Positions 1-64,000 of a stretch of 64,000 nt of DNA are shown here, piece after piece. The position numbers were made by a program, and so were the translations under genes. The stretch's first letter is position 1, and the number at the start of each line of letters is the position of its first letter. Source of the DNA: Gammaproteobacteria bacterium (lineage in GTDB: Bacteria; Pseudomonadota; Gammaproteobacteria; Pseudomonadales; Porticoccaceae); NCBI GenBank assembly GCA_003235325.1, contig QJWQ01000039.1:1-64000 (forward strand), in the 5' to 3' direction. The notes beneath the pieces are model-generated. The model was not told where the DNA came from, did not search any database, and was given only the letters and a program-made list of their open reading frames with translations.

Positions 1-140
<140 letters not shown>

Positions 141-266
141 TTATTCGCCATGTACCTTTTCATATACCCTGTTTCCTTTTCATTTGCCCTTTACCCTGTC
201 CCGGTCCTGATCTCGCAATCCGTTGACAAGTAGTTTCTAACGGATGTCTACCGGCTCGATGCCTGT

Positions 267-461
267 CTACTTGTGTCGTTTGTCCAGTTTTTCATCCGCT
301 GTCAGTTGCCGGGCCTCACTTTCGAGCATTACCGGGATGCCGTCACGAATGGGATAGGCCAGGCCGCTGGCGCGGCATACCAGTTCCTGCTTTTCCCTGT
401 CATATTCCAGGGGAGCCTTGGTCACCGGGCAGACCAGAATACTGAGTAATTGTTTGTCCAC
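267..461 (-). CDS. ycaR: Trm112-like / UPF0434 (YcaR family) small protein
   Basis: A 64-residue protein of the Trm112/UPF0434 family. The pattern [31 protein letters not shown] and [11 protein letters not shown] matches YcaR throughout. Family members are small zinc-ribbon-like proteins of poorly known role in bacteria. I place the start at the GTG at 461, which gives the usual family length of about 60 residues and has an AGGT stretch upstream; the open frame extends to 494 but that part is not family-like. The first cysteine pair, CPVC in the relatives I recall, is CPVT here, so one presumed metal ligand is missing. In enterobacteria the gene sits between lpxK and kdsB; here it lies between a HIT protein and an M23 peptidase. 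Confidence 0.82.
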
Positions 462-584
462 GGCCACTAACCTGAAGAATTTCAAGGCGCACAAGTGTAA
501 AAGAAACGGGGATTGAACACCACGGCCAGTCAGTGGCCAGGGACATCCCTGCTACGGGTTCGGGAGGTTTGCGAATTCCGGATA

Positions 585-1562
585 TCAGGGCAACGACCGA
601 TTGGCTGTCTGCTGCTGTGTCAACTCCTTGTCCGGCAGTTCCCGGGGTTGCGTTTGCTGATTGCTCTGTCCCCGGTAAGGCTTTCCCTGGTATGGAAAGT
701 ACTCCACCACCAGGGCGGGATCGACCCGAACATCAAACCAGTTCATGCGCCAGTCCAGATGCGGGCCCGTGGCCCGACCGGTGGCACCCACTTTGGCAAT
801 GGCGTCGCCGGTCTCGATGCGGTCACCGGGATTGACCAGAATATCGCTCAGGTGAATAAAAGTTGAGGTGACACCGTAACCGTGGTCGACAATCAGGGTA
901 CCACCGGAAAAATACATATCCCGGTGAGCCAGCTTGACGATACCCGGTGCTGGCGCCCGAACCAGGGTTCCTTTCGGGGCGGCGATATCCAGACCGTAAT
1001 GGGGATTTTTCGGGACACCGTTATAAACCCGCTGACTGCCGTAGACACCGGTAATCGGTCCTTCCAGCGGCATTTCAAAGCCGCCGGCAAAGTCCAGCCG
1101 CGGATCATTGTCCGACCGGGCCCTGTAGACCAGCGCTGCCTCCTCGCGGATTCGGTCAAGCACAGATTCCGGCGGTGTTACCGTCTCCTGGGGCACCCCC
1201 TCGACCCGCTGAATGTCGTAGCTTCGACGCTCGACACTGAAAAGCCGGGAGGATTCAACTCCTGACACCCGGGTAGTGAGTTTTACCTGTGCCGGAGCGT
1301 CCCGCCCCAGGGCAATAACAAATCGACCATCCGGGGCCACCTTGACCGCGCGGTCCTCCAGCAAAACCTCGGTGCCGGGTTCAACAGTACCCAGCAGCAG
1401 CCCACCCTGGCGCCAGGCACCCTGAAATTCCAGGGCAAGAGCACCGCCTGCGGCTATGCACAGCCAACAGCCGAGGACAATGCTGCTGCCCCAGCGCTGA
1501 ACACGGGTTGGAAGGTGCCTGGCAACGGGCCTGGCACTCGAATTTTTCAGTCCTTTTAACAT
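585..1562 (-). CDS. Secreted M23-family (LytM domain) peptidoglycan endopeptidase-like protein
   Basis: A 325-residue protein with a basic N-terminus followed by a hydrophobic segment (about residues 27-43), ending in an ALA-type signal peptidase site. An unassigned beta-rich region follows, then a C-terminal LytM/M23 domain (about 165-295). The first zinc motif is intact (NPHYGLDIA, H-x3-D), as are the glycine-rich turns and the FIHLS strand. The second motif is GPHLDWRMNW where M23 enzymes normally have HxH, so the last metal ligand is Asp instead of His. Related Pseudomonas-type proteins carry a similar motif as I recall, so this may be a subfamily trait. It probably cleaves or binds peptidoglycan crosslinks in the periplasm. 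Downstream lies ycaR on the same strand. Confidence 0.85.
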   Translation of the reverse strand: MLKGLKNSSARPVARHLPTRVQRWGSSIVLGCWLCIAAGGALALEFQGAWRQGGLLLGTVEPGTEVLLEDRAVKVAPDGRFVIALGRDAPAQVKLTTRVSGVESSRLFSVERRSYDIQRVEGVPQETVTPPESVLDRIREEAALVYRARSDNDPRLDFAGGFEMPLEGPITGVYGSQRVYNGVPKNPHYGLDIAAPKGTLVRAPAPGIVKLAHRDMYFSGGTLIVDHGYGVTSTFIHLSDILVNPGDRIETGDAIAKVGATGRATGPHLDWRMNWFDVRVDPALVVEYFPYQGKPYRGQSNQQTQPRELPDKELTQQQTANRSLP

Positions 1563-1937
1563 GCTTTAATTTACCTGGTCATGGAGTGGTCGACTGGTCA
1601 GGGCTGATCGGACAGCGGTACAGGTTGCATACTTTACCAATACGGGTTGCCGGTGCCCACAGGGTTTCCAGCATTTGATCCTGAAACGAGTGCCGGTACT
1701 CGAAAGCCGGTGCCCGTCACGGAGGTACAAATTTCTGCTGCCGATTTGGAGCGTATAATCCATAAACCGAATCCTCCGGTAGCCTCTCGGAGCGGACTTC
1801 TCAGTGGGAGACAGCTCAGGGAGCATCATCGCCCTCCGGGCCTGCTACCGGGCAGCATTGACCGGCACAGACCAGTCTCGTCCATTGGGACTTCAGGACA
1901 ACGGAATTTATCCCAAGCCAATCAGGGTCGAAACACC
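1563..1937. other. Gene-free interval between divergent M23 and YheT-type genes
   Basis: About 375 bases separate the starts of two divergent genes. Open frames crossing it show no protein-like pattern. It holds a TATAAT hexamer at 1754-1759 reading rightwards, with only a poor -35 candidate (ATTTCT, 1731-1736), so a plus-strand promoter for the hydrolase is possible but weak. No hairpin with a T-run and no RNA gene was recognised. Confidence 0.5.
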
Positions 1938-2939
1938 ATGCTGAATATCCGCAATGTTGATTATCCGATTCAGCCGCCGTTTCGAAATCCGCATATCCAG
2001 GGCATCATCGGTAGCGGTTGGCTGCGGCGCCTGGCCTTGCGCCGTGCGACTCAAAAATTGCAGGCTATGCAGCAGCAGCTGATTTTGTCCTGGAACAACG
2101 TCAGGCTGATGGGCTATCTCGACCGACATCGCCCCAATCCCAGGGGCCTGGTGGTCCTGCTTCACGGCTGGGAAGGCTCGGCGGAGTCGACCTATATCAT
2201 CTCCGCCGCCGCCACCTGCACTGGTGCCGGCTACGACACCTTTCGCCTTAACCTGCGGGATCACGGTCCTACTCACCACCTCAACCGCGACCTGTTCAAC
2301 TCCACCTTGACCGCGGAGGTGACCCACGCCATTAAACAGGTGAGGGAGCGGTATCCGGGGATTCCCTGTCACCTGGCCGGCTTTTCCCTGGGCGGCAGCT
2401 TTGCCCTTCGCATCGCTGCGGATAACGGTGACAGGCTCCGGTTAAACAGTATTGTCGCGATTTGCCCTCCGGTTAATCCGGCCAATGCCATGGCTGCCCT
2501 CAATGCACGAAGCCGAACCTATGGCGCCTATTTCTTTCAAAAATGGAAAAAGTCCCTGGCGACAAAATTACATCACTTTCCAGACCTGGCCTACGGTGAG
2601 GCACTGAACCGCTCCCGCAACCTTGATCAACTCAACGATTTTTTTGTCCCCGGCCACACGCCATTTGCAACCCCGGAGCGCTATTTTGCTGCCTACGCCG
2701 TGACCGGAACCCGACTGGCGGCTTTAACGGTCCCGGCCTGGCTTATAACCACCAGGGACGACCCGGTCACCCCGTGCCAGGACATTTCCAGCATCGATGG
2801 CAGCGTAAACCTGAACGTCGAAATCGCCAAACGGGGAGGACACTGTGGCTTTCTGCAGAATTATCGCCTGGAGACCTGGATCGACAACCGCCTTTTGCAG
2901 ATTTTCGACACTGTTGACGGTGAGAGTGGTAGACCCTGA
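1938..2939 (+). CDS. YheT-family alpha/beta hydrolase
   Basis: A 333-residue alpha/beta hydrolase of the YheT/ABHD family. Seen in order: the opening PPFRNPHIQGI typical of YheT, the oxyanion strand VVLLHGWEGS, the nucleophile elbow GFSLGGSF (Ser near residue 153), an acid loop TRDDPVTP and the catalytic histidine in GGHCGF. The triad is therefore complete. Bacterial substrates of this family are not established; esterase activity is the usual guess. I start at the ATG at 1938 because the open frame upstream (from 1647) lacks coding character and the family begins just before the HIQG motif. It converges with recX. Confidence 0.88.
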   Translation: MLNIRNVDYPIQPPFRNPHIQGIIGSGWLRRLALRRATQKLQAMQQQLILSWNNVRLMGYLDRHRPNPRGLVVLLHGWEGSAESTYIISAAATCTGAGYDTFRLNLRDHGPTHHLNRDLFNSTLTAEVTHAIKQVRERYPGIPCHLAGFSLGGSFALRIAADNGDRLRLNSIVAICPPVNPANAMAALNARSRTYGAYFFQKWKKSLATKLHHFPDLAYGEALNRSRNLDQLNDFFVPGHTPFATPERYFAAYAVTGTRLAALTVPAWLITTRDDPVTPCQDISSIDGSVNLNVEIAKRGGHCGFLQNYRLETWIDNRLLQIFDTVDGESGRP

Positions 2940-3008
2940 GGATCGTCTGTGCGCAGCAACGGTTTCGAGCAACCTTTTGACTTCGCCACTACAGGACCCG
3001 GTCCGGTA

Positions 3009-3452
3009 TCAGTCGTTATCCATCACCAGGCGGATCTGCTCAATGGCGAATCCACGCTGTTGCAGGAAGCGCATTCGCCGGGTTTTTTCCCGGTAATCCG
3101 CCGCCGGAGAAACGCCGAATTTCTTCACCAGCGCCTCGGCCGCAAGGGTGGGCCAGTCAAACCCCGAATTGCGAAGCGAACGCTCAATCACCTCCTCCTG
3201 CACGCGACGCTCCAACAGTTCCGACCGTATTCGCCGGGGCCCCTGGCCCTTTCGAATTCTCGACCGGGTGAAGGCCTCGGCAAAGCGCGCATCGGATAAC
3301 AATCCATCCTGCTCCAGGTTGTCGAGTGACTCATGGATTAGGCCCCGGTACCCCGGAAACTTGATGGTCAGTCTTTGTTCCAGCTCATAGCGGGAATATT
3401 CCCGACGGGCAAGGCTGTCCATTGCCTGCACGCGAATAACGCTGGCATCCAC
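3009..3452 (-). CDS. recX: RecX family regulator of RecA
   Basis: RecX binds RecA filaments and modulates their growth. The 147-residue protein shows the family's helical repeats: ARREYSRYELEQRL, the DGLLSDARFAEAFTRSR block, RKGQGPRRIRSEL and the C-terminal REKTRRMRFLQQRGF. No ATG precedes the conserved core. I chose the GTG at 3452 because GGGGTG lies 6 bases upstream and the resulting N-terminus matches family length; GTG codons at 3461 and 3470 are alternatives, the latter overlapping the stop of the DUF4126 gene. Normally recX directly follows recA; here two membrane-protein genes intervene on the same strand. Confidence 0.88.
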   Translation of the reverse strand: MDASVIRVQAMDSLARREYSRYELEQRLTIKFPGYRGLIHESLDNLEQDGLLSDARFAEAFTRSRIRKGQGPRRIRSELLERRVQEEVIERSLRNSGFDWPTLAAEALVKKFGVSPAADYREKTRRMRFLQQRGFAIEQIRLVMDND

Positions 3453-3466
3453 CTCCGTCACCCCGG

Positions 3467-4174
3467 TCACCGCGGCGACGTGTCGGCAGTCAATCGTGGC
3501 ACGTTCTCTGCCGACCCCGACTGGGTTGCAGTTCCGGGCCGGGCTTCGGTGCCGGCGGGAGACGTCTCCACCAGCCCCAGCCAGGTCCCGATCTTGCGGA
3601 ATATGGCGCGCATTAACCGCCACAATTTCGGCAGCAACCAGACCACCAGGGCAATAAAAAGGATTAACAACACAAGAAACAGCAAGGGGTGATTGAACAT
3701 GGTCCACAGGCCGCCGAGCACCACCAGGTCTTCGGCGATGGAGGCGCCCCAGTTGCTGAACGGTTCGGGCGAGGTATTGATCAGTACCCGGGTGGACGCC
3801 TTGGTCAGATGACTGGTAGCCGCCAGGGAGCCTCCCAGCAGACCGGCAGCAATCTCCAGCACCGGTGAAACGTCACCTACGGCCCCTGCCGCCAGCATGG
3901 CGCCAGCAGGTATCCGGATAAAGGTGTGCAGGCCATCCCAGCCGGTATCGACCCCTGGCGTCTTGTCGGCCACAAATTCCACCATGTACATCAACCCGGC
4001 GGCGGCTATGACCAGGGGGTCCTGCAAAACCTGCAAATCCGGAGGCAGGGCTATATAGCCGGTGCTGCCGCCGAGGCCCAGTACCAGGACCGCGGCATAG
4101 AGATTGATACCACTGGCCCAGCCGACACCCATGGTCAGCGCCAGCGTCGACAGTAATTGTTGGTAGTTTTCCAT
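3467..4174 (-). CDS. DUF4126 family membrane protein
   Basis: A 235-residue integral membrane protein with several hydrophobic segments and the DUF4126 pattern: GWASGINLYAAVLVLGL near the N-terminus, FVADKTPGVDTGWDGLHTFIR in the middle and a long hydrophobic helix (about residues 155-178). A polar tail of about 35 residues rich in T, A, P and S follows. Function is unknown for the family. The ATG at 4174 has GGAG 5 bases upstream. Its stop lies just before the recX start, so the two are probably co-transcribed. Confidence 0.82.
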   Translation of the reverse strand: MENYQQLLSTLALTMGVGWASGINLYAAVLVLGLGGSTGYIALPPDLQVLQDPLVIAAAGLMYMVEFVADKTPGVDTGWDGLHTFIRIPAGAMLAAGAVGDVSPVLEIAAGLLGGSLAATSHLTKASTRVLINTSPEPFSNWGASIAEDLVVLGGLWTMFNHPLLFLVLLILFIALVVWLLPKLWRLMRAIFRKIGTWLGLVETSPAGTEARPGTATQSGSAENVPRLTADTSPR

Positions 4175-4409
4175 ACCAGCTCCGGTCCTCCGCCTGGTTG
4201 TTCATTCTTTCCACCTGGTTCATGCCTGGCTTCCAGCGCTGGAAATCCGGTGGCGGGCACCTGGCCCATAAAGGTATTGGACAGCATTGCGAAATGACAA
4301 TTCCGGGGCACTTCCCCCGGGGAGTCCTGATCCCGATGGAACCAAAAAATCGCTCCATGTATCCGGGACACCATCGTACCTCAACTTTTCCGCGAAGCTG
4401 CAAGGTACT

Positions 4410-5222
4410 CTATCGGTTACCGGACCGAAAAGGCAGCAGCAACAACCTGGCAAGCCGGTTTTCGCTCAATCCCGCAACCCCCAGCATCATCCCGGGCTTT
4501 CTGGTGCCCGGCCCCACCGAGTGAAAAATTCGATCCCAGAAGCTGAAAAGGGTACCGTAGTTGCTATCCGTATCCTCCCTGACCGCGTGGTGATGCACCC
4601 AGTGTATGCCCGGCGTAATCAGCAGACGGGACAGACCAGTCTCAAGTTCATAAGAGAGATGAACATTGGAGTGGTGAAATATAGCGGCCATCAACACCAG
4701 GGTTTCGAATACCAGCACAGAATAGAGAGGCATCGCCAGCAGCAAAATTACCGGTGCTCTAGCCAGGGCTGACAATGCCACTTCACCGAAATGGAAACGA
4801 AAGGCGGTGGTACTGTCGAGCTGCTGATCCAGGTGATGGACACGGTGAAAACGCCAGAAGAAAGAAACTTCGTGATTGAGGCGATGCCACCAGTAGATCC
4901 AGAAATCCAGAAAGATGACATCGACAACCAGCGCCAGCGGGCTTTGTTGTGCAGTAAAGGGAATGCCCAGTACGGACCGCAACTCCGTACCCAGATCGAC
5001 GGCCAGCAGGGTTACCGGTAGCACCAGTAATCGTGATAACAGGACGTTCAGAAGCCACAGTGTCAGGTTGCCCCGCAGATGGCGTGCCTGGCTGAATCCC
5101 TGGTCAGATTGTTTCCAGGGAGCAGCCGGAAATCGTCTTTCAAAGACAAAGAATGCTGAAAACCAGCTGAACACCAATATCGTCTTGGCTATCAGCAAGG
5201 TCTCAGCGTTCATCATGTTCAT
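4410..5222 (-). CDS. Sterol desaturase / fatty acid hydroxylase superfamily membrane protein
   Basis: A 270-residue membrane protein of the di-iron fatty acid hydroxylase superfamily. The histidine boxes are complete: HRLNH (about residue 113), HRVHH (about 126), HHSNVH (about 182) and the late box IHWVHHHAV (about 205). Four or so hydrophobic segments surround them. The family oxidises membrane-embedded lipids using oxygen; the bacterial substrate cannot be deduced here. The start could be any of three clustered ATG codons (5222, 5216, 5213). It lies 56 bases downstream of recA on the same strand and is not a usual neighbour of recA. Confidence 0.87.
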   Translation of the reverse strand: MNMMNAETLLIAKTILVFSWFSAFFVFERRFPAAPWKQSDQGFSQARHLRGNLTLWLLNVLLSRLLVLPVTLLAVDLGTELRSVLGIPFTAQQSPLALVVDVIFLDFWIYWWHRLNHEVSFFWRFHRVHHLDQQLDSTTAFRFHFGEVALSALARAPVILLLAMPLYSVLVFETLVLMAAIFHHSNVHLSYELETGLSRLLITPGIHWVHHHAVREDTDSNYGTLFSFWDRIFHSVGPGTRKPGMMLGVAGLSENRLARLLLLPFRSGNR

Positions 5223-5278
5223 TCCGGACCGGTCAGTAGCTGTGATCGGATCCCGTCATTCCGGCTTGTTTTCAGTCC

Positions 5279-6451
5279 CTAATTTGCCGTTGCGCTGGCC
5301 CGGGCGCCGGGTTCCTTTTTAAGGGGGGGTTCGTTTTCGGCTGATGGCTCTTTATTGGCTGAGGGCTCTTTACCCGCTGAAGGCTCTTTATTGGCTGAGG
5401 GCTCTTTACCCGCTGAAGGCTCTTTACCCGCTGAAGGCTCTTTGCCAGCTGAGGACGGTTTGGATTCAAGCAGGTACTCGGCCCGAATTCGGTGCTCGAT
5501 TTCCTCCAGTATCGCCGGGTTGGCCCGCAGAAAATCGCAGGCATTGTTTTTGCCCTGACCGATCTTTTCGTCGTTGTAGGAATACCAGGCGCCAGCCTTG
5601 TTGACAAAACCGTGTTTCACTCCGAGGTCGATGACCTCGCCGACATGGTTGATGCCCGCGCCGTAAAGGATCTGGAATTCGCACTGTTTAAACGGTGGCG
5701 CCACCTTGTTTTTAACCACCTTGACCCGCGTTTCGTTACCGACCACCTCCTCACCTTCCTTGACGGCGCCGGTGCGTCGAATGTCGAGCCGCACCGAAGC
5801 GTAGAACTTAAGGGCGTTGCCGCCGGTGGTGGTTTCCGGATTGCCGAACATGACGCCGATCTTCATACGAATCTGGTTGATGAATATCACCAGGCAATTG
5901 GCCTGCTTGATGTTGCTGGTGAGCTTGCGCAGGGCCTGGGACATCAGCCGCGCCTGCAAGCCGACATGGTGATCGCCCATCTCGCCTTCGATCTCGGCCC
6001 GGGGCGTCAGTGCCGCCACCGAATCGACCACCAGGACATCTATGGCGCCGGACCGGACCAGCATATCTGCCACCTCAAGGGCCTGCTCACCGGTATCCGG
6101 CTGGGAGACAATCAGGTCGTCGACATTGACGCCGAGCTTCTCGGCGTAGATCGGGTCCAGGGCATGCTCGGCGTCAATAAAAGCACAGGTGCCACCCTTT
6201 TTCTGGGCCTGGGCTATGACCGAGAGTGTCAGGGTGGTTTTGCCGGAGGATTCCGGACCGTAGATTTCCACCACCCGGCCCCTGGGCAGACCACCGACGC
6301 CAAGGGCAATGTCAAGACTGAGTGATCCGGTTGAAATACTTGGCACCACGACGTGTTCCTTGTCGCCCATGCGCATTACGGTGCCCTTGCCAAACTGCCG
6401 TTCAATCTGGCCCAGGGCGGCCTGTAGTGCTTTTTCCTTGTTTGCATCCAT
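5279..6451 (-). CDS. recA: RecA recombinase with repeat-extended C-terminal tail
   Basis: RecA forms filaments on single-stranded DNA, drives strand exchange and stimulates LexA self-cleavage. The 390-residue protein has the full core: Walker A GPESSGKT at residues 65-72, Walker B VLVVDS at 139-144, loop L1 [12 protein letters not shown] and loop L2 with [19 protein letters not shown]. coli RecA is about 350 residues; the excess is a tail of seven hexapeptides of SAGKEP type (residues 334-375). This tail alternates K and E instead of being plainly acidic as in the usual RecA C-terminus. The ATG at 6451 gives the standard N-terminus [10 protein letters not shown] LexA box lies 135 bases upstream. 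Confidence 0.98.
5327..5452 (-). repeat. Seven 18-bp tandem repeats inside the 3' end of recA
   Basis: Seven in-frame units of 18 bp encode SAGKEP (four times), SANKEP (twice) and SAENEP. Two DNA versions of the unit alternate (on the plus strand, GGCTCTTTATTGGCTGAG and GGCTCTTTACCCGCTGAA), which suggests duplication of larger blocks. Perfect or near-perfect copies of this kind are prone to gain and loss by slippage. Period and frame are directly visible. Confidence 0.95.
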
Positions 6452-6585
6452 TGATCTTTACCTCTGGTTGTTCGCTAAAATTATTCGTCGCCTCTTTGCG
6501 GAGATTGCCCCGAATTCCATTGTCAGACTATGGGCGCACTTCGGCGGGAGGTTGATGTTCGGGAAAGCTTAACCCAAATTCCTTG

Positions 6586-6605
6586 TACTGTATAGTTATA
6601 CAGTA
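6586..6605. promoter_or_regulatory. LexA (SOS) box upstream of recA
   Basis: The sequence TACTGTATAGTTATACAGTA matches the gammaproteobacterial LexA consensus, with CTG and CAG separated by 10 bases and flanking TA on both sides. It is almost fully palindromic. It lies 135 bases before the recA start and overlaps the stop codon of the upstream cinA-type gene (TAA at 6598-6596). It should place recA, and possibly the genes behind it, under SOS control. Confidence 0.93.
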
Positions 6606-7123
6606 ATTCGCGTTTGCACAGCCCTGGGACTCCGGCTTCCACCAGTCGTTACCTCCAGCAGCCCCCGCAGCGCAGTGACTACTGCCTGGTGGCGAACGGA
6701 TTGCCGGTCACCGAAAAAGCGGCAATGCCGCGAAGACAGCTGCTCGCCCTGGGCCCAGGCAAACCAGACCGTGCCCACAGGCTTCTCCGGAGTACCGCCA
6801 TCGGGCCCGGCAATGCCGCTGACAGCAACGGCAATGTCGGCTCCGGCCACTCTGAGAGCACCCAGGGCCATGGCCCGAACCACTGCCTCGCTGACGGCTC
6901 CCTCCTGCTGCAACAGCTGTTCAGACACTCCCAGCAGTTGCTGTTTGGCGCGGTTGGCATAGGTGACAAAGCCAAATTCAAACCAGCCGGAACTGCCGGC
7001 AATGGCGGTCACGGCCTGGGCAATACCACCGCCGGTACAGGATTCGGCACAGGTCAGGCGCAGGCCACGTGTCAGCAGCTGCTGGCCCAGTTGTCGGGCG
7101 AGTTGTTCGACGGGTGGTGACAT
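6596..7123 (-). CDS. pncC: CinA C-terminal domain protein (nicotinamide-nucleotide amidase, PncC type)
   Basis: A 175-residue stand-alone CinA C-terminal domain, which deamidates nicotinamide mononucleotide to nicotinate mononucleotide in NAD salvage. Family motifs are clear: TCAESCTGGGIAQAVTAIAGSS near the N-terminus, FVTYANRAK, GAVSEAVVRAMA, AVSGIAGPDGGTPEKPVGTVW and a C-terminal FFGDRQSVR. The ATG at 7123 gives MSPPVEQLARQLG, the expected start; the open frame continues upstream to 7858 but that part is antisense to the transporter gene. The gene sits directly upstream of recA as in many Gammaproteobacteria. Confidence 0.93.
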   Translation of the reverse strand: MSPPVEQLARQLGQQLLTRGLRLTCAESCTGGGIAQAVTAIAGSSGWFEFGFVTYANRAKQQLLGVSEQLLQQEGAVSEAVVRAMALGALRVAGADIAVAVSGIAGPDGGTPEKPVGTVWFAWAQGEQLSSRHCRFFGDRQSVRHQAVVTALRGLLEVTTGGSRSPRAVQTRITV

Positions 7124-7318
7124 GGAGCGAGGGTACGGCAGCGGACATTGCCGATCAAGTGAAATTCCCGGCCAGCCCAGGGCAAAAATTTCCTGCCCTG
7201 TCCATGAGGTCTGTCGCCACCGACAGCCGGAACCGTGCCACAGACCCTGTGGCCGCAATACCGCAATTACACTACCATGAGCCCCCGAAAATTCAGGGTG
7301 ATAACGAGGGCGAGGACA

Positions 7319-8824
7319 ATGGAAAAACCCGGAGCGGACAGCACCAGGCCTGCCGGTGACGAACCGAAAAAAATCAGGGCCATCGCCACTCGACAGTACA
7401 TCGCCCTGGTGCTCGGCCCCCTGGCGACCCTGATTCTGCTGTGCTTTCCCAATCCGGATGCTCTCAGCCCCGAGGCCTGGCGGCTGGCGGCCCTGACCCT
7501 GTGGATGGTGATCTGGTGGATGACCGAGGCGGCGCCGGTGCCGGTCACTGCTCTGCTGCCAATACCGATGATGCCGATGCTGGGCATTGCCGGCCAGTCC
7601 GATGTCGCCTCGAGTTACGGTGACCCGCTGATCTTCCTGTTTCTGGGTGGCTTTCTGATCGCCGCCGCCATGCAGCGCTGGAACCTGCACCGGCGTATTG
7701 CCCTCAACATTGTCGCCCGGGTCGGCACCAGCCCGGCGAACATCGTTGCCGGCTTCATGCTGGCGACCGCGTTTTTGTCCATGTGGATTTCCAATACCGC
7801 AACCACGGTGATGATGCTGGCGGTTGGCATCTCCATGATCAGTTTTGTCGAGGAACACAGCGGTGATGCGGAAATAACCCGTCGCTTTGGTGTCGCCCTG
7901 ATGCTGGGCATTGCCTACAGCGCCTCCATCGGTGGCGTCGGCACCCTGATCGGCACGCCGCCCAATACCCTGATGGCCAGTTACCTGCTCAACAATCAGG
8001 GCATTGTGGTGGATTTCGCCACCTGGATGAAAATGGGTATTCCCATCGTTATTGTGTTTCTGCCCCTCACCTGGATGGTGCTCTGCAAGCTCATTTACCC
8101 GGTTGCCGATCTCGGCCTGTCAGGCGCCAGAGACATGATCAGGGGAGAGTTGATGTCCCTGGGTGCCATGGCGCGGGGAGAGCGCATCGTCCTGGCCGTG
8201 TTCAGCCTGACCGCCTTATTCTGGATTTTTCGTGCGCCCCTGGTGGCCATCACCGATCTGGCCATCACTGACACCAGCATTGCCCTGCTGGCAGCCACTC
8301 TGCTGTTTGTCCTGCCCGCCTCGGTGCAAAAGGGACAGTTCACTGTCGACTGGAGTGCCGCAAAGTCCGTACCCTGGGGGGTATTGCTGCTGTTTGGCGG
8401 CGGCCTGGCCCTTGCCGGCGCCTTCTCCAGCACCGGACTCGCGGCAGCCATCGGCAATGCCGTCGGCCATCTCGGCCACCTGAATCTCAACCTGATTATC
8501 CTGGTCACCATCACCTGCATTATCTTTCTGACGGAGATCACCTCCAATACCGCCACCACCGCCACCTTTCTGCCGATACTCGGCGCCGTGGCGGTGGGCC
8601 TCGGCCACGAGGCCACCACACTGGTGGTGCCGGTGGCACTGGCGGCATCCATGGCCTTTATGATGCCGGTGGCAACTCCGCCCAATGCCATCGTCTTTTC
8701 CTACGAGGGACTGCGCATCGCCGACATGATGCGGGCCGGATTGTGGCTCAACCTGATTGCCATTGTGCTGATTTATACCGCTATCCGCTGGCTCGGCCCC
8801 TGGGTATTTGATCTTCGTTTCTGA
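7319..8824 (+). CDS. DASS/SLC13 family sodium:anion symporter
   Basis: A membrane protein of about 501 residues in the divalent anion:sodium symporter family. It has roughly a dozen hydrophobic segments and two SNT-type ion-binding motifs in repeated halves: WISNTATTVMM in the first and ITSNTATTATFLP in the second, together with GTPPNTLMASYL and ATPPNAIVFSY hairpin-like segments. Likely substrates are C4-dicarboxylates, but sulfate or other anions are possible. I chose the ATG at 7319, preceded by GAGGA; ATG codons at 7277 and upstream are alternatives. It is divergent from the cinA-type gene. Confidence 0.87.
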   Translation: MEKPGADSTRPAGDEPKKIRAIATRQYIALVLGPLATLILLCFPNPDALSPEAWRLAALTLWMVIWWMTEAAPVPVTALLPIPMMPMLGIAGQSDVASSYGDPLIFLFLGGFLIAAAMQRWNLHRRIALNIVARVGTSPANIVAGFMLATAFLSMWISNTATTVMMLAVGISMISFVEEHSGDAEITRRFGVALMLGIAYSASIGGVGTLIGTPPNTLMASYLLNNQGIVVDFATWMKMGIPIVIVFLPLTWMVLCKLIYPVADLGLSGARDMIRGELMSLGAMARGERIVLAVFSLTALFWIFRAPLVAITDLAITDTSIALLAATLLFVLPASVQKGQFTVDWSAAKSVPWGVLLLFGGGLALAGAFSSTGLAAAIGNAVGHLGHLNLNLIILVTITCIIFLTEITSNTATTATFLPILGAVAVGLGHEATTLVVPVALAASMAFMMPVATPPNAIVFSYEGLRIADMMRAGLWLNLIAIVLIYTAIRWLGPWVFDLRF

Positions 8825-9050
8825 CAGCGCTGACGGGCCCTGCCGGTACACCGGGCACAGGCAATGCAAGGGTCGCGTCCATCGATAAAACCCGGTGTCG
8901 GTGATCTCCATGCACGGGGGCATCAATGTTTGCTAGAATCACCGACCGCCGGATGCTCCCTGGCCAGTTCCCTGCTCAACGCCTGTTGACCTGATCCCGA
9001 TGACTTTCACTTGATGAACTTCCCCACATGCTTTTAACAAACTTCTTCAA

Positions 9051-11633
9051 ATGACCATTGCCGCTGAAAACACCCAGCATACCCCGATGATGCAGCAGTA
9101 CTGGCGCATCAAGGCCGAGCACAAGGACCAGCTGGTGTTTTATCGGATGGGGGATTTCTACGAGCTGTTTTATGAGGACGCCAAAAAAGCGGCGCGGCTG
9201 CTGGACGTGACCCTGACCGCCCGGGGCAAGTCCGCCGGCAAACCGATACCCATGGCCGGGGTTCCCTACCACGCCGCGGAGAATTACCTGGCACGGCTGG
9301 TGCGACTCGGCGAGTCAGTGGCGATCTGCGAACAGATCGGCGACCCGGCCACCAGCAAGGGTCCGGTTGAGCGCCAGGTAGTACGGGTGGTCACTCCCGG
9401 CACCGTCAGCGACGAGGCGCTTCTCGATGCCGGCCGGGACAACCTTCTGGTGGCGGCCTGCCCGGGCCCCTCCGGCTACGGCATCGCCACGCTGGATATC
9501 GGCAGCGGTCGCTTCACGGTGCTGGAAACTGACACGGAGGACCGCCTGCTCGGGGAAATTCAGCGACTGGATCCGGCTGAACTGTTGCTCAGTGACAGCC
9601 AGCCCTGGCCCCGCTCACTGGAGAACCGGCCGGGCCTGCGACGGCGGCCCGAGTGGGAATACGACAACAAGACCGCCCGGCAAAAACTTGCGGAACAGTT
9701 TGGCACCCGGGACCTGGCCGGTTTCGGCTGTGAGCACCTGGGACCGGCCCTCGGCGCTGCGGGCTGCCTGCTGCAATACGCCCGGGAGACCCAGCGCACT
9801 GCCCTGCCCCATATCCAGGCCATCACCGTCGAGGCCCACGATCAGGCGGTGATAATGGATGCCGCGACCCAGAGAAATCTCGAAATCGTCACCAATCTGG
9901 GCGGCGGCGCCGAAAATACCCTGCTGTCGGTGATCGACAACAGTCGTACGGCCATGGGCGGCCGTCTTCTGCGGCGCTGGCTCAGCCGCCCGCTGCGGCA
10001 ATTGGCGCCATTGCTGGCCCGCCAGCAGGCGGTCAGCGGTCTGGGGGAAAATTTCTGGTTTGAACAGTTTGCCGACCCCCTGCGCACCATTGGCGATATG
10101 GAGCGAATCCTGGGGCGGGTCGCCCTGCGTTCCGCCCGTCCCCGGGACCTGAGCCGACTGCGGGATTCCCTGGCGGAACTGCCATCCCTGCACCTGTTGC
10201 TGTCGTCACTGACTGCACCAAAACTGGTCGAACTCGATGGCGCCATCAATGAATTCCCGGAGCTCGTCGATCTTCTGACCCGGGCGCTGGAGGACAATCC
10301 GCCAGTGGTAATTCGCGACGGCGGCGTCATCGCCAGCGGCTACGACAGCGAACTGGACGAACTGCGTTGCATCAGTAGCAACGCCGGAGATTACCTGCTG
10401 GGACTGGAGCAGCGGGAAAAGACCCGAACCGGAATATCCACTCTGAAGGTGGGCTACAACCGGGTCCATGGTTACTACATCGAGATTTCCCGGGGCCAGT
10501 CCAGCCAGGCGCCGGCAGATTTTATTCGGCGACAGACCCTGAAGAACGCCGAACGCTATATCACCCCGGAGCTGAAAAGCTTTGAAGACAAGGCTCTCAG
10601 CGCCAGGAGCCGGGCGCTGGCCCGGGAAAAAATGCTCTACGAAGAACTGCTTGACCGACTCAATGAGCACTTGCCAGCCCTTCAGACCAGCGCCGCCGCC
10701 ACGGCAGAACTGGATGTGCTGGTCAATCTGGCGGAGAGGGCCGACAGCCTGCAGTGGGTGCGGCCCGAGTTGACCGGGACTCGGGGAATCTGTATTCGCG
10801 GCGGCCGCCATCCGGTAGTCGAACAGGTGCTGGAGACCGCCTTTGTCGCCAACGACCTGACCCTGGACCCGGATCGCCGGATGCTGATCATCACCGGTCC
10901 CAATATGGGTGGCAAATCCACCTACATGCGTCAGAATGCGCTGATTGTGTTGCTGGCGCAAATCGGCAGTCCGGTGCCGGCCGCGTCTGCGCAAATCGGC
11001 CTGGTGGACCGGATTTTCACCCGCATCGGTTCTTCCGACGATCTTGCCAGCGGCCGTTCCACCTTTATGGTGGAAATGACCGAGACCGCCAACATCCTGC
11101 ACAATGCCACCGACAACAGCCTGGTGCTGATGGATGAGATCGGCCGGGGCACCAGCACCTTTGACGGCCTGTCCCTGGCATGGGCCTGCGCCGTCCACTT
11201 GGCGGAAAAGATTCGGGCCTTCACCCTGTTTGCCACCCACTACTTTGAATTGACTGCCCTCCCCGAGCGCATTCCTGAAGTCAGCAATGTTCATCTGGAT
11301 GCCAGCGAATACCGGGACGATATCGTTTTCCTGCACGCCGTCCAGGACGGTCCTGCCAGCCAGAGCCACGGCATTCAGGTGGCCAAACTGGCGGGCATTC
11401 CGGCGCCGGTGCTGGAACTAGCGCGCAGGGAACTTAAAACCCTGGAAGCGAACTCACAGGCTCCGAGAGTGTCCACCGGGGAAGCGAACACGCCTTTGCA
11501 GGCGGAACTGTTCAGCGATCCGGTAACAACGGCCCTGCAGGCCGCCCTCGACGAAATCGACCCTGACGCGCTGAGTCCCCGGGCCGCCCTGGACCTGGTA
11601 TTCAGGCTCAAGGAATTGTCAGGCCAGTCTTGA
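9051..11633 (+). CDS. mutS: DNA mismatch repair protein MutS
   Basis: MutS recognises mismatches and starts strand repair. The 860-residue protein has all domains: mismatch-binding domain I with the [11 protein letters not shown] motif (Phe-x-Glu stack), connector, core and clamp, and the ABC-type ATPase with Walker [11 protein letters not shown] near residue 615, followed by the signature region, [12 protein letters not shown] and ATHYFEL. A C-terminal tail of typical length ends [12 protein letters not shown]. The start ATG at 9051 lacks a strong ribosome site. The 226 bases upstream hold an 8-bp inverted repeat (8898-8905 and 8938-8945) of unknown role. Confidence 0.98.
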
Positions 11634-11660
11634 GATTGCGGCTGACTGGCTGTTTTTTTT
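11623..11660 (+). terminator. Rho-independent terminator of mutS
   Basis: A perfect 7-bp stem, GCCAGTC (11623-11629) with GACTGGC (11644-11650), encloses a 14-base loop and is followed by TG and eight T residues (11653-11660). It begins inside the last codons of mutS and includes its stop codon. Confidence 0.85.
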
Positions 11661-11670
11661 GCTCTATAAT
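11643..11670 (+). promoter_or_regulatory. Candidate sigma70 promoter of fdxA
   Basis: A perfect TATAAT lies at 11665-11670, 42 bases before the fdxA ATG and immediately after the mutS terminator. The best -35 match is weak (TGACTG, 11643-11648, 16-base spacing). The position after a terminator and before an isolated small gene supports it. Confidence 0.55.
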
Positions 11671-11711
11671 TCGCGGCCCTGATTTAGCTGAGACCCGGGA
11701 GGACCAAGCCC

Positions 11712-12035
11712 ATGACATTTGTGGTCGGTGAAAACTGTATCAAATGCAAATACACGGATTGCGTGGAAGTCTGCCCGGTGGACTGTTTTTACGAGGGCCC
11801 GAATTTTCTGGTGATTCATCCCGATGAGTGCATCGACTGTGCTCTCTGTGAACCGGAATGTCCGGCGGAGGCTATTTTTGCCGAGGATGAATTGCCCGAG
11901 GGTCAGGAAGTGTTCCTGGAATTGAACGCCGAGCTCGCCGATGTCTGGCCAAATATCACGGAGAAGAAAGAGCCCACCGCCGACGCCGAGGACTGGGACG
12001 GCAAGCCGGACAAATTGCAGTATCTGGAACGCTGA
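11712..12035 (+). CDS. fdxA: Seven-iron ferredoxin FdxA
   Basis: A 107-residue 7Fe-8S ferredoxin, an electron carrier of the cytosol. Cysteines of the 3Fe-4S and 4Fe-4S sites are in place: [18 protein letters not shown] in the first half and [12 protein letters not shown] in the second, followed by the characteristic long C-terminal segment with [10 protein letters not shown] and the closing [13 protein letters not shown] lies 8 bases before the ATG. It is flanked by its own promoter and terminator between mutS and rpoS, as in Pseudomonas. Confidence 0.97.
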
Positions 12036-12093
12036 GACCAACGATCACCTGATAGCCGGCCAATCCCGGGAATGGGGATCCAAAAATAACAAG

Positions 12094-12117
12094 CGGTCTG
12101 CGAAGACCGTTTTTTTT
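12094..12117 (+). terminator. Rho-independent terminator of fdxA
   Basis: A 6-bp stem CGGTCT / AGACCG (12094-12099, 12104-12109) with a GCGA tetraloop is followed directly by eight T residues. It separates fdxA from the convergent rpoS, whose stop is at 12133. Confidence 0.93.
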
Positions 12118-12132
12118 CCTGAAAACAGTCGG

Positions 12133-13071
12133 TTACTGGTTGTTAAACAGGACTTCCCTGTTGATACCCTGGCGAACCATGATATCCCGCAGTCGCCGCA
12201 GGGCCTCCACCTGAATCTGGCGGACCCGCTCCCGGGTGAGCCCGATCTCCCGCCCGACCTGCTCCAGTGTGGCTACCTCATAGCCCATGAGACCGAAGCG
12301 ACGGGCCACAACTTCCCGCTGTTTGTCGGATAACTGCTCCAGCCAGGCGGCAATGGCGTGAGTCAGGTCGTCATCTTCCGCCAGCTCCTCGGGATCGCAG
12401 GGCTGCTCGTCGGCTATGGTCTCCACCAGCATTTTGCTGCCGTCCCGTGTGGCCGGCACATCCATGCTGGTCACACGCTCATTGAGCTCGAGCATGTGGG
12501 AAACCTCCGCTGAAGGCCGGTCCAGCAACCGGGCAATTTCATCAGCTGAGGGGTCGTGATCCATGGTCTGGGCCAGCTGTCGCGCGGCCCGGAGACAGGC
12601 GTTCAGCTGCTTGACGATATGAATCGGCAGGCGGATGGTTCGGGTCTGGTTCATCAGCGCCCTTTCCATGGTCTGCCGAATCCACCAGGTGGCGTAGGTG
12701 GAGAAACGAAAACCCAGTTCCGGATTGAATTTCTCGATGGCCCGCATCAGGCCGATATTGCCCTCTTCGATCAGGTCCAGCAACGCCAGGCCCCGGTTGA
12801 CATAGCGACGGCCGATCTTGACTACCAGCCGCAAATTGCTTTCGATCATCCGCTGCCGAGCAGCCTCATCACCCTGCTGCACTTTTCGCGCAAGCGTGAT
12901 TTCCTCTTCAGCCGTCAACAGAGAGGCATAGCCGATTTCCTTGAGATACAGACTCGCAGCATCAAAGATCTCGTCCCGCGACTCCCTGGGTATATCAGTA
13001 ATCTCGTCTTCTCCCTGCGGAGAGTCGTCCTGATCTTCCCCGTCATCAGACATATCCGAACCCGTGTGCAC
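12133..13071 (-). CDS. rpoS: Stationary-phase sigma factor RpoS
   Basis: RpoS directs RNA polymerase to general-stress and stationary-phase promoters. The 312-residue protein has region 1.2 ([21 protein letters not shown]), region 2 with [38 protein letters not shown] and [11 protein letters not shown], region 3 from [11 protein letters not shown], and region 4 ending with the helix-turn-helix [21 protein letters not shown]. The lack of a long region 1.1 and the neighbours nlpD and fdxA mark it as RpoS and not RpoD. The start is the ATG at 13071 or the ATG six codons in. Transcription may also start inside or before nlpD, as known for other species. Confidence 0.97.
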
Positions 13072-13137
13072 AATTATTTCATGATGTATTTCTGCCGGCG
13101 GTTACATTAACGCCTAAGCCGGCGGTATAGCAATGCC

Positions 13138-13923
13138 TTATTGTCTGGGCAGCAGGCGCGTGGGGTCTATGGGGCGACCATTCTGGCGGATTTCAAAATA
13201 GAGTCTGCCACGGTTCGGAGGTTCACTGCCAATTTCGGCTATTTTCTGGCCCCTGCCTACCACCATGCCCTCACGAATGAAAATCTTACGATTGTGGGCA
13301 TAGGCGCTGAGCAGGGTTTCGCTGTGCTTGATAATGATTAACAGGCCGTAACCGCGCAGGCCATCACCGGCGTAGACCACCACACCGGGGGCGGCGGCGA
13401 GCACTGATCCACCCGGGGTCGCGTGGATATTAAGACCCTTGAACACCCTGCTACTGTCATATTCACGCGTTACCCTGCCCTGCGCTGGCCACTGCCAGCT
13501 CAGGGGTCCGGCAGGCAGACTGACGGCGGGGCTTGCGGGCGACGGGGGCATCGTCCTTGGCACAGGAACCACCGACGCTGGCGCTGGAGTGGACCTGGAT
13601 CCAGGCTTGACTGACGGTGTGGCCTTGACCACCGGCGCAGCCCTGGTGGCAGGCGCCACCACTCTGGAAGTATCGAGGCTCAGCCGCTGGCCTGGCCTGA
13701 TGGTGTAAGGCGCGGAAATCCCGTTGGCGGACGCCAGCTTCACCACATCCAGCTGGTAGCGCCAGGCAATGGAGTAAAGCGTATCACCACGGGAAACCAG
13801 GTGGTACATGATACGTTGGGATGGTGGTGGTCTCAGGTCCTGCACGGGAGCCGGAGGTGGCGTCTGGCAGCCACTGACCAGCAGGATCAGCAACAGAGGA
13901 CGGAACCCTGACCAGATCGGCAA
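13138..13923 (-). CDS. nlpD: NlpD-type LysM/degenerate M23 lipoprotein (amidase activator)
   Basis: A 261-residue outer-membrane lipoprotein with lipobox LVSGC (Cys near residue 19), a LysM domain (about residues 40-82, HLVSRGDTLYSIAWRYQ), a Pro/Ala/Val-rich linker and a C-terminal M23 domain. The zinc ligands are lost: FKGLNIHA replaces HxxxD and RLYFEIR replaces HxH, as in NlpD and EnvC, which activate cell-wall amidases instead of cutting peptidoglycan themselves. The start is a TTG at 13923 with GAGGGG 5 bases upstream; no ATG is available. It lies just upstream of rpoS. Confidence 0.93.
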   Translation of the reverse strand: MPIWSGFRPLLLILLVSGCQTPPPAPVQDLRPPPSQRIMYHLVSRGDTLYSIAWRYQLDVVKLASANGISAPYTIRPGQRLSLDTSRVVAPATRAAPVVKATPSVKPGSRSTPAPASVVPVPRTMPPSPASPAVSLPAGPLSWQWPAQGRVTREYDSSRVFKGLNIHATPGGSVLAAAPGVVVYAGDGLRGYGLLIIIKHSETLLSAYAHNRKIFIREGMVVGRGQKIAEIGSEPPNRGRLYFEIRQNGRPIDPTRLLPRQ

Positions 13924-13949
13924 ACTATCCCCTCAACAATCTGTCCCCC

Positions 13950-14882
13950 TCAGAAGGGGTCCCGGCGCCCACCGAGGTATTCAAGTGCCAGCACCAGCAC
14001 CAGCCCGGTAATCATCAACAGAATACAGGCAAGGACGCTGGGGTCGCCCACGGATTGGGCATAACTTGCCGGCCAGAGCAATTCCCGGGTAATGACCACA
14101 GTATTGCCGTGGGCATCGAGCAGGGTTTCCAGGGGGCGTTTCCAGGGCCAGACAATCAGCAGAGATCCCACCAGAAAGCCGGTAAGTAGAGACAGGGTAT
14201 TGCTGCGCTGATGATGCAACAACCAGGACAGCAAACGGGAAAACAGGAGCAAACCGATCAGCGCGCCAACAGCGAAGGTGCCCAGCACCACGAAATCCAG
14301 ACGAGTAACTGCTCCGATAATGACTGAATACATGCCAATCAAAAGCAAAATAAAACTCCCTGAAATGCCCGGCAAGATCATTGCGCAAATTGCCAGCATC
14401 CCGGAGAAGAATACCGCGGCCAGCGATGCACCAACCTGTAGCGGTGGCGACAGGGCCGTGGCGACGGCCAACAGGGTTCCAATAACCAGTGACAGCCACT
14501 GCGGCCAGTCCCAACGGGGCAACTGTCGGCTGACATAGAAAATCGAGGCGACTATCAGGCCAAAAAACAGGGACCAGATCAGCAGCGGGTGGTGGTCAAG
14601 GGAATAGCTCACCAGCCGGGCCAGGGTAAATATACTGCACAGTATGCCGGCCACCAGAACCAGCAGAAAGGTGCCATTGATGGCTTGCCAGAACGCCCGG
14701 GGACCCCGGGTGAATAACGTCTGCACCGATTGGAAATTGATTGATTTAATGGAATCGAGCAATTCGACATAGATGCCGCTGATAAAGGCAATAGTGCCGC
14801 CCGAAACACCGGGAACCACGTCCGCGGCGCCCATCATCAGGCCCTTTACGAATAGCAATGAATAACCGCCAATTGTCCGCAT
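13950..14882 (-). CDS. DUF368 membrane protein, PopT-type undecaprenyl-phosphate translocase family
   Basis: A 310-residue membrane protein with about eight to ten hydrophobic segments and the DUF368 hallmark GAADVVPGVSGGTIAF near the N-terminus, echoed later by ILPGISGSFILL. Members of this family (PopT) have been shown to return undecaprenyl phosphate across the inner membrane for reuse in cell-wall synthesis. Transport here is inferred from family membership. The gene lies between pcm and nlpD, and the isoprenoid and uppS genes that make this carrier are elsewhere in the window. Confidence 0.88.
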   Translation of the reverse strand: MRTIGGYSLLFVKGLMMGAADVVPGVSGGTIAFISGIYVELLDSIKSINFQSVQTLFTRGPRAFWQAINGTFLLVLVAGILCSIFTLARLVSYSLDHHPLLIWSLFFGLIVASIFYVSRQLPRWDWPQWLSLVIGTLLAVATALSPPLQVGASLAAVFFSGMLAICAMILPGISGSFILLLIGMYSVIIGAVTRLDFVVLGTFAVGALIGLLLFSRLLSWLLHHQRSNTLSLLTGFLVGSLLIVWPWKRPLETLLDAHGNTVVITRELLWPASYAQSVGDPSVLACILLMITGLVLVLALEYLGGRRDPF

Positions 14883-14947
14883 TTCACTTCAGCCCCTTGA
14901 TTTGTTCACCGTTGCAGCGCTGCCAAACAAGCCCTTGCGCGGCCGAT

Positions 14948-15589
14948 TCAGCGGACTATACCGCCAAGCAGGGGAACAAATCGCACCCGTTCCAGCACTT
15001 CTTCCTCGAAGTTTTTACTCTCTCCCTGGCGAACAATCAGCCGCAGTTCCTGGCGGCCATCCGCTCCCACCGGGATGATGAGCAAGCCATCCGGGGCCAG
15101 CTGGTGCAGCAGTTCTTCCGGCACGGACTCCGGAGCAGCGGTGCCGATAATGGCATCGTAGGGAGCGTACCGTTCCCAGCCGATACCACCGTCCGAATGG
15201 CCGCAGGTGATGTTGCGCATTTTTAGCCGACGAAACCGTTCCTTCGCCTTGTCCAGGAGGGCTTTGATACGCTCGACGGTATAGACCTGATCCACCAGTT
15301 GAGCCAGCACCGCTGTCTGATAGCCGGAACCGGTGCCGATTTCCAGTACTTTCCTGCGCGCCCCCCGGGAAAGTACCATCTCGGTCATCAGGGCGACAAT
15401 GTAAGGCTGGGAAATGGTCTGTCCATAGCCGATTGGCAGGGACGTATCCTCGTAAGCACGGTGGGCAAGGGCTTCGTCAAGAAATATGTGCCGGGGCGTT
15501 GTGCGAATCACGTCCAGCACTCTTTGGCTGGTGATCCCCTGGTCCTTTAGGCGTTGCACAAGGCGCTCTCTGGTACGCTGCGAAGTCAT
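14948..15589 (-). CDS. pcm: Protein-L-isoaspartate O-methyltransferase
   Basis: Pcm methylates isoaspartyl residues in aged proteins using S-adenosylmethionine, beginning their repair. The 213-residue protein has the SAM motif [16 protein letters not shown], the substrate motif [15 protein letters not shown] and the later [14 protein letters not shown] start at the ATG at 15589 because [10 protein letters not shown] is the conserved Pseudomonas-type N-terminus; a GTG at 15619 in the same frame has a better purine stretch upstream and would add 10 residues. Its usual partner surE is not next to it. Confidence 0.95.
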
Positions 15590-15648
15590 GCCGACGCCGC
15601 CCAGATCAATGGAATTCACCCCTGCGCCCCCTCGATAAAAAAACGCAA

Positions 15649-16641
15649 CTATAGCACAGCGCTACGGTTATTCAGGAGGGCGATCTCCCGCAGCAACACG
15701 GTGGCAAAAGTACCTGTCGGCAATAGAAAGTCCAACTGCAGATCCGAATCGAACCATTGCCACTGAAACCCTTCTGGCAAGAGCACCAGCGGTCTTCTCT
15801 CCTGTTGCAGGCCACTGTGCTCCAGCCCCTGGCACCAGGACTGCCAGGGAAACAACACCCTGCTTTCCAGCGCCGCTACCGCCGGGACTGTTCCCGATCG
15901 TCCACGCCCCCAAAGCGGCCCTTCGGGGACGGCTTCGCCTTCCAGCGGAGTGCGCCACTGGTCGGTACGGACCCGCTCGGCCAGGACCAGGTTAAACATC
16001 CAGGCCCGTGCCGCCGAAAGGTACAGCCCACCCCGCTGGCCTCTGAATCTCGGCCGGTCGCGGCTCAGGATTCGGGCGGCCTCTCGCAGATTTCCCCCTT
16101 CGCGACCAAATCGCTGCTCGCCGAAATAATTGGGCACTCCCCGAGCCCCCAGTGAAAGCAGTCGTTGCTCAAGAGCCTCGCGATTACCGGTCAGGTGGCG
16201 CAAACGAATAGAGAAGTGATTGGCCCGGTGTTGACCCCGCCTCAATTTCCTGCCGTGCCAGCTTTGCTGCAGGTATTGACAACCTTCGATTTTGGGCAAG
16301 TTTGGTAACTGTTCATTGCCGGACAACCGGGGCAAATGCACGCTGAACCATTGGGTTGTTATTGCCCAGCGGTCCTTCAGACCGCAAAAGCCGATGGCCA
16401 TCTCTTCGGTGCCGAAAGCCTCTGTCAGGCATTTTGCGACCCAGCGGCTATTCTGGCCCTCCTTGCGGATCAGCAGGCAGAGGTGTTCCCCCTCGCCGCT
16501 GAAGGGGATATCCATCACTTCCTGCACGCAAAAATCCGAACAACAGGTTCGAAAATCAGCCTGCCACCGAGCCTTGTCCAGACTGAGGGGAAAATCCAGA
16601 GAGAAATCAGTCGATTGCAGCTGACCCTGACTTGTTAACAC
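15649..16641 (-). CDS. truD: tRNA pseudouridine(13) synthase TruD
   Basis: TruD makes pseudouridine 13 in tRNA-Glu. The 330-residue protein has [26 protein letters not shown], the catalytic motif [17 protein letters not shown] (Asp in KDR), the ANHFSIRLR strand and [18 protein letters not shown]. The start is a GTG at 16641; no ATG occurs before the conserved region. It is transcribed towards pcm and away from the retropepsin cassette. Confidence 0.95.
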
Positions 16642-16844
16642 CTGTACTATCCCGTTTAACCTGAATTTCGTTTATTGAGGGCCACGGTTGTCTTTGCCGG
16701 CCAGCATAAACTCGAGGTCAAGCCCTGCCTCAGACATCGATAATCCCTTATCTGAATAGCTCTGCAAGCCAAGCGCGCTTCGAAACTGACAATAAAACCG
16801 GTTTGCAAGGGCAATGTAAAAGCCACACCGGTTCTCAGTAGGCT

Positions 16845-16872
16845 TTGCATCGTCGATGTTAACCTTTATGAT
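16845..16872 (+). promoter_or_regulatory. Candidate promoter of the retropepsin/7TM/ATP-grasp cassette
   Basis: TTGCAT (16845-16850) and TATGAT (16867-16872) are spaced by 16 bases and lie 31 bases before the ATG of the first cassette gene. The flanking 16642-16903 interval has no gene and is more AT-rich than its surroundings. Confidence 0.5.
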
Positions 16873-16903
16873 TGATGGATAATATAACAGTCGATCAAAT
16901 CAA

Positions 16904-17659
16904 ATGACTTTGACGGGATACAGTTCCTCCAACTCTCTGCAATTCCCAAGAAAACTGGCGACAATTGCCATTTTCGGCATAGCCGTCGCCATGGTTTCCG
17001 GTTGTGAGTCGCTGCTGGTTCCTGCCGAGAAGGCAACATCCGGCGAAGCTGTGTCGGTAACTGAACCGGAACCGGTCGCTGCCGAGGCACCGGTCGACAC
17101 CCTGCCAGTTCCTGCACCACCAACCGAACCACCGCCAACGCCAACGGTAGCGGTGGAACCGGCACCACCGAAACCTGTGGTGCAAAAACCTCTAGTTTGC
17201 CCGGCCCCTAAACCCTGCCCCAAATGTCCGGCGGCCATTCTCAGCGACAAGGTTGTCTTTGGTCAGTTAGAGGATGTTACGGTTTCACCACCCGGTTTTG
17301 TCTACCAGGCCAGGATTGATACCGGCGCAGAAGGCACTTCCGTTCACGCCACCGAAATTGTCAAGTTCGAGCGCGATGGCGAACGCTGGGTTCGATTCAA
17401 CTTAATTCATCCCAAAACCGGAGAGCCCCAGATGCTGGAAAGGGAGGTCTCTCGAAGGGTAAAGGTAAAGCAGGTGGAGTTGGAAGGTTTCGAACGGCGT
17501 CTGGTAGTGATTTTGGATTTGACTATTGGCACCGTCAGTCAGCAAACAGAAGTGTCACTGGTCGATCGCTCCGACATGGAGTACCCTGTGTTGATAGGTC
17601 GTAATTTCCTGCAAAATCAGGCAATTGTCGATGTCAATCAGGAATTTATAGCCAAATAA
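16904..17659 (+). CDS. Retropepsin-like lipoprotein (RimB / PF05618 putative zinc protease family)
   Basis: A 251-residue protein with a short signal sequence ending in lipobox VSGC (Cys near residue 34), a Pro/Val/Glu-rich linker, a CPAPKPCPKCP segment and a C-terminal retropepsin-like domain (about residues 115-250). The catalytic loop is ARIDTGAEGTSVHA, and the closing YPVLIGRNFLQNQAIVDV is typical of the family once annotated as ATP-dependent zinc protease. RimB of Pseudomonas, from the same family, trims glutamate from ribosomal protein S6. This copy is predicted to be membrane-anchored outside the cytoplasm, so its substrate must differ. It leads a three-gene operon. Confidence 0.86.
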   Translation: MTLTGYSSSNSLQFPRKLATIAIFGIAVAMVSGCESLLVPAEKATSGEAVSVTEPEPVAAEAPVDTLPVPAPPTEPPPTPTVAVEPAPPKPVVQKPLVCPAPKPCPKCPAAILSDKVVFGQLEDVTVSPPGFVYQARIDTGAEGTSVHATEIVKFERDGERWVRFNLIHPKTGEPQMLEREVSRRVKVKQVELEGFERRLVVILDLTIGTVSQQTEVSLVDRSDMEYPVLIGRNFLQNQAIVDVNQEFIAK

Positions 17660-17701
17660 TTCATAGCTTGAAGACCCAATCGGGTATGGCAGGTTCTCAC
17701 T

Positions 17702-19225
17702 ATGTCGCCAAAAGGTCAGGTTTACCTTTTCGCCACCCTTTTCATTCTGACCGGCATAGGCCTGATGATTTACAAGGCCACAGTGTTGCATTTTCCCCTG
17801 TGGCCGGACACCGATAGAAAGGTCTGGAGTATCGAGGCAAAACTTACCTTTGATGGTGTTGGCGACCCGGTGAAAGTCGACCTGGCGCTGCCCGAGGCCC
17901 AGGACCGCTATACCATACTCGATGAAATTTTTGCCTCATCGGGTTACGGGTTTTCGATGGAAACCGAAAACCAGCGGCGGGCAGTCTGGACTCGAAGGGA
18001 TGTTCAGGGCCAGCAGACTCTGTACTACAAATTGCAGATTGCTGATCGTCCGGACAGGGATGCCGGCGCCAGCAAACCGGACTTTTCAACCGAGGTGCGC
18101 CCGCCCGTCTGGACCGATGTCGAGAAAGCCGCGGCCACGGGATTGATCCAGTTGGCCCGCCCCCTGTCCTCGGATAATCGCAGTTTCACCCTGCAGATCC
18201 TCAAATTACTCAACGACCGTACCGGCTCCCAGGACGCCAACCTGCTGTTCGAGACCAGCAAAGGTAAATCCAGGGCGGATCTGGCACTGAAATTACTGGC
18301 GGAAGCAGGTATTCCCGCCCAGATGGTTCGGGGCATTCGCCTGGAAAACCGTCTCTACAATCAAAACCCGGTGGAAATTATTGAAATCTATCAGGATGGT
18401 AACTGGTACATCTACGATCCCCACACAGCGACCGCGGGTCTGCCGGAAAATTTCTTCATGTGGCAACAGGGAGGCCGGTCCCTGCTGGAGATCATCGGCG
18501 GCACCAATTCCAAAGTTCGATTTTCGGTTCTCGGCAATGACATACCGGCTAAGACCGTGGCTCTGAGGGAAGCCCGCACGGAAGCCGTGGCACTGGTTGA
18601 CTTCAATATTTACAGCCTGCCCATCGACAAACAAAATGTGTTCAAGATGCTGTTGCTGGTGCCGATCGGCGCCCTGGTCGTGGTGATTTTTCGAGTGCTG
18701 GTAGGTCTGAAGACCTCGGGAACCTTTATGCCGGTACTGATCGCACTGGCGTTTATCCAGACCACCCTCGCCGCCGGCATCATGATCCTGGTGACCCTGG
18801 TCGCCGCCGGGCTCTGGATACGTTCCTATCTCAGCAAACTGGACCTGCTGATGGCATCCAGGTTGGCTGCCGTGTTGATAACGGTGGTCATGTTGATGGC
18901 ATTGTTCAGTGTCCTCAGTTACAAACTGGGACTGGACCAGGTACTGACCATCACTTTCTTTCCCATGATTATTATTGCCTGGACCATTGAGCGTATGTCG
19001 ATCACCTGGGAGGAAGAGGGTCCCAAGGAAGTATTGAGGCAAGGCAGTGGCAGCCTGCTGGTCGCCGTGGTCGCCTATCTCTGTATGAGCAATCGCCTGA
19101 TCGAGCACCTCACCTACAATTTCCCTGAAGTGTTACTGGTGGAATTCGGCATTATTCTTATCCTCGGACAGTACACCGGCTATCGGCTTAGCGAGTTACG
19201 GCGATTCAGGTTCATGGTGGAATAG
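17702..19225 (+). CDS. Inactive transglutaminase fused to seven-helix membrane domain
   Basis: A 507-residue protein with an N-terminal membrane anchor (about residues 5-28), an extracytoplasmic transglutaminase-like region (about 120-260, ending near WYIYDPHTATAGLPENFFMW) and a C-terminal block of about seven hydrophobic helices (from about 310 to 500). Family members are described as catalytically inactive transglutaminase folds fused to a 7TM module; the usual Cys-His-Asp triad is not evident here. It follows the retropepsin gene by 42 bases and precedes the ATP-grasp gene by 14 bases. These three families are known to co-occur. Role unknown; it may bind or present a peptide across the membrane. 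Confidence 0.86.
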   Translation: MSPKGQVYLFATLFILTGIGLMIYKATVLHFPLWPDTDRKVWSIEAKLTFDGVGDPVKVDLALPEAQDRYTILDEIFASSGYGFSMETENQRRAVWTRRDVQGQQTLYYKLQIADRPDRDAGASKPDFSTEVRPPVWTDVEKAAATGLIQLARPLSSDNRSFTLQILKLLNDRTGSQDANLLFETSKGKSRADLALKLLAEAGIPAQMVRGIRLENRLYNQNPVEIIEIYQDGNWYIYDPHTATAGLPENFFMWQQGGRSLLEIIGGTNSKVRFSVLGNDIPAKTVALREARTEAVALVDFNIYSLPIDKQNVFKMLLLVPIGALVVVIFRVLVGLKTSGTFMPVLIALAFIQTTLAAGIMILVTLVAAGLWIRSYLSKLDLLMASRLAAVLITVVMLMALFSVLSYKLGLDQVLTITFFPMIIIAWTIERMSITWEEEGPKEVLRQGSGSLLVAVVAYLCMSNRLIEHLTYNFPEVLLVEFGIILILGQYTGYRLSELRRFRFMVE

Positions 19226-19239
19226 CCAGGAAGCACCTT

Positions 19240-20238
19240 ATGTGGAAACGATATCTGGCATTGAATAATCTGGGCATTCTGGGCATGAATGCCCGCAATG
19301 TTGCCTATATCGCCCGATACAACGAGCGCAAAAATTACCCCCTGGTAGACAACAAGCTCAAAACCAAGGAAGAGGCGATCAAATACGGCATCACCGTGCC
19401 GGAACTGTATGGGGTTATCAGCTATACGGGGGAATTGCGCGACCTTGGCGATCTCCTAAATCCTCTGGAAGGCTTTGCTGTCAAGCCCCTTCGAGGCAGC
19501 GGCGGCAAGGGCATAATCATTATCGTCGGCCGCAAGGGTAATGATTTTGTCAAACCCAGTGGCCAGGTTTTGACCCTTCAGGATATCAAGCATGATATCT
19601 CCAACATCCTCAGTGGCGTTTACAGTCTTGGCGGCAAACCTGATACCGCCATCATCGAATCCCTGATCCATGGAGATCCGCGGCTGCTCAACTTCAGTTA
19701 CGAGGGACTGCCGGATATACGCATCATCCTGTTTCTGGGTTTTCCGGTAATGGCCATGATGCGCTGCCCAACCCACGCATCGGACGGCAAGGCCAACCTC
19801 CATCAGGGGGCAGTCGGCGTCGGTCTGGATATCTGTACCGGGACCGCTATTCGTGCCGTCGAGCACAACCGCCTGGTGGACCGCCATCCCGACACGCAGG
19901 TTTCCTTTGCTGACCTCGCGATACCGGACTGGCACTCTTTGTTATTACTCAGTGCCAAGTGTTATGACATGACCGGGCTCGGTTACATCGGCTGTGATTT
20001 TGCCATGGACATCAAGCGGGGCCCGATGATACTGGAACTTAACGCTCGGCCCGGGCTGGCGGTACAGATTGCCAACGGTATCGGTCTGAAAAAACGCCTG
20101 GAAGTCATTGAAAATCTTGATCACAAGGACTTGCACCCTGAAGAACGGGTGGAGTTTGTGATCAAGACATTTTGTGCGAAATCCAGCATCGTCAGCCAGC
20201 CGTCTGCTCAGACTGCCACCACCAGCACCACAGCATAA
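19240..20238 (+). CDS. Alpha-L-glutamate ligase-like ATP-grasp protein
   Basis: A 332-residue ATP-grasp enzyme related to RimK. It has the ATP-binding glycine loop [17 protein letters not shown], the segment [18 protein letters not shown] and the metal-binding [17 protein letters not shown]. Such enzymes join an amino acid, often glutamate, to a carboxyl group. No signal peptide is seen, so it acts in the cytoplasm, opposite the lipoprotein encoded two genes upstream. AGGA precedes the ATG by 8 bases. The last 31 bases overlap the end of the convergent ispF gene. The acceptor is unknown. Confidence 0.88.
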
Positions 20239-20684
20239 CAGGCAATCCCCTCCCCCCTGCCGGTAAACCCGAGCCTTTCCGTGGTCGTTGCCTTTATATT
20301 GATTTGCTTCGGAAGACAGTCGCAGTCCGCCGCCAGTAACTCCACCATAGCACTGACATGGGGCGATACTCTCGGAGACTGAGTCACCACCGTCAGGTCG
20401 GCATTGCCCAGACGCCACCCTGCGCTGCGGAGCAGATCGATTACGTGGCGCAACAGTTGACGACTGTCGATGCCACGATATTGGTCGTCGGAATCCGGAA
20501 AATGCCGGCCGATATCGCCGAGAGCCACTGCCCCGAGAAGCGCATCGCACAGGGCGTGAATCAGCACGTCCCCATCGGAATGGGCGACCAAACCGCGATC
20601 ATGGGGGATATTCACACCACCGAGAGTGATGTGGTCACCTTCGCCGAAGGCGTGGACATCAAAACCCTGACCGATGCGAATCAC
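20208..20684 (-). CDS. ispF: 2-C-methyl-D-erythritol 2,4-cyclodiphosphate synthase
   Basis: IspF forms the cyclodiphosphate intermediate of the MEP isoprenoid pathway. The 158-residue protein has the zinc motif GQGFDVHAF, the signature [18 protein letters not shown] with the following GDIGRHFPD, and the C-terminal [18 protein letters not shown]. The start is a GTG at 20684 whose sequence overlaps the ispD stop, suggesting translational coupling. Its 3' end overlaps the convergent ATP-grasp gene by 31 bases. Confidence 0.97.
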
Positions 20685-21406
20685 GACTGTACCGAATGTC
20701 GACGCCTGGCCTTAGATTCAGCGTCCTGTTGCCGCAATACAGCTTCAATCAGATGCAGGTCCTCGGGGACTGTCAACTTGATGTTATCCCGCCGCCCGGG
20801 CACAACGCCGGGCACAAGGCCCATTCGCTCCAGTGCTCCCGCCTCATCCGTCGGTGCTGCACCGGTCGCCAGGGCCAGTTCCAGCGCTTCGACTAACAGA
20901 CCATAGCGAAACATTTGCGGAGTGTAGGCTGACCAGAGATGGCTGCGATCCTCGGTACCAAGGATCAGTTGCCGGTCGTCGACTCGCTTCAGGGTATCGG
21001 CTACCGGTGCGGCCAGAATGCCACCCACGGGATGATCCCAAAAACGGCTCAGCAACTTGTCGACATCGGAACGGGTGATACAGGGTCTGGCGACATCGTG
21101 GATCAACACCCAGTCGTCTCTCCCGGCCTGTTTATTCAGGTCCTGAAGGCCAATCTGAACCGACTCTGCACGAGTCTCACCCCCGGGCACAGTCCGAATC
21201 ATCGGATCAAAAAATACAGGCAGCTTTTTCCAGCAACTATCACCGGGATTGACGACAACAACGATCTGCGCCGGCTTACAGGTCAGGAGACGTGACAGGG
21301 TATGGCAGACCAGAGGCTGGCCCGCCACCACCTGGTATTGCTTGGCAAGGTCGGTTCCAAAACGCCGGCCAATGCCAGCGGCGGGGACGACGACCCAGAA
21401 TTTCAC
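20681..21406 (-). CDS. ispD: 2-C-methyl-D-erythritol 4-phosphate cytidylyltransferase
   Basis: IspD activates methylerythritol phosphate with CTP in the MEP pathway. The 241-residue protein has the nucleotide loop [30 protein letters not shown], the TLKRV loop and [11 protein letters not shown], all family hallmarks. The start is a GTG at 21406 overlapping the ftsB stop, with AAGGA 9 bases upstream. Order ftsB-ispD-ispF is standard for Gammaproteobacteria. Confidence 0.97.
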
Positions 21407-21684
21407 CGGTCGTCATCCTTGATGACCATGATGAAAGTTTCGCCTTTTTTGATCATGCCCAGATCAGAGCGAGCTCTTTCCTCGACGCTGTCCAGACCCG
21501 ATTTTAAATCCTCAACTTCCGAGGCCAGAACGGAATTTCGTTCCTGAAGGTACTGGTTGGTTTCCTGCTGTTGCTGAACTCTGCGTTCCAGATCGGCTCG
21601 CTGGGCAAAACTGCCTTCACCAAACCAGAGCCGGTATTGCAGCCCCATCAAAAGGAGTGCTAACAGGGCGGCAATCCAGCGCAT
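21403..21684 (-). CDS. ftsB: Cell division protein FtsB
   Basis: FtsB joins FtsL and FtsQ in the divisome. The 93-residue protein has one N-terminal transmembrane helix (about residues 2-20), an adjacent LWFGEGS motif and a coiled coil (about 28-70), ending EERARSDLGMIKKGETFIMVI, the conserved FtsB C-terminal pattern. It lies between eno and ispD as expected. Confidence 0.96.
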   Translation of the reverse strand: MRWIAALLALLLMGLQYRLWFGEGSFAQRADLERRVQQQQETNQYLQERNSVLASEVEDLKSGLDSVEERARSDLGMIKKGETFIMVIKDDDR

Positions 21685-21705
21685 TCATCTCTCCGGCTGC
21701 CCGGA

Positions 21706-23016
<1,311 letters not shown>

Positions 23017-23020
23017 TTAA

Positions 23021-25507
<2,487 letters not shown>

Positions 25508-25611
25508 TCAGACCCTTTTATTGAAATGCTGATCGTTGGGTAATCGTGTGAGAAAGACAGCCAACCGGGGGGTGAAAATCAGGTCTGCCAACTTCCGAAA
25601 GATGGGACATC

Positions 25612-25640
25612 AGCGTACCAGAAAGCACCCTGCTTCTCAA
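25612..25640 (-). promoter_or_regulatory. Candidate extended -10 promoter before pyrG
   Basis: On the minus strand, TTGAGA (25640-25635) and TACGCT (25617-25612) are separated by 17 bases, and a TGG extended -10 element directly precedes TACGCT. It lies 105 bases before the pyrG ATG, within the 213-base gene-free gap after tilS. Confidence 0.5.
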
Positions 25641-25720
25641 TGCGATGCCCCTGTAAATCGAGGTTTACCTTCTGCCGCCACGCGCTCCCCGGCGGCCGGT
25701 GACCAGCCTCCCGCCGGCAG

Positions 25721-27067
25721 TTATCCACCCCCTCCCTGAGCCTCGGGGTAATACCAGAGAAACCGCAGTCCGGACCGGGGTTGTCGGGCCTGAAAACCCT
25801 CGCAAACAAACAAATCCCCCACCGCTGCCAGCATCCCGTCGATATAAATCAGGGGCATCCTGTCCCTGAGCCAAGGCTCTAGCCTGTATTCCTGGAATAG
25901 CTTTTTCAGGGAATTGGAACCACTGCGTCCCACCGGTCGGCAACGCTCACCACCGGACCGGAACCTGATTTCAAGGTCTCCGTTTGCCGGCACCAGCAAC
26001 CCTCCCTGTTCAGCACGAGCGGCAGCCAGCCTGCTTCCGCCGGGCAGATACAGCTCAGAGTCGCCGCGCCAGACAGTGCCCGACTGCGCAGGATCAATTG
26101 CCGGAAGATTATCCGACAGGTAGATCCGGCTGCCGTAGCGGCGCAATTCACCGCCACGCCAGCTAATCAGGGGCACGGCATCCTGCCGTGCTGTTGCAAG
26201 CTCTGCCATGGCCGACGCCAGAGCCCCATGGCCGGGCACGGGAATTCGCCGATACAGTATCCAGAATCTGAGCAGGTTCGCCAGCCGCGGCCCCGATAAC
26301 GCCAACATGGCTGACAGGGGAAGACTCCAGCCGCGTCTTTGCCTTTGCTCGCCAAGGGTTTCTATGTCCTCGGCAGCAAGATCGCTCGCCAGAGCGTCTG
26401 CCTCACGGCACAGTGCAGCGGAACGCAGAAGACGTTTATCGGTCTCCGGCCAGCGCCCCTGTAACAGTGGCACTAGACGGTGCCTGATAAAATTTCGATC
26501 GTGTTCGAGACTGAGGTTTGACGGATCCTCGACCCAGGTCAGATGCTGTTCCAGGGCGTACTGCTCCAGGCTGCACCGACCGATCCCAAGCAGAGGCCGC
26601 AGCAGGGTACCGGAACCCATAGCTCTCACCCCGGGCATACCCGCCAGCCCGCGAGGACCAGACCCCCGCAACAACCGGTACAGGACGGTCTCGATCTGGT
26701 CGTCTCGATGGTGCGCCAGCAGCAAAAGATCCGTCTCTTTGAGCAACCCGGCGAAGGCTTTGTAGCGGGCATCCCTGGCCGCCGTTTCCAGGCTGCCGCT
26801 ATCGGTCGATACGCTCACGGGCAGAGCAAGGAATCCGGCACCCAGGTTCCTGCAGAACCTTTCGCATCCCTGTTGCCAGGCGGTCGCCTCGGCCTGGAGA
26901 GCATGGTGAATATAAACCGCCGTCAGTTTTTGGGCAGGAATCTGCCGGCAAAGGGCATGCAGCAAAACCGTTGAATCCAGACCACCACTGAAACCGAGGT
27001 AAACCTTCCCCGCCGAGAGAAGACGGGGAACCCATGGCGCCAGGTAATCCGGAGTGAAACGGCCCAC
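25721..27067 (-). CDS. tilS: tRNA(Ile)-lysidine synthase TilS
   Basis: TilS converts cytidine 34 of tRNA-Ile(CAU) to lysidine. The protein has the N-type ATP-pyrophosphatase loop LGFSGGLDSTVLLHAL, the HHALQAEATAWQQGCERFC region, LLLAHHRDDQIETVLYRLLRGSGPRGLAGM and C-terminal substrate-binding and TilS_C domains. I chose the GTG at 27067 (448 residues) because GAGGT lies 6 bases upstream; a GTG at 27091 would add 8 residues but has no ribosome site. It follows accA. Confidence 0.95.
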   Translation of the reverse strand: MGRFTPDYLAPWVPRLLSAGKVYLGFSGGLDSTVLLHALCRQIPAQKLTAVYIHHALQAEATAWQQGCERFCRNLGAGFLALPVSVSTDSGSLETAARDARYKAFAGLLKETDLLLLAHHRDDQIETVLYRLLRGSGPRGLAGMPGVRAMGSGTLLRPLLGIGRCSLEQYALEQHLTWVEDPSNLSLEHDRNFIRHRLVPLLQGRWPETDKRLLRSAALCREADALASDLAAEDIETLGEQRQRRGWSLPLSAMLALSGPRLANLLRFWILYRRIPVPGHGALASAMAELATARQDAVPLISWRGGELRRYGSRIYLSDNLPAIDPAQSGTVWRGDSELYLPGGSRLAAARAEQGGLLVPANGDLEIRFRSGGERCRPVGRSGSNSLKKLFQEYRLEPWLRDRMPLIYIDGMLAAVGDLFVCEGFQARQPRSGLRFLWYYPEAQGGGG

Positions 27068-27104
27068 AGCTTGACCTCGAGGCGAGGTCACTGAGCTTTA
27101 GAAG

Positions 27105-28055
27105 TCAAGAATTTCCGTAGGACATCAACCGGTCAAAGCGATTCTGTACCAGGGTATCCAGATCAATGGACTGTAAATTATCCAGTTGTTGGACCAGTTC
27201 CTTTTTCAGGTTTTTGGCCATCTGGTCGATGTCCCTGTGGGCACCCCCCATGGGCTCGGCAATGGTCGAGTCGACAATACCCAGTTCCTGAAGAATGGAC
27301 GAGGTAACGCCCATGGCCTCAGCTGCCAGTGGCGCCTTTTCACTGGTCTTCCAGATAATATTGGCACAGCCTTCCGGTGAAATTACAAAATAGGTCGAAT
27401 ACTGCAGCATATTCAATTTGTCGCCGACCCCAATGGCGATGGCGCCGCCGGAACTGCCTTCGCCAATTACCGTGCAGATAATGGGTGTACGCAGCCGGGA
27501 CATCACCGCCATGTTAGTGGCGATGGCTTCACTGATGCCCCGCTCCTCGGAATCGATGCCCGGATAGGCCCCGGGGGTATCGATCAGGGTAAGTATCGGC
27601 ATCTTGAAGCGCTCGGCCATCTCCATCAACCGCAGGGCCTTGCGGTAGCCCTCGGGCTTTGGCATTCCGAAGTTGCGATAGATTTTCTCGTTAACGCCCC
27701 GACCTTTCTCCTCGCCGATGACCATGACCGGTCTGCCGTCGAGGCGGCCAATACCGCCAACAATGGCCTTGTCGTCGCCAAAGCGGCGGTCGCCATGCAA
27801 TTCATCAAACTCGTCAAAGATACGCTCGATATAATCCATGGCGTAGGGGCGCTGAGGGTGCCTTGCCACCTGCACCACCTGCCAGGGGCTTAAATTCGAG
27901 TAAATGGTCTCCGTCAGCTTGCGGGATTTCTCCTTCAGCTTGTTCACCTCTTCAGTGATATTCAGGGCATTGTCATTACCCACAAGTTGTAGCTCTTCTA
28001 TCTTGGCTTCAAGTTCGGCAATGGGTTGTTCGAAATCCAGATAATTCAGATTCAT
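27105..28055 (-). CDS. accA: Acetyl-CoA carboxylase carboxyltransferase subunit alpha
   Basis: AccA with AccD transfers carboxyl from biotin to acetyl-CoA, the first step in fatty acid synthesis. The 316-residue protein has the family opening [81 protein letters not shown] and [16 protein letters not shown]. Standard position between dnaE and tilS. Confidence 0.99.
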
Positions 28056-28149
28056 TATTTTATTATTCCCGCTTTCTTCATTTATCGCGTAATGTACTAC
28101 CGCTTAGTATAATAAACCAGCCTTTCACCTGGCTCGATGGCCAGGTAAA

Positions 28150-31100
28150 TCAATACCGTAACAGAATGCTGTCAGGGCCAAAGGTATCCCGCAATTTCTG
28201 CAACAGCTCATCTTCCGGCCTGACAGACCAGGCGGAAGATAGCTGAATATCGCCGATAGCCGTCGGACTGCAATAACGTACATGAACCGGACAACAGCCC
28301 TGCCGGTACAACCCCAGTATCATAGACAGGTCCTTCACTCCCCTGCCCTCAAGGCTGTCACTGGCCAGAACCAGATCAATTCCCCTCAGATGGGATTGAC
28401 GGGCCTCGACCAGGGAACTCACCTCGTCCACCCGCATTTTCAGGCCACCGGTATAGTCATCCTCGCTGACCGCCCCGGCTACGACCAACACTGCGCCCTT
28501 GACAAGCTTGTCGCGGTATTCTCGAAAGCGGTCGGCAAAGACTGCCGCCTCGATGCGGCCGCTTCGATCGTCCAGAACCAGAAAGCCCATAGTGTCCCCG
28601 CGCTTGTTTTTCATTACCCGCTGGCTGACCACCAGCCCGGCAATGCGCTGGCTCTCCCGGGACGGTTTGAGCTCACTGATCCTGTCCTTGACCAGGTGGC
28701 GGAGTTCGGCGGCGTACTCATCCAGAGGATGGCCGGTGAGGTAAAGGCCAAGGGTATCGTTTTCCCCCTGAAGTCTCTCCTTGAGGCTGAGACGACGTAC
28801 ACGGGAGAAACTCTGATAGCCAATCTCGGGGGCGCTGTCCGCAAGGGTCTCGCCAAACAGATCGCCCATGCCGCTGCTGGTATTGCGATGGTGCTGTTCA
28901 GCCAGTTTGGTCGCCTCCTCCATGGCCGCCAGCATAACCGCCCGGCCGAAACCAGGGTCATCGTCCCGAGGTGCGATGCTGTCGAGGGCACCCGAGCGAA
29001 TCAGCGCCTCCAGGGCGCGCTTGTTGACCTTACGGCTGTCCACCCGTGAACAAAAGTCAAACAGGTCTATAAAGGGACCTCCTTCCTCTCGGGCAGCAAT
29101 AATACTGTCTACCGGCCCTTCACCCAGGCCCTTGATGGCCCCGAGGCCATAGACCACGGCACCCTCGGCGGAGACGGTAAACTGGAATTTGCCAATATTG
29201 ACATCCGGTGGTGTGATGCGCAGTGATAAAGCCCGACACTCATCCACCAAGGTCACCACCTTGTCGGTATTCTGCATGTCCGCCGACATTACGGCTGCCA
29301 TGAACTCCGCCGGGTAGTGGGCCTTGAGCCAGGCCGTCTGGTAAGCCAGAAGGGCATAGGCCGCCGAATGTGACTTGTTAAAACCGTACCCGGCAAATTT
29401 TTCCATGAGGTCAAAAATGTTGGCCGCCAGATGCTCATCGATGCCGTTTTGGCTGGCGCCGGCCATGAAAATCGTACGCTGCTTGGCCATTTCCTCGGGC
29501 TTCTTCTTGCCCATGGCCCGGCGCAAGAGGTCGGCGCCGCCCAGTGTATATCCGCCCAGCACCTGGGCAATCTGCATCACCTGCTCCTGGTAGAGGATGA
29601 TGCCATAGGTCGGGCCGAGCACTGGTTTCAGATCCGGGTGCTGGTACTGGGGATGGGGGTAGGCCAGCTCGGCACGGCCGTGCTTGCGATTGATAAAGTC
29701 ATCCACCATACCGGATTGCAGCGGCCCCGGTCGAAACAGGGCTACCAGAGCGACAATGTCCTCGAAGCAGTCGGGTTTGAGACGTATGATCAAGTCCTTC
29801 ATCCCCCGGGATTCCAACTGGAATACCGCCGTGGTTTCAGCGCGTTGCATCAGCGCATAGGCTTCGGAGTCGTCCAGGGGAATGTCGGTTATGGCGACGG
29901 GATCCTCACCGGACCTGGCGCGCCGCTGGTTCACCATGGCCACCGCGCAGTCGATAATGGTAAGAGTCCTGAGACCGAGAAAGTCGAACTTGACCAGACC
30001 GGCCTGTTCGACATCGTCCTTGTCGAATTGGGTCACCAGACCGCCCCCCGCTTCATCGCAGTACAGGGGTGCAAAATCTGTGAGTGTGGTGGGCGCGATG
30101 ACCACGCCGCCGGCGTGCTTGCCGACATTGCGGGTTATACCTTCTAGTTGCAGCGCCATCTCCCAGATCTCCTGAGCCTCCTCGTCCTGCTCCAGGAATT
30201 CGTTGAGCTGTTCCTCCTGTTCCCGGGCTTTCGACAGGGTCATACCAATTTCCATGGGGATCATCTTGGACAGCTTGTCTGCGAGTCCGTAGGATTTTCC
30301 CTGTACCCGGGCCACGTCGCGCACCACCGCCTTGGCCGCCATGGTGCCGAAGGTGATGATCTGGGAGACGGCATCGCGGCCGTAGCGATCGGCCACGTAG
30401 CTGATGACCCGATCGCGATTGTCCATACAGAAATCGATGTCAAAATCCGGCATGGAGACCCGCTCCGGATTGAGAAACCGTTCAAACAGCAGATCGTATT
30501 CGATGGGGTCCAGATCGGTAATCTCCAGGGCGTAGGCCACCAGGGAACCGGCCCCGGAGCCACGGCCCGGCCCCACCGGTATATCGTTCTGCTTGGCCCA
30601 GCGAATGAAGTCCATGACAATGAGGAAATAACCGGGGAATCCCATCTGATTGATTATTTGCAGCTCAAATTGCAGTCGATCCTGATATTCCTTGCGCAGC
30701 TCGTTGCGACTGTCAACCGAGCGCACCGACGCAGACAGGATCTTTTCCAGGCGCGCCTCCAGTCCCTCGACGGCCAGTTTTTCAAAATAGCTTTCCGTAG
30801 TCATGCCGGCGGGTATCGGGTATTCGGGAAGGCAGGCCTTGCCCAACTGCAAATCAAGATTACAACGACGGGCAATTTCCAGGGTATTGGCCAGGGCCTC
30901 CGGGATATCGCTGAACAATTCCGCCATTTCGGCAGCAGATCTCAGGTATTGCTGATCGCTGTAACGATGCTCCCTGCGCGGGTCACTGAGGGTACGACTG
31001 TCGTGGATACAAACCCGGACCTCGTGGGCTTCGAAATGATCGCGGTCGAGAAACCGGACATCATTGGTGGCCACCACCGGACAGGCCATTGAGGTGGCCA

Positions 31101-31662
31101 GGTCCACCGCTTCGTGAAGGTAATCCTCCTCCCCGGCCCGCCCTGTTCGTGTCAGTTCCAGATAGTAACGATCCGGAAAATCCGCCATCCAGTCCTTGAG
31201 CAAGGCCTCGGCCAGGTCCCCCTTACCCGCCAGCAGGGCCTGGCCGACATCGCCGAATCTGCCGCCGGAAAGAACTATCAGACCGTCGGCGTGCCGGCGC
31301 AACCAGTCGCGTCTGACCGTGGGCCTGCCCTGGACCTGCCCTTCGAGAAAGGCCGTGGAAATCAGCTTGGTCAGATTCCGATAGCCGATATTGTTCTGCA
31401 CCAGCAGCGTTACCGTGGTCGGCTGACTATCGGTGCTGGTATCCAGCAGTTGCAGGTCGCAGCCGCAGACCGGTTTCAATCCTTCGGCCCGGGCCGCCTT
31501 GTAAAACTTCACCAGGGCAAAGAAATTACTGGCATCGGTCAGTGCTATTGCCGGCATACCGAGTTCAGCAACCCTCTTGATCAGGGGCTTGACTCGAACA
31601 ATGCCATCGAGCAGGGAATATTCGCTGTGAACGCGCAGGTGGACAAATGCAGGGCTTGTCAT
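28150..31662 (-). CDS. dnaE: DNA polymerase III alpha subunit
   Basis: DnaE is the replicative polymerase. The protein (1170 residues) has an N-terminal PHP domain opening FVHLRVHSEYSLLDG, the polymerase core with PGRGSGAGSLVAYAL and the catalytic PDFDIDFCMDNRDRV aspartates, the GFNKSHSAAYALLAYQTAWLKAHYP finger region, a helix-hairpin-helix region and an OB fold (about residues 990-1070). I start at the ATG at 31662, giving MTSPAFVHLR as in relatives; the frame is open to 31731 but that adds non-conserved sequence. Confidence 0.98.
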   Translation of the reverse strand: MTSPAFVHLRVHSEYSLLDGIVRVKPLIKRVAELGMPAIALTDASNFFALVKFYKAARAEGLKPVCGCDLQLLDTSTDSQPTTVTLLVQNNIGYRNLTKLISTAFLEGQVQGRPTVRRDWLRRHADGLIVLSGGRFGDVGQALLAGKGDLAEALLKDWMADFPDRYYLELTRTGRAGEEDYLHEAVDLATSMACPVVATNDVRFLDRDHFEAHEVRVCIHDSRTLSDPRREHRYSDQQYLRSAAEMAELFSDIPEALANTLEIARRCNLDLQLGKACLPEYPIPAGMTTESYFEKLAVEGLEARLEKILSASVRSVDSRNELRKEYQDRLQFELQIINQMGFPGYFLIVMDFIRWAKQNDIPVGPGRGSGAGSLVAYALEITDLDPIEYDLLFERFLNPERVSMPDFDIDFCMDNRDRVISYVADRYGRDAVSQIITFGTMAAKAVVRDVARVQGKSYGLADKLSKMIPMEIGMTLSKAREQEEQLNEFLEQDEEAQEIWEMALQLEGITRNVGKHAGGVVIAPTTLTDFAPLYCDEAGGGLVTQFDKDDVEQAGLVKFDFLGLRTLTIIDCAVAMVNQRRARSGEDPVAITDIPLDDSEAYALMQRAETTAVFQLESRGMKDLIIRLKPDCFEDIVALVALFRPGPLQSGMVDDFINRKHGRAELAYPHPQYQHPDLKPVLGPTYGIILYQEQVMQIAQVLGGYTLGGADLLRRAMGKKKPEEMAKQRTIFMAGASQNGIDEHLAANIFDLMEKFAGYGFNKSHSAAYALLAYQTAWLKAHYPAEFMAAVMSADMQNTDKVVTLVDECRALSLRITPPDVNIGKFQFTVSAEGAVVYGLGAIKGLGEGPVDSIIAAREEGGPFIDLFDFCSRVDSRKVNKRALEALIRSGALDSIAPRDDDPGFGRAVMLAAMEEATKLAEQHHRNTSSGMGDLFGETLADSAPEIGYQSFSRVRRLSLKERLQGENDTLGLYLTGHPLDEYAAELRHLVKDRISELKPSRESQRIAGLVVSQRVMKNKRGDTMGFLVLDDRSGRIEAAVFADRFREYRDKLVKGAVLVVAGAVSEDDYTGGLKMRVDEVSSLVEARQSHLRGIDLVLASDSLEGRGVKDLSMILGLYRQGCCPVHVRYCSPTAIGDIQLSSAWSVRPEDELLQKLRDTFGPDSILLRY

Positions 31663-31789
31663 GAAACAGGTCATTACTCGGGCGGAATTCAAGCGGGCTA
31701 TTGTATCGCCAATAATTGCTTTTATCGCCATCAGCTTTGACCCGCATCAGGTCACTGTGGTCATGATGGCGGTGTGGCCGATGGAAAAA

Positions 31790-32398
31790 CTATGTGAGCG
31801 ATAACTGAACCGGTTCGGCATCATTCCTGACCGGTTTGAAACTGCGCCGGTGTATTCGACAGGGTCCATGAGTGGCGAGAGCCTGCAGATGTCGGGCCGT
31901 GCCATAGCCCTTGTGTTCGGCAAAACCGTATTCGGGAAATTCGTCGTCCAGCTCGATCATTTCCCGGTCGCGGACCACTTTGGCCAGTATCGACGCGGCA
32001 CTGATTACCGGTATCCGGCCATCGCCCTTGACGATAGCCATTGCCGGGTAATTCCAGGCGGGCAAACGGTTGCCGTCGACGACCACGAATTCCGGCTGAA
32101 TCTTCAGTCCTTCAACCGCCCGGCGCATGGCCGTCAGGGTAGCCTGCAGAATATTGTAACGGTCAATTTCGTCGACACTGGCCCGGCCAACGCTCCAGCA
32201 CAACGATTGCCGGCAAATGAGTTCCGACAGTAATTCCCGCTTTTTTTCCGTCAGTTTCTTGGAGTCTGCCAGTCCAGCCAAGGGCACTGCCGGATCCAGG
32301 ATCACCGCCGCTGTGACCACATCACCGGCCAGAGGGCCCCTGCCCACTTCGTCGACACCAGCGAGCAATCCACCCCGGTAGGGAATATCAATGATCAC
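31790..32398 (-). CDS. rnhB: Ribonuclease HII
   Basis: RNase HII removes RNA from RNA-DNA hybrids, including single misincorporated ribonucleotides. The protein (about 202 residues) has the active-site loop [29 protein letters not shown], the DGNRLP strand and the second acidic site [23 protein letters not shown] chose the GTG at 32398, which overlaps the last codons of lpxB; no ATG lies near the conserved start. Confidence 0.95.
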
Positions 32399-33563
32399 CT
32401 GGGGACAGGCCGGTCTTTCCGGCAACCAGTTTCGATAAATGGCTGGCGGCAACAGCGCTGGCATCGGCCTTGAGTTGCCGGTGCAAATCGGCAAAGGTTT
32501 CGACCAGCCGGGCACTGGCCTCGGGATTGGAAAAGATACTCAGCAGTTCCTGCCCTATCCCTTCCACAGTGGCCTGATCCTGCAGTAGTTCCGGCACCAA
32601 TCGCTTTCCGGCCAGCAGGTTTGGCAGCGAGACAAATTCGGTTTTAACCAGCCGGGATACCAGCCTGTAGGTCATTTTGCCCAGTCGGTAGCTGACCACC
32701 ATGGGCTTTTTCAGCAACATGGCCTCCAGTGCGGTTGTACCGGACGCCAGCAAAACCGCATCGGCGGCCTCCATGGCGCTGTGGGAATTTCCGTCCAGGA
32801 GAGTAAGGGGCAGGTCCCTGTCCTCGAGCATTTCTTCAAGCTGACGCCGCCTCCCGGCATTGGCCGCCGGGAGGACAAAACGCAAGTCGGGGATCCGCCT
32901 CTGACACCATTCGGCAACATCGAGAAACAGGGGTGCCAGCATGGCCACTTCCGACCCCCGGCTGCCGGGCATGATGGCCAGCAACGGCCCGTCTTCCGAC
33001 AGGCCAAGGCGCTGCCGGGCGGTGGCAGGACTGGGCTGCATGGGAAATTGATCGGCGAGAGGATGGCCGACGAAAGCAACAGCTACCCGGTGCTGCCGGT
33101 AAAAATCCGCCTCAAAAGGGAACAGTGTCAACATCAGATCCACGGCCCTGGCTATCTTTTTGATCCTGCCCTGCCGCCAGGCCCACACGGAGGGGCTGAC
33201 ATAGTGGGCCGTGAGAATACCCTCCCTGCGCAGCTTCTCCTCGAGACCCAGATTGAAATCCGGGGCGTCGATGCCGATCACCAGGGTGGTGCCGGACTCG
33301 ACAAAATGCCTGTAGAGGCCTCGGCGAATACGCAGCAGTTCCGGCAATCGCTTCAGCGGTTCGACGAAGCCCATCACCGACAGGCGTTCCATGGCATAAA
33401 GGCTGTTAAAGCCCTCGGCCTGCATCCTGGGACCACCGATACCTTCGAAAATAGCATCGGGAAAATAGCGGCGCAGCGCCGGTATCAGTGGCGCTCCCAG
33501 CTGGTCACCGGAGGCCTCACCGACCACCATGCCAATGCGGACAGGCGCAGCCGTCAGTGGCAT
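32388..33563 (-). CDS. lpxB: Lipid-A-disaccharide synthase
   Basis: LpxB joins UDP-diacylglucosamine and lipid X to form the lipid A disaccharide at the inner membrane. The 391-residue protein has the GT19 motifs [52 protein letters not shown] and [23 protein letters not shown]. Its 3' end overlaps the start of rnhB. Confidence 0.98.
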
Positions 33564-33576
33564 TCTCGCGGGCGAA

Positions 33577-34347
33577 CTATCGGGTAATGCCGCGCTTGGA
33601 ATTGCGCAGAGATTGAATCAAGGGTTCGATGACGTCGCGGGAACGTTCCATCTTTTCCAGTTCGGCGATGGCCTCTTCCAGTTTCAGACCACGCCGGTAA
33701 ACGGTCTTGAATGCCCGGTTGATGTCGGCAATCTGTTCCTTGCTGAAACCCCTCCGCCTGAGTCCTTCGGCATTGATGGTGCGCACAGTCGCGGGGCTGC
33801 CCAGGCAGGTCACATAAGTCGGCAGGTCCATGGGCAGGAAGGAACCGGCACCGACAAAGGTGTGGGCGCCAATGGACACATACTGGTGAATCAGGGTGTA
33901 TCCGGACAGAATTGCCCAATCACCAACATCCACGTGTCCGGCAAGGGAAGCGTTGTTGACAAGAATGATGTTGTCACCCAGTTTGCAGTCGTGGCCCACA
34001 TGAACATAGGCCATCAACAGGTTGTTGTTGCCGATGACCGTTTCGCCCTTGTCCTGAATGGTGCCGCGATGAAGGGTCACACCCTCCCGAAAAGTATTGT
34101 TGTCACCGATGATGAGTCGAGTTGGCTCACCCTTGTATTTCAGGTCCGGAGTATCTTCGCCGACCGTGGAAAACTGGAAAATTCTGTTGTTTTTTCCGAT
34201 CACGGTCGGACCCTTGAGGACGACGTGAGAATGGATATTGCAGCCGTCACCAATTTCCACATTCGGGCCAACCAGCGTCCAGGGGCCTATTTGAACGTTG
34301 TCACCGATCTTGGCGCCAGGATCGATAATTGCGCGAGGGTCTATCAA
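33577..34347 (-). CDS. lpxA: UDP-N-acetylglucosamine O-acyltransferase
   Basis: LpxA starts lipid A synthesis by adding a 3-hydroxyacyl chain to UDP-GlcNAc. The 256-residue protein has the left-handed beta helix of hexapeptide repeats (residues 1-190 or so), the catalytic histidine in MAYVHVGHDCKLGD and the C-terminal helical region with GLRRRGFSKEQIADINRAF. The start is a TTG at 34347 (read IDPRAIIDPGA), supported by a GGGGGG stretch upstream and exact family length. Confidence 0.97.
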   Translation of the reverse strand: MIDPRAIIDPGAKIGDNVQIGPWTLVGPNVEIGDGCNIHSHVVLKGPTVIGKNNRIFQFSTVGEDTPDLKYKGEPTRLIIGDNNTFREGVTLHRGTIQDKGETVIGNNNLLMAYVHVGHDCKLGDNIILVNNASLAGHVDVGDWAILSGYTLIHQYVSIGAHTFVGAGSFLPMDLPTYVTCLGSPATVRTINAEGLRRRGFSKEQIADINRAFKTVYRRGLKLEEAIAELEKMERSRDVIEPLIQSLRNSKRGITR

Positions 34348-34358
34348 GGGCCGCCCCC

Positions 34359-34796
34359 CTATTCCAGTTCCTGGAGGGCACAGAGTAAACGGGCCTCACA
34401 GGCCAGGTTACTATCAACTGTGGCGCGACAGACAAAACGCCAGATATTACGTTTTACAGAGTCGAGACTGGCCTCAAGGGTCAAGCGATCACCGGGAACC
34501 ACCTGCCGTTTGAAGCGAACGCCGTCAACCCCGGCAAAAAGATAGAGGGTTTTTTCATCGGGAAATTTTTTGACGGTGGCAAAACCGAGAATGCCGGCCG
34601 CCTGGGCCATGGCCTCTATGATCATCACTCCGGGAAAAATAGGGGCATTGGGAAAGTGGCCGTTAAAAACCGCCTCGTTGACGGTAATGTTCTTGTAGGC
34701 AACGATATGGCTACCGGGCTCCATTTCCAGTACCCGGTCTATCAGGAGAAAAGGATAGCGGTGTGGCAGATACTTCTTGATTTCATTGATTTGCAT
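34359..34796 (-). CDS. fabZ: 3-hydroxyacyl-ACP dehydratase FabZ
   Basis: FabZ dehydrates 3-hydroxyacyl-ACP in fatty acid elongation and competes with LpxA and LpxD for that substrate. The 145-residue hot-dog-fold protein has [14 protein letters not shown], the catalytic His in [19 protein letters not shown] with the Glu seven turns on, and [16 protein letters not shown]. Standard position between lpxD and lpxA. Confidence 0.98.
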
Positions 34797-34828
34797 AATT
34801 TCTCCCCGGATAGCATTGCGTTCGAAAA

Positions 34829-35851
34829 CTACCGAACCTGATTTTTTTCAATTTTTGTTAGGCGCTGAGCCCATTTGTCCAGCTGACCAAACCGAACAGC
34901 TGATCGTCGCCATTCGGTGGTCTCACTCAAGGGTGTTCCGGAGGAATAGGAACCCGGTTCCGTGATGGATTTGGTGACCATCGACATACCGGTAACAGTG
35001 ACACTATCACAGAGCCTGATATGGCCCACAATTCCAACCCCACCTGCAAGAATGCAATTTTTTCCTATTATTGTGCTGCCGGCTATGCCACAACAGCCTG
35101 CAATCGCTGTATTTTCTCCGACCTCGACGTTATGGGCAATCTGAACCAGATTGTCAATAATAACACCACTTTTAATGATGGTATTGCCCAGGGCTCCCCT
35201 GTCGACGGTGGTGCAGGCACCGATCTCAACACGATCGCCGATTTCGACGCTGCCCAGCTGGTGAATTTTTACCCAATGACCTCTATCGTTGGCAAAACCA
35301 AAGCCGTCGCCACCGATCACTGCCCCGCTGTGAATGCTGACCAGGTTGCCGATACTGACGCCCTGATAAAGGGTGACATTGGCAGCCAGACGACAATTTT
35401 CTCCGATAAGGACATCGGCACCGATGCAACATCCGGGACCAATGGAGGTTCCAGACCCGATTTGGGCACCTGCGCCGACGGTAACATGAGGGCCGATGGC
35501 GGCGGTTTTGTCTATTCTGGCACTGTCGTCGATAACTGCTGTTGGATGAATACCTTCGGGCAAGGGAGCTACCGGGTTGAACAGTTCGGATACCCGGGCA
35601 TAGCCAAGATAGGGATTTGTCATGATCAGCTGATTGCCGGCATAGTCAGCCGCCTGCGCCGGGTGCAGAATGACTGCACTGGCGCCGGTGGTTGCCAGAT
35701 ACTGCTGATACGCCTTGCTGGCAAGGAAGGCGAGCTCGCCCTCGCCAGCCTGTTGAAGGGTATTCAGGCCGCGAATAATACAGTCGGCATTGCCCTGCAA
35801 TTCCGCGCCCAGGTGGTCGGCAAGCTGTTTAAGTCTGTACTCTTGCCCCAT
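34829..35851 (-). CDS. lpxD: UDP-3-O-acylglucosamine N-acyltransferase
   Basis: LpxD adds the second acyl chain in lipid A synthesis. The 340-residue protein has an N-terminal uridine-binding domain (about residues 1-105), hexapeptide repeats (about 108-300) and the catalytic region [21 protein letters not shown], followed by [21 protein letters not shown] short C-terminal helix ends [11 protein letters not shown]. Confidence 0.98.
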
Positions 35852-35866
35852 TTTTTGCCTCTGGCA

Positions 35867-36379
35867 TTATTTTGTTTTTTTATTGAGCCTTTCCGTGAGC
35901 TTGGCAGTCAGATTGAGGCCGGGTTCAGCAACCAGTACAGCATCGGCACGCAGTAACAGAGAGATCTTTTCCTCTTCGACCAGCTCCTTCAGAGCCTCCA
36001 GGGCTTTTGGCTGCAACTCCTGAATGATGCCATTTTGCAACGTCTTGATTTCTGATTCCAACTTTTTCGCAGTCAATTCCAGATCGGCGCGCAGGTATTC
36101 GATTTTTTTCTGGTATTCGGCCAACTGTTCCCTGGACCAGGTCATGCTCTTGGCCTCGGCATCCTTCGACAGTGCCTGCATATCGGCGGTCGTGCTGTCG
36201 TATTTGGCCTGCAAAGCGGCGTACTCGGAATTGGCCTTCAATTGATCACTGCGAGCTTTGGCAACTTCGGCCGCGAATATTGCTTTGCCAATATCGACCA
36301 CGGCAATTTTGGTTTCCGCCAGTGCGCTGCCGGTCAACAGCAGCCCCAGAAATACAACAACAATTTTAATATTTCGCAC
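35867..36379 (-). CDS. skp: Periplasmic chaperone Skp (OmpH)
   Basis: Skp holds unfolded outer-membrane proteins in the periplasm on their way to BamA. The 170-residue protein has a signal peptide (about residues 1-21, ending in an ALA site), then KIAVVDIGKAIF and a long charged coiled-coil region (about 35-135) with repeated Ala and Lys/Glu. The start is a GTG at 36379, with GGAG about 8 bases upstream. It lies between bamA and lpxD as usual. Confidence 0.95.
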   Translation of the reverse strand: MRNIKIVVVFLGLLLTGSALAETKIAVVDIGKAIFAAEVAKARSDQLKANSEYAALQAKYDSTTADMQALSKDAEAKSMTWSREQLAEYQKKIEYLRADLELTAKKLESEIKTLQNGIIQELQPKALEALKELVEEEKISLLLRADAVLVAEPGLNLTAKLTERLNKKTK

Positions 36380-36418
36380 AATGTGTCTCCAGATTAAGAA
36401 AAAAATCAGCTCAGAGGA

Positions 36419-38785
36419 CTAGAACGTTTGTCCCAGTGAAAACTGGAAAAATTCGGTATCGTCAAATTCACTGGAATCAAGGGCTTTGCCGAGGCTGAGA
36501 GTGATGGGCCCAAATCCGCTAAGCCAGGTTCCGGCGATCCCGGCCGACATCCTGAGCTCGGCCAGATCCGGTTTAAAACAGTTGATCTGGCTATCGCTGC
36601 ACCGGGTATCAAAGACATTACCGGCATCGAAAAAGAAGGCGGTCTGGAAAGAACGCTGGTCCTTGATAAAGGGCAGCGGGAAAAGGATCTCGGCGCTGTT
36701 TTCCACCAGTACATTGCCGCCGAAGGGATCGGGATCATCCAGAAATACCAGTTGGCAGCCGGCGTCTCCCGGTGACAGCAAGGGATTGGAACAAACTGCC
36801 GGTGGAGTATCCTGAGGCCCGAGAGTATTGCGTTTGAAACCTCGAATGGAACCCAGCCCGCCGGAATAATAGTTCTTGAAAAAAGGTAACCGCGATGTCT
36901 GGCCGTAAGCATCGGCATAACCCAGCTCGGTACGAAGTTTGAGGGTAAAAGCCCGAGTCAATGGCACATAAAGTTGACCGACATAATTCAGTCGATAGTA
37001 TTCCATATCACTGCCGGGTACAGACAGATCAAAGCTGAGGCTCTGAGCGGTACCACGGGTGGCAAATATTCCACGGTTCAGGGTCGATTGCGACCAGCTG
37101 GTACTGAAGGTAAATATATTGAACTGATCGCCGTTGTCTGTAATAAATTCGCCAATTTCCTTCGAGGCAAATGAGCCCACATCCAGGGAGAGATTTTCAT
37201 AGCCGAAGCTGAATCCCAGACGTTCGATTTCGGAAAGCGGGTAACCGAAGTTGACATTCAAGCCATAGCTGTCCGATGTATAGCTGGAAATGTTGATAAC
37301 ATTGTAATCACTGCTTCGGGAAAAAACGTTGAAACCGGCACTGACACCGTCATTGGTGAAATAGGGATCGGAATAGGAAAACTGCAGACTGGTCTGGAAA
37401 CGGCTTCGGTTGATACCGATACCTACCCGGTCTCCCGATCCCAGAAAATTGGATTCCTGAAGATTGCCCCCGAGAATAAGGCCAGTACCCTGGGCATAAC
37501 CGAGACTGCCACTCAAACTGCCGGAAGGCTGTTCCTCGACGGTGTAGATGACATCCACCTGATCGTCTGTGCCTGCCACCTCGCGGGTTTCCACTTCCAC
37601 TTCCTTGAAGAAACCCAATCGCTCAAGCCTGACCTTGGAGTGATCAATCAGTGCCGTGGAAGCGGAACCACCTTCCATCTGGCGCATCTCGCGGCGCAGA
37701 ACTTCGTCCGCCGTCTTGGTATTGCCCCTGAAGTCGATGCGCCGGACATAGGCTCGCTTGCCGGGCTTGATGAAGAAAGTGACAGTGGCGGTTTTTTCCT
37801 CATCGTCGATTTCGGGATAGCCATCTACCTTGGCAAAGGTGTAGCCCCTGTTGCCCAGAATCTTGGTGATTCTCTCGGAAGTATCCGTCATCAGAATCTG
37901 CGAAAAGGTTTTGCCTTCCCTCAGGCCAATCAACTGGCGAACCGTCGTCTCCGGCAAGACCAGCTCACCAGCGAGGTCAATCTTGCCAACTTTGTAGACA
38001 TCGCCTTCAGTGATATTGATGGTGATATACACGGCTTCCTTGTCGGGGCTGATGGCCACCTGGGTTGAAGTGATCGCGAACCTGAGATAGCCCCTGTCCA
38101 GGTACCAGGATTCGAGTTTTTCGATATCGCCGGAGAGTTTCTCCCGGGAATATTTGTCATTGGACGTAATCCAGGACAGCCAGTTGCTCGTCTTCAGCTC
38201 AAAACTATCGAGCAGGTCCTCGTCGCTGGCAACCGTGTTGCCGACAATGTTGATATGTTTGATCTTGGCGACGTCACCTTCCTTGATATTGATGTTGATC
38301 GCCACGCGATTGCGAGGCAGTGGCACCACTTCGGTTTTGACCACCGCACCGTATCGCCCCTGAGCCACATACTGGCGCTGCAGTTCCTGCCCCATGCCCT
38401 CGAGTACGGTCTTGCGAAATATCTGGCCCTCGGCCAGCCCGTTATCCTTTAGCGATTCCAGCAGGGCATCGGTCTCGATGGCTTTATTGCCCTTGAGGTT
38501 TATTTCGGTGACCGCCGGACGTTCGGTCAGAATAACAATCAGGACGCCACCGTCCCTGGCGATCTTGATATCGTCGAAATAGCCGGTGCGAAACAGGGAT
38601 CTGGTGATGTCTCTGACCGCATTGTCGTCCAGCAGGTCGCCGACATTTACCGGCATGGCTGAAAATACAGTGCCGGCGGACACCCGCTGCAAGCCCTCAA
38701 TGCGAATATCTTCCACCTCAAAGACGTCCGCCAGCGCCTGCAACGGCAAAAGGATACAAACTAACAACCTGAGGATGTGCTTCAT
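36419..38785 (-). CDS. bamA: Outer membrane protein assembly factor BamA
   Basis: BamA is the pore-forming core of the complex that inserts beta-barrel proteins. The 788-residue precursor has a signal peptide (residues 1-19), five POTRA domains (about 22-420; the first begins FEVEDIRIEGLQRVSAGTVF) and a C-terminal 16-strand barrel containing the conserved RGF motif in GSIRGFKRNTLGP. It ends in the Phe-terminated strand FSLGQTF, itself a barrel signal. Confidence 0.98.
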   Translation of the reverse strand: MKHILRLLVCILLPLQALADVFEVEDIRIEGLQRVSAGTVFSAMPVNVGDLLDDNAVRDITRSLFRTGYFDDIKIARDGGVLIVILTERPAVTEINLKGNKAIETDALLESLKDNGLAEGQIFRKTVLEGMGQELQRQYVAQGRYGAVVKTEVVPLPRNRVAININIKEGDVAKIKHINIVGNTVASDEDLLDSFELKTSNWLSWITSNDKYSREKLSGDIEKLESWYLDRGYLRFAITSTQVAISPDKEAVYITINITEGDVYKVGKIDLAGELVLPETTVRQLIGLREGKTFSQILMTDTSERITKILGNRGYTFAKVDGYPEIDDEEKTATVTFFIKPGKRAYVRRIDFRGNTKTADEVLRREMRQMEGGSASTALIDHSKVRLERLGFFKEVEVETREVAGTDDQVDVIYTVEEQPSGSLSGSLGYAQGTGLILGGNLQESNFLGSGDRVGIGINRSRFQTSLQFSYSDPYFTNDGVSAGFNVFSRSSDYNVINISSYTSDSYGLNVNFGYPLSEIERLGFSFGYENLSLDVGSFASKEIGEFITDNGDQFNIFTFSTSWSQSTLNRGIFATRGTAQSLSFDLSVPGSDMEYYRLNYVGQLYVPLTRAFTLKLRTELGYADAYGQTSRLPFFKNYYSGGLGSIRGFKRNTLGPQDTPPAVCSNPLLSPGDAGCQLVFLDDPDPFGGNVLVENSAEILFPLPFIKDQRSFQTAFFFDAGNVFDTRCSDSQINCFKPDLAELRMSAGIAGTWLSGFGPITLSLGKALDSSEFDDTEFFQFSLGQTF

Positions 38786-38860
38786 AGAAAACCGGTAATT
38801 CTATTGTTTTTCGTGGCGAGCCCGGGAACCGGATGAGAGGGCAGAAAAATGCGCCTGCCC

Positions 38861-40216
38861 CTAAAGCCTGGTCAAATCGTTGTAAAGCGCGAATATCATC
38901 AGGGCCATCACCAGAAACAGCCCAACGCGATAGCCCACCATTTGTATCTTTTCAGGTACCGGGGTGCCCTTGACCGCCTCAATCAGGTAATACATTAAAT
39001 GACCACCATCAAGTACCGGAATGGGCAGCAGGTTGAGGACCCCCAGGCTGACACTCAGTAAAGCCAGGAACCCCAGATAGGCGGCCACGCCATACTGGGC
39101 CGAAGCGCCCGCAACTTTAGCAATGGTAATGGGGCCACTCAAGTGTTTGGCTGAAATAAGCCCCGCCAGCATTTTTCTGATGGAGTCGAGCACCAGCACC
39201 GAGGTTTTCCAGGTCTGCCTTCCCGCCGCCACCAGGGCCGCCACAGGGCCATAATGCACTTCCCGCATCAGGTTATCGGGCCACTCGGGGATGACCACGC
39301 TCATGCCCACCTGGCCGATGCGGGAACCATCTTCCTGTTCGACAGTTTTCGGCACCATGACAGTCGTCATTGACTCGCCATCCCGCTCAAACCTGACACG
39401 GATAGGCTCTCCGGGACGGGCGCGAACATAGTCGACCCAGGCGCTCCAATCGGCGACCGGATTGCCATCCGCTTCAACGATCAAATCCCCGGATTTCAGC
39501 CCCGCCTGTTCAGCGGGATCTCCTGCAATCACGTCCTCGGCAACGGGCAGAATCTGGGGCCGGTACAGCACGATGCCGATACTGCCGACCGGATCCGGAT
39601 TTTCGGTGTCCAGATCCCAGCCCCCCAGTTCTGCCGAGGACTCGTAGCGCAACTCGGAATTGGCGTATTTGACGGTGAAATGGATCAGGCCCTCTTCACC
39701 GATACGTCTTACCAGTTGCTCCCCCAGGGATTGCCAGGTCGGGGTCGGCTCGCCGTCGACAGCAACAATCTCCTGTCCCGGCTCGAGACCGGCAGCTTCG
39801 GCCACGGAGGCTGGCTTGACGGCATCGATTATCGGGGCGATACCCTGAACACCGTAGAGAAAAACAATCCAGTAGGCGAAGATGGCCAGGACAAAATTGG
39901 CCAGGGGACCAGCCACCACTATGGCCATCCGCTGCCAGACGGTTTTCCGGTTAAAGGACAGATCCTGATCCGCTGCTGCTACGGCCCCCTCCCGCTCGTC
40001 GACCATCTTGACATAGCCGCCGAGAGGTAAAACAGCAATCACAAATTCCGTTCCCAAGCGGTCATGCCAGCGCACCAGTGGTGTGCCAAAGCCAATGGAA
40101 AACCGCAGCACCTTGACGCCACAACGCCGGGCCACCCAAAAGTGTCCGAATTCATGAAAGGTGACCAGCACCCCCAGGGCGACCAGAGTAAAAAATATCG
40201 TTTGAATCAGCTGCAT
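38861..40216 (-). CDS. rseP: Site-2 intramembrane protease RseP
   Basis: RseP cuts anti-sigma factors within the membrane in the envelope stress response and clears signal peptides. The 451-residue protein has the zinc motif [10 protein letters not shown] in its first helix, two PDZ domains (about residues 120-290), and the second metal motif [19 protein letters not shown] in a late helix. Its first bases overlap the end of dxr by 10 bases. Confidence 0.97.
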
Positions 40217-41388
40217 CGTATTCGTTCTGTTTCAAGATGTTGGTGGGCCAGGCGACGGGCCAGTTGATCGGAGGCTTGGACTGCGGACAGGTCTTCAGGT
40301 TCAGCAGCTTGCCATTGTTCGAGCACGGCGGCCACCAATTCGGCTATCTGGACAAAACTTATACGACCCTTGAGAAATGCATCCACCGCCACTTCGTTGG
40401 CAGCATTGAGGGCGGTCGGCGTGTCCCGCCCCTGGCGGGCCGCTGCCTGAGCCAGACGCAGGCACGGAAAACGATTCAAATCGGGCTTCTCGAAGTCAAG
40501 CCTCGCCGTTTTTATCAGGTCCAGGGGCGCCACACCCGAGGCGATTCTTTCAGGCCAGGCCAGGGCATGGGCAATAGGCGTCCTCATATCAGGATTGCCG
40601 AGTTGGGCCAGCACCGAGCCATCGACGTATTCAACCAGGGAATGGATGATGCTCTGGGGGTGGATTACCACCTCCACGTCATCGGGACCCAGGTTGAACA
40701 ACCAGCAGGCTTCAATCAACTCCAGGCCCTTGTTCATCATGGTGGCGGAATCCACCGAAATTTTCCGGCCCATGGACCAGTTCGGATGGGCGCAGGCCTG
40801 GTCAGGTGTTACCGCCGGCAGAGCTTCGAGGTCAAGTGTTCGCAACGGCCCGCCGGAAGCGGAGAGCAAAACCCGGGTGACCCCCCTCTCGGCGCCTTTG
40901 CCATAGTTCACCGGAAGGCACTGAAAGATGGCATTGTGCTCGCTGTCCACCGGCAACAGGGTTGCACCACCAGCTGCCACCGCCTTCATGAAAATAGCGC
41001 CGGCCATGACCAGAGCTTCCTTGTTGGCCAGCAGCAATTTCTTGCCCGCCCTGGCGGCCGCCAGGGTAGGCAGCAGGCCAGCGGCGCCGACGATGGCGGC
41101 CATGACGATATCGGCATCCGGGGATGAAGCAACGTCCGCCAGAGCCTGTTGGCCCCACAGGACGCGGGTCCCCGGGGACACCAGACCGGCGAGCTTTTCA
41201 GCGTCCGGCCTGCTGCCGACCACGGCCAATTCGGGCTGAAAGCGTCGACACTGGCTGGCCAGTTCTGCCACGCGGGTATTGCCGGTCAGGGCATAAATCC
41301 GGTACATATCCGGGTGCCTTGCGACCACATCCAGTGTGCTCTGACCGATCGAGCCGGTTGACCCGAGAATGGTTATCCGTTTCGGCAC
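40207..41388 (-). CDS. dxr: 1-deoxy-D-xylulose 5-phosphate reductoisomerase
   Basis: Dxr commits carbon to the MEP isoprenoid pathway. The 393-residue protein has the NADPH loop [27 protein letters not shown] (seen as [12 protein letters not shown]), the metal-binding [12 protein letters not shown], the SASGGPLR loop and [20 protein letters not shown]. The start is a GTG at 41388, 3 bases after the cdsA stop, without an obvious ribosome site. Confidence 0.98.
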
Positions 41389-41391
41389 GGA

Positions 41392-42228
41392 TCAGGGAAC
41401 CAGCAGCAGGCTGTAGAGCAGGGTAAAAACCGGCAGGGCGGCAGTGAGGCTGTCTATACGATCAAGTATTCCGCCGTGACCGGGCAACAGGGTACCGCTG
41501 TCCTTGACCCCCCGGTGCCGTTTTACCATGCTCTCCAGCAGGTCGCCGAGGACCGATACCAGAGCTGTCAGGCCCACCACAATAGCCCAGCGCCACCAAT
41601 GGCTCGCGTCGATCCCCAGGGATAACCCGACTATCAGGACCATGCACAGGTTGGTGACCAGGCCGCCAATCAAGCCTTCGATGGTTTTACCTGGACTGAC
41701 CGCCGGGGCCAGCTTGCGTCGACCAAATTTTCTGCCAGTGAAATAGGCGCCGGTGTCGGCACAGGCGACAATCAGCGCCACAAACAGGACAAGCCAGGGT
41801 CCCGCCTCGGTATGTATCAGCATGCTCATGGCCACCCAGGTGGGTAACAGCACCGCCAGGCCCATAAGCATTCTCAGCCACTGGCTGCCCCAGAGAATGG
41901 CGCTGCTGGGATAGCCCTGGACCCACAACAGGGCGATGGCCCACCAGACGCCGGCAACGATCATTACTTGCCTGACACCCGGGATATTGATGTCTCCGGA
42001 CCAGAAATCCAGGTAGCCGCAGATCAACACCAGCAATACCAGATTCAGGAAGACGTAAGCCAATCGAGCCAGCACGGACTTCAGACCGGACAGGTCTGAC
42101 CATTCCCAACTGGCATAGAGGGTGACCACAGCGGCGAACAGTGAAAAATTTTGAGGTGAAAGGCCAAAAAGTGCCCCGACGAAAACAACGGCAAGCACCA
42201 GTGCGGTCACCACCCTCAATTTAAGCAC
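41392..42228 (-). CDS. cdsA: Phosphatidate cytidylyltransferase
   Basis: CdsA makes CDP-diacylglycerol from phosphatidate and CTP. The protein (about 278 residues) has seven or eight membrane helices, CADTGAYFTGRKFGRRKLAP, SPGKTIEGLIGG and the signature KDSGTLLPGHGGILDRIDSL near the C-terminus. I chose the GTG at 42228 because AAGGAG lies 7 bases upstream; a TTG two codons earlier is too close to that site. The start lies inside the end of uppS. Confidence 0.96.
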   Translation of the reverse strand: MLKLRVVTALVLAVVFVGALFGLSPQNFSLFAAVVTLYASWEWSDLSGLKSVLARLAYVFLNLVLLVLICGYLDFWSGDINIPGVRQVMIVAGVWWAIALLWVQGYPSSAILWGSQWLRMLMGLAVLLPTWVAMSMLIHTEAGPWLVLFVALIVACADTGAYFTGRKFGRRKLAPAVSPGKTIEGLIGGLVTNLCMVLIVGLSLGIDASHWWRWAIVVGLTALVSVLGDLLESMVKRHRGVKDSGTLLPGHGGILDRIDSLTAALPVFTLLYSLLLVP

Positions 42229-42982
42229 TGGCAATCTCCTTTCGGCTTAACTGGTCACTGGTGTGGCCAAATCTCCGCTGGCGGCGCCGATAGTCGGCAA
42301 CTGCCTGGTCAAACGCCGCCGCATCAAAGTCGGGCCAGTAGCAACCGGGGAAATAGAATTCGGAATAGGCCATCTGCCAGAGCAGGAAATTACTAATCCG
42401 CTGTTCCCCGGCAGTGCGTATACACAGATCAGGCATCGGCAAATCCGCCAGGCACAACTGGCTGCCAAGCAATTCCTCAGTGATAGCCTCCGGCTTCAAC
42501 TCTCCAGCCTCTACCCGTCTGGCCAGCGTGCGCGCTGCCTCGGTGATGTCCCAGCGACCACCGTAGTCCACCGCCAGCACCAGGGTTTGTTCCCCGCCAG
42601 CGGTCCTGGCCTCGGCATCGCTGATCAGGTCTCGCAAACGGGCACTGAATCGCTTGCGTTCGCCAACAACCCGCAAGGTTATGTTTCTGGTCTTGAGCTC
42701 CCGGGCCTCCTTTTTCAGGTAGGAAGCAAACAGGGACATCAAGCCGCGCACTTCAGCCACCGGTCGCCGCCAGTTTTCACTGCTGAAGGCAAAAAGGGTG
42801 AGGATTTCGATATCGTGACGTTGGCAGGAATCCAGGGCATCACGGACGCGTTCGACGCCGAGCTTATGTCCGGCGAGACCACCGAGCCCCCGTTGCTTGG
42901 CCCAGCGATTATTGCCGTCCATGATAATTGCGACATGGCGCAGGGGGTGGGCTTCGGCCCTGTTTACAGCTGTTTTTGCCAT
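42221..42982 (-). CDS. uppS: Undecaprenyl diphosphate synthase
   Basis: UppS builds the C55 lipid carrier from isoprenoid units made by the Dxr/IspD/IspF pathway. The protein (253 residues) has AIIMDGNNRWAKQRGL with the catalytic Asp, GHKLGVERVR, LTLFAFSSENWRRP and the C-terminal PMPDLCIRTAGEQRISNFLLWQ and SEFYFPG. The ATG at 42982 has GAG 6 bases upstream. It overlaps cdsA by 8 bases. Confidence 0.98.
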   Translation of the reverse strand: MAKTAVNRAEAHPLRHVAIIMDGNNRWAKQRGLGGLAGHKLGVERVRDALDSCQRHDIEILTLFAFSSENWRRPVAEVRGLMSLFASYLKKEARELKTRNITLRVVGERKRFSARLRDLISDAEARTAGGEQTLVLAVDYGGRWDITEAARTLARRVEAGELKPEAITEELLGSQLCLADLPMPDLCIRTAGEQRISNFLLWQMAYSEFYFPGCYWPDFDAAAFDQAVADYRRRQRRFGHTSDQLSRKEIASA

Positions 42983-43048
42983 CAATTCTCACCCTTCCAG
43001 GCTCACTTTTGGATTGGCGTTATCCAGTCGGATGAACCTTGTTTTGCG

Positions 43049-43606
43049 CTAGATTTCCAGCAGGTCTTTCTCTTTGTCGGCCAGCAAGGCCTCTATTTTA
43101 GCTATGTACTTGTCGGTGATTTTTTGAAAATCTTCCTGGGCCTTATGATCCTCATCTTCAGTAATCTCCTTTTCCTTGAGCAGGTCCTTGATGTCTGACA
43201 ACAGTTCGCGGCGAATATTGCGAACAGATATCCGGCCATTTTCCGCTTCGGCCCGGGCCTGACGAATAAATCCCTTGCGGGTCTCCTCGGTCAGGGCCGG
43301 CAACGGTATTCGAATGACACTGCCTGCAGTGGAGGGATTGAGACCCAGATCCGATTTCATGATGGCCTTTTCAATTTCAGGAATCAGGTTTTTTTCCCAG
43401 GGTGTCACTGCCAGGGTCCGGGAGTCCTGAATACTGATATTTGCCACCTGGCCCAGGGGCGTATCGACACCGTAATAGGAAACGGTGAGGCCATCGATAA
43501 GGTTCGGGTGGGCCCTGCCGGTACGTATTTTATTGAGCGCATGAACCAGGGCCTCGATAGATTTGCCCATTCGGGCCTCGGCGTCCTTCTTCAGTTCATC
43601 AATCAT
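43049..43606 (-). CDS. frr: Ribosome recycling factor
   Basis: Frr with EF-G splits post-termination ribosomes. The 185-residue protein is full length: MIDELKKDAEARMGKSIEAL, RTGRAHPNLIDGLTVSYYG, TPLGQVANISIQDSRTL, RKGFIRQARAEAENGRISVRNIRRE and the closing EKEKDLLEI. The ATG at 43606 follows the pyrH stop by 2 bases, with AGGAGG 7 bases upstream inside pyrH. Confidence 0.98.
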   Translation of the reverse strand: MIDELKKDAEARMGKSIEALVHALNKIRTGRAHPNLIDGLTVSYYGVDTPLGQVANISIQDSRTLAVTPWEKNLIPEIEKAIMKSDLGLNPSTAGSVIRIPLPALTEETRKGFIRQARAEAENGRISVRNIRRELLSDIKDLLKEKEITEDEDHKAQEDFQKITDKYIAKIEALLADKEKDLLEI

Positions 43607-43608
43607 GA

Positions 43609-44346
43609 TCAATCCTCCTCAATGGTTGTACCTTCATCCCCGCCCACCACGATATTCAGGAGAGCTCCGGGCTTGGACATGCGGAAAACCCGCACCGGCA
43701 TGTGGTGTTCCCGGCAGAGGCATATTGCGGTCAGGTCCATCACGCCCAGTTTTTTGTCCAGCACTTCATCGTAGGTCAAACGGCTGTAGAGAGTAGCCTC
43801 GGGATTTTTCAGGGGGTCCTCGGAATAGACGCCGTCTACCTTGGTAGCCTTCAGTACCAGTTCGGCTTCTATCTCGATCCCCCGAAGGCAGGCGGCGGAA
43901 TCAGTGGTAAAAAACGGATTGCCCGTGCCCGCTGAAAAAATGACAACCTCGCCGTCATTGAGATAGCGCAGTGCCCGGCGCCTGTCGTAGTGTTCGACCA
44001 CGCCGCTCATGGGAATGGCCGACATGACACGGGCGGAAATATTGGATCGATCCAGGGCGTCGCGCATGGCAAGACCGTTCATCACCGTGGCGAGCATACC
44101 CATGTGGTCGCCGGTTACCCGTTCCATACCTGCGGCATTCAGTGCCGCTCCACGAAACAGGTTGCCGCCGCCAATGACCAGCCCCACCTGGACCCCGATA
44201 CCCACCAGTTGACCTATTTCCAGCGCCATTCTGTCAAGCACCTTGGGATCGATGCCGAAATTCTCGGAACCCATCAGTTCTTCCCCGCTCAATTTAAGCA
44301 GGATGCGCTTGAATTTCTTTTCCCTGGAGGCTTTGCTACCGGGCAT
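43609..44346 (-). CDS. pyrH: UMP kinase
   Basis: PyrH phosphorylates UMP to UDP and is regulated by GTP and UTP. The 245-residue protein has [62 protein letters not shown] and [14 protein letters not shown] start at the ATG at 44346, with GGAG 5 bases upstream; a GTG eight codons earlier is in frame but less likely. Confidence 0.98.
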
Positions 44347-44443
44347 TACGACTCCGATTTCCGAGAGCACCCGGCGTCAGGCACCGGGGTGGTGACAACT
44401 GAAAACAGCCTGACTGAAGTCTCTGGCTGACTTACCGGCAGTC

Positions 44444-45310
44444 TTACTTGCTGGCATTGACCTGGGCGGCGACCTCGGCGGCAAAGTCCCCTTTCTCAAC
44501 CTCTATGCCTTCGCCGACTTCAAAGCGTACAAAGCCCTGAATTTCGGCGCCAGCATTTTTCGCCAGCTTGCCGACCTTGATATCCGGGTCCTTGACAAAG
44601 GGTTGCTCGATCAGGCTGTTCTCGGCCATGAATTTCTGCAGTCGACCGACAATCATTTTCTCGATTATCTCTTCGGGTTTGCCACTTTCCCGGGCCTGTG
44701 CAGCGTAGATTTCCTTTTCCTTGGCCACCAGTTCCTCTGGCATATCCTGTGGTCTGGTCACCTGGGGATTGGCGGCGGCCACATGCATGGCAATATCCCT
44801 TGCCAGTTCCTCAGAACCCGCAGACAAGCCGGTGAGCACGGCAATCCGGCTATTACTGTGAACATAGCTGGCGACAACCGGCGCCGATAGCAGCGCTATT
44901 CTGCGTACGCTGATATTTTCACCGATCTTTTGCACCAGAGCCTGCCGGCTGACTTCCAGCTCACCCGCCATCAGGGTCTCGACATTGTCCTGGCGGCCGT
45001 CAAAGGCGCTGTCGACGACCTTTTGAACAAACGCCTTGAAATTGTCATCGCGGGCAACGAAGTCGGTTTCCGAATTGACCTCGACAACCACACCAAAACT
45101 GTTGTCGTCGGCGACCCGCGCGGCTACAGCACCGTCGGCGGCGGTGCGGCCGGCCTTTTTGGCCGCTTTCATACCACTGGACTTGCGCAAGTCCTCGATG
45201 GCTTTTTCTATATCACCCTCTGCCTCGACGAGGGCTTTCTTGCACTCCATCATACCGAGTCCGGTACGCTCGCGGAGTTCCTTGACCTGGGAAGCACTGA
45301 TTGCTGCCAT
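44444..45310 (-). CDS. tsf: Translation elongation factor Ts
   Basis: EF-Ts exchanges nucleotides on EF-Tu. The 288-residue protein has the N-terminal UBA-like domain ([22 protein letters not shown]), the [10 protein letters not shown] motif and the dimerisation/core subdomains. The ATG at 45310 has AGAGGA 8 bases upstream; the longer open frame crosses the terminator-like hairpin upstream and is not coding. Confidence 0.98.
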
Positions 45311-45345
45311 TACTGGTTCCTCTATTACGCTTGAATCCTGCTTTG

Positions 45346-45371
45346 AAAAAAGGGGGTCAATGCCCCCTTTT
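45346..45371 (-). terminator. Intrinsic terminator/attenuator between rpsB and tsf
   Basis: On the minus strand a stem of four A-T and five G-C pairs (45371-45363 with 45356-45348) encloses the 6-base loop CATTGA and ends in a run of six T (45351-45346, partly within the stem). It lies 36 bases before the tsf start. Because tsf follows on the same strand with no clear separate promoter, it probably acts as a partial terminator that lowers tsf relative to rpsB. Confidence 0.8.
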
Positions 45372-45441
45372 AATGTTTGCAAACGGACAATATTCCCGCC
45401 TGCTACCGCCTGCGACCTGTACCGATCAGCAATCCCGGGGA

Positions 45442-46209
45442 TTACTCTCCTGCGGCCTGACTTTCTTCGCCGGAATCCTCGTTATCGGAAACCTCGACGA
45501 ACTCGTTCTTGCTGGACATACCCTTGCCCTGACCCTTGCCTTCCAGGACGGCGTCAGCCATGGCTGTGGCATAGAGTTTGATGGCGCGGATGGCGTCGTC
45601 ATTGCCGGGAATGACAAAATCAACGCCCTCGGGATCACTGTTGGTATCGACAATCCCGAATACCGGAATACCCAGTTTGTTGGCTTCCTGCACGGCGATA
45701 CGCTCATGATCCACATCGATCACGAACAGGGCATCGGGCAGGCCGCCCATATTCTTGATGCCGCCAATGGAACGCTCCAGCTTTTCCATCATCCGGGAGC
45801 GCATCAGCGCCTCTTTCTTGGTCAGCTTTTCAAAAGTGCCGTCCTTGCTCTGGGTTTCCAGCTCCTGGTAGCGACGAATGGAGGCGCGAATGGTCTTGTA
45901 ATTGGTGAGCATGCCACCCAGCCAACGATTGCTGACATAGGGCATACCGGCCCGTTCGGCCTGCTCCCGGGAGACCTTCTGGGCGGCTCGCTTGGTGCCT
46001 ACGAAAAGCACCTTGTTGCCATTGGAGGCCAGCTTGCGCACCTGTTCCAGGGCGTTGTTAAAGGCGGGTACCGTTTGTTCGAGATTGATAATGTGGATCT
46101 TGTTGCGGGCTCCAAAGATATAGGGACTCATTTTCGGATTCCAGAAGCGGGTCTGGTGTCCGAAATGCACGCCTGCCTGCAACATTTCGCGCATGGTAAC
46201 AGTGGTCAT
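45442..46209 (-). CDS. rpsB: 30S ribosomal protein S2
   Basis: S2 is a late-assembling 30S protein. The 255-residue protein has [63 protein letters not shown], the coiled-coil region near residues 105-145 and [17 protein letters not shown], then [27 protein letters not shown] polar acidic tail closes the protein. AAGGA precedes the ATG. Confidence 0.99.
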
Positions 46210-46623
46210 AACATTTTTTCCTTGAAATGGAGCCCGCCGCCACTGGCGGTATCTGACTCCGTAGGGTTAAACCTCCACAGACCCCACCGAAAAACCCCTT
46301 GGGGGCACCCTTCCCGGTGTGACGGACTGTGTGTGTCGTTAGTGTCTACCCGAAACTCAATCTTTCGGGGCCGCGCTTTATACCATAATCGAGCCCCGGA
46401 ATGAAGCCCGGAACCGATGCCCGGCCAACTCACAGGCATTGTTCGAGGCTCGGACAATCAGTGCGAAGCTGGGCCTGACTCAAGGCTCTGCCGGGGAATT
46501 CCGCCCGATTACCCCAGGGCTACCTGGCCCCGGGACGGGACCGCCGTTGCGACCCGGCAGTCAGACTGCCCCCGAGCCTTAGTATTGGTTACAATGCAGC
46601 ACTTTTCCACGATCCCCATTGCC
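46210..46623. promoter_or_regulatory. Divergent rpsB/map control region with candidate rpsB promoter and leader
   Basis: A 414-base gene-free interval. Towards rpsB (minus strand) TTCATT (46405-46400) and TATAAA (46382-46377) are spaced by 17 bases and followed by a GC-rich discriminator (GCGCGGCCCC), as at promoters repressed by ppGpp. This would give a leader of about 160 bases containing GGGGTTTTTCGG, GTGGAGG and GGTTTAACCC, a place where S2 autoregulation is known in relatives. Towards map, a TACAAT (46590-46595) may serve as -10, with no clear -35. The two halves rest on motif matches only. Confidence 0.45.
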
Positions 46624-47394
46624 ATGACAGTCCATATCAAATCTCCTCAGGAACTTGACAAAATGCGCATAGCCGGCCGGTTGGCGGCCGAAGTTCTCGA
46701 GATGATCGGTGATCATGTCGTCTCCGGCGTCAGTACTGAAGAACTCAACCGGATCTGCCATGACTACATAGTCGACGTCCAGAAAGCTATTCCTGCCCCT
46801 CTCAATTATCGCGGCTTTCCCAAGTCCATTTGCACCTCGGTCAACCAGGTGGTGTGCCATGGCATCCCTTCGGATAAGAAAATCCTGAAGAAGGGTGACA
46901 TCATCAATATCGATGTCACCGTGATCAAGGATGGCTATTTCGGCGATACCAGCAAGATGTATCTGGTCGACGAGGTGGCAGAACACGGCCGTCGCCTGGT
47001 GACTGTGACCCAGGAGTGTCTGTACCGGGCCATCGACATTGTCAGGCCCGGCACCACCCTCGGTGATATCGGCCACGTTATCCAGCAGCACGCTGAGGCC
47101 AACTACTATTCGGTGGTGCGGGATTATTGCGGCCACGGCATCGGCACCGAATTCCATCAGGAACCCCAGGTGCTGCACTTCGGCAAACCGGGAACCGGCA
47201 TGGTTCTTCAGGAGGGCATGACCTTTACCATTGAACCCATGCTCAATGCCGGCAAATATCACACCAGGCTCAAAAAGGATGGATGGACCGTTGAAACCCG
47301 CGACGGCAGGCTGTCGGCCCAATGGGAACATACTCTCGCCGTGACAGCCGATGGCGTTGAGGTTCTCACCGCCCGTCGAGAAGAGTCATTTTGA
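46624..47394 (+). CDS. map: Type I methionine aminopeptidase
   Basis: Map removes the initiator methionine from new proteins. The 256-residue protein has all five metal ligands in context: VINIDVTVIKDGYFGDTS-type pattern (IINIDVTVIKDG, FGDTSKM), GHGIGTEFHQEPQVLHF, MTFTIEPMLN and the late WEHTLAVT. I start at the ATG at 46624, giving MTVHIKSPQELDKMRIAGRL; an ATG ten codons upstream gives a non-family extension. It is divergent from rpsB. Confidence 0.98.
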   Translation: MTVHIKSPQELDKMRIAGRLAAEVLEMIGDHVVSGVSTEELNRICHDYIVDVQKAIPAPLNYRGFPKSICTSVNQVVCHGIPSDKKILKKGDIINIDVTVIKDGYFGDTSKMYLVDEVAEHGRRLVTVTQECLYRAIDIVRPGTTLGDIGHVIQQHAEANYYSVVRDYCGHGIGTEFHQEPQVLHFGKPGTGMVLQEGMTFTIEPMLNAGKYHTRLKKDGWTVETRDGRLSAQWEHTLAVTADGVEVLTARREESF

Positions 47395-47399
47395 GTCTC

Positions 47400-50126
47400 A
47401 TGCAGAATCCATTGCTGGCAGAAGAAAAAAAACCCCTGCTGTTTTTTGATGAGGAAGGCTTCCTTCGTGGTCTGCAGGGCCGTCCGGCCATCGAGGTTTT
47501 CAAGGACGCCCTCGCCGCCGCCAATGGCCATCTCAACAGCCGATTTCTCGAGGGGGAACAGGTCCGGACCCTGGTCTACGAAAGGGCCTTGTTCATGGAC
47601 CGCATTCTGCTCCACGCCTGGAATCGCTTTGAATGGCAAACCGATGTCAGCCTGCTGGCCGTCGGCGGTTACGGCCGTGGTGAATTGCACCCCCATTCGG
47701 ATATCGATCTGCTGATCCTGATCAAGCGCAACAGGGCCCAAAACTACAAACAGAATATCGAGTCCTTTCTCACTTTTCTCTGGGATATCCAGCTGACCAT
47801 AGGCCAGAGTGTCCGATCCATCGGACAGTGCGTGCAGGAGGCCAAGGCGGACCTGACCGTTGCCACCAATCTCATGGAGTGCCGCACCATTGCCGGTGAT
47901 GCCAAACTGCGGGAGGTCATGGAAAAAAAGACCCGTCCCGGCAAGATATGGTCCTCCCCGGAATTCTTTCGCGCCAAGCGGGAGGAGCAGTGGCAGCGTC
48001 ACCAGCGCCACGGCCACACCGAATACAATCTGGAACCCAACGTCAAGGAAGCGCCGGGAGGACTCAGGGATATCCAGATGATCAACTGGGTGGCCAAACG
48101 GCATTTTCAGGTCAACAACCTGGAAGCCATGATTGGCAAGGATTTCATCAATCGGGAAGAGTACAACCTGCTGATGTCCGGCGAGGATTTCCTCTGGCGG
48201 GTTCGCTATGGCATTCACGTGCTGGCGGGTCGGGCCGAAGAGCGGCTGCAGTTTGATCTGCAACGGAAACTCGCGGAGCAATTCGGTTACCGGGACAACG
48301 AGGAACGGCTGGCGGTAGAGCAGTTTATGCAGCGCTATTACCGGGTGGTGTTGGCGATGCGAGAGCTGAGCGATGTCCTGTTGCAGTATCTGGACGAGGT
48401 GATCCTGCGCAAGGACAAGAGCCGGTCCATCAGGCAAATCAATAACCGCTTTCGCGTTCGCGACAATTATATCGAAACCACAAATGAATCTGTCTTTGCC
48501 ATGCAGCCCTCGGCGCTGCTGGAAATTTTCGTGCTCCTGGGCGAAGACCCGAGCATCAGGGGGATTCGCGCAGCGACCATTCGCCAGATGCAGATTCACC
48601 GCCACCTGATCGACGAACAGTTTCGCAACAGCCGGGAAAACAAGGCGTTATTCCTCCGGCTGCTGAGCTGCCCGAGCAAGCTGGATCTGCAACTTCAACG
48701 TATGACCCGCTACGGCATCCTGGGCCGATACCTGCCCGAATTCGGCCGTATCGTCGGCCAGATGCAACACGACCTGTTCCACATCTACCCGGTAGATGTA
48801 CATACCATCCAAGTCATTCGCAATATGCGCCGCCTGGGCCAGCAGGAAGAAGCGATCAATTTCCCGATCGCGACGCATGTGTACAAGACCCTGCCCAAAC
48901 CGGAATTGTTATTCATCGCCGGCATGTACCACGACATCGGCAAAGGCCGGGGCGGCGACCACTCGACCCTGGGGGCAATCGATGTGGTCAATTTCGCTCA
49001 AAAACACGGGCTGCAACCCCAGGAAACCCGTCTGCTCAAGTGGCTGGTGGAGAAACATCTGCTCATGTCATTCGTCTCCCAGAGGGAAGATATCGCCGAT
49101 CCGGAAGTGATCCAGAGCTTCGCCTCCATCGTCGGAGACCAGACCCACCTGGATTATCTGCTGCTGTTGACAGTCTCGGATATCAATGCCACCAATCCGA
49201 CCCTGTGGAACAGCTGGAAGGGCTCGCTGTTGGGCAGGCTTTATGCCGACACCAAACGGGCACTGCAACGGGGCCTGGAAAATCCTGTGGACCGCAGTGA
49301 ATGGTTGCAGGCCGTGCGCCAGGAAGCCATTAACCTGCTGGCAGGCCAGAATATTTCCAGGGAACAGGCGGAGGCCATATGGGGCGATATCGACGAGGAG
49401 TTTTTCCTCAGGGAGAGGGCCACGGTGATCGCCCGCTGTACCCGTGCCATTCGCGAATTCGGCGACAGCGGAGCGCCGGTCATACTGATCGATGATGCCG
49501 GTCTGGACAAGGTCGTCGCCACCCGGATTTTCATCTACACCCGGGGCTACAACAACGTTTTCCCCATCACTGCAGCGACCCTGGACCAGTTGCGGCTCAA
49601 CATCCAGGACGCCCGCCTGCACACCACCAGTAGCGGACATACCTTCGACATTTTTTACGTACTCAACGAAGAGGGCAAGCCTCTGGACGGCCAGGAACAG
49701 AGCTTTGAACACATCACTCAGGTTCTGGCCCGGGCCCTGCAATTTCCGTCCAGTTCGACCCTCAATGTCCAGCGGCGAACCTCCCGGGCATTGAAGCACT
49801 TCAATCTTCTCACCAGCGTCATTCTGAGCAATGACATGGTCCGGAACCTAACCTCTCTCGAAGTCATATCGCCGGACCGACCCGGCCTGCTGGCCCATCT
49901 CGGCCGGATTTTCATGCGCTTTGGCCTGAAGTTGCACAGCGCCAGGATCGCAACCCTGGGAGAGCGGGTCGAGGACGTGTTCAATGTCACCGACCACGAC
50001 TATCAGCCACTCAGCGATCCCGCTTTCTGCCACCAGTTGCAGGACTGTATCTGCCGCGAGCTCGATGCCCGCAACCAGGAGGATTCCGCCAGCGAACCCC
50101 TGCGCCAGTCCAAGCTCTGGACCTGA
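47400..50126 (+). CDS. glnD: Bifunctional uridylyltransferase/uridylyl-removing enzyme GlnD
   Basis: GlnD senses glutamine and adds or removes UMP on PII proteins. The 908-residue protein has the nucleotidyltransferase motif GGYGRGELHPHSDIDLL (about residue 90), a linking helical domain, the HD phosphohydrolase motif MYHDIGKGRGGDHS (about 520) and two C-terminal ACT domains (about 705-790 and 815-895). I chose the ATG at 47400; a TTG three codons upstream lies before the map stop. It begins 5 bases after map. Confidence 0.98.
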   Translation: MQNPLLAEEKKPLLFFDEEGFLRGLQGRPAIEVFKDALAAANGHLNSRFLEGEQVRTLVYERALFMDRILLHAWNRFEWQTDVSLLAVGGYGRGELHPHSDIDLLILIKRNRAQNYKQNIESFLTFLWDIQLTIGQSVRSIGQCVQEAKADLTVATNLMECRTIAGDAKLREVMEKKTRPGKIWSSPEFFRAKREEQWQRHQRHGHTEYNLEPNVKEAPGGLRDIQMINWVAKRHFQVNNLEAMIGKDFINREEYNLLMSGEDFLWRVRYGIHVLAGRAEERLQFDLQRKLAEQFGYRDNEERLAVEQFMQRYYRVVLAMRELSDVLLQYLDEVILRKDKSRSIRQINNRFRVRDNYIETTNESVFAMQPSALLEIFVLLGEDPSIRGIRAATIRQMQIHRHLIDEQFRNSRENKALFLRLLSCPSKLDLQLQRMTRYGILGRYLPEFGRIVGQMQHDLFHIYPVDVHTIQVIRNMRRLGQQEEAINFPIATHVYKTLPKPELLFIAGMYHDIGKGRGGDHSTLGAIDVVNFAQKHGLQPQETRLLKWLVEKHLLMSFVSQREDIADPEVIQSFASIVGDQTHLDYLLLLTVSDINATNPTLWNSWKGSLLGRLYADTKRALQRGLENPVDRSEWLQAVRQEAINLLAGQNISREQAEAIWGDIDEEFFLRERATVIARCTRAIREFGDSGAPVILIDDAGLDKVVATRIFIYTRGYNNVFPITAATLDQLRLNIQDARLHTTSSGHTFDIFYVLNEEGKPLDGQEQSFEHITQVLARALQFPSSSTLNVQRRTSRALKHFNLLTSVILSNDMVRNLTSLEVISPDRPGLLAHLGRIFMRFGLKLHSARIATLGERVEDVFNVTDHDYQPLSDPAFCHQLQDCICRELDARNQEDSASEPLRQSKLWT

Positions 50127-50130
50127 GCCA

Positions 50131-51342
50131 ATGAATCCCGATCTCGACAAACTTCAGCCCTACCCGTTTGAGCGCATCAGGATTCTGCTCAACGGTGTCA
50201 GTCCTCCGGACAACCTGACACCGATCAGCTTTGCCATCGGCGAACCCCGGCATCCGGCACCGACCTTTGTTCTGGAAGCCATCAGGGCTCACCTTGACCA
50301 GCTGTCTGTCTACCCCAGTACCCGGGGACTGCCGGCATTGCGCCAGGCCATCGTCGACTGGCTAAACCGACGCTTCGGCATCGGCTCGGGCTGGCTGGAT
50401 GCCGAACGCCATGTGCTGCCGGTCAACGGCACCCGGGAGGCCCTGTTTGCCTTTGCCCAGGCGGTTGTCAACGGCAGTGCCGACCAGGGTGGCGAGACGC
50501 CGCTGGTTGCCACCCCCAATCCGTTTTACCAGATCTACGAAGGCGCCACCTATCTGGCCGGGGCCAGCCCTTACCTGATCAACTGCACCGAGGACAACCG
50601 GTTCCTGCCGGATTTTGCGGCGGTGCCCGCCGGGGTCTGGCAGCGTTGCCAACTGCTTTACATCTGCACACCCGGCAATCCGACGGGGGCAGTGCTGGAC
50701 CTGCAATGCCTGAAACAGCTGATTGAACTGGCCGATGAATACGACTTCGTCATCGCCAGTGACGAATGCTATTCGGAAATCTATTTTGACGAGGAGCAAC
50801 CGCCGCCGGGGCTGCTTCAGGCCTGCGCCGACAGCGGCCGCTCCGACTTCAAACGTTGCGTTGTCTTTCACTCCCTGTCCAAGCGCTCCAACCTGCCGGG
50901 ATTGCGTTCAGGATTCGTTGCCGGCGATGCCGGCATTATCGAAAAATTTCTGCTTTACCGGACCTATCACGGCTGTGCCATGCCGGTGCAACATCAGCTG
51001 GCCAGCATCGCCGCCTGGCGCGACGAGCACCATGTCCGCGACAATCGCCAAACATACCGCGATAAATTTCAGCGTGTGCTCGAGATCCTGACGCCGGTGC
51101 TGCCGGTGCAGTTGCCCGATGCCGGATTTTATCTCTGGCCCCTGACTCCCATCGCCGACGACATCTTTACCCGGCAACTGATGGCCCTGCAAAACGTGGC
51201 TGTGGTGCCCGGCAGCTTTCTGGGCAGGAACACCCCGGACGGCAATCCCGGCGCCAACCGCATTCGTATGGCGCTGGTGGCTGAAGCCCGACAGTGTCTG
51301 GACGGGGCTCACAGAATTCGTCGATTTGTCGAAACCCTGTGA
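50131..51342 (+). CDS. dapC: Succinyldiaminopimelate transaminase DapC
   Basis: DapC transaminates N-succinyl-2-amino-6-ketopimelate in lysine and peptidoglycan precursor synthesis. The 403-residue class I aminotransferase has FAIGEPRHPAP, YPSTRGLPALRQAI, YICTPGNPTGAVL, ASDECYSEIYFDE and the PLP lysine in SLSKRSNLPGLRSGF. Assignment to DapC rests on its position after glnD, as in Pseudomonas, and on dapD and dapE nearby. The ATG at 50131 lies 4 bases after the glnD stop. Confidence 0.93.
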   Translation: MNPDLDKLQPYPFERIRILLNGVSPPDNLTPISFAIGEPRHPAPTFVLEAIRAHLDQLSVYPSTRGLPALRQAIVDWLNRRFGIGSGWLDAERHVLPVNGTREALFAFAQAVVNGSADQGGETPLVATPNPFYQIYEGATYLAGASPYLINCTEDNRFLPDFAAVPAGVWQRCQLLYICTPGNPTGAVLDLQCLKQLIELADEYDFVIASDECYSEIYFDEEQPPPGLLQACADSGRSDFKRCVVFHSLSKRSNLPGLRSGFVAGDAGIIEKFLLYRTYHGCAMPVQHQLASIAAWRDEHHVRDNRQTYRDKFQRVLEILTPVLPVQLPDAGFYLWPLTPIADDIFTRQLMALQNVAVVPGSFLGRNTPDGNPGANRIRMALVAEARQCLDGAHRIRRFVETL

Positions 51343-51355
51343 GAGAACCCCCTGA

Positions 51356-52009
51356 ATGCTGAAAGCTGAGCGAGTGGCCTATATCCAGGAAAAACTTGCC
51401 AGTCTGTACCCCGATCCACCGATACCGCTGCAGCACCGGGACGCCTTTTCCCTGCTGATTGCCGTGCTCTTGTCCGCCCAGTGCACCGATGAAAGAGTGA
51501 ATCGAATTACGCCGTTGCTGTTTGCCCGTGCCGACACGCCGGCGGCCATGGCGGAGTTGCCGGTGGCAACCATCGAGGCCATTGTCAGGCCCTGCGGCCT
51601 GGCACCGCAGAAGGCCAGGGCCATCGCCGGCCTGTCCCGCATCCTGGTGGAGCGATACAGCGGCCAGGTGCCTGCGGATATGGCAGCCCTGGAAAAGCTG
51701 CCCGGCGTCGGCCACAAGACCGCCAGCGTGGTTATGGCCCAGGCTTTTGGCGTGCCGGCGTTTCCCGTGGACACCCACATTCACCGCCTGGCCCAGCGTT
51801 GGGGCCTGACCAGCGGCAAAAGTGTCGTCCAGACGGAAAGGGACCTGAAACGCCTGTTTCCCAGGTCCCGCTGGAATGCCCTGCATCTGCAGATCATCTA
51901 TTACGGCCGGGAACATTGCTCAGCCAGGAACTGCGATGGCCGCAGCTGTGAGATTTGTCAAACCTGTTTTCCGGCGCGCAAGCGACCGGTGTTAACCCGC
52001 AAGGCCTGA
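51356..52009 (+). CDS. nth: Endonuclease III-type DNA glycosylase
   Basis: Nth removes oxidised pyrimidines and nicks the abasic site. The 217-residue protein has the helix-hairpin-helix with catalytic lysine (KLPGVGHKTASVVMAQAFG), the catalytic Asp in FPVDTHIHRLAQRWG and SAQCTDERVN. The C-terminal iron-sulfur segment is CSARNCDGRSCEICQTCF, whose spacing C-x4-C-x4-C-x2-C-x2-C differs from the classical C-x6-C-x2-C-x5-C; five cysteines are available, so a cluster remains possible. It follows dapC by 13 bases. Confidence 0.93.
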   Translation: MLKAERVAYIQEKLASLYPDPPIPLQHRDAFSLLIAVLLSAQCTDERVNRITPLLFARADTPAAMAELPVATIEAIVRPCGLAPQKARAIAGLSRILVERYSGQVPADMAALEKLPGVGHKTASVVMAQAFGVPAFPVDTHIHRLAQRWGLTSGKSVVQTERDLKRLFPRSRWNALHLQIIYYGREHCSARNCDGRSCEICQTCFPARKRPVLTRKA

Positions 52010-52026
52010 AGCCGCCGGAGCCAACC

Positions 52027-53538
52027 ATGGCCAACCCCAGTATTAGCCTCAATCGCATCCTCAATGGCATAGAGCGGGCCGGCAATCGCCTGCCCCACCC
52101 GACGCTGATGTTCCTCTATCTGTGCGGGCTTATCCTGCTGCTCTCCGCCTTTTTTGCCTTTGTCGGTGCCGGGGCAACGCATCCGGTGGACGGCCGGCAC
52201 ATCGCCGCCATCAACCTGATCAGCACCGCGGGATTGCATCTGATCCTGGAGCAGACGGTAACCAATTTCACCGGCTTCGCACCGGTGGGCACGGTGCTGG
52301 TGGCCATCCTCGGCATTGGCATTGCCGAACACAGCGGGCTGATCAGCACGGTTCTGCGGGCCACTGTGCTCAGGGCGCCGGCGCGCATGCTGACCTTTCT
52401 GGTAGTGCTGGCTGGCGTCCTGTCAAGTCTTGCCGCCGACACCGGCTATGTGGTGCTGATCCCCCTGGCGGCCCTGGTGTTTCAGTCCGCCGGCCGCCAT
52501 CCCATGGCCGGTATTGCCGCCGCCTTTGCCGGTGTTTCCGGGGGTTACAGCGCCAACCTGATGATTGGCCCCCTCGATGCCATACTGGCGGGGCTGTCGA
52601 CAGCGGCAGCCGGACTGGTGGACCCGGAGTACCGGGTCAGCGCTGCCGGCAATTATTACTTTATATTCTGCTCCACCTTCCTGATCGCCGGCGTCGGCAC
52701 CTGGGTCACTGAAAGTATCATCTCGCCCCGCCTCGGCAGCGCACCCTCGAAGGCCGTTGAAAGCGCTTTGATCGGTGCCGGGGAACGCCGGGGCCTGGCA
52801 GCAGTAGGCCTGTTGACCCTGTTGACTCTGGGCTTGCTGATCTGGGGATTGCTGCCGGCCTCCGGGGTGTTGCGGGACCCGGTCTCTGGCAGCATCCTGC
52901 GCTCACCCTTCATCAACGGCATTGTCACCATCATTGCCCTTTACGCCGGCGTCGCCGGCTGGCTCTTTGGTGCGGTCAGCGGTCGGTTCGTGGGTGCCGG
53001 CGATGCGATTCAGGGCATGGAAGCCAGCATGACCACCATGGCCGGTTACCTGGTACTGATGTTCTTTGCCGCCCAGTTTGTCAGCTATTTCAACTGGAGC
53101 CAGTTGGGCATCATCGCCGCCATCAAGGGATCGGAATTGCTGCGGGCGGTAAATCCCGGCAGCGCCCTGTTGTTGATCAGCTTTGTCCTGCTGTCAGCGC
53201 TCATCAATCTCTTTATCGGCAGCGCCTCGGCCAAATGGGCCCTGCTGGCGCCGGTGTTCGTGCCCATGCTGCTGCTATCCGGCATCAGCCCGGAGGCCAC
53301 CCAGGTGGCCTATCGCATCGGCGACAGCAGTACCAATATCATCACGCCACTGATGCCCTACTTCGGTGTCGTGGTGGCCTTTGCCCGCAAGTACGACGCC
53401 GATATCGGCATTGGCACCCTGGTGGCCACCATGCTGCCCTACAGCCTGTTTTTCCTTTTGAGCTGGTCGGGATTACTGGCCCTGTGGGTGTTGCTGGACA
53501 TCCCCCTGGGACCGGGCGCGGGTATTTATCCGGGATAA
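52027..53538 (+). CDS. AbgT-family transporter
   Basis: A 503-residue membrane protein of the AbgT family, with about eleven hydrophobic segments and the signatures [69 protein letters not shown] and, near the end, [23 protein letters not shown]. Known members import p-aminobenzoyl-glutamate or export sulfonamide drugs; which applies here is unclear. The ATG at 52027 has GGAG 7 bases upstream. It follows nth by 17 bases. Confidence 0.92.
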
Positions 53539-53638
53539 TAGGTGTCATGACGTTTGCGGCCCGGTAAAGGAACCCACATACGGCACGGTGCTATCATTTC
53601 CGTCCTGTTCAGGCAAACCTGCGAACACCGGTAACCAG

Positions 53639-54649
53639 ATGATAGTTGCTGTCTTTAATACCAAGGCCTACGACCGGCGTTTTCTGCAAGACGCCAATCG
53701 CGACCAGCGGCACCAGTTGCTGTTCCACGAACCCCGCCTCAACCGCAATACCGCGGCGCTGGCCAGTGGCGCCGATGCCGTCTGCGTCTTTGTCAACGAT
53801 GTCCTGGACCGGGCAACCCTGGAGGCACTGGCCCGGATCGGGATTTCAGCCGTGGCGTTGCGCTGTGCCGGCTTCAACAATGTCGACCTGGCTGCGGCCG
53901 AGGACCTCGGACTGCAAGTGGTGAGAGTACCTGCCTATTCCCCCTATGCCGTCGCCGAACACACGGTTGCCCTGATCCTGACCCTCAACCGCAAGACCCA
54001 CCGGGCCCACAACCGGGTTCACGAGGGCAATTTCTCGCTTGAGGGACTGCTGGGTTTCGACCTGCACGGCAAAGTGGTCGGTGTTATTGGCACCGGCAAG
54101 ATCGGCGCCATCTTCAGCCGTATCATGACCGGTTTTGGCTGCAGAGTGCTGGCCTTCGATCCACTGGTCAATCCCGACTGCCTGGCCATCGGTGTCGACT
54201 ATGTAGCCATGGAGCAGTTGCTGTCCGAAGCCGATATCGTCAGCCTGCACTGTCCCCTTACCCCCGCTTCAAGGCACCTGATCGATGACCGGGCCATCGC
54301 CAGCATGCGACAGGGATGCATGCTGATTAATACCAGCCGGGGCGGACTGATCGATGCCCCGGCACTGATCCGCGGCCTCAAATCCGGGAAAGTCGGTTAC
54401 GTCGGCCTGGACGTCTACGAGGAGGAAGCGGACCTTTTCTTTGAAGACCTGTCGAATACGGTCATACAGGACGATGTCTTTGCCAGGCTGACGACGTTCA
54501 CTAATGTCCTGATCACCGGTCACCAGGGCTTTTTCACGGACAGCGCCCTGGAAAATATCGCCACCACGACCCTGGCCAACCTCACCGACCTTGAAATTCG
54601 TGGCTGCTGTGACAATGCGGTGACCACCGACCTGGTGCGCAATCGATAA
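53639..54649 (+). CDS. ldhA: D-lactate dehydrogenase-type 2-hydroxyacid dehydrogenase
   Basis: A 336-residue NAD-dependent D-2-hydroxyacid dehydrogenase, most like the fermentative D-lactate dehydrogenase LdhA. It has [14 protein letters not shown] at the start, [30 protein letters not shown], the Rossmann loop GVIGTGKIG, the catalytic Arg in [26 protein letters not shown] and the catalytic His in ITGHQGFFT. The chosen ATG at 53639 gives family length. It would regenerate NAD by reducing pyruvate under low oxygen. Confidence 0.93.
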
Positions 54650-54737
54650 GCTGGCTGGACCCTGTGGCGCTTCGGCCATTTCAGACCCGGTCCGGGACTG
54701 ATCACCTGCTGTCATCGCCGCCAGAACCATTGCCCGC

Positions 54738-54757
54738 TGCCGGGACCGGCACTTTTT
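54738..54757 (+). terminator. Candidate terminator of the ldhA-type gene
   Basis: TGCCG / CGGCA (54738-54742, 54747-54751) with a GGAC loop is followed by C and five T. The stem is short but the position in the convergent gap after the dehydrogenase gene is right. Confidence 0.5.
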
Positions 54758-54798
54758 GCTCTTTCGGGATGTTGTTGATTCGGAACCGAGAACGCCGC

Positions 54799-56223
54799 TC
54801 AGGTCTGCGTCGGGGTCCGGTCCACCTGACCATCGGTCAGACTGCGCTGCCAAGCCCGCTTTTTCTCAATGGCGGAAATCATCAGTGCCGCGATATCCAT
54901 GCCGGTCGCCGATTCGATTCCCTCGAGGCCGGGGGACGAATTGACCTCCAGCAGCAATGGCCCCTTGGCCGATCGAATCAGGTCGACACCGGCGACATCC
55001 AGGTTCATCGCCTTCGCCGCCCGGGTGGCCATGCGTCGCTCGGCGGAGGTGAGCCTGATCACTGTGGCGCTGCCACCCTGGTGCAGGTTGGCGCGAAATT
55101 CCCCCGGGGCGGCCACCCGTTCGATGGCGGCCACGACCTTGCCGTCGATAACAAAACAACGAATATCGCGACCACCTGCCTCCTTGATGAACTCCTGAAC
55201 CAAAATATTGGCATCGAGGCTTTTGAAGGCGTTGATCACGCTTTCCGCCGCCTTGTTGGTCTCGGCCAGAACCACGCCGGTACCCTGGGTGCTCTCCAGC
55301 AGCTTGATGATCAGGGGCGCGCCACCGACCATACTGATCAGGTCGTGGGTGTCCTGGGGGGAATGGGCGAAGCCGGTAATTGGAATATTGAGCCCGGCAT
55401 CGAGCAGGGCCTGAAGTGAATACAGCTTGTCCCTGGACTTGATAATGGAACTGCCACTGTTGAGGCAGAGCACGTTCATGGTGTCGAATTGCCGCAACAG
55501 CGAGGACCCGTAACGGGTCATGCTGGGACGGATTCGGGGAATAACCGCGTCCAGGTCGGACAGCACATTACCACCGCGGTAATGCACCTGGGGATTTTCG
55601 GCATCCAGCTTCATGTAGCACTGGCGGATATTGAGAAACATCATCTCATGGCCGCGTTCCCTGCCCGCTTCCATGATGCGGCGGTTGCTGTAAAGTTCGG
55701 GATTGCTGGCCAGAACCGCGATTCTCAAACCCTCATTGAGCAGTTCCGCCTTCTGATAGTATTCACCGAGTTCCTGGATCGATATATTCCCCAGGCAAAA
55801 GCTGGCGTCGGGATCCACCAGCAACCTGCCGCTCATGGCTTCGCGGCCAAGCAACATTCGGTATCCCATGGAATCCCGGTTGCTAAGGGTCAACTCAATA
55901 TCCCAGGACTGGTTATTGAGCGTCAGGGCAGTCCTTATCACGTACCTCTTTTCACTTTCGCCGGTGGAACTGCGCACGGATCGCCGATCGATAACCGGTG
56001 CTTCGCATCGAACAGCCACCTTGCGATTTTTCTGCAGGGGATGGACTTCAAATGCCACCCACTGGGTCTCATCACGGGTAAAGACATTGATGTTGCAGGC
56101 GTGCAGGGCCGACGTCTTGGCTCCCGAATCGACCCGGGCCTTGATGGCCGGCAAACCCAGCCCAGCCAGACGGCACCACTCCTGGCTGCCGAGTACTACT
56201 TTTTTTTCGGTGGAAGAATTCAT
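54799..56223 (-). CDS. rimK: Retropepsin-like (RimB-type) domain fused to RimK glutamate ligase
   Basis: A protein of 474 residues joining two normally separate enzymes. The N-terminal part (about residues 8-145) is a retropepsin-like domain of the RimB/PF05618 family with the catalytic loop [14 protein letters not shown] and the closing [18 protein letters not shown]. The C-terminal part (about 170-465) is RimK, with [17 protein letters not shown], the ATP-grasp loops [18 protein letters not shown] and [16 protein letters not shown], and the metal-binding [15 protein letters not shown]. RimK adds glutamates to ribosomal protein S6 and RimB removes them in Pseudomonas, so both directions may reside here in one chain. 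I chose the ATG at 56223, with AGGG 6 bases upstream; an ATG at 56253 lacks a ribosome site. Confidence 0.93.
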
Positions 56224-56446
56224 GGGAGACCCTGTTGGTTGATCAGTAAACATGGATAAGTCGGCATTGACAAGGTGCTTTCGCGCCCGAACAGGTGCGG
56301 CGCACTGGAGACACTATTGAGTCCAGCCGAGCCGCGGCCGTTCTCAGGGGGAAGGCTGTGGGGTGCACAGCACTGAGGAAAAAAGAGCGCGCACTATAAT
56401 GAAAACGGCATTTGCTGAATAGTCGTGACCATGCGCCGGGAAATAT

Positions 56447-56941
56447 TTATTTCGGCCGCTTCGGGTAATCGAAGTGCCTCAGCCGGGCGCAACCGGCCTC
56501 CAGATCGGCCCAGTGGTCCACGCCCAGTTCCAGCACAGCAATGCCACAGGTAGGCACTTTGCCGACTACCGTAGCGGCGAGATAGTTCACCAGGTCGGTA
56601 ATTGCCGGGTTGTGGCCGAAAATGGCCACCGTTTTAAGACCATTGTCCAGATGCCTGAGCCACGGCAACAGTCTCTTGAAATCAAAAGTGTAGAGTTCCT
56701 GGCTGATTGCCACCGGCTTTTTAGCCAGAGCGTTCGCCTGCTGCATGATGGTTGCAGTATCGATTGCCCGTCGCGCCGGACTGCTGACCACCAGATCGGG
56801 ATCCAGATCCTGGCAGCTATGGCGATTTGCCATCTCTACCGCATTGCGCCGGCCCCGTTTATTCAGTGGCCGGTCGCGGTCTGTCAATTGCGGATCCTTC
56901 CAGGATGATTTGGCATGCCTGATCAGAATCAGGATCTTCAT
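56447..56941 (-). CDS. SixA-like histidine phosphatase
   Basis: A 164-residue member of the histidine phosphatase superfamily, closest to the phosphohistidine phosphatase SixA. It has the phosphate pocket LIRHAKSSWKDP (RH with Ala where RHG is common), RPLNKRGRRNAVEMA, SSPARRAIDTATIM and the second catalytic histidine in IFGHNPAITDLVNYLA. The ATG at 56941 has AGGTG 7 bases upstream. SixA acts on phosphotransferase-system or phosphorelay proteins; the target here is unknown. Confidence 0.87.
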   Translation of the reverse strand: MKILILIRHAKSSWKDPQLTDRDRPLNKRGRRNAVEMANRHSCQDLDPDLVVSSPARRAIDTATIMQQANALAKKPVAISQELYTFDFKRLLPWLRHLDNGLKTVAIFGHNPAITDLVNYLAATVVGKVPTCGIAVLELGVDHWADLEAGCARLRHFDYPKRPK

Positions 56942-57023
56942 GGGCAACACCTGTGAATGCAGACGATTATTTTGCTATGCTACTCCGCCCTCGCCAACGG
57001 GCAACCCAGGGGATCACATAAGA

Positions 57024-57371
57024 ATGACAACACTGTACGGCATCGGGACCTGCGAAACCGTAAGAAAGGCACGCAAATGGCTGGCCAGCCATCATATTGC
57101 CTATGATTACCGGGATCTTCGCGACGACGTCCTGCCCCCGGAAAAGGTGCGTTCATGGGTTGACCGGTGCGGGGGTAAAACCCTGCTCAACCGGCGCAGC
57201 ACTACCTGGAAAAATCTGGACAGTCGGGAACAGGCCGAAGCTGACCAGGGCAAGGTCGTCGAACTGTTGCTCAAATATCCGACCCTGATCAAACGACCGG
57301 TACTGGAAAAAGGCGGCAAACTTCATCTGGGTTTCAACGAATTAGCCTATGCAGTCATTTTTGAAAGCTGA
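57024..57371 (+). CDS. ArsC/Spx-family reductase-like protein (YffB type)
   Basis: A 115-residue thioredoxin-fold protein of the ArsC/Spx/YffB family. It opens TLYGIGTCETVRKARKWL, with a single Cys at the redox site, and continues with DYRDLRDDVLPPEKV, GGKTLLNRRSTTWKNL and KYPTLIKRPVLEKGGKLHLGF, which contains the family RPV motif. Arsenate reduction is not implied; YffB proteins near dap genes are of uncertain role. It lies 56 bases before dapD, as in Pseudomonas. Confidence 0.9.
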   Translation: MTTLYGIGTCETVRKARKWLASHHIAYDYRDLRDDVLPPEKVRSWVDRCGGKTLLNRRSTTWKNLDSREQAEADQGKVVELLLKYPTLIKRPVLEKGGKLHLGFNELAYAVIFES

Positions 57372-57427
57372 AAAATGGCACTGCAATTCCCAGACACTGG
57401 CACATACACACTGTAAGGAGCATATCA

Positions 57428-58465
57428 ATGGCTGAACTCTATAGCGTCGGGCTCGGTATTGGCACACAAAACAGCAAGGGCCAGTGGCTGGAGGTCTTTT
57501 TTCCGCAACCGTCACTAAAGCCGTCGAATGCGGTTGCCGGCGCATTATCCGCAGTTCTGGATTACACCGATGGCAACCGGGTATTGCCCCTGGAAGACAG
57601 CACACAGCTCGAACGGCTGAGTGCCGCCTTCGACAGCGCCGGTGAAGTTGCCCTGGCTTCGCTGACCCGGACACTGATTGACAGCCAGCGCCCGGCGGTG
57701 GCGGTGATCCTGGCTACCGACGCACCACCGGCTTCAGTGCCGGAGGCCTACCTGAAACTGCACCTGCTGTCCCACCGCCTGGTAAAACCTCATCAGACAA
57801 ATCTGAGCGGACTGTTCCCGGTCCTGCCCAATGTCGCCTGGACCAGCGACGGTGCCGTCGATATCAGCGAACTGTCCTCCCGCCAATGTCAGGCCAGGCT
57901 GAACGGCAAAACACTGTCGGTGGATTGCATCGACAAATTTCCAAAAATGACCGATTACGTGGTGCCGCCGGGAGTGCGCATCGCCGATACCGCCAGGATT
58001 CGTCTCGGGGCCTATATCGGCGAGGGAACCACCGTCATGCACGAGGGCTTTGTCAATTTTAACGCCGGCTGCGAGGGCCCCAACATGATCGAGGGGCGCA
58101 TTTCCGCCGGTGTCTTTGTCGGCGCCGGTTCCGACCTGGGCGGCGGTTGCTCGACCATGGGCACCCTGTCCGGGGGTGGCAATATTGTCATTTCCGTGGG
58201 GGAAAACAGCCTGATCGGCGCCAACGCCGGCATCGGCATTCCCCTGGGTGACCGGTGTATCGTCGAGTCCGGGCTCTATATTACTGCCGGCACCAAGGTG
58301 CAGTTACTGGATGACAGACGCCAGATAGTCGGTGAAACCAAGGCGAGAGATCTCGCCGGAAAGCCGGACCTGCTGTTCAGGAGGAACTCCACCACCGGCG
58401 CTGTGGAATGCCTGACAAACAAGTCTGCCATCGCTCTCAACGAGGCCCTTCATATTAACAACTGA
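57428..58465 (+). CDS. dapD: Tetrahydrodipicolinate N-succinyltransferase DapD
   Basis: DapD succinylates tetrahydrodipicolinate, feeding DapC. The 345-residue protein belongs to the longer, Pseudomonas-type DapD: an N-terminal domain opening MAELYSVGLGIGTQNSKGQW, then a hexapeptide-repeat beta helix with MTDYVVPPGVRIADTARIRLG, GTTVMHEGFVNFNAGCEG and GGGCSTMGTLSGGG. TAAGGAG lies 8 bases before the ATG. Confidence 0.97.
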   Translation: MAELYSVGLGIGTQNSKGQWLEVFFPQPSLKPSNAVAGALSAVLDYTDGNRVLPLEDSTQLERLSAAFDSAGEVALASLTRTLIDSQRPAVAVILATDAPPASVPEAYLKLHLLSHRLVKPHQTNLSGLFPVLPNVAWTSDGAVDISELSSRQCQARLNGKTLSVDCIDKFPKMTDYVVPPGVRIADTARIRLGAYIGEGTTVMHEGFVNFNAGCEGPNMIEGRISAGVFVGAGSDLGGGCSTMGTLSGGGNIVISVGENSLIGANAGIGIPLGDRCIVESGLYITAGTKVQLLDDRRQIVGETKARDLAGKPDLLFRRNSTTGAVECLTNKSAIALNEALHINN

Positions 58466-58562
58466 CAGGATCCACGCCATCCGGGTGCCGGACAGGTCGT
58501 CTCTGCCAGTTTCCGGGCAGCCTCGTACAGGCGTGGATTCAGGCAGCGGAACCGGTTTTTAA

Positions 58563-58605
58563 ATAGATTCAAGCTATAAATTAATTACGTATAATAAATT
58601 ATACT
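58563..58605 (+). promoter_or_regulatory. Candidate OxyR-type half-site and promoter of dps
   Basis: ATAG-N7-CTAT (58563-58577) has OxyR spacing for one half-site, though the second half downstream does not match well. Two -10-like hexamers follow, TATAAT (58590-58595) and TATACT (58600-58605). The interval is strongly AT-rich and about 60 bases before the dps start. A dps gene under OxyR fits known biology, but the site is incomplete. Confidence 0.4.
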
Positions 58606-58663
58606 ATTCACCAAAGCTGGCCTATGATTCAGGGGTGATGAAAAACCAGTAAGGAGGTTCACC

Positions 58664-59140
58664 ATGCAACCCACCTATCCCGTACACATCGGCATCGACG
58701 AAACCCGCCGGGAAGCCATCGCTTCCGGTCTCGGTAAAGTTCTGGCCGACAGTTATACACTTTATCTCCAGACCCACAATTTTCACTGGAATGTAACCGG
58801 TCCTCACTTTCGGGACCTGCATCTCCTGTTCGAGGAGCAATACACCGAACTGTCCACGGCAGTCGACGAAATCGCCGAACGAATTCGTACCCTGGGTTTT
58901 CCTGCTCCGGGCACCTACAAGGCTTTTTTGAGTCTGACCAGAATCAGGGAGGTCGACGGCATTCCCGAGGCTTTTGAAATGGTCAAAATCCTGGCGGAGG
59001 GCAACGAGGCCGTGGTTCGGGCCTGCCGGGAAACCCTGCCGCTGACCCAGGAGGCTGGTGATGAATCCAGTTCGGCACTGTTGTCAGATCGGATGCGCCT
59101 TCATGAAAAAAGCGCCTGGATGTTGCGAAGCCTGCTCTGA
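58664..59140 (+). CDS. dps: Dps-family DNA-protecting ferritin-like protein
   Basis: Dps forms a dodecamer that oxidises and stores iron and shields DNA in stress and starvation. The 158-residue protein has the ferroxidase ligands in [23 protein letters not shown], then [16 protein letters not shown] and a four-helix pattern. AAGGAGG with ideal spacing precedes the ATG. It lies between dapD and dapE with its own promoter and terminator, so it is a separate unit. RpoS, encoded 46 kb away in this window, commonly drives dps. Confidence 0.96.
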
Positions 59141-59162
59141 TCCGCGAAGGCGCTGCCAATAT

Positions 59163-59199
59163 CCGGATTTCTAAAATTGGTACGTTATCCGGTTTTTTT
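59163..59199 (+). terminator. Candidate terminator after dps
   Basis: CCGGAT (59163-59168) and ATCCGG (59187-59192) form a 6-bp stem with an 18-base loop, followed directly by seven T residues. The T-run is strong; the loop is long. Confidence 0.55.
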
Positions 59200-59315
59200 C
59201 CAGGGGCGGCTTTTCGTGATCAGTGGCATGGATTCGCTCACGGCAGACAACAGTGGCATCTGAAACTCTCGGTGATGTAAGGAATAATGAAAGGATTAAT
59301 AAAAGGAAAAGTACA

Positions 59316-60464
59316 CTGAACTCCAATAGCCCACTGTCACCCACCCTCGATCTGGCCGTGGCCCTGATCCGCCGACACTCGGTGACTCCCGAGGATGCCG
59401 GTTGCCAGCAACTCATGATTGACCGCCTGGCGGCCCTGAATTTCAGGGTTGAACGGTTACCTTTTGCGGATGTCGAGAATTTCTGGGCGGTTCATGGCCA
59501 GGGCGGTCCCATTCTCTGTTTTGCCGGCCACACGGATGTGGTGCCCAGCGGCCCCGAGGATCAGTGGCAACACCACCCCTTTGAGCCGGTACTGGACGAA
59601 GACGGCATGCTCTGCGGTCGCGGGGCAGCCGATATGAAGGGCTCGCTGGCCGCCATGGTCACCGCTACCGAGAATTTTATTTGCGACAACCCCGATCACC
59701 CGGGACGCATTGCTTTCCTGATCACCAGCGACGAGGAAGGCGTTGCCGACAACGGCACGGTCAAGGTGGTGCAATGGCTCAAGACAAGGAACATTATCCC
59801 TGACTGGTGTCTGGTGGGCGAGCCATCCAGCAGCGTCAGCTGCGGCGATGTCATCAAGAACGGGCGCCGCGGCTCCCTGGGAGCGGAGCTGACCGTGCTC
59901 GGCACCCAGGGTCACGTGGCCTATCCGCAACTGGCCGACAACCCGATCCATCGGGCAGCCCCGGCCCTGGCGGAATTGACGGAAATCGTCTGGGATAACG
60001 GCAACCGGTTCTTCCCCGCCACCAGTTTTCAGATCTCCAATATAGGTGCAGGCACCGGGGCCACCAATGTGATTCCAGGATCGCTGCAGGTCAGTTTCAA
60101 TTTCCGCTTTTCTACGGAAGTCACCGCGGCCCAGTTGCAAGCCCGAACCCTGACTGTCCTGGATCGCCACGGACTCAACTATGAAATCCGCTGGCAGCTG
60201 AATGGCGAACCGTTTCTGACACCGGCCGGCCCTCTTGTCGAAGCGACCCGGGGGAGCATTATGGACATCACCTCCCTTGATCCGGTGCTGTCGACCACAG
60301 GCGGCACGTCAGATGGTCGTTTTATCGCACCCCTGGGGACCCAGGTTGTCGAGCTGGGTCCGGTCAATGCCACGATTCACAAGGTCAACGAGCGGGTACG
60401 TGCGGAGGACCTGAACCTGCTGAGCCGGATTTACCAGCGCATTCTGGAAAAGTTGCTGAGCTGA
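59316..60464 (+). CDS. dapE: Succinyl-diaminopimelate desuccinylase DapE
   Basis: DapE releases LL-diaminopimelate from its succinyl derivative. The M20 peptidase-family protein (about 382 residues) has both zinc-site regions: [26 protein letters not shown] and [12 protein letters not shown], with [10 protein letters not shown] and the late [11 protein letters not shown]. No ATG, GTG or TTG lies where the family starts. The best start is a CTG at 59316, with AAGGA 8 bases upstream, giving [26 protein letters not shown] ten-codon frame from an ATG at 59287 ends in a TGA that overlaps this CTG. A GTG at 59223 is in frame but would add 31 residues unlike the family. Confidence 0.93.
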
Positions 60465-60498
60465 AGGTCCTCAGAGGCTTTCAAGTGCCGCCAGCGCC

Positions 60499-61314
60499 TC
60501 AAGTTCCGCCAGCAATAGCCCTGAGCGGATAGATATCAAAGCGGACTGTTTTGCCTTCCTGGGAGTATCCGGGGGGCCGATCGGCCAGAAAAGGCGCCTT
60601 GGCCGGTCTTTTCACCACCACCCGAAATCGAGCCTTTTCAAGAGACAACAGCAGCAGTTCACCGGCGTCACTGTCTGTGCCCACCAGTTGCTGAAAAGTG
60701 GCCATGGACTTTTTCACCCTGGCGCTTTTGCGGCGCTCCGGAAACATCGGATCGAGATAAATCACATCCGGGAGCTGGTCGGTCGGGACCTGCTCCAGCC
60801 ACTGCCGACCGTCGGCATTGAATAACTGCAGTCTGGCAACGATCGCCGCCATTTCGGCATCAATCCGGCCGGCATCGGCGGCGCGGCGCAAGCCGTCCTG
60901 GAGTAACAGATGGACCAGCGAATGGCGCTCCACCAGGGTGACCCGGGCGCCGAGACTGGCCAGAGTAAAAGCGTCTTCGCCCATGCCGGCCGTCAGGTCG
61001 GCAATACTGAGAGCGTTCCTGACCCTGAGGCCCGTTGCCCTGGCTATGGCCTGGGACCTGCCACCACCGTACAACCGTCTGTGTCTTGCAGCACCACCCA
61101 CGAAGTCACAGCGAATGGGGCCGGGCGCATTGGCGCCGGTGGCATGTAGAGCCAGGCCCTGGTCATCCAGCCGAAGAAAATACTGATACCGGCCCGCGCC
61201 TTCCAGTTCGGGCGTTTTCAGATAATCTAGCCCCAAACGGGTAGCCAGGGATTCGGCAACGCCGGACATTTCGTGGCTGGACACAACGGCCAGTGTATTG
61301 ACTATCGGTCTCAT
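60499..61314 (-). CDS. rsmJ: 16S rRNA (guanine(1516)-N(2))-methyltransferase RsmJ
   Basis: RsmJ methylates G1516 of 16S rRNA. The protein has the SAM motif IADLTAGMGEDAFTLASLG, VTLVERHSLVHLLLQDGL and the catalytic-site pattern IYLDPMFPERRKSARVKKSM, with a C-terminal VVVKRPAKAPFLADRPPG. I chose the ATG at 61314 (271 residues), which is already slightly longer than relatives. An ATG at 61341 has a strong AAGGAG site, but that site and codon are buried in a perfect palindrome. Confidence 0.9.
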   Translation of the reverse strand: MRPIVNTLAVVSSHEMSGVAESLATRLGLDYLKTPELEGAGRYQYFLRLDDQGLALHATGANAPGPIRCDFVGGAARHRRLYGGGRSQAIARATGLRVRNALSIADLTAGMGEDAFTLASLGARVTLVERHSLVHLLLQDGLRRAADAGRIDAEMAAIVARLQLFNADGRQWLEQVPTDQLPDVIYLDPMFPERRKSARVKKSMATFQQLVGTDSDAGELLLLSLEKARFRVVVKRPAKAPFLADRPPGYSQEGKTVRFDIYPLRAIAGGT

Positions 61315-61326
61315 ACGGTGGAGACG

Positions 61327-61359
61327 AAGGAGCACGGCCATGGCCGTGCTCCTTTTTTT
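61327..61359 (+). terminator. Perfect 28-bp palindrome followed by a T-run
   Basis: Positions 61327-61354 form a perfect palindrome (each arm AAGGAGCACGGCCA and its complement), and T residues continue to 61359 on the plus strand. It has the form of a very strong Rho-independent terminator for rightward transcription. On the minus strand the same hairpin lies just upstream of rsmJ and hides an AAGGAG and an ATG. It lacks a U-run in that direction. Confidence 0.75.
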
Positions 61360-61401
61360 GCCCTCAAGGCAGTTTGCCCGCTAATGGCAGGTACTGGCCG
61401 A

Positions 61402-62055
61402 TCAGCCCTCAACCGGCACCAGTTCCAGTTCTACCCGGCGGTTCGCCTGGCGGCCGGCCTCGCTGTCATTGCTGGCCACGGGATAGCGTTCACCATAGCC
61501 TGTAGTCCAGACGCGACCAGGCAATACGCCATAGTTTATTAACAACTGCCCAACGCTGGCGGCACGTCGCTCGGAGAGGGTCTGGTTATAGGAGTCGCTG
61601 CCCGTTGAGTCAGTGTGCCCGGCAATACGAATATTGGTCTTGTTGAACTCCTTGAGCACCAGAGCGACTGATTCGAGGGTGCCGTAAAATTCCGAACGGA
61701 CGTCGGCCTGATCAACCGCAAAGGTAATATTGCTCGGCATGACCAGGCGGATATTTTCCCCTTCCCGCACGACCCTGACGCCGGTACCCTCCAGTTTGGC
61801 CCGCAATGCGGCCTCCTGACGGTCCATGTAATAGCCGACACCACCGCCAATGGCACCGCCGGCTACAGCACCGGTGAGAGCGCCTTTTTTCCGGTCTTTA
61901 TCACTGGCCGTTGCCGCGCCAATCACCGCGCCGGCTACCGCACCGATACCTGCACCCTTGGCTGTGTTGCTGGTCTGCTGCTGGCCCGTGTAGGGATCAG
62001 TGGACATACACCCTGCCAGCAACAGAATTATCCCTGTCAAAAAAAGCGTCTTCAT
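61402..62055 (-). CDS. OmpA-family lipoprotein with glycine-zipper domain (YiaD-like)
   Basis: A 217-residue outer-membrane lipoprotein with lipobox LLAGC (Cys near residue 16), a glycine-zipper region (about 33-75, GAGIGAVAGAVIGAATA and GALTGAVAGGAIGGGVGYY) and a C-terminal OmpA peptidoglycan-binding domain (about 105-215) with NIRIAGHTDSTGSDSYNQ, LSERRAASV and the closing NRRVELELV. It probably tethers the outer membrane to peptidoglycan. Transcribed towards rsmJ. Confidence 0.95.
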   Translation of the reverse strand: MKTLFLTGIILLLAGCMSTDPYTGQQQTSNTAKGAGIGAVAGAVIGAATASDKDRKKGALTGAVAGGAIGGGVGYYMDRQEAALRAKLEGTGVRVVREGENIRLVMPSNITFAVDQADVRSEFYGTLESVALVLKEFNKTNIRIAGHTDSTGSDSYNQTLSERRAASVGQLLINYGVLPGRVWTTGYGERYPVASNDSEAGRQANRRVELELVPVEG

Positions 62056-62431
62056 ACAATGTCCTCAAGTAAAAATATAAATTTGTGTGGTGCTGACTCC
62101 AACTAACCGCCGGCCAGCAACATGCGCTCCGGATAATAGCCAGATGTCCTGGAGGCTACCACCGGGATTTCAGTAAAAAGGGAGTTCCCTCACAGCACGG
62201 GGCCTCGTTGACCCGTAAAAACTTCAGGTTCACAAAAGCCGTCTCAATCCCGATTGTCCGGCAAGTACCCGATACATCCCTTTATTGCTGCCTGAACGTT
62301 TACTGCCGGGATTGGTTGACCATCGTCGACTCGAAATAAATGTTACCGAAAGAAACAGCAGGTGTAACCATGGGAACGGTTTAATTTTGAAGATTTTTTA
62401 CAGAGTTTTTTGCACTCTTTTCGGGCATTAA

Positions 62432-62456
62432 GTTACCCACAAAATCTGTGGATAAC
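62432..62456. promoter_or_regulatory. Inverted pair of DnaA boxes
   Basis: TTACCCACA (62433-62441, one mismatch to the consensus TTATCCACA) and a perfect TGTGGATAA (62447-62455, consensus on the minus strand) face each other across 5 bases. With one more base on each side they form an inverted repeat of 10-base arms with one mismatch. No dnaA, rpmH, gyrB or par gene is near, so this need not be the chromosome origin. Confidence 0.7.
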
Positions 62457-62705
62457 TTTGTTGATTACTTTGGCAAAACCGCGTGAAGCGCCCGCCCGGC
62501 TTGGCGCCTCAACAAACTGGCTGTTTTTTGACCAATTGATTATTGCCTTATAAATCAATAAGTTAAAAATTGGTGCAGCGAACATCAATGACTTACAGAG
62601 GTTATTAAAAATTTTATTAAGGTTGGCAGCCTAACCGGAACGGCCGAAGTGGTGCGGTGGACAAGTTTTACTATCACAGTCACGAGAGCTGAAAAAAATT
62701 GTCGA

Positions 62706-62736
62706 TAAATATAGAAAAGGGGCTTGTCAGCCCCTT
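62706..62736 (-). terminator. Rho-independent terminator of purC
   Basis: Reading leftwards, an 8-bp stem AAGGGGCT / AGCCCCTT (62736-62729, 62724-62717) with a GACA loop is followed by TTCTATATTT. It lies 26 bases after the purC stop. Confidence 0.85.
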
Positions 62737-62762
62737 CTGCCTATGAGCCAAAATTACACGCC

Positions 62763-63476
62763 TCAATCAAAGGTAAGTCCGAGTCTTCGGCCAACCACTT
62801 CATAGGATTGCACCACGTTGCCCAGGTTTTGACGAAACCGGTCCTTGTCCAGTTTCTCCCGGGTGTCCTTGTCCCACAGGCGACAGCCGTCCGGCGTGAA
62901 TTCATCACCAAGTATCACCTGACCTCGAAAAACACCAAACTCGAGCTTGTAATCCACCAGCAGCATACCACCGTCCATAAACAGCCGCTTCAGGACGTCG
63001 TTGACCTGAAACGTCAACTTCTTCATTTTATCCACCTGATCAGGTGTGGCCCAGCCAAAGGAGTTAATGTGGTATTCGTTGATCATCGGGTCGTGCAGTG
63101 CATCATCTTTCAAAAAAAATTCAAATGTCGGCGGATCGAGGTCCATGCCTTCTTTTACACCAAGGCGACGGCAGATGCTGCCGGCGGCTATGTTGCGGAC
63201 GACACATTCCACAGGAATCATCTCGAGGCGCTTGACAGAAGACTCCTGGTCACTAAGTAATGCCTGGAAATGCGTTGGAATCCCTGCCGCCTCCAGTTTC
63301 TGCATGATAAAGGCATTGAATTTGTTGTTGACCATACCCTTGCGGTCAAGCTGTTCAATCTTCCGACCGTCGAAGGCAGAGGTATCGTTTCTGAACAACA
63401 GTATCAGTAAATCCGGATCGTCTGTCGCGTACACGGATTTTGCCTTTCCCGAATAAAGTTCTTCGCGTTTTTCCAT
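62763..63476 (-). CDS. purC: Phosphoribosylaminoimidazole-succinocarboxamide (SAICAR) synthase
   Basis: PurC joins aspartate to CAIR in purine synthesis. The 237-residue protein has [35 protein letters not shown], the signature [19 protein letters not shown] and [24 protein letters not shown]. Full length. It follows the MBL-fold gene by 24 bases and ends at a clear terminator. Confidence 0.98.
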
Positions 63477-63500
63477 CGAGTTATCCTCAATCGCGTTTGG

Positions 63501-64000
63501 TTAAATGAGTTCCTGCCAGGAAAAACCCTCATTCTGACAGGCATAGATCACCCTGGACAGGCCGTCGACAAGATGTGAGACGGCCGCAGACACCCGGTCC
63601 GGGGCATTGTTCTGCTGACTGATATGTCCCAGGACCAGACACTGCAACCGCGTGCGGTTAATCCTTTCCAGCAGTTCCGCACTCTGGTAGTTGCTGAGGT
63701 GCCCCCAGTCACCGCCTACCCGGCGTTTCAGGGACGCCGGATAGGCTCCGAACGCCAACATATCAGGATCGTGATTAGCTTCCAGCAGGAGTCCATCACA
63801 ATCCCTGTAATTATCCACCACATGAGGTGTCACCCTGCCCAGGTCTGTCAGAATACCCAGCCTCTGGATGCCGCTGTCAAACAGGAACTGTACCGGCTCC
63901 CGGGCATCATGGGGAACAGACACAGGCGTCACGGCGACACCGCCAAGGGAAAAATCACGGTCGGGCTCAATCACCTTGACCGGATCTCCGGGCCGGATAG
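63501..64000 (-). CDS. MBL-fold metallo-hydrolase, C-terminal part
   Basis: The gene enters from the right edge; its start lies outside the window (codons continue through IRPGDPVKVIEPD to base 64000). The visible part, about 166 residues, matches the YycJ-like MBL-fold hydrolases: VTPVSVPHDAREPVQFLF, GILTDLGRVTPHVV, CDGLLLEANHDPDML, GGDWGHLSNYQSAELL and LVLGHISQQNN, which carry later metal ligands. The primary HxHxDH motif is not visible. Relatives sit next to purC in Pseudomonas-type genomes; the substrate is unknown. Confidence 0.87.
   Translation of the reverse strand, partial: IRPGDPVKVIEPDRDFSLGGVAVTPVSVPHDAREPVQFLFDSGIQRLGILTDLGRVTPHVVDNYRDCDGLLLEANHDPDMLAFGAYPASLKRRVGGDWGHLSNYQSAELLERINRTRLQCLVLGHISQQNNAPDRVSAAVSHLVDGLSRVIYACQNEGFSWQELI

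Follow-up and report, generated by a model that had tools for sequence, protein, structure and literature searches.

Which system is encoded by the compact three-gene cassette at positions 16904-20238 (+) of the window, as we call the whole 64,000-nucleotide stretch of Porticoccaceae DNA that was analyzed, and what do its products accomplish together? The first-pass annotation had described a lipoprotein retropepsin, a membrane protein with a dead transglutaminase-like domain and an ATP-grasp ligase, and had ranked the cassette as a candidate for an incompletely described system. Its view of the anatomy was accurate: three open reading frames follow each other on the forward strand, separated by gaps of 42 bases (rloA-rloB) and 14 bases (rloB-rloC). 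The first gene, rloA (16904..17659, +), codes for a lipoprotein retropepsin-like aspartic peptidase of 251 aa (PF05618, E 4e-31); the second, rloB (17702..19225, +), for a protein of 507 aa with an N-terminal TM helix, a periplasmic inactive transglutaminase-like region and seven further TM helices (PF14400, 6.5e-48; PF14402, 2.4e-104); and the third, rloC (19240..20238, +), for a predicted cytosolic ATP-grasp, alpha-L-glutamate ligase-like enzyme of 332 aa (PF14397, 4.4e-88; TIGR02291). All of these Pfam matches lie above the curated cut-offs. Gene neighborhoods of this kind were reportedly first described by Iyer et al. in 2009. The system is nevertheless not an undescribed one: the cassette is the rlo operon (rloA-rloB-rloC), which a study of June 2025 characterized in Pseudomonas aeruginosa (PMC12239564).

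In P. aeruginosa, the operon encodes RloA (PA14_41690/PA1768), RloB (PA14_41710/PA1767) and RloC (PA14_41730/PA1766). Cells that lack all three secreted RloA proteases die on salt-free medium, and their biofilm formation, antibiotic resistance and shape are impaired; when rloB or rloC is deleted as well, growth on this medium is fully restored and the other defects are partly relieved, with the suppression of hypo-osmotic lethality being demonstrated in PA14 only (PMC12239564). RloA cuts 8E and 10E but leaves runs of 6E or fewer intact; it cleaves polyglutamate within proteins as well as at their end, and its residues Arg114 and Arg137 are required for activity both in vitro and in vivo (PMC12239564). 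An exopolysaccharide suppressor screen of P. aeruginosa also yielded transposon hits in PA1766-PA1768 (PMC7314104). The earlier view that these families have no established substrate or pathway is thus superseded for RloA, which cuts polyglutamate, and for the genetic position of rloB and rloC upstream of it (PMC12239564), but it retains half of its truth with respect to the substrate in the cell and to what RloB and RloC do.

The window operon shares with its P. aeruginosa counterpart the three families, their A-B-C order on a single strand, an exported RloA (via a lipobox in the window) with a RimB-like domain (PF05618), the DTG aspartic site and the polyglutamate-contact residues, an inactive transglutaminase-7TM protein and an ATP-grasp enzyme. 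The NCBIfam models NF052262 (RloA; 78 bits versus a cut-off of 280) and NF052267 (RloB; 360 bits versus a cut-off of 900) are not reached by the window proteins, yet the former is still among the best-matching family models and the latter is the best-matching one; we read both, which carry the NCBI type 'exception', as narrow, Pseudomonas-centered models. P. aeruginosa additionally possesses RloA2 and RloA3, and the genome from which the window derives likewise has a separate, Sec-secreted RloA3-type protease (L002, 1441-2028 (-), contig C23; 219.8 bits versus the NF052264 cut-off of 210), which carries two domain cysteines that are absent from the cassette RloA.

The claim that the three families travel together was borne out in two samples. 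Among 80 named genome loci gathered with an RloB alignment, the three genes are collinear and on the same strand in every one, an arrangement far beyond chance. In an independent sample of 94 genomes of the class, in which RloC was counted at the TIGR02291 cut-off, coordinates place RloC directly downstream of PF14402 (RloB) in 12 of 12 cases, with PF05618 (RloA) just upstream in 12 of 12; no RloC that scored above the cut-off was separated from RloB, and the cassette RloA adjoins the pair. That the genes are mere neighbors by descent, with no joint pathway, could draw on the frequency of retropepsin-family genes without rloBC: PF05618 is present in 46 of the 94 genomes, being commoner than the full cassette because RimB and solo RloA proteins exist. 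Both linkage counts, the occurrence of the cassette in several unrelated genomic contexts and the genetic epistasis in Pseudomonas already contradict this reading, to which we assign hardly any probability. B-C pairs without a recognizable A gene were seen at L028 (the same place as L144), L122, L125 and L141, several of them on long branches. In G265, G206, G264 and G157, RloB-like 7TM matches lie within far longer frames (648-852 aa) and may belong to another RloB-like family or to fusion proteins.

In the window, the cassette is flanked by truD (15649-16641, -), from which it diverges, and by ispF (20208-20684, -), with which it has a tail-to-tail overlap of 31 bases. This truD/ispF insertion site is common to three more Porticoccaceae/Cellvibrionales loci (L030, L031, L090), and none of these flanking genes was found near rlo in the remaining 77 loci; the genomic context of the rlo cassette therefore differs between lineages. 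Upstream (12133-16641), rpoS, nlpD, DUF368, pcm and truD form a conserved block; surE is absent from the listed open reading frames, and the cassette is inserted between this block and ispF. At L090 (9589-11522, Porticoccaceae), rloA and rloB are each broken into two frames through either sequencing error or decay; the same splits occur at L016 of the genome survey, which may be the same organism. The suggestion that the operon has its own promoter is plausible only: a candidate sigma-70-like site (TTTGCA-17-TATGAT; 16844..16872, +) lies about 32 bases ahead of the rloA start, a position that is suggestive, but the number of such sites (four in 4 kb versus 3.0 +/- 1.9 expected from shuffles) is not above chance. 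Scans for promoters, terminators and RNA structures gave no result above shuffles.

RloA carries the lipobox V-S-G-C (16994..17005, +) with the predicted lipidated Cys34; the +2 residue is Glu and not Asp, and by the +2 rule the protein is probably anchored at the outer membrane. A proline-rich tether with Cys99, Cys105 and Cys108 (LVCPAPKPCPKCP; 17006..17242, +) leads to the retropepsin domain (17243..17656, +), whose catalytic Asp-Thr-Gly motif (residues 139-141; 17318..17326, +) contains the aspartate D139. This Asp is found in 144 of 144 aligned domains and the Gly in 140. Window RloA matches the structures of RloA (PDB 9g58, E 1.5e-15) and RloA2 (PDB 9g59, E 6.2e-14), and two alignments agree in equating the P. 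aeruginosa polyglutamate contacts K46, R92, K95, K97, R114 and R137 (PMC12239564) with R137, R184, K187, K189, R199 and R222 of the window protein, so that all six positions are basic. Arg occupies the R114 position in 139/144 domains and the R137 position in 136/144. Four RloA proteins from Kineobactrum, Haliea and a gammaproteobacterium (L045, L085, L087, L074) have DTA/DSA instead of DTG, and might be inactive or changed enzymes.

The window protein differs from the published RloA structures, which have an intradomain disulfide, in being a lipoprotein whose tether, about 80 residues long, contains three Cys residues and whose protease domain contains none. The domain disulfide has been stated to be conserved in periplasmic orthologues (PMC12239564); in the 80 loci, however, 75 protease domains are free of Cys, and a simple rule-based scan detects a lipobox in 75 of the 80 RloA proteins. 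A FastTree phylogeny of 134 RloB proteins resolves a tethered branch of 106 rows (support 100, length 0.54), with the remaining rows mostly having a soluble RloA with the domain disulfide; the deep joins of this tree are tentative, given that it comes without bootstrap values, that long branches meet in places and that about 20 of the RloA types were judged by eye. Unlike the soluble Pseudomonas-type group, to which P. aeruginosa, whose sequence is not in the tree, would belong judging from the description of its RloA (PMC12239564), the window RloB falls into the tethered branch, among rows with a Cys tether. RloA of this branch is nearly always a lipoprotein, and its protease domain usually lacks the disulfide cysteines. 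We regard the intradomain disulfide as characteristic of the soluble branch, and do not count it among the defining traits of the family. The two-branch split of RloB, with an anchored and tethered RloA on one side, is new, and the architecture of the branch to which the window copy belongs is absent from the describing paper, whose main text mentions neither lipoprotein nor tandem forms of RloA (PMC12239564).

Within the tethered branch, RloA has a tether with Cys-Pro motifs, a helical tether, or a second protease domain fused in, and the tether type switches at least 11 times among the typed rows. Tether cysteines are found in all 40 lipoprotein RloA proteins of the 80 loci that are neither helical-tethered nor tandem; their number is even in 35 of these (two in 20, four in 14), odd (three) in the window, and 84 of the 109 tether cysteines adjoin a Pro. 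Disulfides formed by the tether cysteines thus probably link the protease dimer and replace the intradomain disulfide of soluble RloA, although the odd number in the window speaks against this. Helical tethers occur in Vibrio, Photobacterium, Enterovibrio, Nitrosomonas and others; heptad scores above those of shuffles are largely confined to the Vibrionaceae-type sequences among them (z 1.5-4). A coiled coil for all of them was rejected, as the Nitrosomonas tethers are mostly not above shuffles, and we call these tethers helical only.

The tandem form (7 of the 80 loci, from Endozoicomonas and an Oceanospirillales genome) has two protease domains per chain, each with a DTG motif and detected by Pfam as a separate PF05618 stretch, has no tether Cys, and represents a single clade in the RloB tree (support 100). 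Tandem retropepsin lipoproteins of Endozoicomonas and relatives were noted at L043 (8838-9989), L048 (8799-9989), L049, L063, L065, L072, L077, L150, L151 and L153. With its two DTG domains in one chain, the L048 protein resembles the engineered single-chain (tethered) HIV-1 protease (PDB 4eq0), from which it differs in being bacterial, exported and equipped with a polyglutamate-type pocket. Its model aligns with 4eq0 over 305 columns with low TM-scores (0.27/0.40), and the confidence of the model (pLDDT 65.5, pTM 0.48) is too poor for it to serve as proof of an intramolecular dimer. Taken together, the varied tether architectures suggest that the pairing of an obligate dimer has been solved repeatedly; some RloA proteins of the tethered branch (L142), with neither Cys nor an obvious coil, and the four DTA/DSA proteins indicate that this rule is not universal.

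The AlphaFold2 model of RloB (pLDDT 80.8, pTM 0.64) consists of a TM helix, a periplasmic beta domain and a transglutaminase-like domain (residues 28-307; 17783..18622, +), followed by a membrane domain of seven more TM helices (18623..19168, +). Sequence searches of the PDB with RloB gave no match; a search with the predicted fold matched the beta-plus-transglutaminase part to the transglutaminase-like protease 3isr (E 2.8e-9). The only Cys of RloB, C461, is situated in TM7, so that the periplasmic region has none and the transglutaminase triad is absent. We infer that both ends of RloB are cytosolic, given its eight predicted crossings and the basic residues at its C-terminus and on the loops predicted to face inward. 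The topology proposed in the first-pass annotation, namely a retropepsin outside, a membrane protein, and a ligase in the cytosol, is supported. The membrane part contains the invariant charged residues E430, R431, E437, E438, R495 and E498 (IERMS..WEEEG), and these suggest an active role of RloB, not that of a simple anchor.

As an alternative, RloB might be a receptor that uses its dead transglutaminase domain to sense a periplasmic peptide or the state of the wall and switches RloC accordingly; RloA would act as the off-switch, and the RloC product would be a signal metabolite, not polyglutamate. Dead enzyme domains often serve as binding domains. A sensory function would also sit well with the strong up-regulation of rloABC in V. 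cholerae by VxrB, whose regulatory role has been linked to the integrity of the cell wall (PMC12239564), and with the raised vesicle production of Shewanella vesiculosa after inactivation of an 'inactive transglutaminase' (RloB-type) gene (PMC12096838). Nevertheless, we regard a receptor as quite improbable: the polyglutamate specificity of RloA and the loss of complementation upon mutation of its contact residues point to a glutamate-chain product, and the fold search matched no known receptor.

RloC scores 415.3 bits against TIGR02291 (curated cut-off 314.2). Three parts of a profile built from 17 RloC sequences match the RimK structures 5zct and 4iwx, one around the nucleotide-binding start, one at DIR...NLHRG and one at D...E.N, and hhalign relates RloC to the window's own RimK with a probability of 95.7%. 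In the profile alignment, an N-L-H-Q-G-A motif (19795..19812, +) is the counterpart of NLHRG in RimK, and the ATP-grasp metal-ligand positions D253, E266 and N268 (19996..20043, +), aligned with those of RimK, are invariant in the 17 sequences. RloC has a conserved start of its own (GMNxRNxxYI...DNKLKTK) and an HPDT insert; the window protein contains no PF18030 N-terminal domain and scores only 27 bits against TIGR00768 (cut-off 143). RloC is thus likely, judging from these motifs, to be an active ligase of a family different from RimK, and in the absence of PF18030 its substrate may differ from that of RimK.

RimK forms poly-alpha-glutamate in vitro and in vivo and is stimulated by RimB (PMC11957791). 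The RimB-RimK/RimBK systems for the polyglutamylation of ribosomal protein S6 (PMC11957791) resemble rlo in combining a retropepsin with an ATP-grasp enzyme, both with the same catalytic motifs, but they are cytosolic, have neither a signal peptide nor an RloB, and their RimK possesses PF18030. The window itself contains a RimBK fusion (54799-56253, -) of a RimB-type retropepsin (DSG) with a full RimK including PF18030, whose RimK part matches TIGR02291 only weakly (24.5 bits versus the cut-off of 314). A cytosolic (RimBK) and an extracytoplasmic (rlo) polyglutamate module are thereby found about 35 kb apart. Since rimBK has been reported mainly in Flavobacteriales and Rhodobacterales (PMC11957791), this gammaproteobacterial case extends its range.

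The explanation that we favor, with a confidence only slightly better than even for the whole of it, is that RloC makes polyglutamate, RloB moves or presents it, and RloA trims it as a dimer paired by its tether cysteines. By analogy to RimK, RloC would join L-glutamates in the cytosol at the expense of ATP to form poly-alpha-glutamate, either free or on an acceptor. RloB, with its predicted cytosolic C-terminal tail and its dead transglutaminase domain in the periplasm, would take over the chain from RloC and pass or present it across the inner membrane. RloA, held by its lipid and a flexible Cys-Pro-rich tether, and paired by tether disulfides into a two-fold dimer, would then trim chains of about eight or more glutamates, as its retained residues suggest. 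The untrimmed product may be harmful at low external osmolarity, and this toxicity would explain why the loss of RloB or RloC rescues the loss of RloA in Pseudomonas. Such an order of events, with synthesis inside, passage, and trimming outside, fits the rloB/rloC epistasis observed there.

Alternatively, RloB and RloC might glutamylate an envelope component (a protein, a lipid or a peptidoglycan precursor) with no free polymer being formed, and RloA would remove the tails as RimB does on S6. RimK and RimB set a precedent with RpsF (PMC11957791), RloA cleaves polyglutamate within or at the end of proteins, and the mutants have cell-shape and cell-wall-antibiotic phenotypes. We nonetheless judge this variant to be somewhat unlikely, as the RloB alignment reveals no Glu-rich end common to the C-termini, and neighbor clustering of the 80 loci revealed no conserved fourth gene adjoining the operon.

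Extending the polyglutamate-export explanation to the operons outside the soluble branch leads to a picture that we offer as rather unlikely in its entirety. Rlo would there be an envelope machine that produces and exports poly-alpha-glutamate, possibly as a periplasmic polyanion at low osmolarity; RloB would found a family of exporters, and a lipid-anchored, length-limiting RloA would be pre-dimerized, depending on the lineage, by a Cys tether, a helical tether or a natural two-domain fusion.

The identity of the rlo substrate bears on osmotic survival and biofilms, on the release of vesicles and on sensitivity to beta-lactams. Outside the soluble branch, most of the sampled rlo operons possess a protease unlike the one studied, as it is anchored, has no domain disulfide and carries tethers that look like dimerization devices. 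The anchored architecture of RloA indicates where the substrate should be, and the tandem retropepsin of Endozoicomonas would parallel the duplication that has been proposed to lead from retropepsins to pepsins.
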